Origin: Actinomycetota bacterium
Lineage (GTDB): Bacteria > Actinomycetota > Acidimicrobiia > Acidimicrobiales > JAJPHE01
Length of the DNA stretch: 32,320 nucleotides
Assembly: GCA_021325435.1 (NCBI GenBank)
Contig: JAJPHE010000036.1
Coordinates: 1 to 32,320 of the forward strand
Direction: 5' to 3'
Shown here: positions 1 through 32,320 of the stretch, piece by piece
Layout of the letters: each line of letters opens with the position of its first letter
Position numbering within the stretch: the stretch's first letter is position 1
Translations under genes and position numbers: made by a program
Notes under the pieces: model-generated
What the model was told of the DNA's origin: nothing
What the model saw: only the letters and a program-made list of their open reading frames with translations
Databases searched by the model: none

Positions 1-56
1 TAGAAGCGGACCGCCCGCTCACGCGTCTCCTGGTCGTACTTCCTCGGTGCAGGCAT
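1..56 (-). CDS. IS3-family transposase OrfA, N-terminal fragment (runs off the window)
   Basis: Only the first 18 codons are visible: MPAPRKYDQETRERAVRF. This is the typical opening of the small IS3 OrfA protein, which carries the helix-turn-helix that recognises the element's ends and is joined to the DDE integrase OrfB by programmed frameshifting. The ATG at 56-54 is chosen because AAGGAG lies 8 bases upstream (minus strand) and the terminal repeat lies just outside it. The family call rests on the N-terminus plus the IS6110-like repeat. Whether the full transposase is intact is unknown. Confidence 0.8.
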   Translation of the reverse strand, partial: MPAPRKYDQETRERAVRF

Positions 57-79
57 GGCTCAGTCTCCTTGCGAGATCA

Positions 80-107
80 GAGCCTCCGGTGGATCCAGGG
101 TGGTTCA
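80..107 (-). repeat. Terminal inverted repeat of the IS3/IS6110-like element
   Basis: On the minus strand the 28 bases start TGAACC, have a GG-rich centre and end CCGGAGGCTC. The TG at the outer tip is the usual IS3-family end. The element-chromosome junction is therefore expected at 107/108, with TGG (108-110) as the candidate 3-base target duplication on this side. The partner repeat is not in the window. Confidence 0.7.
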
Positions 108-497
108 TGGCGTCACAGACCCTCACCGGATCCGCAGGTCAACACACAAATTTCGAACTACATTGTTACATTGATGTTCGCTAATGTGACGATTCGTGAC
201 TACGTTGTTGGGTTGTGATTGGGTGCACAAGGCCCCCCGGGCGCCGGCCGACAAGGGCCCGCAGACGCGCCAGATAGTCCTCGGCCGACCGACCCAACAA
301 AATCAGCTGACTGATTAGAAGCTCCGTCAGAAGGTTGTTGAGCCACTGAGCCGACCCAACAGTGTTGGGTGGGTGGGGCGGCAGAGGCGGACCGTTGTTG
401 GCCGACCGAGAGGGCTGTTGGGTCGGTGGGGAGCTCCAGCAAGGGGGTCCTTGTCGGGCGGTGGTCACACCTTCTGTCTCCTGCGTTCGGACTTGAT
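108..497. repeat. Repeat-rich 390-base stretch between the IS end and the jet-like operon
   Basis: No convincing gene is seen. The stretch starts relatively AT-rich (about 140-220), with an imperfect inverted repeat (165-172 against 183-190, 7 of 8 matching). A short unit, CCGACCCAACA, occurs at 289-299 and 351-361 and inverted at 416-426. The 288-299 and 416-427 copies form a perfect 12-base inverted pair. The middle copy sits in a perfect palindrome at 354-370. GGCCGACCGA occurs at 283-292 and 400-409, and CGTTGTTGG at 203-211 and 393-401. It lies just downstream of the last operon gene, so it could be a terminator or structured 3' region, a protein-binding cluster, or the scar of a recombination. 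The sequence does not decide between these. Confidence 0.6.
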
Positions 498-501
498 TCA
501 A
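181..501 (-). CDS. Possible small gene at the end of the jet-like operon (106 codons, TTG start)
   Basis: This frame opens with a TTG that overlaps the TGA of the upstream TOPRIM gene (TTGA), the same style of 4-base overlap that links other genes of this operon. The first 50 residues are rich in Pro, Ser and Gln and look non-coding. Residues 53-88 form a credible amphipathic helix with leucines, and DYLARLRAL (77-85) resembles the N-terminus of the second gene of the same operon (FDLARLRAL). There is no family match that I recognise, third-position GC is low, and a repeat cluster runs through it. It may be a real small subunit, a decayed copy, or chance. The overlap start is its best support. 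Confidence 0.25.
   Translation of the reverse strand: MNQVRTQETEGVTTARQGPPCWSSPPTQQPSRSANNGPPLPPHPPNTVGSAQWLNNLLTELLISQLILLGRSAEDYLARLRALVGRRPGGLVHPITTQQRSHESSH
354..370. repeat. Perfect 17-base palindrome ACCCAACA-G-TGTTGGGT
   Basis: Two 8-base arms (354-361 and 363-370) are exact reverse complements around one central G. The arms belong to the TGTTGGGT unit found again at 416-423 and, in the opposite sense, at 292-299. With a one-base centre it is better explained as a binding site for a dimeric protein than as an RNA hairpin. The larger pairing of 288-299 with 416-427 would enclose it in a 140-base stem-loop. Confidence 0.6.
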
Positions 502-1778
502 GAAACGACTGCGGTTGCTGCATGCCTCTCCCCACCGATCTCCCCCACCAGGTCCTGAACGATCTCAAGGGTTGCCAGCTCCTGCTCCACCGGGTAACCA
601 CGATCGAGGACTCCTGAGGCGAACCACCCGACCAAGGGGTCGTCGGCCAGCGCGTGCAGATCTCTGATCGTCGTGCCGTCCGATGGGAATGAAGGACGCG
701 GCGGGTGGCCCCAGGTCCCAACGTCCACAATCTCGGCCGCGGGCGCCGCCTGGAGCACTCGTCTGGCGATCCGGACACCGCCGAGGTCGGAGTCGACCAC
801 GGCGACCAACCGCTTGCCGGCCGCGGCCAACTGCCCGAGCAGCGCGGCGGCATCGTCTCCGAACTGCCCGGCTGTGTAGATCACCGGAAGCTCCCTATGC
901 CGCGCGCACACCGCTTCGGCCGGCTGAAGGTTCTCGATTACGACCACGGTCCCCTTCGAAGTCGAGACAGCCAGGCCGGACTGGTCGAGCCGTAGGGATA
1001 CGGGTCCCCGTAGCGGTCCGAGGTCCACGTCCCCATCCGATGTCGTCAGGACGATCGGGCCCCCGATCCCGATCCGGTCTCCCCGCCGGAGGCCCAGCTG
1101 ATCGAGGACAGCGCCTGGAACACCTGCGGCCGTCAGTACCGCACGGACATCGTGGACCTTGGTCGCTCCGAAGTGGGCCTGGGCGAAGGCACGGGGCCCA
1201 GCATGGGAGACGCCACCCACGAGGTCCCGGGCGGCGGCGCTGAGGACGGCCGAGGCTGCGGTAGTCGCGGCGGACCGCAGGGCGGCGGCGACCTCGGGAT
1301 ATGAGATCTCGACCTCTTCCGCCAGCATCTCATGCTCACTACTGCGGCGACGGCGAGCCTCGGCAGCGCTGGCACGCTCGCGGGCAGCGGTAGCAGCTGC
1401 ATGGTCGGTGGGCTGCCACCAGAGCGGATCGCCAATATGCCCCCGTTCGTCGACTTCGCAGGCGAGATGAACGACGTCCCCACGCACCAAAGTAAGTGCG
1501 ACATCCACAGATCGGCCCCCGTAGCGGCCGACGACGGTGCTCCACCGCCGCCGTCCAGCTCCGATCGCGAACGCGCGATCGGCATCAGGGACAACGTCCG
1601 GTACGTGGGCAGGGTCCCGGGTGAGAACGACCTGCGCCGTCTTACGCCTGCGGCGTCGATCGCGGATCTCTACGAACTCGCCAGCGCGCTCCACGACATC
1701 GACCAGCGGGACGGCGCGACAGCCGGGCGGGACTCCTCGCACCGGCGCCGGCGGCCCGGCGGGGTCCCACCGCTTCAC
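498..1778 (-). CDS. jetD: JetD-like TOPRIM protein (probable nuclease subunit of a Wadjet-type system)
   Basis: This 426-residue protein is last of the core operon; its GTG overlaps the TGA of the SMC gene (GTGA). In Wadjet/MksG systems the fourth subunit has an N-terminal arm and a C-terminal topoisomerase-VI-like TOPRIM domain that cleaves DNA held by the SMC complex. Here a TOPRIM core is visible: a beta strand ending in a Glu (VVVIENLQ, E282) and, after a spacer, VAVVDSDLGG with D329 and D331, the expected E...DxD metal-binding arrangement. The first 160 residues are basic and charged, and residues 190-230 could form a DNA-binding helical region. The motif DSDLGG differs from the GDxDPxG form common in DUF2220/DUF2399 proteins, so it is a diverged member. 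Assignment to Wadjet type I, II or III is not possible by eye. Confidence 0.75.
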   Translation of the reverse strand: MKRWDPAGPPAPVRGVPPGCRAVPLVDVVERAGEFVEIRDRRRRRKTAQVVLTRDPAHVPDVVPDADRAFAIGAGRRRWSTVVGRYGGRSVDVALTLVRGDVVHLACEVDERGHIGDPLWWQPTDHAAATAARERASAAEARRRRSSEHEMLAEEVEISYPEVAAALRSAATTAASAVLSAAARDLVGGVSHAGPRAFAQAHFGATKVHDVRAVLTAAGVPGAVLDQLGLRRGDRIGIGGPIVLTTSDGDVDLGPLRGPVSLRLDQSGLAVSTSKGTVVVIENLQPAEAVCARHRELPVIYTAGQFGDDAAALLGQLAAAGKRLVAVVDSDLGGVRIARRVLQAAPAAEIVDVGTWGHPPRPSFPSDGTTIRDLHALADDPLVGWFASGVLDRGYPVEQELATLEIVQDLVGEIGGERHAATAVVS

Positions 1779-4700
1779 AGCAGGCGTCCAGCTTCGACCG
1801 CCGGCCGGGTGCGCTCCACTCTCCCACCGTCGGAGTCGAAGCCCCAGACCCGCGTCGGCCGGCAGAGCGCGGCCGCATCGCTCAGTCGCTCAAACCAGAG
1901 GAGCAGCCGGGCGGCGCCCAGGGCGGCCACCTCCTCAAGCACCTTGTCCTGGCACGCAGCGATGACAGTCACGCCATGGCTCTCGGCGACGTGGGCGAAG
2001 GCGGTCAGCACCTGGCGGAGATGCTCGCGGCCGAAGTCGTTCCCAGCCTCGTCGACGATGAGCACTCGACCCGCCGGGTCCTGGGCAGCGAGGAGGGCCG
2101 CCAGCACAAGATGCGTACGATGCTGCTTCTGCATCGCCGAATTCGCCTGCCGCGTGTAGGGCAACCACTTCGCTCCGTGGCCGCGGCGCCACTCCGGACG
2201 AACCTCCCAGACCCAGAGGTCGGTGGCCTGCTGGGGGCGGATGGACTCGCACCGGAGCTGGGCTCCATACCCGCCGGCAGCGGCATCGAGTTCGCCGTAG
2301 CGGGCGCTGACCTGACCGAGCGCTGCCTCGATTTGTTGTTCAACCATATCCCGCTGTCGCTCGAGAAGGTCAGACTGGGTGTCGCACTCGCGGCGGGCAG
2401 CACCGATCACTTCCTCCCATCGAGCTCGCTCCATCTCGACATCCTCGAGGAAGGTCTCGTCCTGCTCGGCGAGGTCGTCTAACCAGTCGGCAAGAGGCCG
2501 GACCACAGTGTCAAAGCGTCGGATCTCGTTGGCGGCCGGGACCTCCTCGTCCAGACCATTGCGGGCCTGGATCACTCCGGCGATCGTCGCCGTAGGCGCG
2601 CCGTGGCCAGAGATGGAATCGACCCCTACCCGCTCAAGAGCCGTCACCAGTTGCTCCGTCGCTCGCTTGCGGATGCTCTCCTCCTTGCGATCGTCCCCCT
2701 CCAGGGCGGCCGCCGCCGCCTCGTCGGAATCACCCCAGGATTGTCGCCAGCCGGCGACGTCGATCCGGGTGATCGCCTCCCGCGTAGTCCTGTGGTCCCG
2801 CTCGATGCGCTCGAGCTCCTCCTGGGCCGCGCTGAGCGCGGCGGCGAGCCGGTCTCGCTCCTGCACGGCGGTGCGGTGGCGCACTTCGACATCGACCAGG
2901 TCCTGGCGGGCGCGCCGGAGAGCCTCTTCTCGGGCGGCACTCTCCTGCCGTGCGGCCGCCAGCTTCTGGGACCTCTCCGACTCCTGCGACCGGAGCTCCT
3001 CCAGCTCCGCGGCCGCTCGGATCCGGCTAGCGGCGTCGGTCGCCAGCTCATGGCCCCGCGCGGCGGTGTCGCGCCGAGCGGCAGCCTCCTGAAGAGCCCG
3101 CTCGGCCTTCTCCAACCGGGCCCGGGCCAGGGCCACAGCGGCATCGCGGCCGCATAGCTCGTGCTCGAAGTCCCCGGCGACCACTACGCCGGCATCAACA
3201 TCGGCATAGGGCGGCTGGGCCCGTCGGGCAAGTGATTGAAGGAATCGCGCCGCTCCCGTGGGTGCCTCCACCACTCCGTCCGGCAATTCGGAGGTGGCGT
3301 CCTCGTCGAGTACGACGAGGACGGTGCCCGCAGGAGAGGCCGCCAGAGCAACATCGCGGTGGCCGCGCGGGATCGTAAGGGCGCCTAGCCATGGCGCCAG
3401 GATGGGCTCCCACGTTGCTCGTGACTGTTCGGCCAGCACGATGCGATCGAGCAGTGGGGCCGCTGGCACTCGAGCGGCATCCAACGCGGCGCGCGCTTCG
3501 GGATCCGCGTCACCATGCTCGACGATGGCCCCCAGAGCTGTACGAGCCCGCTCGAGATCGGCCTCGGTGGCGCCGAGCGCCCTGGTGGTGGCGTCGAGCA
3601 TCCCGGCAGCGTCGATAACGCGGGCGTCGGCCTCCTCTAGGCTCAGCCCTGCGGGAGCAGCCAGGGCGTGGGATGTCAACTTTCGGATCCGGTCCGTCAA
3701 CATCCCCAGCTCCACGACGAGCCGCGCGACCGTTTCAGTCGCCTCGCGGTAGTGCTCTCCCGCCTCACCATCGGCGTCCCGAGCTGCGGATAACGCCTCG
3801 TCAAGTGATGTGGGATCGACGGCATCTGCTATCCGAGCTTCGAGGTCAGCGACCACGGCGGACGCTGCGGCCATCTCGCCCTCGAGCGCAGTCGCCTCAC
3901 TCTGCAACCGTTGGACCTCGGACAACCCGTCCAGGAGCTTGCGCGCTAGCCGAAGCTGCCACTGCCGCCGGCCCTCGGCTACGGCCGCGCGCGCCCCGTT
4001 GCGGGCCTCGATCTCGTGGAGGGCCGATGCCCACTCCCGCTCGCGGTGGTCGTTCTCCTCGATTCGGCTAGCTAGGAGCTGCTGGGCGTCGGCGAGCTTG
4101 GCACGCAGGTCTCGTTCCCCGTCGATGAGATGCTCCATGCCGAGTAGAACGATGAGTTCGCTGCCGATCCGGGCCGGACTCAGACGCGCCTGGAGCTGCA
4201 TGAGGGACGAGTCGGTGTCTCGGTGGCCCCTGCTGGTTACGTAGGCCAGGCAGCGTCCGGTACCGCCGTAGAGCTGCTCGACGAAGGCCGTGGGGCCGAT
4301 CTGGCGGTCGCGCCCCAGGCGGTTCCACATGGTTGGCGCCTCATCGCGTTCGGTGACCAGGTGGACGCCCGGAGCCCAGCGGGCAGCAAGCCGAGGTGAA
4401 TCCTCGGCCGAGATGCGCACCCACACGGTGAGCTCGTCGTAGTTGCCGTCCGCGGTCGCCTGGGCGAAGACGCCAGCGACGAAGCCGACCCGCGCGGCGT
4501 CGTAGAGCCCGGCGGCGTCACCCGAGAGATCGGGGTCGAACAGGAGGCCGATGGCGTCAGCGCCTCCCGTCGTCGCCACTCGCCACTCGGGGTCACCAAG
4601 CAATAACGACACGGAGGCCAGAAAAGTCGTCTTGCCGCTGCCATTGGAGTCACGATCCGGGCCGGCACCGGACACGGCCACCAGCGCGGACGGCACGAGA

Positions 4701-4810
4701 GGCACCGGGTGGTGGGTCAACCGGCCCAGGTCGATCGTCTGGACCGCGATCAGCTGGCGGCGGCCAACAATACCTCCAGGTCCCACACCGAACAGAGTGG
4801 GTTCACTCAT
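1775..4810 (-). CDS. jetC: JetC-like SMC/RAD50-type coiled-coil ATPase
   Basis: This 1011-residue protein has an ATPase head split by two long coiled coils (roughly residues 230-420 and 560-830, rich in Ala, Glu and Arg) around a hinge-like segment (about 430-560). That is the plan of SMC proteins such as JetC, MksB and MukB, which bring DNA together and extrude loops. Walker A is DRDSNGSGKTT (about 52-62) and Walker B is VLIVDEAGNDFG (916-927) with D920 and E921. The position expected for the LSGG signature reads RQANSAMQKQH, so the canonical signature is not recognisable. The ATG at 4810 is preferred over 4816 because GAGGAG lies 6 bases upstream of it; the start overlaps the previous gene by 8 bases. 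The organisation and neighbours support a Wadjet-like role in restricting foreign circular DNA. That function is inferred. Confidence 0.8.
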   Translation of the reverse strand: MSEPTLFGVGPGGIVGRRQLIAVQTIDLGRLTHHPVPLVPSALVAVSGAGPDRDSNGSGKTTFLASVSLLLGDPEWRVATTGGADAIGLLFDPDLSGDAAGLYDAARVGFVAGVFAQATADGNYDELTVWVRISAEDSPRLAARWAPGVHLVTERDEAPTMWNRLGRDRQIGPTAFVEQLYGGTGRCLAYVTSRGHRDTDSSLMQLQARLSPARIGSELIVLLGMEHLIDGERDLRAKLADAQQLLASRIEENDHREREWASALHEIEARNGARAAVAEGRRQWQLRLARKLLDGLSEVQRLQSEATALEGEMAAASAVVADLEARIADAVDPTSLDEALSAARDADGEAGEHYREATETVARLVVELGMLTDRIRKLTSHALAAPAGLSLEEADARVIDAAGMLDATTRALGATEADLERARTALGAIVEHGDADPEARAALDAARVPAAPLLDRIVLAEQSRATWEPILAPWLGALTIPRGHRDVALAASPAGTVLVVLDEDATSELPDGVVEAPTGAARFLQSLARRAQPPYADVDAGVVVAGDFEHELCGRDAAVALARARLEKAERALQEAAARRDTAARGHELATDAASRIRAAAELEELRSQESERSQKLAAARQESAAREEALRRARQDLVDVEVRHRTAVQERDRLAAALSAAQEELERIERDHRTTREAITRIDVAGWRQSWGDSDEAAAAALEGDDRKEESIRKRATEQLVTALERVGVDSISGHGAPTATIAGVIQARNGLDEEVPAANEIRRFDTVVRPLADWLDDLAEQDETFLEDVEMERARWEEVIGAARRECDTQSDLLERQRDMVEQQIEAALGQVSARYGELDAAAGGYGAQLRCESIRPQQATDLWVWEVRPEWRRGHGAKWLPYTRQANSAMQKQHRTHLVLAALLAAQDPAGRVLIVDEAGNDFGREHLRQVLTAFAHVAESHGVTVIAACQDKVLEEVAALGAARLLLWFERLSDAAALCRPTRVWGFDSDGGRVERTRPAVEAGRLL

Positions 4811-5426
4811 GAACATCTCCTCGTCGCCGGTGGATGGCCCGGGCCAGGTTCGATTGGGGCGCTGTCGCCACGACGAGGTTCTCCCAGACCATTCGGCTGC
4901 GCGCTTCGGTCAGGCGACGGAACTGTGGGCCGGGTCGCAGCTTCGAGCGCAGACCGCTGCGCAGGATCCCGGCGTCGCGCAGTCGGCGCAAGGAGGCCCG
5001 GATCGCCGATTCGTTGAGCCGCCGATCGCGGTTGGCAGCAAGGGTTACGACGTCCGGAGCAGGCAGCTGCTCGCTCGACCAATCGTTCGAGTCCACCATC
5101 CCGCGCGCCGCTGGAATGGCGACGCTGTGGATAAGGACGAGGGTGAGAACGGCCGCGTCCACCGGGGCCAGGACGCCTATACCCTCCTTCGCCAGCCGGT
5201 CGGCAATCTTGTCGTCATAACCGGAAGTCCAATGCGCTTTGCCGACCCGAACCAGGGTCCGCCCGGCGCCGAGCAGGGACTCCTCGACGAGGTGGCGGAG
5301 GGCAGGATCGGCCAGAGCCTGGAACTGCTCGGCCGCCACGGGATCGACGGCCTCCTCGACGGCGACCACCGCGTTGAGGACGGCGGCACGGTCGCGGCCG
5401 GACAGGGCGGCGAGGGTCACCGTCAC
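4803..5426 (-). CDS. JetB/MksE-like small wHTH subunit (KITE-type candidate)
   Basis: This 207-residue protein begins with GTG overlapping the TGA of the preceding gene (GTGA) and ends overlapping the SMC gene. The N-terminal half is helical. The C-terminal half (about 120-195) has a winged-helix pattern: ESAIRASLRRLRDAGIL as recognition helices, then PGPQFRRLTEARSRMVWENL. In MukBEF, MksBEFG and Wadjet complexes, a small winged-helix KITE dimer (MukE/JetB) binds the kleisin and DNA. Size, fold pattern and position just before the SMC gene fit that role. I cannot match it to DUF4194 or DUF2398 by eye. It could equally share the JetB role with the neighbouring 166-residue protein. Confidence 0.6.
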   Translation of the reverse strand: MTVTLAALSGRDRAAVLNAVVAVEEAVDPVAAEQFQALADPALRHLVEESLLGAGRTLVRVGKAHWTSGYDDKIADRLAKEGIGVLAPVDAAVLTLVLIHSVAIPAARGMVDSNDWSSEQLPAPDVVTLAANRDRRLNESAIRASLRRLRDAGILRSGLRSKLRPGPQFRRLTEARSRMVWENLVVATAPQSNLARAIHRRRGDVHE

Positions 5427-5923
5427 GAGGAAGCCCCGGTTGGTGCGGGAAGGGCGTCGAGGTTCCGGCGGAAGGCCTCGAGGTCGGCCTCGGACCATGC
5501 GGCGATCACCGGACCGAGCCGCACGACATCGCCGTCCACGTCGAGCAGCCGGGACTGGGCAAGCACGTGGCGGATCGCGCCGATGATGTGGCGGCTGGCG
5601 GCGTCGGTGATCTTCATCGCCCGCGCGGCCGCGGTGACTGCGGTCAAGCTGATCGGACTGCCGGGGTAGGGATGGTGGTCACGGTCCGCCCACGCCAGGC
5701 CGACGCAAAGGCCTAGCGCGACCAGAGCAGAGTCCGGTAGCTCAGAGGTAGCGACCTCCAGATCGGTGGCGCTGGGGGCCTCGATATGGCGCGCTAGGAC
5801 CACATCGCTTCCCGCCCGCTGGAGCGCTCTGCCGACCAGGGCAGCCGGACGCTCCAGAGCCGTCGGGTTCCCGATCGTTGCCGCCGACAGGGCCCGCAGA
5901 CGCGCCAAATCGAAGGCGCTCAT
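5423..5923 (-). CDS. Extra small operon protein, possible second KITE-like subunit
   Basis: This 166-residue protein starts at an ATG that overlaps the stop of the kleisin-like gene (ATGA); a longer upstream reading is rejected because it would lie mostly inside that gene. It is helical, opens with FDLARLRALSAA, and its C-terminal half (about 95-160: SLTAVTAAARAMKITD, RHIIGAIRHVLAQSRLL, then a short beta turn DVDGDVVRLGP) reads like a winged helix followed by a terminal helix. No family is recognised. Known Wadjet operons have four genes, so this is an additional component placed between JetA and JetB. Two tandem small winged-helix proteins would resemble a KITE heterodimer (compare Nse1/Nse3). 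That comparison is inference. Confidence 0.55.
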   Translation of the reverse strand: MSAFDLARLRALSAATIGNPTALERPAALVGRALQRAGSDVVLARHIEAPSATDLEVATSELPDSALVALGLCVGLAWADRDHHPYPGSPISLTAVTAAARAMKITDAASRHIIGAIRHVLAQSRLLDVDGDVVRLGPVIAAWSEADLEAFRRNLDALPAPTGASS

Positions 5924-7266
5924 CTGTGCTGACCCTGGATCAGGTCGTCGCGTGTTGCCTCCTCGGCGACGCGCGGTCGTTCCACACTCAGACGGGCATC
6001 CGAAGTCCAGGTGGTATGGGCGTCGGTATCGACCACGATGCTGTCCGCCAGCTGAAGCTGATAGGTGGAGATCCGGTCGACGTCGAGTGATGAAAGATCC
6101 ACGATCACTCTGAGGGCCGCGGGCCAAGGAGAAGCCCGCAGCGTCGAGGACAGCTCAACCGAAGCATCACCCTGCAGGAGCAGCTCGGCTGCGTGCTCCC
6201 GCTGGCGTCGAAGGAGGTCAATCCTTTCTGCGACGCCGTCCAAGGGATCGTCCGTTGTGTCATCCGATGGTGATTCGACCGGAGGACGGCGCGGATGTCG
6301 GCGGCGGGGACTGTACGTTCGCAGCGCGGCGACCACGTCAGTCGGCGAAATCGCCGGTCGCGCAGGATCCCAGACGACCCCGTCGAACACGGCAGCGAGT
6401 TCCTCGACCGTTCCTGTAGTCGCCAGCCGTGCGTAGTCCGCCGGGTCTAGGAGGGAGAAGTCTCGGGTGGACGCGCCCTCGTCGACGATCCTCTCGAGCA
6501 GCCGCTGGGTTGCCTCCAGGTAACTCTGAGCCGCCGTCAGCAGGGCGGCCGCCGAGGTGCGCAGGGACGGGTGGTGTCTGCTTACCGTGTCGACTACCCG
6601 CTCAACCTGGGAGAGCATGCGGTCCCCGTCATGATGGGCCCGTTCGGCGAGGAGCTCGCCAAGAGTGGACGTATCAGTCAGCCGGTTGACCGCGGCCGTC
6701 CACATCTCTACGTAGCCCCTCTGTTCCACCAGGGCCTCAGCAACCTTGCCGGTGTCGTGCCGTCCAGCCTCGATGGCATCCGCCGTGGCGCCGAGGAGCT
6801 GCAGCAGCTCCTCGATTCCGCCTTCAGATAGGCCCTTGCGGAAGAAGAGACTCCCGGCCACTCCGTCCGTGCTGACGACGTAGCGCTGCTGGTGGGCCTT
6901 GTCGCGGTAGGGCAGCAGCATCGCCAGGTCGACGAAGGTGTCGATGCGACGGTTGAGTTCCGCCAGGTCGACTTCGCCGGTACGGCTGGCCCGCTCGACG
7001 ATCTGGGCCCGGCTGAGTCCGTGTTCGATGTCGCCCTGGCCAAAGGCGCCGATCACGAGCTCGGCGTACCGGAGCAGGGAGGGGTCGTCGACCACAGCTC
7101 CGCCGTGAGCGGCCACTGGCGCGGCCATGGCGCCCAGTCGGCGGGCGGCACCACCCCGCCGGTGCCGTTTGCCCACAAAGTCCAGCTGCTCGCCCTCCAT
7201 CGTGAAGAAGGTAGAAAGAGGCTGTGACAGCCAGGCGGATGGCCGGAACCCGCTCAGGCCCGCCAT
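5920..7266 (-). CDS. jetA: JetA-like kleisin-type subunit with N-terminal winged helix
   Basis: First gene of the five-gene operon, 448 residues. Residues about 75-130 look like a winged helix (ELVIGAFGQG, SRAQIVERASRTG, then RRIDTFVDLAMLLPY and a wing ending RYVVS). A long helical middle (150-290) follows, then a charged linker (300-325) and a C-terminal helical plus beta part ending near 448. JetA proteins (DUF3375 or DUF2397 in types I and II) are kleisin subunits that bridge the SMC heads; length, position and architecture agree, but I cannot place it in a named family by sequence. Translation from 7266 has AAGGA only 3 bases before the ATG. A -10-like TATACA lies in the divergent palindrome upstream. 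An internal ATG at 7200 is the alternative start. Confidence 0.6.
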   Translation of the reverse strand: MAGLSGFRPSAWLSQPLSTFFTMEGEQLDFVGKRHRRGGAARRLGAMAAPVAAHGGAVVDDPSLLRYAELVIGAFGQGDIEHGLSRAQIVERASRTGEVDLAELNRRIDTFVDLAMLLPYRDKAHQQRYVVSTDGVAGSLFFRKGLSEGGIEELLQLLGATADAIEAGRHDTGKVAEALVEQRGYVEMWTAAVNRLTDTSTLGELLAERAHHDGDRMLSQVERVVDTVSRHHPSLRTSAAALLTAAQSYLEATQRLLERIVDEGASTRDFSLLDPADYARLATTGTVEELAAVFDGVVWDPARPAISPTDVVAALRTYSPRRRHPRRPPVESPSDDTTDDPLDGVAERIDLLRRQREHAAELLLQGDASVELSSTLRASPWPAALRVIVDLSSLDVDRISTYQLQLADSIVVDTDAHTTWTSDARLSVERPRVAEEATRDDLIQGQHR

Positions 7267-7272
7267 AAGTCC

Positions 7273-7302
7273 TTAGAACTGTATAAGCACTGGGCTTATA
7301 CT
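7273..7302 (+). promoter_or_regulatory. Promoter of the abiE-like operon, leaderless type
   Basis: TTAGAA (7273-7278) as -35 and TATACT (7297-7302) as -10 are separated by 18 bases. The GTG start of the antitoxin gene lies 7 bases after the -10, which puts the transcription start at or next to the start codon. No Shine-Dalgarno sequence is present (the leader is pyrimidine-rich), consistent with leaderless translation as is common in Actinobacteria. Confidence 0.5.
7281..7301. promoter_or_regulatory. Palindromic operator between the jet-like and abiE-like operons
   Basis: GTATAAGC (7281-7288) and GCTTATAC (7294-7301) are perfect 8-base inverted arms around ACTGG. The core also recurs outside the palindrome, as ATAAG at 7265-7269 and GCTTAT at 7312-7317, flanking it on both sides. 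It sits in the only gap between two divergent operons and overlaps both apparent -10 boxes: TATACT (7297-7302, plus strand) and TATACA (7285-7280, minus strand). AbiEi-type antitoxins are known to bind inverted repeats in their own promoter and repress it. Binding here would be expected to act on both operons. Confidence 0.7.
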
Positions 7303-7309
7303 TCTCCTC

Positions 7310-8344
7310 GTGCTTATGGATGCGGCGTTGTCCTGCCTGCCCGAGGCCGGCGTCCGGGTTGAGCGGCTCTCCCAGGAACGGCCGGGTGACTCTCGCGTCG
7401 ACGCCGTGTTCGAACTGGTGGCGGGCGAGGCACGGGCCCGATTCGCCGCCGAGGAGAAGGGTCGTGCCCCGTACCCGAACGAGCTCCGGAATCTCGATCG
7501 GGTTCGCCACGCCTTAGCCCCCGTCGGAGTGCCTTGCCTGGTTGTCCCGTTCGTCGGCGAGGCACTTGGTCGGGCGCTCACCGAGGCGGGTTGGTCGTGG
7601 GCCGACACCCAGTGCAACTTCGATTTACGCGCACCGGGGATGGTGCTGCGTCAGCGGCGAACGACGGCACCGCCGAAGCCGAGCCGGACGGCGCTGCCCC
7701 AGGGCCCGGGGAGCCTGGCCATCATCCGGACCCTGATCCGCTTCGGGAGGTCGGAGACCGAAGAGCACACTGGCAGCTCTCTGGCCGCCCAGGCGCGGGT
7801 ATCCCAGCCGCGCGCGTCTCAGGTGCTGCACCGATTGCAGGCACTCGATCTCGTCCGCCGCAGCGACAGTGGAAGGTGGATCCCAGATCGCGCGGCCCTG
7901 CTCGATCGCTTCCTCGCCGAATACCGTGGGCCGCAAGCCTGGGAGAAGTACCTCTACACCCTTGACATGCCATCCGATGTGGCGCTGCGGGCGGCGCGCT
8001 CGGCGCCCACGACAGGACCCATCGCCGTATCGGCCGACGTGGGCCCTGACCTCATCACCCCATGGCGCCGCCCGAGCATCCTCATCCTCTACGCCGCCCA
8101 GGACATCCCCCTGTCGGAACTGGGCGTTGTGGAGGCACAGGGCACCCACGACGCCAACGTGATCCTGCGCATCCCTCGGGACACCTCGGTCTTCGCCGTG
8201 CCCGAGTTCGTCGCTGACTTCCAGGGAGTTGAGGTCCCACTCGCGGACCTGTCACAGCAGATCTGGGACCTTCACTTCCTCGGTGGGGCCGATCGCCTCG
8301 AGGCCGCCGGCCTGCTCAGGGAATGGCTGCTGAGCCGCCCTTGA
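7310..8344 (+). CDS. AbiEi-family antitoxin / transcriptional regulator (type IV toxin-antitoxin)
   Basis: This 344-residue protein matches the layout of the larger AbiEi antitoxin family. Residues 1-113 form an alpha/beta domain with VDAVFEL, AAEEKGR and LVVPFVGEALGRALTEAGWSW followed by the D-x-x-x-N-like ADTQCNFDL. A winged helix follows (about 135-190, SLAAQARVSQPRASQVLHRLQALDLVRR). A C-terminal alpha/beta domain has LYTLDMPSDVALRAA and ILILYAAQDI. In such systems the antitoxin represses its own promoter and neutralises the nucleotidyltransferase toxin encoded next. D31 with E48-x-K50 in the N-domain resembles a PD-(D/E)xK core, but nuclease activity is not implied. The GTG at 7310 is preferred because the promoter fits a leaderless start; ATG 7316 is the alternative. 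The toxin gene overlaps its end. Confidence 0.7.
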   Translation: MLMDAALSCLPEAGVRVERLSQERPGDSRVDAVFELVAGEARARFAAEEKGRAPYPNELRNLDRVRHALAPVGVPCLVVPFVGEALGRALTEAGWSWADTQCNFDLRAPGMVLRQRRTTAPPKPSRTALPQGPGSLAIIRTLIRFGRSETEEHTGSSLAAQARVSQPRASQVLHRLQALDLVRRSDSGRWIPDRAALLDRFLAEYRGPQAWEKYLYTLDMPSDVALRAARSAPTTGPIAVSADVGPDLITPWRRPSILILYAAQDIPLSELGVVEAQGTHDANVILRIPRDTSVFAVPEFVADFQGVEVPLADLSQQIWDLHFLGGADRLEAAGLLREWLLSRP

Positions 8345-9159
8345 ACCGACTCGTCCTGCGGGCGGGTTCGGTCGCCGACGACATCGGCTATGTCGCGCTC
8401 GCTGACCTGTCGCAGATTCTGAGCCAGAAGGAGGATCTCAGCTACCGGGTGATCGGCGGCCATATGGTCACCGCCCTGGTCGCGCGGTGGGGCTTGGGCG
8501 CCGAGCTGTACCGGGAAACTGGTGATACGGATCTGGGCGTGCCGCCCATCGTCGTCAAGGATCGCTCCCTGATCGAGCGACTCAGGGGGGTTGGCTATGA
8601 ACCGATCGCCGGGAACCGGTTCGCACGTCCCGTGATCGACATACCGATTACACTGACTGCCCCAGAGGAATCCACACCGCAGGCGATGATCGACGTGCTC
8701 GTACCTGCGTACACGAGCCGGCCGCGGCAAGACCGACGGGTCACCGATCAGCTGGTGACGACCGAGGTGCTCGGCTTGCCCACGGCGCTCATGCGCCCGC
8801 CGGTCCGGCTGCGACTGGAACTTCATCGGCTGAACGGGACTCGACTCAGCGTGGAGATCGCCTTTCCCGACGAGGTTGCTGCCCTGGTTCTGAAAGGATT
8901 CGCCTGTCGAGTCCGCAACCAGGGTACGGATATCATCGATGTTTGGCGCTGCCTCGAGGTTGGGCTCGCGGCGGGGGTGAGCCCAGCTGACTTCACCGAA
9001 GGAGCCCCGGCGGAGGCCGCCGCCATAGTGCGGGACCTGTTCCGACGCCGAGACGGGAGAGGCATGACCACACTCATCGGCGAACAGCGACTGGCACCCG
9101 GAGCCGCCGACGCTCGGTTCACTCGGATCCGTGCCCTGATCGACCGGATCCTTGGTTGA
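8323..9159 (+). CDS. AbiEii-like nucleotidyltransferase toxin candidate
   Basis: This 278-residue protein overlaps the end of the antitoxin gene by 22 bases (ATG at 8323); a TTG at 8341 giving a TTGA overlap is the alternative start. It shows a nucleotidyltransferase (MNT-type) core: GG at 45-46, ETGDTDLGV with D68 and D70 as the metal-binding pair, and a third acidic residue in MIDVLVP (D124). AbiEii toxins are nucleotidyltransferases of this fold, and the pairing with an AbiEi-like regulator fits a type IV toxin-antitoxin or abortive-infection unit. The rest is not recognised in detail. A housekeeping nucleotidyltransferase of unknown target cannot be ruled out, but the position beside a Wadjet-like operon supports defence. 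Confidence 0.65.
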   Translation: MAAEPPLNRLVLRAGSVADDIGYVALADLSQILSQKEDLSYRVIGGHMVTALVARWGLGAELYRETGDTDLGVPPIVVKDRSLIERLRGVGYEPIAGNRFARPVIDIPITLTAPEESTPQAMIDVLVPAYTSRPRQDRRVTDQLVTTEVLGLPTALMRPPVRLRLELHRLNGTRLSVEIAFPDEVAALVLKGFACRVRNQGTDIIDVWRCLEVGLAAGVSPADFTEGAPAEAAAIVRDLFRRRDGRGMTTLIGEQRLAPGAADARFTRIRALIDRILG

Positions 9160-9164
9160 TGAGG

Positions 9165-9185
9165 CAACTCGCCAACGTCGAGTTG
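9165..9185 (+). terminator. Hairpin just after the abiE-like operon
   Basis: CAACTCG (9165-9171) pairs perfectly with CGAGTTG (9179-9185) around a 7-base loop, starting 6 bases after the toxin gene's stop. There is no T-run after it, as is usual for terminator-like hairpins in high-GC Actinobacteria. A role in ending the operon is inferred from position. Confidence 0.4.
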
Positions 9186-9309
9186 AAGAACCGCTCGGGC
9201 CAGGACCCGCGAGAATTGGTGTCAAGCCGCGACAGTTGGGCTGTGGCCCCCCAGCACACCGAAGGAGAGGTCGGTTGAGGCACCGTATGGGCCTGACCTG
9301 GAAGTTCGG

Positions 9310-9383
9310 CGCGCTCGGAGGGATTCGAACCCCCAACCTTCTGATCCGTAGTCAGATGCTCTAATCCGTTGAGCTACGAGCGC
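9310..9383 (-). tRNA. tRNA-Arg (anticodon ACG)
   Basis: On the minus strand the acceptor stem GCGCTCG pairs with CGAGCGC (9317-9311). The D arm is GCTC...GAGC, the anticodon stem TCTGA/TCAGA encloses CTACGGA with anticodon ACG, and the T arm carries the GGTTCGAATCC-type loop. CCA is not encoded. The 3' end faces left, towards the accessory region, which is the usual arrangement when an island has inserted at a tRNA gene. I found no second copy of the 3' end inside the window. Confidence 0.95.
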
Positions 9384-9457
9384 CGGGTTGGAACAGGCAG
9401 TCTAACGGAGGCCCGAACCTGCCCTCAGCGGGGTCGGACGCCAGGTCAGGGGCCCGA

Positions 9458-11332
9458 TCAGGGGCCGACGGCCACCCCGTAGGTCCCACCGCCGGTGGGC
9501 GCCACCTCGGCCAGCCGGCTCCCGTCGGGGTTGGCGACCACCTGGTCGAGCACGGCGGCGCCGCTGACCGAGACCGCGCCGGCCCGGCCGGCGGGGATGT
9601 AGACGAGCGTCTCGCGGCCGGCGTCTCCCGGCCTGATCCGGTGCCCCGAGTAGGCGGCGGACATGGTGAACGTCTGCTTCACGGGGTCGTAGGAGTAGGA
9701 CACCAGGGTGCCCTCGGTCGCCTGAGGCCGGATCCGCGACAGGTACTCGACCCGGCTGGGGATCAAGGGCCCGTTCTGGGCCAGCGGTGCCGAGTTGCTC
9801 GAGTAGTAGACGTTCCAGACCCCCTGGCAGGAGGGGCAGTTCCCCTTCCAGTCCCACAGCGTGGATCCGACCATGGCCCGGTCCTGGGCGGCGGTCTCAG
9901 AGGCCAGGATCGTGGCGTCGTCCGTGCTCGAGTTGCCGTACTCCCCGATGAACAGAGCGGCGTGCAGGGCCCGGGCCTCGGTGTCGGCGGTCTGCATGGC
10001 GAAGTCGTACGACGGCGGATAGACGGTCGACAGTCCGGGGACCGGCAGCTCGGCGTCGGCGGTGAAGACGTGGGTGTAGGCGTGAGGCGCGTAAACCAGG
10101 TTCGGGTAGGTGGAGAACGGCACCGACGCCCCGGTGGCGAAATCAGTCAGGTTGCGGGTCACCAGCGGCTCGAAGAAGAAGAGGTGCCTGCGGTCCGGCG
10201 GGTTGAGGAGGGTCGGGTAGCCGCAGGCCGCCGTATACGGGACCGACGGTGGGCAGGTGATGCCGTCGCCCGCGCCGGTGACGGCGTCGATGACCCGGCG
10301 ATAGAACGGGTAGAGGTAGCCCTGGTCGAAGCCTCCCGGGGCGGCCAGGAAGCCGGGCAGCGGCTCGTTCATGATCTCGTAGCCCACGACCGTGGAGTCG
10401 CCGACAAAGCGTGACGCCAGGGCGGCGACCGCCCCGATGTAGTGGTCCTGGAGACCGTTGCCGGGGGCGCTCCCCTGAGGGACGGGCTGGCCGGTCGTCG
10501 GGTCGGTCGGCACCCGGTTGAGCCAGAAGTTGGTGAAGGCGGCCTCGACGTAAGTGTTGAACGGCGCCTGGCCGTTGGCCGCCTCGGCCGGCACACCGTC
10601 CGTCACCACCGCCCAGGCCGGGGCGCCGTCGGCGTGGTTCCCTCCCTCCTGGGTGGGCCCGACCAGGGGCATGGCGTCCACCGGGGCCGTCTCGGGCGTG
10701 TAGCGCGAGTAGTTGTCCTGGTGCATGTCCAACAGGACGTAGACACCCTGCTGGTGGGCCCAGTCGACGATCTGGGCGATGCGCGAGATGTAAGTGGCGT
10801 TGTAGGTGCCCGGTGTCGGCTCCAGCTGGCTCCAGCTGACGGTGAGGCGGACGACGTCGAAGCCGAGGGCCCGGATCTGGGCCAGGTCGTTCTCCGACCC
10901 GTCGGCCGACGATTGCTGGTACTCGGGCAGGCCGGCCTGCACCTCGCACACGGGGGGTTCGGGATTGAGGTTGGAGTTGGTCGGGCAGGCGCCCACGTAG
11001 GTGGAGGGGTCGGTCGGCCACATGGGGGTGGGGCCGGGCTCGGGCACGGCGGGGTCGCCGGTGCTGTAGAAGTCGTCCTCGGCCCCGGTCAGGTTCACCC
11101 CCCGCAGCAGGACGGTGCGCCCGGCCTGGTCGACGATCTGAGCTCGGCCTCCAGCCGGCTGCTCGACGTGCAACCAGGGCATGGTCGGGCACCCGGAGCA
11201 GCTGGCGCCCGACGTGGCCCGGGCCGCGGGCACCAGGGCGCCCAGCGGCAGCAGCGTGGCTGCCGCCGCCAGCAAAGTGGCGGCGCGTCTCCAGCCCGGG
11301 CGGGCAGAGCGGATTCGGCTGAGGTGGCGCAA
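9458..11332 (-). CDS. Secreted glycoside hydrolase family 5 protein (endoglycoceramidase-like)
   Basis: With a TTG start at 11332 (GGAGAG about 5 bases upstream) the protein has 624 residues. It starts with a basic N-terminus and a hydrophobic run (LLAAAATLLPLGALVPAARA) that looks like an export signal. The catalytic domain has LRGVNLTG, the strand GFDVVRLTVSWSQLEPTPG, then LLDMHQDNYSRY, VGYEIMNEPLPG (acid/base E323) and LFIGEYGNSS (nucleophile E464), the glutamate pair of clan GH-A family 5. The HQDNYSRY region and overall form recall endoglycoceramidases, which cut glycan from glycolipid, but the substrate is not shown. A beta-sandwich-like C-terminal part (about 510-624) follows. An upstream extension to 11560 is rejected because it is basic low-complexity sequence overlapping the divergent gene. 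Confidence 0.85.
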   Translation of the reverse strand: MRHLSRIRSARPGWRRAATLLAAAATLLPLGALVPAARATSGASCSGCPTMPWLHVEQPAGGRAQIVDQAGRTVLLRGVNLTGAEDDFYSTGDPAVPEPGPTPMWPTDPSTYVGACPTNSNLNPEPPVCEVQAGLPEYQQSSADGSENDLAQIRALGFDVVRLTVSWSQLEPTPGTYNATYISRIAQIVDWAHQQGVYVLLDMHQDNYSRYTPETAPVDAMPLVGPTQEGGNHADGAPAWAVVTDGVPAEAANGQAPFNTYVEAAFTNFWLNRVPTDPTTGQPVPQGSAPGNGLQDHYIGAVAALASRFVGDSTVVGYEIMNEPLPGFLAAPGGFDQGYLYPFYRRVIDAVTGAGDGITCPPSVPYTAACGYPTLLNPPDRRHLFFFEPLVTRNLTDFATGASVPFSTYPNLVYAPHAYTHVFTADAELPVPGLSTVYPPSYDFAMQTADTEARALHAALFIGEYGNSSTDDATILASETAAQDRAMVGSTLWDWKGNCPSCQGVWNVYYSSNSAPLAQNGPLIPSRVEYLSRIRPQATEGTLVSYSYDPVKQTFTMSAAYSGHRIRPGDAGRETLVYIPAGRAGAVSVSGAAVLDQVVANPDGSRLAEVAPTGGGTYGVAVGP

Positions 11333-11395
11333 GGGTTCTCTCCGGGACGGCTCGGAACGGGGTTCGACGCCGAGGCGGCCCAGCCCTGCCGGCGC

Positions 11396-11401
11396 GATAC
11401 T
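11396..11401 (+). promoter_or_regulatory. -10-like GATACT before the luciferase-like gene
   Basis: GATACT ends 8 bases before the GTG at 11410, and no Shine-Dalgarno sequence is present, so a leaderless transcript is likely. The evidence is one hexamer and its spacing. Confidence 0.35.
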
Positions 11402-11409
11402 CGCCCGCC

Positions 11410-12588
11410 GTGAAGGTCTCCCTCTTCTACCTGCCCTCGGTGGGCGCCCGGAGCGACATCGAGGCCGGCCGGGCGGGGCTGCGGGGCGACCTCTACGACC
11501 AGATGCTGGTCGAGGTGTCCGAGCAGGCGAAGCTGGCCGACGAGCTCGGCTACGACTCAATCAGCTTCACCGAGCACCACTTCCACGTGGAGGGGTTCGA
11601 GCTGTCGAACAACCCGGTGCTGCTCGACCTCTATATAGGCATGCAGACCACCCGGCTGCGGGTGGGCCAGCTGGGCATCGTCCTGCCGGCGGAGAACCCC
11701 GTACGGGTGGCGGAGAACATCGCCATGCTCGACCGGATGACCGGCGGGCGGGCCAACGCCGGCTTCGCCCGCGGCTACCAGCGCCGCTGGGTCGACACCC
11801 TGGCCCAGCAGGTCCACGGCATCCGCGGCGCCCTCCCCCACCAGCACGACGAGATCGACGCCGCCAACCGCGAGGCGTTCGAGGAGTGCTTCCGCATCAT
11901 CAAGGCAGCGTGGGCCGAGGACCTCATCCACGTCGACGGCCGCTACTGGCGGGTGCCGGTGGGCGGCACGCCGTGGGACATCGAGTCGACCCGCCTCTAC
12001 GGCGCCGGAGTGGAGGACGGCGAGGTCCGTTCGGTGGCAGTGGTGCCCAAGCCGCTGCAGCAGCCGCACCCCCCGATCTTCCAGCCCTTCGCCTCTTCGG
12101 AGCGGTCGATCCGGTGGTGCGCCGAGGAGGGGGTTACCGCCATCCTGCCTCCCCTGCATCCGGTCACCGAGTCACGCCTCACCCAGCTGTACGCCGAGGT
12201 GTCGGGGCGCCCTCCCGGTGACGGCATGGGCGTGCTCCGCGACGTGATCATCGCCGACACCGACGAAGAGGCGTGGGCGCTGTGGTCCGAGGGGCCCTAC
12301 TTCTGCGGGCAGAGCTGGTTCGCCCCGTTCGGGTTCGACCGGGGCTTGGCCCATCCCGACACTGGGGAGTCCCCGTCGATGACGGAGTCGGGCTTGCTGC
12401 TCGTCGGCACCGTCGACTCGGTCACCCGCCAGTTGGAGTCGCTCCTTCGCCGGCTTCCGGTGTCGTGGCTGTTCGCCTGGATGTACAACGGGCTCACCCC
12501 GCACCCGGCGCTGATGCGGACCATCGAGGACTTCGCCACCAAGGTCCTGCCCCGGGTGGCGGATATTGAGCTGACGCCGCCGTCCTGA
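11410..12588 (+). CDS. LLM-class (luciferase-like) flavin-dependent oxidoreductase
   Basis: This 392-residue protein starts at GTG 11410. It is a TIM-barrel bacterial luciferase-like monooxygenase: KVSLFYLPS at strand 1, ADELGYDSISFTEHHFHVEGFELSNNPVLLDLYI, RLRVGQLGIVLPAENPVRVAENIAMLDRMTGGRANAGFARGY, all characteristic of this superfamily. The EHHF and the R-VAENIAMLD-M-GGR blocks are the standard flavin/F420-binding scaffold signatures. The cofactor may be FMN or F420. The substrate is not predictable. The gene stands alone, divergent from the GH5 gene and convergent with the VOC gene, with only 9 bases between the two stops. Confidence 0.85.
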   Translation: MKVSLFYLPSVGARSDIEAGRAGLRGDLYDQMLVEVSEQAKLADELGYDSISFTEHHFHVEGFELSNNPVLLDLYIGMQTTRLRVGQLGIVLPAENPVRVAENIAMLDRMTGGRANAGFARGYQRRWVDTLAQQVHGIRGALPHQHDEIDAANREAFEECFRIIKAAWAEDLIHVDGRYWRVPVGGTPWDIESTRLYGAGVEDGEVRSVAVVPKPLQQPHPPIFQPFASSERSIRWCAEEGVTAILPPLHPVTESRLTQLYAEVSGRPPGDGMGVLRDVIIADTDEEAWALWSEGPYFCGQSWFAPFGFDRGLAHPDTGESPSMTESGLLLVGTVDSVTRQLESLLRRLPVSWLFAWMYNGLTPHPALMRTIEDFATKVLPRVADIELTPPS

Positions 12589-12597
12589 TCGTCGGGC

Positions 12598-13308
12598 TCA
12601 GACGAGCCGGAAGGTCACCCCGCCGATCTCGTGGTCCTCCCCGGCCCGGGACCGGTCGGAGGCGGACAGCTGAATTCCGACCAGCCCCTCCCCGCGGTCG
12701 TCGCGGGGATGGACGAAGCGCAGCAGACCGGAGTCGAGGGCGATGACCGCCGAGCCCTCGGGCCCGTCCACTCCTTCGATGTCGAGGATCTCCGACCACC
12801 GCCGCGCCAGGGCGCGGGGGTCGTCCGACTGGATCTCGGCGGCGGCGATGCCCGACACGACGTCGGATCGCACGTGTTGACGCCACTCCGGGCCGGCCCA
12901 GGGCCAACCGTCGGGGGGCTCGGCACAGTCGAGGGAGAGGATGGCGCCGCCGACGTCCTTGGGGTGCAGGTGCATGCCGGCTATGCCGGGCACCGATCCC
13001 TCCCAGACGATGCGAACCCCGAGCCGCTCGACCCGCTGGCGGGCCGAGTTGAGGTCGGGCACCTGCAGGATGACCATGTAGCCGCCGTCCCCCCGCCGCC
13101 GCTCGAGGTAGCGGCCGGCGGTGGTGCCCTCCTTGATCGGCGCCACGACCTCGAGGAACTGGTCACCCACCGCCATCAGCGCGTTGTGGAGGCCGAAGTG
13201 CCCGACGCCGGGGTCGTGGTAGCAGACCTCCAGGCCGAGCCGGTCACACATCTCCTTGACCACCGGCTCGAGGTCGGAGGCCACCAGGGCCAGCTGGCGC
13301 AACCTCAT
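12598..13308 (-). CDS. VOC-superfamily (glyoxalase/dioxygenase-like) protein
   Basis: This 236-residue protein is built of two paired beta-alpha-beta-beta-beta units typical of the vicinal oxygen chelate fold. Unit 1 starts RLRQLALVASDLEPVVKEMCDRLGLEVCYHDPGVGHFGLHNALMAVGDQFLEVVAP, with GYMVILQVPDLNSARQRVERLGVRIVWEG as its second half. Unit 2 starts near IAAAEIQSDDPRALARRWSEILDI. The reaction is unknown; VOC proteins bind a metal through His and Glu on the strands. The start is well supported: GGGAGGT lies 6 bases before the ATG at 13308. A tRNA-Ser gene lies 22 bases upstream on the same strand. Confidence 0.8.
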   Translation of the reverse strand: MRLRQLALVASDLEPVVKEMCDRLGLEVCYHDPGVGHFGLHNALMAVGDQFLEVVAPIKEGTTAGRYLERRRGDGGYMVILQVPDLNSARQRVERLGVRIVWEGSVPGIAGMHLHPKDVGGAILSLDCAEPPDGWPWAGPEWRQHVRSDVVSGIAAAEIQSDDPRALARRWSEILDIEGVDGPEGSAVIALDSGLLRFVHPRDDRGEGLVGIQLSASDRSRAGEDHEIGGVTFRLV

Positions 13309-13330
13309 CGCGGTACCTCCCGAGTCTGAG

Positions 13331-13419
13331 CGGAGAGGGAGGGATTTGAACCCTCGGACCCGGTCTCCCAGGTCAACTCATTAGCAGTGAGTCCGATTCG
13401 GCCGCTCTCGCACCTCTCC
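13331..13419 (-). tRNA. tRNA-Ser (anticodon GCT)
   Basis: On the minus strand GGAGAGG (13419-13413) pairs with CCTCTCC (13338-13332). The anticodon stem ACTCA/TGAGT encloses CTGCTAA, giving anticodon GCT. A long variable arm follows, as in class II tRNAs, and then a T arm with GGGTTCAAATCCC. CCA is not encoded. Confidence 0.95.
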
Positions 13420-13502
13420 GTGGGGCCACTCTAGGGCATCCCCCCCGCCGCCAGGCCGGGCCGGCCCCGCCCCGAAAAGCGCCTGAGACCTGAGGCCTCG
13501 GC

Positions 13503-15194
13503 TCACCCGGCCTGGGTGGCCAGCCACCGGTCGATGCTGTCGCGCAAGACGGGAAGGGGGAGCGACCCCTGGTCGAGCACGGCGGCGTGGAAGCCAGGCA
13601 GGGTGAAGCGGTCCCCGAGTCGCCGGCGGGCCACGTCTCGGAGACGCAGCAGCTCCAGGCGACCGGTCATGTAGGCCAGGGCCTGGCCGGGGATAATGAT
13701 GTAGCGGTCGATCTCGGCGGCCAGGAACTCGGCCGGCATGGGCACGTGGGCGGCGTAGAAGGACAGCGCCTCCTGCCGACTCCAGCCCAGATGGTGGATG
13801 CCGGTGTCGAGCACCAGGCGGGCCGCCCGCATAAGTGACGCGGTTATCGCCCCGATGACGCTGCGAGCGTCGGTGTAGAGCCCGATCTCCTCCGACAGCT
13901 GCTCGGCGTAGAGCCCCCAGCCCTCGGAGAAGACGGTCAGGCTGCGCTGGCGTTGCAGGGAGGGCAGGTGGCTCAGCTGTTGGATCCGCGACAGCTGCAG
14001 ATGGTGGCCGGGGACGGTCTCGTGGAAGGCGACGGCCTCCAGGTCCCAGCCGGTGCCGGCCGTCGGCATCCGGGTGTTGAACCAGTAGGTGCCGGGCCGG
14101 CTGCCGTCCAGCCGGGGCGGGGTGTAGTGCGGCGCCATGCCGGAGTCGCCCACGACCGGCGGCATCGGGGTGACGGCGCACGGCGGCGGCAGGGGCTCGG
14201 GGAAGACCTCGGGCGCCCTCGCCTCCGCTCGCCGCACCGCCTGCACGGCCTGCTCGATGGCCGCCTCCGGTGCCAGCTCGGCCGCCGCCGTCCTGGCTTC
14301 ACGGTGGATGTCCTCGAGCGTGCCCAGGCCCAGCTCGGCACCCAACTGCCGGGCCCGCTCCTCGAGGATCTCGATCTGCTCGAGACCGGTGCGGTGCAGC
14401 TCCTCCGCCGTCAGCGGCAGGGTGGTGTGCACGAGAATCGACCGGAGGTAATCGTCCTCGCCGCCCGGCAGGTAACGCAGCCCGGCGTGCTCCATAGGCC
14501 GGCAGCGCGGAAGCAGCTGGCGCAGGGTCTGCACCCACCGGCCCAGGGCGGGTCTGAACGTCGTGCGCACCGCCTCGTCGCGCTCCTCGCGCCACGCCGC
14601 CTCCCCGTCCCAGCCGGCAGGCGGCTCCGGCGTCGACAGGGCCGCCGGCACCTCCTGGCCCAGGACCTCATCGGCCCAGGCGATGGTCAGCTCCACCAGG
14701 GGGGCCACCGGCAGACGGTCCTTGCCGGCGCCGATCTTCAGCCGCCCAGTGAGCTGATCCAGCCAATCACCGCTGCTGCGCAGGCGGGTGACGTAGTTGT
14801 GGGCGTCCTCGGCGTTGGCGATCACCGTGCGGGCCGCTAAGCCCAGGAAGGAGGCCGGTCCGGTGAACGGCATGGGCGTGACGGTGTGCTCGAGCGGCGC
14901 CGACTCCAGGCCGGCCAGCTCCTGTTCGGCCTGGCTGCGCAGACAGCCAAGGGTCACCGAGTCATCGGCTGACGAGTCCGACTGGCCCAATCCCTCCGCC
15001 TCGGACAGGAACGAGCGCAGCGCCCGCCGGCGGCGGTCGTCGCCCTCCTCGCTGTCGTCGGGCATCAGATGGTCGTAGCCGGGGACCCCGTAGGTGGTGG
15101 CGGTGAACGGATGGGCCTCCAGCCAGCTGGTGTGGAAACGTTCGGCCAGGTCGGCGACGGTCGTCATATCGGGGCTGTCTACCATCGGCCGCAT
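13503..15194 (-). CDS. DUF885 family protein, probable zinc-dependent peptidase-like hydrolase
   Basis: This 563-residue protein belongs to the DUF885 family, which is distantly related to M2/M3-type metallopeptidases. The diagnostic segment is AFHETVPGHHLQLSR (H391-E392...H397-H398), followed about 30 residues later by VFSEGWGLYAEQL, whose Glu is expected to complete the metal site. The all-helical N-terminal part with PMPFTGPASFLGLA and NYVTRLRSSGDWLDQL is also typical. The substrate is unknown. Three in-frame ATGs (15194, 15185, 15167) are possible starts and none has a strong ribosome binding site; the longest is given, but 15167 (MTTVADLAERFHTSW) fits the family start well. It is divergent from the small zinc-ribbon gene. 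Confidence 0.85.
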   Translation of the reverse strand: MRPMVDSPDMTTVADLAERFHTSWLEAHPFTATTYGVPGYDHLMPDDSEEGDDRRRRALRSFLSEAEGLGQSDSSADDSVTLGCLRSQAEQELAGLESAPLEHTVTPMPFTGPASFLGLAARTVIANAEDAHNYVTRLRSSGDWLDQLTGRLKIGAGKDRLPVAPLVELTIAWADEVLGQEVPAALSTPEPPAGWDGEAAWREERDEAVRTTFRPALGRWVQTLRQLLPRCRPMEHAGLRYLPGGEDDYLRSILVHTTLPLTAEELHRTGLEQIEILEERARQLGAELGLGTLEDIHREARTAAAELAPEAAIEQAVQAVRRAEARAPEVFPEPLPPPCAVTPMPPVVGDSGMAPHYTPPRLDGSRPGTYWFNTRMPTAGTGWDLEAVAFHETVPGHHLQLSRIQQLSHLPSLQRQRSLTVFSEGWGLYAEQLSEEIGLYTDARSVIGAITASLMRAARLVLDTGIHHLGWSRQEALSFYAAHVPMPAEFLAAEIDRYIIIPGQALAYMTGRLELLRLRDVARRRLGDRFTLPGFHAAVLDQGSLPLPVLRDSIDRWLATQAG

Positions 15195-15231
15195 CCGCCC
15201 GGCGCGCGACCGTCCGGGCCATCATCAGCGG

Positions 15232-15423
15232 GTGAGCTCCCAGCCGCTCGACTTCGAATGCCCCCGCTGCGCCCGGCCGGCGTCACAGGCCACCTACGGA
15301 CCGTGCGCCGACTGCCGCCACCAGCTGCGGGCCCGCTTCGAGGGCGATGGACGCCAGGTGGAGGTCGCCCGCTACGAGCCCAAGATGAACGTGGTGCCCA
15401 ACCAGGTGGCCACCAAGGACTGA
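15232..15423 (+). CDS. Small zinc-ribbon protein, 63 residues
   Basis: Starting at GTG 15232, the 63-residue product has two CxxC pairs, ECPRCARP and GPCADCRHQ, separated by 11 residues, a zinc-ribbon knuckle. It then has a basic segment (RARFEGDGRQVEVARYEPKMNVVPNQVATKD). No catalytic domain is present. Small zinc-binding proteins of this type are common in Actinobacteria and generally of unknown role. A longer frame runs upstream to 15094 but would overlap the divergent DUF885 gene, so the GTG is preferred. Confidence 0.6.
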   Translation: MSSQPLDFECPRCARPASQATYGPCADCRHQLRARFEGDGRQVEVARYEPKMNVVPNQVATKD

Positions 15424-15458
15424 GCTCTGTCGGCGCGCCGCGGGCTACCGTCGAGTCC

Positions 15459-16334
15459 GTGCTGGTCGACAGTTTCCGCTTCTTGCCCCGCAGCTTCGTT
15501 CCCCTCTATCAGTCGCCTGCTCCCCTGCCCGGCGAGGAGGAGCCAGTGTGGGCGCCGTTCCCCGCGCGGCTGGCCGAGGCGTCGGTCGCCCTGATCACCT
15601 CGGCCGGCCTCCACGTCGAAGGCAAGCAGGAGCCGTTCGACGCTGAGGGCGAGCGGCGCCAGCCGACCTGGGGAGATCCGACTCACCGGGTGATCCCGGC
15701 GGAGCTGGGGGAACGGCGCCTCGGCATGACCCACCTGCACGTGAACCCCACCGACGCCCTGGCCGACAACAACGTCGTTTTACCGTCCGCCGTGCTGGCG
15801 GAACTGGTGGCCGACGGTCGGGTGGGGGCGGCCGGGCCCGACCACGTTTCGGTGATGGGATATCAGCAAGCCGGGCTGGAGGTGTGGCGGAACGAGACGG
15901 CGCCGGCCATCGTCGAGCTGCTGCGCCGGCAGGGGACCGACGGGGTGGTGCTGGCGCCGGTCTGACCGGACTGCTGCCGCAACGTGCCCGTGCTGGCACG
16001 CCGCATCGAAGCCGCCGGCATCCCCACCGTAACCGTCACGATGATGCCCGACGTGGCCGACGCCCTACTCACCCCGAGAGTCGTCGGCGTCGAGTTCCCC
16101 TTCGGTCATCCGTTCGGCATGCCGGCGGACCGCCACACCCAACGCCGGGTGCTGGCCACCGCCCTCGACGTCCTGGCCGGGGCGTCCCGCCCGGGCACCC
16201 GGGTCGACGTCGACATCGAGTGGCCCCAGCCCCGGGGGGAGGCGTACAAGGCGTGGCAGCCGGCTGAGCCCAGCCCGATCGTGGCCATGATGCTGAACCG
16301 GGCGGGGAGGCCGGGCGGCGACGGAGCCGCTTAG
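15459..16334 (+). CDS. GrdB/PrdB-family reductase-like selenoprotein with in-frame UGA (probable Sec169)
   Basis: The reading frame starts at GTG 15459, meets a TGA at 15963-15965 and continues open in the same frame to TAG at 16334, giving 291 residues if TGA is read as selenocysteine. Both sides belong to one family: the first part (PAELGERRLGMTHLHVNPTDA, GPDHVSVMGYQ, APAIVELLRRQGTDGVVLAPV) and the second part (VPVLARRIEAAGIPTVTVT) resemble the glycine/sarcosine/betaine reductase selenoprotein B and D-proline reductase PrdB proteins. The TGA falls exactly at the redox position, U169-P-D-C172, where homologues carry Sec or Cys. A hairpin suitable as a bacterial SECIS follows. The reaction in this organism is unknown. 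A -10-like TACCGT ends 7 bases before the GTG. If UGA were a real stop, this would be a split pseudogene. Confidence 0.75.
15963..16000 (+). promoter_or_regulatory. Recoded UGA with bSECIS-like hairpin
   Basis: After the UGA (15963-15965), CGTGCC (15983-15988) pairs perfectly with GGCACG (15995-16000) around the loop CGTGCT. The loop begins 24 bases after the UGA and has a G as its second base with a GU inside. Bacterial SECIS elements recognised by SelB need a stem-loop with the apical loop about 16-37 bases downstream and a G in the first loop positions, so the geometry agrees. Whether the genome encodes SelA, SelB and tRNA-Sec is not visible here. Confidence 0.6.
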
Positions 16335-16477
16335 CGCAGGAGCAGCATCCCGTCGCAGGCGCAGTTCCCGTCGGCGCACCCGCACATCAGGGGAGCGTCG
16401 TCGGCCAGGCCGTCGAAGAACCGGCGGGCTGCCCGAGCCACCCTCGACCGGGGCCGCTCCGACACTGACTTCCGCAT
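16331..16477 (-). CDS. Possible small Cys-rich protein, 48 residues
   Basis: A 48-codon frame on the minus strand begins at ATG 16477 and ends in TAA at 16331, overlapping the end of the selenoprotein gene tail to tail by 4 bases. The N-terminal half is strongly basic (KSVSERPRSRVARAARRFFDG) and the C-terminal half holds a tight cluster LMCGCADGNCACDG with four Cys as CxC-x5-CxC, suitable for metal binding. A GGGGGG run about 17 bases before the ATG is a poor ribosome binding site. No family is recognised. It fills the otherwise unannotated gap before osmC; from 16478 to 16637 I see no gene. Confidence 0.35.
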   Translation of the reverse strand: MRKSVSERPRSRVARAARRFFDGLADDAPLMCGCADGNCACDGMLLLR

Positions 16478-16637
16478 CACGACTGTCTATCCCCCCGTTT
16501 ACCCACTGGCAACCATCGCGAGCACCCGGTGACGTGGGCGCCGGCGGGCCGGCATGGTAGGAGAACCGGAACGGAGCGTGGCGGAGGGCGGGCGTCACTA
16601 GGGTGAAGCCGACAAATCCCCCGACGAGGAGAAGCAC

Positions 16638-17063
16638 ATGCCGGTCCGCACCGCCGAAGCTCAGTGGGAGGGTTCCCTCCAGGACGGCAAGGGCACGATG
16701 CGCACCGGCAGCGGTGCGTTCGAGGGCTCCTACTCGTTCGGATCCCGTTTCGAGGAGGGACCGGGGACCAACCCCGAGGAACTCATCGGCGCCGCCCATG
16801 CCGGGTGCTTCTCGATGGCCCTGTCGGCCGGCCTGGGTCGGGCCGGGCACCCGCCCAACCGGGTGCACACCACCGCCCGCGTCCACATCGAGCGGGGCGA
16901 CGCCGGCTTCTCCATCACCCGGATCGAGCTCGACACCGAAGCCGAGGTCCCCGGCATCGACGAGAAGGCCTTCCTCGAAGAGGCGGAGAAGGCCAAGTCC
17001 GGCTGCCCGGTGTCCAAGGCGCTGGCCGCCACCGAGATCACCCTCAACGCCCGCCTGGTCTGA
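16638..17063 (+). CDS. OsmC/Ohr-family hydroperoxide reductase
   Basis: This 141-residue protein starts at ATG 16638 with GAGGAG 6 bases upstream. OsmC-family proteins reduce organic hydroperoxides with a pair of conserved Cys and protect against oxidative stress in the cytoplasm. Both are present: C57 in GAAHAGCFSMALS and C123 in KSGCPVSKAL, with the NPEELIGAAHAGCF block typical of OsmC. The first 30 residues (AQWEGSLQDGKGTMRTGSG) also fit the OsmC subfamily rather than Ohr. The gene is convergent with the EamA transporter gene and shares a strong hairpin with it. Confidence 0.92.
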   Translation: MPVRTAEAQWEGSLQDGKGTMRTGSGAFEGSYSFGSRFEEGPGTNPEELIGAAHAGCFSMALSAGLGRAGHPPNRVHTTARVHIERGDAGFSITRIELDTEAEVPGIDEKAFLEEAEKAKSGCPVSKALAATEITLNARLV

Positions 17064-17084
17064 TCGCGCTGATCGTCAGCGCGA
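17064..17084. terminator. Bidirectional terminator-like hairpin between osmC and the EamA gene
   Basis: TCGCGCTGA (17064-17072) pairs perfectly with TCAGCGCGA (17076-17084) around a TCG loop, giving a 9-base stem that begins right after the osmC stop and overlaps the last codons of the convergent gene. There is no T-run. Its position between two convergent stops makes a terminator the simplest reading. Confidence 0.6.
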
Positions 17085-17999
17085 CGTCGCCGACGCCGCC
17101 GCCTCGGCCGACCGCGGATCACGCGGGGACACGACCGGTGCCCCCGGCGGCTGACCCCGGCGGGTGGCGAGGACCGAGCCGACTACCACCAGCGAAAAGC
17201 CGACGCCGATTCCCAAGGTGAACGGCTCGCCCAGCAGGATGACCCCGAGCACCACGGCCACGGCCGGGTTGACGTAGGTGATCACCGTCGCCCGCACCGG
17301 TCCCACTTCGGCGATCAGGATGAAGAACAACACGAAGGCCAGGGCGGTGCAGATCAGGGCGAGGCCGGCGACGGCGGCGACCGTCTCTCCGGAGATCCGC
17401 GTGGGCGGAGCGATCGCCATCACCGGCGCGTAGGCGGCCGCGGTGATCGTCACCGAGGCGGCCACCACCCCAAGGGGCGGCAGATCCGACAGGGTCCGGC
17501 TGATCAGCAGCGGCCCGATGGCGTAGCCGGCGGCCACCAGCAGCACCTCGCCGATGGCGCCCAGATTGGCCCCGTGGACGTCGATGCCAACCAGGGCGGC
17601 CACACCGGCCAAGCCAACACCTAGCCCGGCCAGGCGGCGAAGTCCGAGGCGTTCGGTGGCGCCGGTCACCCGGGCGACCGCCGCTCCGATCAGAGGCACG
17701 GTCGCCACCAGCAAGGAGGAAAGCGAGCTGGTAAGCGTCTTTTCGGCTCTCGTCAGCAGCAACCAGGGGACGGCGATCTCGACCGCGGTGTAGACGACGA
17801 CCAGGGCCCACCGCTTGACGACCGGCCGGAGCTCGCCCCGGGCGGCGGCGAGCGGCAGGAGGATGAGGGCGGCCGGAGCGGTCCGCATGAACACCAGGTC
17901 CGCCGGTGACAGCTGGCGGACGGCCACCCGGATTAGCAGGTACGGGATGCCCCAGATCAGGCTCATGACCGCGAACAGCAGCCAACCCCGCCGCGACAT
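17076..17999 (-). CDS. EamA/DMT-family membrane transporter
   Basis: This 307-residue inner-membrane protein has about ten hydrophobic segments arranged as two EamA repeats of five. Examples are LFAVMSLIWGIPYLLIRVAV at the start, LAGLGVGLAGVAALVGIDV in the middle, and VITYVNPAVAVVLGVILLGEPFTLGIGVGFSLVVVGSVLATRR near the end, where the conserved P and LGE of the second repeat are visible. Members export amino acids or other small metabolites; the substrate is not predictable. The C-terminal 25 residues are polar. The ATG at 17999 has AGGAG about 7 bases upstream on the minus strand. Confidence 0.9.
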   Translation of the reverse strand: MSRRGWLLFAVMSLIWGIPYLLIRVAVRQLSPADLVFMRTAPAALILLPLAAARGELRPVVKRWALVVVYTAVEIAVPWLLLTRAEKTLTSSLSSLLVATVPLIGAAVARVTGATERLGLRRLAGLGVGLAGVAALVGIDVHGANLGAIGEVLLVAAGYAIGPLLISRTLSDLPPLGVVAASVTITAAAYAPVMAIAPPTRISGETVAAVAGLALICTALAFVLFFILIAEVGPVRATVITYVNPAVAVVLGVILLGEPFTLGIGVGFSLVVVGSVLATRRGQPPGAPVVSPRDPRSAEAAASATSR

Positions 18000-18058
18000 G
18001 CTGGAGCTCCTCGGGTGCTACTGAGCGGACGTTCCGCCCGTCAGATCATCCCAGAGAA

Positions 18059-18991
18059 TCACTGAGCCACTGACACGAGGCGCCGGGCCGTCGGGCGCAG
18101 AGTCCTGCGGTGGCGCCCAGGGTTCCTGTCCGCCGACGCCCGGGTGGCAGAGCCGTTTTCTTCGGAATCTCCGCCGTCGCCCCTGGTGTCGGCCCCGCCG
18201 CCCGACGGGGCGCTCGCCTTACCGCTCACCGGAGGTCCGGCCGCCGGATCCGACAGGGCGAGCATCTCGGCCCACACCACCTTCCCGGTGCCGCCCGGCA
18301 GGGCGTCGACGCCCCAGGCCAGGCACAGCATGGACACGAGGAGAAGCCCTCGGCCGTGCTCGTCGCGGGTGGTGGCCGCCTGCGGGTCGGGCATGCCGGA
18401 TCCACGGTCGGTCACCTCGAGGCGAAGGATCCCCTGGGCCAGACGGGCGCTGACCTCGCAGCGGGTTCCGGCGTGAACCAGGGCGTTGGTCACCAGCTCA
18501 CTGACCACCACCTGGGCGTTGTCGATGGCGTCGATACACCCCCACCGCCGGCACTGGTCGGCGATGAAGCGTCGGGCCTCGGCGACACCCCGTCGGTCGG
18601 GGCCGACCTCGATGCTGGCGGTCTGGTGGCGCCGGCGACCCAGATCGGAGATGAGGTCGATGAGGTAGCCGAGGTTCTGGTCCTTGTGAACGTAGCCCTC
18701 GACCCTCTCCATCACATACTCGCTGTCGTGAACCGCCGACCCGGTGTACACGACGACCTGGGCGTTGGGGGCGACGCGTCGGAGACCGGTGAGCACCTCA
18801 CGGCCGGCGAGGTCCGGTAGGCCGAGATCGAGCACGACGACATCGGGCTGATGCTGGCGAGCGGCCTCGATGGCAGCGGCTCCCCCGTCGGCCTCGGCGA
18901 CGACCTCGAACCCGCCCCGCAACCGCAGCGCCTGTCGGACGACCACCCGTAGCTCAGCGAGGTCGTCGACGAGGAGGACGGTTACCGCCAC
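18059..18991 (-). CDS. Response-regulator receiver fused to an anti-sigma-type HATPase domain
   Basis: This 310-residue protein has two domains. Residues 1-115 form a CheY-like receiver with the acidic pair D9/D10, phosphoacceptor D55 in [11 protein letters not shown]83 in VVYTGSAV and K103. Residues about 125-235 form an RsbW/SpoIIAB-type ATPase (HATPase_c_2) with [15 protein letters not shown] (N169), DRGSGMPDP and GRGLLLVSM. Such ATPases act as serine kinases or anti-sigma factors in partner-switching. There is no DNA-binding domain. The last 65 residues are a Gly/Ser/Arg-rich tail, probably disordered. The fusion suggests direct control of the ATPase by phosphorylation. The start is GTG 18991 with a -10-like TATTCT 8 bases upstream, consistent with a leaderless mRNA. 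Confidence 0.88.
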
Positions 18992-18999
18992 AGCGGGTA

Positions 19000-19005
19000 A
19001 GAATA
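19000..19005 (-). promoter_or_regulatory. -10-like TATTCT before the receiver-HATPase gene
   Basis: On the minus strand TATTCT (19005-19000) ends 8 bases before the GTG at 18991, with no Shine-Dalgarno sequence between. A leaderless start is likely. No clear -35 is seen. Confidence 0.35.
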
Positions 19006-19143
19006 GTCAAACCTAGCGATGTCGCGCCGTGGCGGCGACCGCCATGTCTCGTCCGACTGATGACGGCGTCGCGCCTCCGCGTCGGGACGCCGCCCGGGTC
19101 TGCCGCCGTAGTGTGCGGTCAGTCGGCGAACGAGGGGGTGAGG

Positions 19144-20784
19144 GTGACGGCGTCCTCATATGACCACGGTGTCAGCGCTGTCCCTCTGCTCGGGGAGACC
19201 ATCGGGGAGAACACCCGCCGCACGGTCGAGCGCTGGCCCGACAACGAGGCTCTCGTCGTAGCTCACCAGGGTTTCCGGGCCAGCTACCGCGACTTCTGGG
19301 ACCTGACGTCCCGTTGCGCCCGGGGCTTGTTGGCCCGGAGCGTGAGCAAGGGCGACCGGGTCGGCATCTGGGCGCCCAACCGTTACGAATGGGTCGTCAC
19401 CCAGTACGCCACGGCACGGATCGGAGCCATCCTCGTCAACATCAACCCGGCCTACAAGACCGCCGAGCTGCAATACGCCCTCCGACAGTCCGGCACCAGC
19501 TTCCTGCTGCTGGCGCGGGCGTTCCGGGCCAACGACTACGTCGCCATGCTCGGCGAGGTGCGGGGCAAATGTCCCGAGCTCCGGGAAGCGGTGGTGTTGG
19601 AGGACGGCTGGGACGAACTGCTCGCCCAGGGCGACACCGTCGACGAAGGCGAGCTGGCGGCGATCGAGGCGACGCTCCAGTTCGACGACCCGATCAACAT
19701 CCAGTACACGTCGGGTACCACCGGCTTCCCCAAGGGCGCCACCCTCTCCCACCACAATATCCTCAACAACGGGTTCTTCATCGGCGAGGGACTGCACTAC
19801 ACACCGGATGATCGGGTCTGCATCCCCGTGCCCTTCTACCATTGCTTCGGCATGGTGCTCGGGAACCTGGCCGTCACCAGCCACGGCTCGACCATGGTGA
19901 TCCCGGCGGAGTCCTACGACCCCGTGGCCACCATGAGGTGCGTTCAGGAAGAGCGGTGCACGTCGCTCTACGGCACCCCCACCATGTTCATCGGCGAACT
20001 CGACAGCCCCAGCTTCGGCGAGTTCGACTTCAGCAGCCTGCGCACCGGGGTCATGGCCGGGGCTCCGTGCCCGGTCGAGGTGATGCGCAAGGTCCTCACC
20101 ACCATGCACATGCCGGAGATAACGATCATGTACGGCATGACGGAGACGTCGCCGGTGTCGACCCAGTCCCTGATCGGCGATCCCATCGAGAAGCAGACCG
20201 GCACGGTCGGTCGGGTCTACCCGCACGTGGAGATCAAGATCGTCGACCCCGCTACCGGCGCCATCGTCCCCCGGGGGACGCCCGGCGAGTTCTGCACCAG
20301 GGGCTACAGCGTCATGCTCGGCTACTGGAACAATCCTGATGCCACCAGCGAAGCCATCGACTCCGCCCACTGGATGCACACGGGCGACCTGGCCGAGATG
20401 GACGCCGACGGCTACGTCAAGATCGTGGGCCGGCTGAAGGACATGATCATCCGGGGCGGGGAGAACATCTACCCCCGTGAGGTCGAGGAGTACCTGTACA
20501 CCCATCCGGCCGTGGCCGACGCCCAGGTGATCGGCGTCCCCAGCGAGCGCTACGGCGAGGAGGTGATGGTCTGGGTGAAGCTGCGCGACGGCGCTCAGGC
20601 GACCGGCGACGATCTGGCCGAGTTCTGCCGGGGACGCATCGCCACCTACAAGATCCCCCGGTACTGGAAGTTCGTGGACGAGTTCCCCATGACCGTCACG
20701 GGGAAGATCCGCAAGGTCGAGATGCGCGAGATCTCGGTGCGGGAACTCGGACTCGACCAGGCGGACGCCGTCCCGACGGCCTGA
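19144..20784 (+). CDS. AMP-binding acyl-CoA synthetase (FadD-type fatty-acid--CoA ligase)
   Basis: With GTG 19144 (GAGGGGG about 6 bases upstream) the protein has 546 residues; a longer frame from 19060 exists but has no ribosome binding site. It is an acyl-adenylate-forming enzyme that activates a carboxylic acid with ATP and joins it to CoA. Motifs in order: [13 protein letters not shown]-loop (about 188-199), [26 protein letters not shown] (A5), [40 protein letters not shown] (A7-A8), and [13 protein letters not shown] with catalytic K521. The medium- or long-chain fatty acid ligase group fits best, but the acyl chain is not certain. The aldo/keto reductase gene follows after 13 bases in a likely operon. 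Confidence 0.92.
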
Positions 20785-20797
20785 CCAGGAGGACACC

Positions 20798-21775
20798 ATG
20801 AAGTACCGGAAACTCGGGCGCACCGGACTGGAAGTGTCCGCCATCTGCCTGGGCTGCATGAGCTACGGCGAGCCGGACCGGGGCGGGCACCCGTGGTCCC
20901 TGGACGAGGAGGCCAGCCGTCCGTTCATCGAGCGGGCCCTGGAGAAGGGCATCAACTTCTTCGACACGGCCAACGTGTACTCCCTCGGCTCGAGCGAGGA
21001 GATCGTCGGCCGGGCCCTCAACGACATGGTCAACCGCGACGAGATCGTCCTGGCCACCAAGGTGCACGGGCCGATGCGAGAGGGACCCAACTCGGCCGGC
21101 CTGTCGCGCAAGGCGATCATGACCGAGGTGGACGGCAGCCTGCGCCGCCTGGGCACCGACTACATCGACCTCTACCAGATCCACCGGTGGGACCGCCGCA
21201 CGCCGATCGAAGAGACGCTCGAGGCCCTGCACGATGTGGTCAAGTCGGGGAAGGTGCGCTACATCGGCGCCTCGTCGATGTGGGCCTGGCAGTTCACCAA
21301 GGCGCTCTACACCGCCGACCTGCGGGGCTGGACACGGTTCGTCAGCATGCAGAACCACTACAACCTCCTCAACCGCGAGGAGGAGCGGGAGATGCTTCCG
21401 CTCTGCGCCGACCAGGGCATCGGGGTCATCCCCTGGAGCCCGCTGGCCCGGGGCCGCCTGACCCGCGATCCGGAGGAGGCGACCGAGCGATCGAGATCAG
21501 ACGAGTTCGGCCGGCGCCTCTACGACGTGGAGGGCTCCGACCGGGCTGTCATCGACCGGGTGGCCGAGATCGCCCGCCAGCGCGACGTGCCCCGGGCCCA
21601 GGTCGCCCTGGCCTGGCTGCTGTCCAAGAAGGTCGTCACCGCCCCGATCGTCGGCGCCACCAAGCTCCATCACATCGACGATGCCGTCGCCGCCGTGGAC
21701 CTCGAGCTTTCCGACGAAGAGGTGAAGAGCCTGGAGGAGCCCTACGTTCCCCACCAGGTCGCCGGCTTCGCCTAG
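20798..21775 (+). CDS. Aldo/keto reductase
   Basis: This 325-residue NADPH-dependent oxidoreductase has the TIM-barrel AKR fold. The catalytic tetrad is visible: D56 and Y61 in [19 protein letters not shown]88 in LATKVHG and H129 in YQIHRWD. The cofactor region at the C-terminus reads [19 protein letters not shown]. The form resembles the YajO/Tas-like group, which reduces aldehydes or ketones; the substrate is not known. AGGAGG lies 5 bases before the ATG. It follows the acyl-CoA ligase closely and is probably transcribed with it. Confidence 0.92.
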
Positions 21776-21821
21776 AGCCGCCGCCCAACCGGACCACTGA
21801 GACAACTGGAGGCGGCGGCGG

Positions 21822-22298
21822 ATGGAGGAGAACGAGACCAAGCAGCAGCGGGTGGACCGCGAGCTGGGCGAGCTCCTCAACGAGCTGAGGGTGGCGCTCC
21901 CGGGGGTCCAGGTCCTGTTCGCCTTTCTGCTGACCGTCCCGTTCCAGCAGCACTTCCAGCACATCACCTCCTTTCTCCGCAACGTCTACCAGGCCACCCT
22001 GCTGGCTTCGGCTCTGGCCGTCATCCTGCTGATCAGCCCGGCTGCTCAGCATCGACTGCTGTTCCGCCGGCACGACAAAGAGCCCATGCTCTTCCGGTTC
22101 AACCGGTACGCCGTCGCCGGTCTGGTCTGCCTGGGGGCGGCGCTGACCGGATCGGTGCTGCTGGTGACCTCGTACCTGTTCGGCGACCTCCACGGGGAGG
22201 TCACCGCCGCCGTCACCGCCGCCGTCTTCCTCGGCCTGTGGGTGGCCCGGCCTCTCCAGCGTCGGAGAGTGACCGAGCCCGACCCCGATCCTGAATAG
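21822..22298 (+). CDS. DUF6328 family small membrane protein
   Basis: This 158-residue protein has a charged start (MEENETKQQRVDRELGELLNELRVALPGVQVLFAFLLTVPF), a pattern I associate with the actinobacterial DUF6328 family. Four hydrophobic segments follow, roughly at residues 28-42, 56-75, 93-113 and 120-140, and the C-terminus is short and polar. The function is unknown. It lies 46 bases after the aldo/keto reductase, on the same strand, and could be in the same transcript. Confidence 0.7.
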   Translation: MEENETKQQRVDRELGELLNELRVALPGVQVLFAFLLTVPFQQHFQHITSFLRNVYQATLLASALAVILLISPAAQHRLLFRRHDKEPMLFRFNRYAVAGLVCLGAALTGSVLLVTSYLFGDLHGEVTAAVTAAVFLGLWVARPLQRRRVTEPDPDPE

Positions 22299-22398
22299 GA
22301 CCCGGTTCGCACCGCTCTTGGCTGCCTGTCGGCCCGCCGGCGACCGATCGTGAGATGTCGCGCCGTCGAGCACCGGCTGTTGCTGCTAGAACCCGGTC

Positions 22399-23367
22399 AT
22401 GAAAGCCGCCGTCTACTACGAGACAGGCGGGCCGGATGTCTTCCGCTACGAGGACGTTCCCGACCCCGTCGCCGGCCCCGGTGACCTGCTGGTCCAGGTC
22501 GAGGCGGTCAGCATCGAGGGTGGTGACACCCTCAACCGTCTCGGGGGGGAGCTGAGCCGGGTACCCCACATAGTCGGCTACCAGTGCGCCGGCACGGTGG
22601 CCGAGGTCGGCAGCGCCGTCCAAGGGTTCGCCCCCGGCGACCGGGTGGTGACGGTGGGCGTGGACGGGTCCCACGCCGCCCTCCGGGCCGTCCCCGCCGG
22701 GTTCGCCTGGAGGATCCCCGACGGTCTGTCCACCCCCGAAGCGGCCTGCGTCCCCGTGCCGTTCGGCACCGCCCACGACTGCCTGTTCGAGTTCGGGCGC
22801 CTGCGTTCCGGCGAGACGGTGCTCGTCCACGCCGGGGCCGGGGGCGTCGGCATCGCCGCCATCCAGCTGGCCAAGGGGGCCGGGGCCCGGGTCTTCGCCA
22901 CCGCCTCGAGCGACGAGAAGCTCAGTCGGCTCGGCGAGCTCGGCCTCGACGAGGGGATCAACTACACCACCTCCGACTTCGTGGCCGAGGTGCGTCGGTT
23001 GACCGACGGGAGGGGCGCCGACGTGATCGTCGACTCGGTGGGCGGCTCGACCCTGCAGAAGAGCCTCGCCGCCCTGTCGTACCGGGGACGATGCATCAGT
23101 GTCGGCGACGCCGGGCGCGCTCCGGCGGAGACGCTCGACATCTCCAACATGAGGGGAAACAACCAGACGCTCAGCGGCTACTTCCTCGGGGCCGAGCTGC
23201 TGCTGTCCGACCGGGCTCATCCGATGATCGGCCAGTTGCTAGAGGACATCACCCGGGGTGGGCTCCGGGTCGTCGTCGACCGTGAGTATCCGCTGGCCGA
23301 AGCGGCCGCCGCTCATGCCTACATCGAAAGCCGTCAGTCGTTCGGCAGGGTGCTGCTGATTCCTTGA
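22399..23367 (+). CDS. MDR-family quinone-oxidoreductase-like protein
   Basis: This 322-residue medium-chain dehydrogenase/reductase has the N-terminal GroES-like domain (KAAVYYETGGPDVFRYEDVPDP, GYQCAGTVAEVGSAVQGFAPGDRV) and a Rossmann domain with VLVHAGAGGVGIAAIQLAK at about 141-159. The structural and catalytic zinc Cys clusters are absent, as in NADPH:quinone reductases of the zeta-crystallin group. The substrate is not predictable. A -10-like TAGAAC lies 6 bases before the ATG and there is no ribosome binding site, so translation may be leaderless. The next gene overlaps its stop by four bases (TTGA). Confidence 0.88.
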   Translation: MKAAVYYETGGPDVFRYEDVPDPVAGPGDLLVQVEAVSIEGGDTLNRLGGELSRVPHIVGYQCAGTVAEVGSAVQGFAPGDRVVTVGVDGSHAALRAVPAGFAWRIPDGLSTPEAACVPVPFGTAHDCLFEFGRLRSGETVLVHAGAGGVGIAAIQLAKGAGARVFATASSDEKLSRLGELGLDEGINYTTSDFVAEVRRLTDGRGADVIVDSVGGSTLQKSLAALSYRGRCISVGDAGRAPAETLDISNMRGNNQTLSGYFLGAELLLSDRAHPMIGQLLEDITRGGLRVVVDREYPLAEAAAAHAYIESRQSFGRVLLIP

Positions 23368-24170
23368 CAGGGCGGGCCCAGTCTGCACGCCGGCACAGGA
23401 GGGTCGGCGGCGTCCTCGTTGTGGTCGCCGCCGTCGCGGTGGTTCTCATCGCCCTCCGGGTCGGCAACCCCGGCATCACAGCCGGATGTTCGACCGGCAC
23501 CGGGTCCCAGCGCTACACCCTCTCTCCGGCCCAGGCCCAGAACGCGTCGATCATCGCCGCCGTGGCCGCCCGCAAGGGCCTGCCCGATCACGCGGTGACT
23601 GTCGCCTTGGCGGCGGCACTGCAGGAGTCGCGCCTCACCGACCTGGCCAGCGGCGACCGCGACTCCGTCGGCCTGTTCCAGCAGCGACCTTCGCAGGGTT
23701 GGGGCACCCCCGCCCAGCTGCAGGATCCCAACTACGCGTCGACCGCCTTCTATAACCGGTTGGAGCAGCTGCCCGGCTGGCAGAGCATGGCCGTCACCGA
23801 AGCGGCCCAGGCCATCCAGCACAGCGCCGCTCCCGACGCCTACGCCCGATGGGAGCCGGAAGCCCGCACGCTGGCCATCGCCCTCAGCGGCGAGGTGGCG
23901 GCCGGGCTGACGTGCCGGTTGACCGGGTTCACCGGAGCGGCCCCGCCCCCCGGAGAGCTGGTGGCCGCCGCCGCCTCCGAGTTCGGCGCGCCGTCGCTCG
24001 GGGTGACCGTGGATCAGAAGCGAGGCTGGGCCGTGGCCACCTGGGCGGTCGCCCACGCCGAGGCCTACCACCTCCGGGCGGTGGCCTTTCAGGGCTGGAC
24101 CTGGACGGCCAGCTCCGGGGTATGGGCCCGGGGCCCGATTTTCGAATCGGTGGTGACCGTCGCCACCTGA
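23364..24170 (+). CDS. Membrane-anchored lysozyme-like (transglycosylase-like) protein
   Basis: This 268-residue protein starts with TTG overlapping the stop of the MDR gene (TTGA). It has one N-terminal membrane segment (about 14-33, VGGVLVVVAAVAVVLIALRV) after basic residues, so the rest is outside the membrane. Residues 55-115 resemble the start of lytic transglycosylase/lysozyme domains: ALAAALQESRL with E88 as candidate catalytic Glu, then GDRDSVGLFQQRPSQGWGT, a form common in actinobacterial cell-wall-associated proteins. The remainder (about 190-268) is small and beta-rich, without a recognised family. A peptidoglycan target is inferred. Confidence 0.65.
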   Translation: MTGRAQSARRHRRVGGVLVVVAAVAVVLIALRVGNPGITAGCSTGTGSQRYTLSPAQAQNASIIAAVAARKGLPDHAVTVALAAALQESRLTDLASGDRDSVGLFQQRPSQGWGTPAQLQDPNYASTAFYNRLEQLPGWQSMAVTEAAQAIQHSAAPDAYARWEPEARTLAIALSGEVAAGLTCRLTGFTGAAPPPGELVAAAASEFGAPSLGVTVDQKRGWAVATWAVAHAEAYHLRAVAFQGWTWTASSGVWARGPIFESVVTVAT

Positions 24171-24175
24171 GCCGA

Positions 24176-24193
24176 CCGAGCTGGGGAGCTCGG
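24176..24193. terminator. Bidirectional terminator-like hairpin
   Basis: CCGAGCT (24176-24182) pairs perfectly with AGCTCGG (24187-24193) around GGGG, in the 24-base gap between the convergent stops of the lysozyme-like and MFS genes. There is no T-run. Confidence 0.55.
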
Positions 24194-24194
24194 A

Positions 24195-25466
24195 TCAGCC
24201 GGGTCCCTCGGGGAAGTCCCGCAACCGTCGCATCGGGGAGGCCAGCAGCCAGACGCCGGCCAGCGCTTCCCCGGCCGCCGCCAGCCACAGGGTGGGGCGC
24301 AGGCCGATGCTGGCGCCGATGGCCCCACCGGCGAGGGCGCCGACGGGCAGCACGCCCCACACCACGAAGCGCATGGTGGCGTTCATGCGACCGAGAAGCC
24401 GCTCAGGGCACAGTCGCTGGCGGAAGCTGACCTGATTGATGTTGTAGAGGACGGCCGAGAACGAGCTGGCGAAGAAGCCGGCGGCGAAGAGAAGCAGTCC
24501 CACCCCCTTCGTGGTCAGGGGGACGAGCAGCACGCCGGCCCCGCAGAAGATTCCGACCACGGTGGCCCGGGCGCCGCCGATCCGGCGGGCTACCGGCGAG
24601 GCGATCAACGCCGCCATGACGCCGCCGACGCTGGCGGCGGCGAAGAGCAGGCCGATGATCCCGGGTGGGGCGTGCACCACCCGGACGAGGAACACGATCT
24701 CGACCGCGGCCATGATCCCGGAGAACAGGTTGGAGGTGGCGGTGGTGGCGGCGATGGCCCGCAGCAGGGGATGCCCGAAGACGAAGCGCAGACCCTCCCC
24801 CACCTCGGAGACGAGGCGTCTCTGCGCCGCCGCCACCCCGGGTGGGGGCTCGCTGGCACGGATGGCGGAGATCGCCGCCGCCGACGCCAGGAAGCTCACC
24901 GCATCGACCGCCACCGCGTAGGAACCTCCGATCGCCTGCACCAGCCCTCCCGCCGCGCTGGGCCCGGCCACCTGGGAGAGCTGGGCGGTGCCGGTGAGCT
25001 TGGCGTTGCCCTCCACGATGTGGTCCAGCCCCACCAGCGACGGCAGGTAGGACTGGTAGGCAACGTCGAAGAACACGGTCAGGACCCCGACGGTGAAGGT
25101 GACCGCGTAGAGCTGGGCCAGGCCGAGCACGCCGGCGGCGTAGGCAGCCGGTATCGACCCCAGCGCCAGCATGCGGCCGACGTCGGCGACGATCATCACC
25201 CGGCTTCGTCGCAGCCGGTCCACCCAGGCCCCGGCGGGGAGCCCGATGACCAGGAAGGCGGCGGTGGAGGCGGCAGTCAGAGCGCCGACCTGGAACGTGG
25301 TGGCGTCGAGGGCCCGCACCGCGATCAGGGGGATGGCAAGCAGGCTCACCTGCGAACCGATCTCGCTCACCGTCTCGCCGCCCCACAGGAGACGGAAGTC
25401 GCGATGGCGGAGCAGGTATCCGCCCCAGAGGCGGCCCCGGCCATCCTCCGCTCCGGAGGCGCTCAT
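24195..25466 (-). CDS. MFS transporter (MFS_3/enterobactin-exporter-like group)
   Basis: This 423-residue protein has about twelve membrane segments. The N-terminus RHRDFRLLWGGETVSEIGSQVSLLAIPLIAV and the loop 2-3 motif LPAGAWVDRLRRSRVMIVAD are typical of the MFS group that includes EntS and macrolide-efflux-like exporters. The second half repeats the plan (IASPVARRIGGARATVVG, FRQRLCPERLLGRMNATMRFVVWGVLPVGALAGGAIG). It is a proton-driven exporter by family; the substrate is unknown. The acetyltransferase gene lies 14 bases upstream on the same strand, so the two may be co-transcribed. Confidence 0.88.
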   Translation of the reverse strand: MSASGAEDGRGRLWGGYLLRHRDFRLLWGGETVSEIGSQVSLLAIPLIAVRALDATTFQVGALTAASTAAFLVIGLPAGAWVDRLRRSRVMIVADVGRMLALGSIPAAYAAGVLGLAQLYAVTFTVGVLTVFFDVAYQSYLPSLVGLDHIVEGNAKLTGTAQLSQVAGPSAAGGLVQAIGGSYAVAVDAVSFLASAAAISAIRASEPPPGVAAAQRRLVSEVGEGLRFVFGHPLLRAIAATTATSNLFSGIMAAVEIVFLVRVVHAPPGIIGLLFAAASVGGVMAALIASPVARRIGGARATVVGIFCGAGVLLVPLTTKGVGLLLFAAGFFASSFSAVLYNINQVSFRQRLCPERLLGRMNATMRFVVWGVLPVGALAGGAIGASIGLRPTLWLAAAGEALAGVWLLASPMRRLRDFPEGPG

Positions 25467-25480
25467 CCCGTCATGGCGGG

Positions 25481-26056
25481 TCAGTACTGGAGCTCGACGC
25501 CGTGGAGGCCGACGGAGCCGAGGGGCCGATGGCGGCGGGGTTTGAGGTCCATGGTGAGGTCGACGTGGCCGCCGAGGGTGCGGAAGCCGGTGCTGTGGAA
25601 GGCCCGGATCGCAGAGGCATTGCGGGCTACCGGGCGGATGGCCAGGTACTCGTAGCCCCGGCTCACCGCTTCATCGACGACCCGGGCGATGAGGGCACGG
25701 CCGATGCCGCCGCCTCTCCTGGCCTCGGCCACCACGACGGGCTCCACCTCACCGCTCGAGCCGTGATGCAACAAGCCGGTGAGACCCACGACCTCCCCGG
25801 CGACCTCGGCGACCCACGACGCCGCCCGTTCGGGGTCGGCCAGGTACCGGTCCAGGCCCGCCCCCGGATCCTCGCCCCCGATGGTGGGGTCGTCGAAGAG
25901 GCGCCGGTGATGCTCGGTCAGCTCGACCCACAGGTGGCGACAGGCTTGGTAGTCGCCGTCGCGGTAGTCACGCACATCGACGTCGGTGGACGGGTCGTCG
26001 TGTTGAGGGGGCACAAGGGTCTCCTGGCCGGACCGGCGTGATCCGACCCTATCCAA
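25481..26056 (-). CDS. GNAT-family N-acetyltransferase
   Basis: This 191-residue protein has the Gcn5-related acetyltransferase fold: VDVRDYRDGDYQACRHLWVEL at the start, VAEVAGEVVGLTGLLHHG, and the acetyl-CoA pyrophosphate-binding motif A VEPVVVAEARRGGGIGRALIARVVDEA, then GYEYLAIRPVARNASAIRAFHSTGFRTLGG (motif B). It transfers an acetyl group to an amine; the acceptor is unknown. The first 25 residues are polar and the true start may lie downstream. It probably forms a short operon with the MFS gene. Confidence 0.85.
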   Translation of the reverse strand: MDRVGSRRSGQETLVPPQHDDPSTDVDVRDYRDGDYQACRHLWVELTEHHRRLFDDPTIGGEDPGAGLDRYLADPERAASWVAEVAGEVVGLTGLLHHGSSGEVEPVVVAEARRGGGIGRALIARVVDEAVSRGYEYLAIRPVARNASAIRAFHSTGFRTLGGHVDLTMDLKPRRHRPLGSVGLHGVELQY

Positions 26057-26175
26057 GGCGCCTCCCCGGCCGACCGGTGGGCCGGCGGGCGTAGGTTGAC
26101 TTCGGGGGCGATGACACCTGGGCCGGACTGGCCGACAAGTTCGCCGCTGAGGCGTACGCGTCGGTCAAGGGTTAC

Positions 26176-26898
26176 GTGCGCACCTACGTGATGCACCACC
26201 ATCTCATCGAGCACCTGCCTCCCCCTCCGGCGTCGGTCCTCGACGTCGGCGGCGGCGCCGGCCATCAGTCGTTCCCGTTGGCGCACGCCGGCTACGAGGT
26301 CACCGTGCTCGACTCGTCGCCGGCCATGCTCGACAAGGCCCGCCAGCGGCTCGAACGCCTGCCGGAGGAGGCCCGGAAGCGGGTGACCCTCCTGGAGGGC
26401 GACGGGGAACAGGCCGAGGAGGCGGCGGGCGGCCGCCGCTTCGCCGCCGTGCTGTGCCATGGCGTCCTCGGCTACCTGGCCGACCCCGAGCCGATGGTCG
26501 ACCAGCTGTGCCGGTGCGCGGCGGACGGCGGCACCGTCTCGATCATGACGGGCAACGCCAAGGCAGGGGCGGTGCGCCCGGCCCTGGAGCGGCGCTGGGA
26601 GGACGCCCTGGCGTCCTTCGACGCCCGCACCGAGATCGGCGTGCTGGGGGTGGCGGGCCGGGCCGACACGGTGGAGGAGATCAGCGAGCTCCTGCGGAAC
26701 CGGGGGGTGGAGCCGCTGGCCTGGTACGGGGTGTGGCTGTTCGTCGACTGGCTCGAGTTCAGCGGAGCCCAGCTCGACCCGACCGACTCCGAGCAGGTGG
26801 CGGCCACCGCCGCCGTCGAGCTCGAGGCCAGCCGGCGCGACCCCTACCGACAGCTCAGCCGGGTCTTCCATCTGTTGGGGCGCAAAGCGGCGAGCTGA
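26176..26898 (+). CDS. SAM-dependent methyltransferase (class I)
   Basis: From GTG 26176 the product has 240 residues. Motif I VLDVGGGAGHQSFPLAHAGYEVTVLDSSPAMLDKAR (about 22-57) is the glycine-rich SAM-binding loop with the acidic residue that holds the ribose. A motif IV-like FAAVLCHGVLGYL and a Tyr/Trp-rich C-terminal part follow. It is close to the SmtA/CmoA-like group; the substrate is not known. The same frame upstream still looks coding (KFAAEAYASVKGY, 26137-26175) but has no ATG, GTG or TTG back to a stop at 26092; only a CTG at 26128 is available. The start is therefore uncertain, or a one-base error or shift joins it to ATG 26111. Confidence 0.8.
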   Translation: MRTYVMHHHLIEHLPPPPASVLDVGGGAGHQSFPLAHAGYEVTVLDSSPAMLDKARQRLERLPEEARKRVTLLEGDGEQAEEAAGGRRFAAVLCHGVLGYLADPEPMVDQLCRCAADGGTVSIMTGNAKAGAVRPALERRWEDALASFDARTEIGVLGVAGRADTVEEISELLRNRGVEPLAWYGVWLFVDWLEFSGAQLDPTDSEQVAATAAVELEASRRDPYRQLSRVFHLLGRKAAS

Positions 26899-26935
26899 AC
26901 TGGCGGCGTGGCCCTCTGGCGCCCAAGCCCGGCGC

Positions 26936-28270
26936 CTACCCCGCGCACTCACTGGTGCCGGTAGCAGTCAGCACAGCCCGGGCTGCCGCCACCAGGCGGC
27001 CGCGACTGAGCGACCCCTGCCCGACCGCAGCGGTGACGCTGGCCACGACCGAGTCGAACAGGGCGTCGGTGGCGGCGGAGCCCGCCATGGTGGTGAACAT
27101 GGTCATGTCGGCCCCGGCCCGCAACGCCTGGACCGCGGCCGCAGGCACCGGATAGCCGGCCGCGGAGATGGCCGGTGCCGACAGGGAATCGGTCAGGATC
27201 AGCCCCCGGAAGCCCAGGCCGCCGACCAGGGCCGTTTGGATGACCTCCGGTGAGAGGCTGGCGGGAAGGCTGCTCAGGCCGGGCACGACGGCGTCCGAGA
27301 CCATCACGGCGGGGACGGCCTCGGCGATCTGGCGCTGGAACGGAACCAGGGCGGACCGCTGCAACGTGGCCCAGGGCAGGGTCGTAGCCGCACCACTGTC
27401 GGTGTTCCCCGTCGCCCCACCGAGCCCCGGGAAGTGCTTGACCACCGGGGTGACACCGGCTTGCTCGAGGCCACGGGAGAAGGCCGCCGCGTCGGCTGCG
27501 ACCACTGCCGGGTCTGCGCTGAAGGAGCGCCACCCGTCAGGGTCGGCTGGGCCCGGCGCCACATTCGTCCCGTCCACGTCGGCGACCGGGGCCAGGTCCA
27601 TGGTGACTCCAGTGGCGGCCATCTTTCGGGCCATGGCCGCCACCTGGGTCGTGATGTAGCCGGGGGTCCAGTTCCGCCCCATGTACGCCGCCCACGGCAG
27701 GTTGCCGACCAGGTTCGCCATCCGCTGCACGCCGCCCCCTTCCTCGTCGGTCATCACCAACGGCCGGGCGCCGACGGGTGCCTTGGCCCGCAGCGCCGCC
27801 AGCTGGGCGGCGAGATCGGGCGGGGCGACGGAGCCGAAGAGGACGACCCCACCGGCGCCGTCGGCCACCTCGTCAGCGACGTAGGCGACATCGGTCTCGG
27901 GAGCCGGGACGATCACCGTCTCGGCTGCCAGGCGGGGGACGCTCCACGAAGACACGTCGAGGCACGGGGCCGACGTTGTGGTGGCGGGGGCTGAGGAGGT
28001 AGTCGATACGGCGGCTGGTGGTGGCGCCCCGGTCGTGGTGGTCGAAGGCCGCGGGCTGGAGGGCTGAGTCGGCGCAGCCAGTGGAGGGGCGCTCTCGGGG
28101 GACGGCACCGACCCGCAACCCGTGCCGGCGAGCCCGAGCAGGATGACAAAGGCCGTAACCAACCGCCAAAGGCGCAGGTGGCCATCGTCTGATGCCACCA
28201 CCCGATCGTCCGGCGCGGGGGCCGCGACCTCTTTAGGGCCGGACGTCCTGATCGCCCCGGCCTCCGCCAT
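26936..28270 (-). CDS. GH3 family lipoprotein (beta-N-acetylhexosaminidase/NagZ-like)
   Basis: This 444-residue protein has a membrane-anchor segment (about 38-52, LVTAFVILLGLAGTGC) with C52 as a plausible lipidation site, although -3 is not Leu, then a Pro/Ser/Thr-rich linker (55-100). The catalytic TIM barrel of glycoside hydrolase family 3 follows: PLVMTDEEGGGVQRM, VVKHFPGLGGATGNTDSG, and LILTDSLSAPAIS with the nucleophile Asp. NagZ enzymes release GlcNAc from peptidoglycan or muropeptides. Here the D-x-H catalytic dyad of classic NagZ (DSH) reads DSG and PGHG reads PGLG, so activity may differ. Start ATG 28270 has GAGGGA upstream. It lies tail to tail with the methyltransferase gene. Confidence 0.8.
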   Translation of the reverse strand: MAEAGAIRTSGPKEVAAPAPDDRVVASDDGHLRLWRLVTAFVILLGLAGTGCGSVPSPESAPPLAAPTQPSSPRPSTTTTGAPPPAAVSTTSSAPATTTSAPCLDVSSWSVPRLAAETVIVPAPETDVAYVADEVADGAGGVVLFGSVAPPDLAAQLAALRAKAPVGARPLVMTDEEGGGVQRMANLVGNLPWAAYMGRNWTPGYITTQVAAMARKMAATGVTMDLAPVADVDGTNVAPGPADPDGWRSFSADPAVVAADAAAFSRGLEQAGVTPVVKHFPGLGGATGNTDSGAATTLPWATLQRSALVPFQRQIAEAVPAVMVSDAVVPGLSSLPASLSPEVIQTALVGGLGFRGLILTDSLSAPAISAAGYPVPAAAVQALRAGADMTMFTTMAGSAATDALFDSVVASVTAAVGQGSLSRGRLVAAARAVLTATGTSECAG

Positions 28271-28308
28271 GGTCCCTCGCCCGGTCGGGTCGGGACCTTC
28301 AGCCCTGA

Positions 28309-28410
28309 GCTCCCCCTTCCCCGGGCCAATCGTGCGCCTACCCGATCACGCCGCAGACCCACATCGTCGAAGCGGCGGACGCCATCGAGATGGTCCCCGA
28401 GGAGGGCTGA
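28309..28410 (+). pseudogene. Possible remnant of a 2-oxoacid:ferredoxin oxidoreductase alpha-subunit gene
   Basis: The open stretch between stops at 28306 and 28410 has no start codon but encodes AYPITPQTHIVEAADAI (from 28336). YPITPQT is the signature of the N-terminal thiamine-linked domain of pyruvate/2-oxoacid:ferredoxin oxidoreductase alpha subunits. The frame ends 8 residues later, and no further family sequence is seen before the phosphoesterase gene. It looks like a fragment left by deletion; chance resemblance over 17 residues cannot be excluded. The rest of the 245-base gap (28271-28515) holds no other gene. Confidence 0.4.
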
Positions 28411-28515
28411 GAGCAGGATCCGGCGCCCCCTTGGCGAAGATTGTCGACACGAGCCGGCCCTCTGGGTGGCTCACCCCCGGCGGAGGCCGCCGGGCGACTT
28501 CGTCGGGGAGGTCCG

Positions 28516-29679
28516 ATGTTCGGCGGAATGCGGTGGCGGATGACAGCGGTCGGGGCGGCCGCGGCCGGCCTGGTCCTGGCCTGGGCACCGACGAGCGGAG
28601 CCGGTCAGGCGGCGGCCGCCGGCCGGACCCTGCCCCCGGTCAAGCACGTGTTTGTCATCGTGCTCGAGAACCAAGGCTACGCCGCCACGTTCGGCAACCC
28701 GTCGGCCGACCCCTACCTGGCCCAGACGCTGCCGGCCGAGGGCGCCCTTCTCACCAACTACTACGGCACCGGCCACGAGAGCAACGACAACTACGTGGCC
28801 ATGGTGAGCGGGCAGGCTCCTGACCCCCAGAATCAGGGTGACTGCCAGTACTACACCGACTTCGTCGGGGCCGGCACCGTCGCCCCGCAGCAGGCGGTGG
28901 GCTCAGGCTGCGTGTATCCGAGCTCGGTCCAGACCGTCGCCAGCCAGCTCTCCTCGGCCGGCCGGAGCTGGAAGGGCTACATGGAGGACATGGGCAACGT
29001 CCCCTCCCGCGAGGCGTCGGCATGCGCCCATCCGGCGCTCAACACCCAGGACAAGACCCAGAGCGCGGTGCCGGGCGACGGCTACGTGACCCGCCACGAC
29101 CCGTTCGTGTACTTCCACGGCATCATCGACGACGCCGCCAGCTGCGCCGCCCATGTCGTGCCCCTGGGCTCGCCGACCGCCACCTCGGGCCTGGCTGCCG
29201 ATCTGGCGTCGGCCGCCACGACACCCAACCTCAGCTTCATCGTCCCCGACGCGTGCGACGACGGCCACGACTACCCGTGCACCAACGAGCCGTCCGGGGC
29301 CAGCGCCCTCGCTGACATCGACACGTTCCTTCAGACCTGGGTGCCGAAGATCCAGGCGTCACCCGCCTACCAGGAAGACGGGCTGCTCGCCATCGTGTTC
29401 GACGAGGCGTCGAGCTCGGACTCCTCCGCCTGCTGCAACGAGACCCCCGGACCGAACAGTCCCTCCCCCGGCATCAACGGGCCCGGAGGTGGGCGCACCG
29501 GAGCACTGCTCCTCTCACCGTTCATCGCCCCCGGAACGCAGGTGACCACCGGCTACAACCACTACGGCCTGCTCGGATCCGTCGAGGACCTCTTCGGTCT
29601 CTCGCGCCTCGGCATGGCCCAGACGGTGCCGGCCACCTTCGGGTCCGACGTGTTCACCGCCTACAAAACGGGCACCTGA
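28516..29679 (+). CDS. Secreted phosphoesterase (acid phosphatase / phospholipase C-like family)
   Basis: From ATG 28516 (GGGGAGG 4 bases upstream) the protein has 387 residues and begins with a signal peptide (RWRMTAVGAAAAGLVLAWAPTSGAGQAAAAG). The mature part has PPVKHVFVIVLENQGYAATFGN, the metal-binding/nucleophile region of the phosphoesterase (DUF756/alkaline-phosphatase-like) family, then LLTNYYGTGHESNDNYVAMVSGQAPD, FIVPDACDDGHDY and LLAIVFDEASSSDSSACCNE near the C-terminus, all normal for secreted acid phosphatases/phospholipase C-like proteins. About eight Cys suggest disulfides. The exact ester is not known. A longer upstream frame to 28441 is rejected for lack of a ribosome binding site. 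Confidence 0.85.
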   Translation: MFGGMRWRMTAVGAAAAGLVLAWAPTSGAGQAAAAGRTLPPVKHVFVIVLENQGYAATFGNPSADPYLAQTLPAEGALLTNYYGTGHESNDNYVAMVSGQAPDPQNQGDCQYYTDFVGAGTVAPQQAVGSGCVYPSSVQTVASQLSSAGRSWKGYMEDMGNVPSREASACAHPALNTQDKTQSAVPGDGYVTRHDPFVYFHGIIDDAASCAAHVVPLGSPTATSGLAADLASAATTPNLSFIVPDACDDGHDYPCTNEPSGASALADIDTFLQTWVPKIQASPAYQEDGLLAIVFDEASSSDSSACCNETPGPNSPSPGINGPGGGRTGALLLSPFIAPGTQVTTGYNHYGLLGSVEDLFGLSRLGMAQTVPATFGSDVFTAYKTGT

Positions 29680-29692
29680 CCGGCCCGGTTGG

Positions 29693-29777
29693 CGGAGGGA
29701 GTGGGATTTGAACCCACGGGGGCTTGCACCCCAAGGCTTTTCAAGAGCCTCGCATTCGGCCGCTCTGCCATCCCTCC
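29693..29777 (-). tRNA. tRNA-Ser (anticodon TGA)
   Basis: On the minus strand GGAGGGA (29777-29771) pairs with TCCCTCC (29700-29694). The anticodon stem AGGCT/AGCCT encloses CTTGAAA, giving TGA. A long variable arm (TTGGGGTGCAAGCCCC) and a T arm with GGGTTCAAATCCC follow. CCA is not encoded. It lies between the phosphoesterase and pheA, and is the second tRNA-Ser in the window. Confidence 0.95.
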
Positions 29778-29788
29778 CGGCGGTCAGC

Positions 29789-30721
29789 CTACGGGCTGGC
29801 CGGGCCCACCTGGGCACGAAGTGACTCCACCCATTCGTCGGCGGCCTTCCACGCCGCCTCCACCCGGCGGCGGATGACGGGCCCGTGCTCGCCGGCCGCC
29901 GGGTACGACCCGAGGAACTTCACGTCCTTCAGTTGGGCGTGCAGGTCTCGCAAGCAGTCGGCCACGACCTCGTCGTCGATGTGGCCTTCGAGGTCGATGA
30001 TGAAGCAGTAGTCCCCCAGCGCCCGCTTCGTCGGGCGCGACTCCAGCTTGGTGAGGTTGATGTTGCGGGCGGAGAACTGGCCGAGGATGGCGTGCAGGCT
30101 GCCGGGGCGGTCGCTGTGCTGGAAGCAGGCGATGCTGGTGCGGTCATGCCCGGTCGGCATCGGGATGCCCGCGCGGGCCACCGCCACGAACCGGGTGGTG
30201 TTGTCAGGATGGTCCTCCACCTCGGTGGCGATCGGCTCCAGCCCGTAGAGGCGGCCGGCCAGGGTGGTCCCTAGTGCCGCGGTTCCCTCCACCCTGTCCT
30301 CGCCGACCCGCCGCACGGCGTCGGCGGTCGAGTTGGCCGCCACCACGTCGGCCTGCGGCAGCCGGTTGGAGAGGAAGCCCCGGCACTGGGCGGCGGCGAA
30401 AGGGAAGGAGACGACGACCCGGACCCCGTCGAGGGTGGCGCCGGGCAGGCCGAGCAGCTGCATGTGCACGGCCAGGACCACCTCGCGCTGGATGAGCAGC
30501 GAGTGCTCGAACACCAGCGAGTCGAGGGTCACGTTGACCGTTCCTTCGATCGAGTTCTCGATGGGCACGAAGCCCACGTCCACGTCGCCGTCGCGCACGG
30601 CGGCGAGGACGTCGGGGACCGTGTCCATCGACACCAGCTCGGCCGCAGCCAGGTCCTCCTGGCTGAGCAGCGCCTCCTCGGTGAAGGTGCCGGGAGGGCC
30701 CAGGAAACCGACTTTGCTCAC
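29789..30721 (-). CDS. pheA: Prephenate dehydratase
   Basis: From GTG 30721 the protein has 310 residues; the upstream reading to 30961 is low-complexity and overlaps larB. It converts prephenate to phenylpyruvate in phenylalanine synthesis. The catalytic domain shows KVGFLGPPGTFTEEAL, VPIENSIEGTVNVTLDSL and the DNTTRFVAVAR motif (T175-T176-R177-F178). The C-terminal ACT domain starts RTSIACFQHSDRPGSLHAILGQF and has ESRP (227-230), the Phe-binding feedback site. It is the stand-alone form, not fused to chorismate mutase. The usual SHP before AAAQC reads SFP here. It is divergent from larB with a 53-base gap. Confidence 0.92.
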   Translation of the reverse strand: MSKVGFLGPPGTFTEEALLSQEDLAAAELVSMDTVPDVLAAVRDGDVDVGFVPIENSIEGTVNVTLDSLVFEHSLLIQREVVLAVHMQLLGLPGATLDGVRVVVSFPFAAAQCRGFLSNRLPQADVVAANSTADAVRRVGEDRVEGTAALGTTLAGRLYGLEPIATEVEDHPDNTTRFVAVARAGIPMPTGHDRTSIACFQHSDRPGSLHAILGQFSARNINLTKLESRPTKRALGDYCFIIDLEGHIDDEVVADCLRDLHAQLKDVKFLGSYPAAGEHGPVIRRRVEAAWKAADEWVESLRAQVGPASP

Positions 30722-30762
30722 AGCAGGTTTCCGGCCGGGGAGCGGGCTGTCACTTGGGGCAG

Positions 30763-30768
30763 GATAGT
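30763..30768 (+). promoter_or_regulatory. -10-like GATAGT before larB
   Basis: GATAGT ends 6 bases before the larB ATG at 30775 and no ribosome binding site is present, which suggests a leaderless lar transcript. The same short gap must also hold the divergent pheA promoter. Confidence 0.35.
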
Positions 30769-30774
30769 TAGGCC

Positions 30775-31530
30775 ATGGAAGAGGAATCCCTCCGCCGGTT
30801 GCTCGCGCAGGTGTCCGCCGGCGAGGTGGCTGCCGAGGAGGCGGCCACCCGGCTGCGCCGCCTTCCCTTCGCCGACCTGGGCTTCGCGCGGATCGACCAC
30901 CACCGTTCGCTGCGCCAGGGTCAGCCCGAGGCGGTGTACGGGCCGGGCAAGGCTCCGGCACAGGTGGCGGCGATCGTCTCGGAGCTGTCGTCCATGCCCG
31001 GACCGGTCGTGCTGACCAGGGCCGACCACCGCCAGGTGCAGGCGGCGCTCACCGCCGTCCCCGGCGGCACCGCCTATCCGCCTGAATCCGAGCTGGCCAC
31101 CGTGGTGTGGAGACCGGCGCCCCGTCGCTCGGAGAGCGTCCTGGTGCTGACGGCGGGCACGTCCGACCTGCCGGTGGCCGAGGAGTGCCGGGCGACGCTG
31201 ATCGCCCACGGGTTCGACCCGACCCTCCTCGCCGACTGCGGGGTCGCCGGCATCCACCGGCTCTTCGCCTCGGCCGACGAGGTGGCCGCCGCCGACGCGG
31301 TGGTCGTCGTGGCCGGCATGGAGGGCGCCCTGGCCAGCATCGTTGGCGGCCTCACCGGGTCGCCGGTGGTGGCCGTGCCGACCAGCACCGGCTACGGGGC
31401 CGCCCTCGAGGGGGTGACCGCCCTGCTCGCCATGCTCTCGTCGTGCGCCGCGGGCATCACCGTGGTCGGCATCGACAACGGGTTCGGTGCGGCCAGCGCC
31501 GTCGCCCGCATCCTCGGGCGGCCCCGGTGA
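30775..31530 (+). CDS. larB: Nickel-pincer cofactor biosynthesis protein LarB
   Basis: This 251-residue protein carboxylates and hydrolyses nicotinic acid adenine dinucleotide in the first step of nickel-pincer nucleotide synthesis, the cofactor of lactate racemase and relatives. The C-terminal part is related to AIR carboxylase (PurE): VLTAGTSDLPVAEECRATLIAHG, GVAGIHRLFASADEVAAADAVVVVAGMEGALASIVGGL and VAVPTSTGYGAALEGVTALLAMLSSCAAGITVVGIDNGFGAA. The N-terminal segment LPFADLGFARIDHHRSLRQGQPEAVYGPGKAPAQV is the characteristic LarB opening. The larC start overlaps its stop (GTGA), which makes a lar operon certain here; larA and larE are not in the window. Confidence 0.93.
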   Translation: MEEESLRRLLAQVSAGEVAAEEAATRLRRLPFADLGFARIDHHRSLRQGQPEAVYGPGKAPAQVAAIVSELSSMPGPVVLTRADHRQVQAALTAVPGGTAYPPESELATVVWRPAPRRSESVLVLTAGTSDLPVAEECRATLIAHGFDPTLLADCGVAGIHRLFASADEVAAADAVVVVAGMEGALASIVGGLTGSPVVAVPTSTGYGAALEGVTALLAMLSSCAAGITVVGIDNGFGAASAVARILGRPR

Positions 31531-32320
31531 GCCCGGTCACGGCCTGGTTCCACTGCTTCGCCGGCATCGCCGGCGACATGGCCTTCGGCAGCCTGGTCGA
31601 CGCCGGCGCCGACCTCGACCACGTGCGCTCCCTCCTCGACCGGATGCCCATCGGCGGCTGGAGCATCGACGCCGAACCGGTGCTGCGCGGCGGAATTGCC
31701 GCCACCCGCCTGGTGGTCGAGACCAAAGAGGACACGGTCGTGCGCACCCACGCCCACATCGCCGGGCTGATCGAGGAGGCCCGCCTGCCCGACCGGGTCC
31801 GCGACCGGGCCCAGGCCACCTTCGCCGCCCTGGCCGAAGCCGAGGGGCGCCTCCACCGGCGGCCGCCGTCCCAGGTGCACTTCCACGAGGTAGGCGGCCT
31901 CGATGCCATCGTCGACATCGTCGGCACCTGCGCCGCCCTCGAGTCCCTCGCCGTCGACGAGGTTCGGGCCAGCCCGGTGGCGACGGGAGTCGGGGTGGTG
32001 CGCACCGCCCACGGGCTGCTGCCGAACCCGGCGCCGGCGGTCGTGGAGCTGCTGCGGGGCGTGCCCACCTACGGGCGCGAAGTGTCGGTGGAGCTCACCA
32101 CGCCGACCGGCGCCGCCCTGCTGGCCGCCCTGGCCGACGGCTACGGGCCCCTGCCGCCGATGACGGTGCGGGCCACCGGCTTCGGCGCCGGCAGCCGCGA
32201 GATCGACGACCTGCCCAACTGCACCCAGGTGGTGGTGGGCGACGCGATCGGGTCCGACGAGGAGCTTTCCGGTCAGCCGGTGGTGCTCCTCGACACCAAC
32301 GTGGACGACGCCACCGGAGA
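31527..32320 (+). CDS. larC: LarC, nickel insertion protein (cut by the window end)
   Basis: The frame opens at GTG 31527, overlapping the larB stop, and stays open to the window edge (264 codons visible). LarC is the CTP-dependent nickel cyclometallase that inserts nickel into the pincer cofactor. Visible family hallmarks are WFHCFAGIAGDMAFGSLVDAGAD near the start, VRTHAHIAGLIEEARLP, the VHFHEVGGLDAIVDIVGTCAALESL block, RTAHGLLPNPAPAVVELLRGVPTYG and LTTPTGAALLAALADGYG, then LDTNVDDATGE just before the edge. Family members are about 400 residues, so roughly the last third is missing from view. No frameshift is seen in the visible part. Confidence 0.95.
   Translation, partial: MSPVTAWFHCFAGIAGDMAFGSLVDAGADLDHVRSLLDRMPIGGWSIDAEPVLRGGIAATRLVVETKEDTVVRTHAHIAGLIEEARLPDRVRDRAQATFAALAEAEGRLHRRPPSQVHFHEVGGLDAIVDIVGTCAALESLAVDEVRASPVATGVGVVRTAHGLLPNPAPAVVELLRGVPTYGREVSVELTTPTGAALLAALADGYGPLPPMTVRATGFGAGSREIDDLPNCTQVVVGDAIGSDEELSGQPVVLLDTNVDDATG

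What the first reader, a model, noticed from the sequence alone, without database searches (positions are those of the whole stretch)
498..7266. Five-gene Jet-like (Wadjet/MksBEFG-type) operon with an additional small subunit
The sequence shows kleisin-like, small wHTH, small wHTH, SMC-like and TOPRIM genes, with four-base overlaps (ATGA, GTGA, GTGA) at three junctions and an 8-base overlap at the fourth. Known Wadjet types I-III have four genes (JetA-D) and, as far as I know, no separate fifth protein between JetA and JetB. None of the small proteins is recognisable as DUF4194 or DUF2398, nor the first as DUF3375 or DUF2397. The operon may be a distinct, undescribed class of SMC-based plasmid restriction with a KITE heterodimer.
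Basis: partly seen in the sequence, partly recalled or inferred. Interest (0 to 1): 0.85.

Follow-up and report, generated by a model that had tools for sequence, protein, structure and literature searches.

The report
Five-gene SMC defence operon, swappable effector
This bacterial operon encodes a ring-shaped DNA motor of the kind that destroys plasmids, but with two different small partner subunits instead of one, and in relatives its DNA-cutting subunit is replaced by a protein kinase or is missing, so one motor may serve different responses.

Summary
Window 498-7266 (minus strand) holds five tightly overlapping genes: A (kleisin-like), X (166 aa), B (207 aa), an SMC-like ATPase, and D, a TOPRIM protein recognisable as JetD. 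Pfam, NCBIfam and PADLOC recognise only D clearly.

X is a real subunit: 76 of 80 related actinobacterial loci carry A-X-B-SMC, and 3 of the other 4 are cut by a contig end upstream. X evolves under purifying selection, is a distant paralogue of B, and was fused to B twice on the tree. The fusion folds confidently (pLDDT 88.7, pTM 0.86); its best Foldseek match is JetB of Wadjet-II, along the whole chain. So X+B probably form a KITE heterodimer. The complex is Wadjet-like but fits no type tested: types I and II compared directly, type III only through PADLOC.

New beyond the finding: none of 81 SMC rows has SGG[E/Q] at the ABC signature. D is modular: 37 of 80 loci have a TOPRIM D, 39 none, and 4 have the D N-terminal domain fused to a protein kinase. 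One is a clean natural swap: core and D N-terminus follow a nuclease-bearing relative, while the kinase comes from another lineage. Function is untested.

The parts
5920..7266 (-). Gene A, kleisin-like subunit, 448 aa (N-terminal winged helix about 39-131, helical middle 133-267, low-confidence linker, C-terminal helix/strand domain about 345-430; residues 1-37 low confidence)
   Evidence: AF2 pLDDT 81.3, pTM 0.47; second-look matches include MukF (1t98_B Z 10.0, rmsd 7.9, 197 residues) and chain E of Wadjet-II JetABC (9qe0_E Z 8.0, 299 residues, rmsd 34.6), among unrelated helical proteins of like Z; weak profile match to JetA2/DUF2397 (22%, E 1e-3)
5423..5923 (-). Gene X, 166 aa, the extra small subunit; first unit of a proposed KITE heterodimer
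   Evidence: In 76 of 80 related loci, 3 of the 4 misses being contig-cut; dN/dS 0.135-0.206; paralogue of B (hhalign 47% and 57%; reversed control 0.1%, best of 20 column shuffles 1.5%); fused to B in 13 loci, 2 changes on the tree
4803..5426 (-). Gene B, 207 aa, JetB/MukE-like KITE; second unit
   Evidence: XB fusion model pLDDT 88.7, pTM 0.86; Foldseek matches to Wadjet-II JetB, ScpB, MukE-MukF and Nse1-Nse3-Nse4 chains; weak PADLOC JetB1 matches in a few rows, best 4e-5
1775..4816 (-). SMC-like ATPase, 1013 aa (1011 from the ATG at 4810), JetC-like, without SGG[E/Q] at the ABC signature
   Evidence: Profile match to JetC1 97.2%, E 3e-11 (controls); Walker A K62 and Walker B D922/E923 in 81 of 81 rows, N892 and A894 in 81 of 81, no glycine at 894 or 895; no SGG[E/Q] in the C-terminal half of any of 81 rows
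498..1778 (-). Gene D, JetD/MksG-like TOPRIM protein, 426 aa; proposed nuclease effector with an N-terminal docking domain
   Evidence: Pfam DUF2399 E 4e-8; PADLOC JetD2 7e-8; one JetD1 model hit by 26 of 26 aligned rows; PDB profile best MksG E 1.6e-4; TOPRIM E282, N283, D329, D331 invariant in those 26 rows

Best explanation
A distinct class of Wadjet-like SMC complex. Two SMC chains (C) joined by a kleisin (A) form a DNA loop-extruding motor. The KITE position, filled by one JetB protein in Wadjet-I, is taken by a heterodimer of X and B, which are diverged copies of one unit. D docks through its N-terminal domain and, in the window, carries a TOPRIM nuclease that would cut the DNA (probably small circular DNA such as plasmids) once the motor has finished extruding it. 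Shown here: gene order, conservation and coding status of X, X-B paralogy and fusion, conserved TOPRIM and Walker residues, and modular D. Inferred: the complex itself, the stoichiometry, loop extrusion, the substrate and cleavage.
For: Five-gene family with the A-X-B-SMC core in 76 of 80 loci and median -4 base junctions (starts chosen by script); X under purifying selection; X-B paralogy with controls; two X-B fusion events on the tree; confident fusion model whose best Foldseek match is Wadjet-II JetB (E 7.6e-4, 397 columns, TM-score 0.36; VIA Z 9.2, 307 residues, rmsd 6.6), with the X half like chain A of the Nse1-Nse3-Nse4 complex (7dg2, Z 10.6) and the B half like chain C of a SMC5/6 core complex (7tve, Z 8.5); SMC profile match to JetC1 97% and D to JetD2 97%, controls lower; D recognised as JetD by a PADLOC model in 26 of 26 rows, MksG as best PDB match and the EN...DxD pattern in 37 of 37 TOPRIM-type D; a separate canonical SMC elsewhere in the genome, so this is accessory.
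Against: No experiment. A has only weak profile similarity to JetA2 and its model is less certain (pTM 0.47); no Foldseek hit for A below E 0.001; PADLOC finds no JetA in 62 A rows at E 0.1, but a weak DrmMI match in 9 (best 6e-4). Profile comparison of X or B alone with JetB1, JetB2 and MukE gives at most 5.9%, and of the XB alignment at most 2.1%; in PADLOC more X/B rows touch a Csa3 winged-helix model (8 rows, best 5e-7) than any JetB1 model. SMC rows touch JetC1-3, LmuB and mad models only here and there. The SMC lacks the canonical signature, so its ATPase cycle is uncertain. 39 of 80 loci have no D, so cleavage cannot be the only role of the core.
Confidence: 0.7

Rival explanations
1. 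It is a Wadjet type II derivative in which the long JetB is split into two genes, X and B; nothing else is new.
For: JetB2 is 392-450 aa (as trimmed), close to X+B or the fused genes (385-502 aa); Wadjet-II JetB is the best Foldseek match along the whole fusion; the best profile matches of A and D among those tried are JetA2 (22%) and JetD2 (97%).
Against: The SMC matches JetC1 (97%) far better than JetC2 (33%), is 1013 aa against 1381-1406 aa, and its C-terminal head falls outside a JetC1-JetC2 pairing (97% with each other, 6-7% with it); the S[G/Q]G[E/Q] motif of the 6 JetC1 and 5 JetC2 rows is absent at the signature; across the family D also matches JetD1 models well; no profile match of X or B to JetB2 above 5.9%.
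Confidence: 0.2
2. The core A-X-B-SMC is a chromosome-organising condensin (MksBEF-like) and D or the kinase is an accessory add-on; defence is secondary.
For: 39 of 80 loci have no D, 31 of them with at least 1.5 kb of flank on both sides; 17 of 18 such genomes searched gave no full-length D elsewhere; D-less forms sit on short branches within genera, some with shared flanking genes.
Against: The window's own clade of the tree mostly keeps D (26 of 31 rows) with invariant TOPRIM residues; some D-bearing loci share flanking genes too; the host has a canonical SMC; sparse occurrence (3 of 296 sampled genomes of the phylum, the window's included, a lower bound).
Confidence: 0.2
3. A general nucleic-acid sensor of the Lamassu kind: the SMC core senses invading DNA and triggers whichever effector is attached to the D N-terminal domain (nuclease, kinase, perhaps others).
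For: Four D proteins with a Pkinase domain (E 2e-26 to 3e-27); L073 swaps only the effector half; one LmuB model touches 2 of 22 SMC rows (best 4.5e-11), in the window over coiled coil.
Against: Window D is a TOPRIM protein; LmuB matches over coiled coil are not evidence of kinship; no kinase target known.
Confidence: 0.35

Closest known systems
Wadjet type I / MksBEFG (JetABCD with DUF3375, DUF4194, SMC, TOPRIM)
   Same: Kleisin, KITE, SMC and TOPRIM nuclease in one operon; SMC profile match 97% to JetC1; D matched by JetD1 models and, in the PDB, by MksG
   Different: Five genes; no DUF3375/DUF4194 match; no SGG[E/Q] signature; SMC 1013 aa against 1127-1169 aa in the six JetC1 rows used
Wadjet type II (DUF2397, DUF2398, SMC, DUF2399; structure 9qe0, N. 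vireti)
   Same: D carries DUF2399; A weakly like DUF2397; X+B resemble the whole chain of JetB-II in fold
   Different: X and B are two genes in 64 of the 76 loci that hold both; no DUF2398 match; SMC much shorter and unlike JetC2 in the C-terminal head
Smc5/6 Nse1-Nse3 KITE heterodimer (that pairing is recalled)
   Same: Two different KITE units; X half matches 7dg2 chain A (Nse1-Nse3-Nse4 complex, Z 10.6), B half matches 7tve chain C (SMC5/6 core, Z 8.5)
   Different: Eukaryotic; no such heterodimer is mentioned for Wadjet in the passages read here
MukBEF
   Same: A model resembles MukF; KITE fold like chains of the MukE-MukF structures
   Different: MukE is one protein; no nuclease gene beside mukFEB in the stretch seen; no profile match to MukE, MukF or MukB above 50%

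Membership tests
Wadjet (any type) | TOPRIM nuclease JetD encoded with the SMC | tested here: met
   DUF2399 E 4e-8; JetD models; invariant TOPRIM residues in 26 rows
Wadjet (any type) | JetC-like SMC ATPase | tested here: met
   hhalign to JetC1 97.2%, reversed control 22%, shuffled at most 1.4%; but the signature motif is not conserved
Wadjet (any type) | Kleisin subunit | tested here: inconclusive
   Domain order and MukF / Wadjet-II chain E second-look matches; profile match weak (22%), best Foldseek E 0.065
Wadjet (any type) | KITE subunit | tested here: met
   Fusion model: JetB-II first (E 7.6e-4), then ScpB, MukE-MukF, JetABC-I chains among other winged-helix proteins; fold level only, sequence profiles do not show it
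Wadjet (any type) | Four genes with one KITE gene | tested here: not met
   Five genes; X in 76 of 80 loci
Wadjet (any type) | Restricts plasmids | not testable with these tools
   needs an experiment
Wadjet type I | DUF3375 and DUF4194 subunits | tested here: not met
   Pfam; hhalign at most 1.7%
Wadjet type II | DUF2397 and DUF2398 subunits | tested here: not met
   Pfam; hhalign 22% for A and at most 5.9% for X or B
Wadjet type II | JetC2-like SMC of about 1390 aa with S[G/Q]GE signature | tested here: not met
   1013 aa; signature absent in 81 of 81 rows; 32.7% profile match
Wadjet type III | JetA3/JetB3/JetC3 subunits | tested here: inconclusive
   PADLOC only: weak JetC3 hits, in the window over coiled coil; type III sequences were not compared directly
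MukBEF/MksBEF condensin | SMC core without nuclease, for chromosome organisation | tested here: not met
   Window has D; but 39 of 80 relatives lack it
KITE heterodimer | Physical X-B dimer on the kleisin | not testable with these tools
   only one chain can be predicted per job; the fused gene gives pTM 0.86

The most novel reading that the evidence does not exclude
A Wadjet-class SMC motor with a hetero-KITE and a degenerate ABC signature that acts as a general sensor with interchangeable effectors: the D N-terminal domain is a docking adaptor onto which a TOPRIM nuclease or a protein kinase is fitted, so some members answer extruded foreign DNA by phosphorylation (for example abortive signalling) instead of cutting it.
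Probability: 0.45. Interest if true: 0.88.

Novelty: new variant of a known kind. Interest (0 to 1): 0.76.

Why it matters
It would add a class to the known plasmid-restricting SMC systems; the defence library used here (PADLOC 2023) recognises little of it apart from D. X-B gives a prokaryotic hetero-KITE to compare with Nse1-Nse3 and suggests how one-chain and two-chain KITE arrangements interconvert. The kinase-for-nuclease swap, with a natural recombinant (L073), makes it directly testable whether the SMC core is a sensor separable from DNA cleavage. The invariant loss of the SGG[E/Q] signature in an otherwise intact ATPase is a mechanistic puzzle.

Tried and rejected
Wadjet type I or II membership: profile and Pfam tests fail for A, X and B. 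Type III: only PADLOC models were available; inconclusive.

X as spurious or non-coding: rejected.

X as a regulator or antitoxin unrelated to the complex: rejected by paralogy with B, two fusions and its fixed place between A and B.

D hidden elsewhere in D-less genomes: a full-length D was found in 1 of 18 (that of L034); partial TOPRIM-region hits at E 4e-7 to 7e-6 in 5 others (L031, L040, L048, L014, L023), not examined further (at most 87 candidates per genome were scored). The same call covered two kinase-D genomes: that of L051 has a second, full D and a partial hit; that of L055 shows one match only, which by extent is the kinase-D itself.

Phage or viral carriage: no match in phages; viral contigs gave 426 pattern stretches and no relative; plasmids gave one record, an 11.9 Mb Nonomuraea replicon listed as a plasmid, which I take for its chromosome.

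Identity of the window neighbours at 7310-8344 and 8323-9159: by eye they recall an AbiEi/AbiEii-type pair, but Pfam, NCBIfam and PADLOC give no such match and a PDB search of the second gives nothing useful; left open.

VIA list for the fusion: among its 50 rows no chain of the JetABC-I entries 8as8 and 8dk1 appears, although Foldseek lists them; absence there proves nothing.

JetD1 comparison: the JetD1 ORFs I picked gave no match even to JetD2, so they may be wrong; I use the PADLOC JetD1 result instead.

Prevalence with the SMC profile: 3 of 396 genomes, the window's included, but two candidates per genome were scored, so it is a lower bound.
Full report
CHECK. Only D is recognised clearly: DUF2399 E 4e-8 and JetD2 E 7e-8. 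A, X and B have no informative Pfam, NCBIfam or PADLOC match; the SMC has weak matches (JetC3 and LmuB E 2e-4, both over coiled coil).

RELATIVES. P0003 found one 69% relative among 59 near genomes besides the window's own and 3 of 296 phylum genomes, the window's included. A four-row SMC alignment (A1) found 245 relatives in genome contigs, of which the best 80 were kept. By their record titles these 80 are actinobacterial; the scan rests on two peptide patterns and I saw only those 80, so other phyla are not excluded. One of the 80 (L072) is an identical copy of L018 from the same genome. Iterative profiles on stop-to-stop ORFs gave: A, X, B and SMC in 76 of 80; TOPRIM-type D in 37 (profile E 3e-114 or better, EN...DxD in all 37), kinase-type D in 4, no D hit in 39 (31 of these with at least 1.5 kb on both sides); X and B in one ORF in 12, plus L003 from Nonomuraea. 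Three of the four loci without X are cut upstream by a contig end; L074 has SMC and D but no A, X or B in 8 kb of N-free upstream sequence. Where the genes are separate and on one strand, junctions are mostly overlaps, with starts picked by my script: A/X 54 of 76, X/B 41 of 64, B/SMC 55 of 76, SMC/D 20 of 31. D lies upstream of A in 8 loci (L007, L008, L009, L021, L025, L027, L028, L030).

X IS A SUBUNIT. dN/dS of X is 0.135, 0.206 and 0.194 in three pairs; the other genes give 0.096-0.184. hhalign of X and B gives 47% and 57% (E 1e-4, X 28-164 with B 48-180); the reversed control gives 0.1% and the best of 20 column shuffles 1.5%. On a tree of 81 SMC-head rows (409 columns, LG+G4 without mixture; some rows have long branches and an unsure place) the X-B fusion needs two changes among 77 scored rows, one in each of the two main clades. 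A natural fusion (L030, 415 aa; 76-row alignment: 10 of the 13 fused genes, the window's X and B, and 32 X and 32 B genes of the 62 and 64 listed) folds with pLDDT 88.7 and pTM 0.86; two unlinked halves would not be expected to reach that pTM (inference). Foldseek ranks 9qe0_D first (E 7.6e-4, 397 columns, TM-score 0.36 and 0.38, rmsd 11.3); phmmer names that chain JetB. Next come ScpB, MukBEF and MukE-MukF, Wadjet-I JetABC and Nse1-Nse3-Nse4 chains among unrelated winged-helix proteins, all above E 0.001. VIA: 7dg2_A of the Nse1-Nse3-Nse4 complex Z 10.6 (163 residues, rmsd 3.9, X half), 9qe0_D Z 9.2 (307 residues, rmsd 6.6, whole chain), 7tve_C Z 8.5 (167 residues, B half); many single winged-helix proteins score 8-9.5 on the B half.

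A. The model (pLDDT 81.3, pTM 0.47) has the kleisin order winged helix, helical bundle, linker, C-terminal domain. Foldseek gives nothing below E 0.06; the top is a 302-residue chain of a MukE-MukF structure. VIA lists MukF and MukBEF/MukEF chains at Z 9-10 and chain E of Wadjet-II JetABC (9qe0_E) at Z 8.0, among designed and unrelated helical proteins of similar Z. Profile to JetA2 22% (reversed 0.3%, shuffled at most 0.3%).

SMC. Profile to JetC1 97.2% (E 3e-11; reversed 22%, shuffled at most 1.4%), to JetC2 33%, to MukB 45%. Walker A lysine and Walker B Asp-Glu are present in 81 of 81 rows. The signature region reads N-[T58/S15/G7/A1]-A with N and A in 81 of 81 and no glycine at the two SGG glycine positions; S[G/Q]G[E/Q] occurs in only 2 of the 81 open frames, near residue 210, far from the signature, while the six JetC1 rows carry SGG[Q/E] and the five JetC2 rows SGGE (3) or SQGE (2) at the C-terminal site. 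The register rests on a low-probability hhalign alignment to JetC1 (6%), so the exact residue pairing is tentative; the absence of SGG is not.

D AND EFFECTORS. TOPRIM residues E282, N283, D329 and D331 are invariant in 26 rows (the window and 25 of the 37 TOPRIM-D loci; L029 was left out for a coordinate error and 11 others were not included). D-less genomes: full-length D elsewhere in 1 of 18, partial hits in 5. In L051, L055, L071 and L073 the D N-terminal domain continues into a protein kinase domain (Pkinase E 2e-26 to 3e-27). L073 is a natural swap: its A, X, B and SMC are 81-86% identical to L042 but 45-51% to L055; D residues 1-110 are 77% identical to L042 and 43.5% to L055; residues 191-448 are 86% identical to L055 and 24% to L042, with the change near residue 120. 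The core and the D N-terminus thus travel together while the effector is exchanged, which makes the N-terminus the likely docking part (inference). Presence of a TOPRIM D changes 8 times on the tree, kinase-D counted as without.

CONTEXT. The genome has one canonical SMC on another contig (899 bits). A divergent pair of genes starts 43 bp upstream of A and recurs near the operon in L010 (60% and 64%); a tRNA-Arg lies at 9308-9383.

KNOWN. PMC10586767 (passages and section 7 read) describes Wadjet types I-III with JetABCD, JetB as the KITE, and a CAP-like N-terminal domain of JetD before the TOPRIM. PMC12647877 (passages) describes Wadjet-II nvJET. PMC10482375 (passages) reports Wadjet enriched in Actinobacteria and at Streptomyces chromosome ends. 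PMC12287153 (passages) was also seen. The N. vireti structure paper is not held and was not read. Searches showed no five-gene or kinase-bearing Wadjet in the titles and abstract starts listed; some lists were cut (30 of 268, 15 of 34, 20 of 36, 15 of 402), and most subscription papers are not in that library.

VERDICT. Real, conserved, Wadjet-like, member of no type tested: most likely a new class with a hetero-KITE and modular effectors. Mechanism inferred from homology.

Noticed in passing
L051:11063-12433, L055:11090-12460, L071:11063-12433, L073:7814-9160: D N-terminal domain fused to a protein kinase in place of TOPRIM; L073 is a recombinant of two lineages.
   Followed up: yes
L040:11238-13016, L052:11055-12836: A separate protein kinase gene lies just downstream of the SMC in two D-less Actinomadura loci (Pkinase E 2e-41 and 1.5e-44).
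   Followed up: partly
L035, L037, L044, L045 (and L033), downstream of SMC: In four D-less Actinomadura loci a gene of about 1,100 aa follows the SMC, with weak HEAT-repeat matches in three of these four; in L033 the same start is seen but the frame is interrupted.
   Followed up: partly
window 7310-9159: Two overlapping plus-strand genes diverge from A 43 bp away; both recur near the operon in L010 (60% and 64%). Identity unresolved.
   Followed up: partly
L018 and L072: Two identical 19,027-base stretches lie near both ends of the Streptomyces cyaneochromogenes chromosome record (27.7-46.7 kb and 10.630-10.649 of 10.677 Mb), which suggests terminal inverted repeats.
   Followed up: partly
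L074:7989-12328: SMC and D without A, X or B in 8 kb of upstream sequence that holds no N.
   Followed up: partly
L005: Short A- and B-like pieces next to a truncated SMC frame (460 aa) in G195; it may be a decayed operon.
   Followed up: no
L013, L017, L018, L019, L022, downstream of D: Five related loci share a downstream gene block; one protein reads by eye like a transposase.
   Followed up: no
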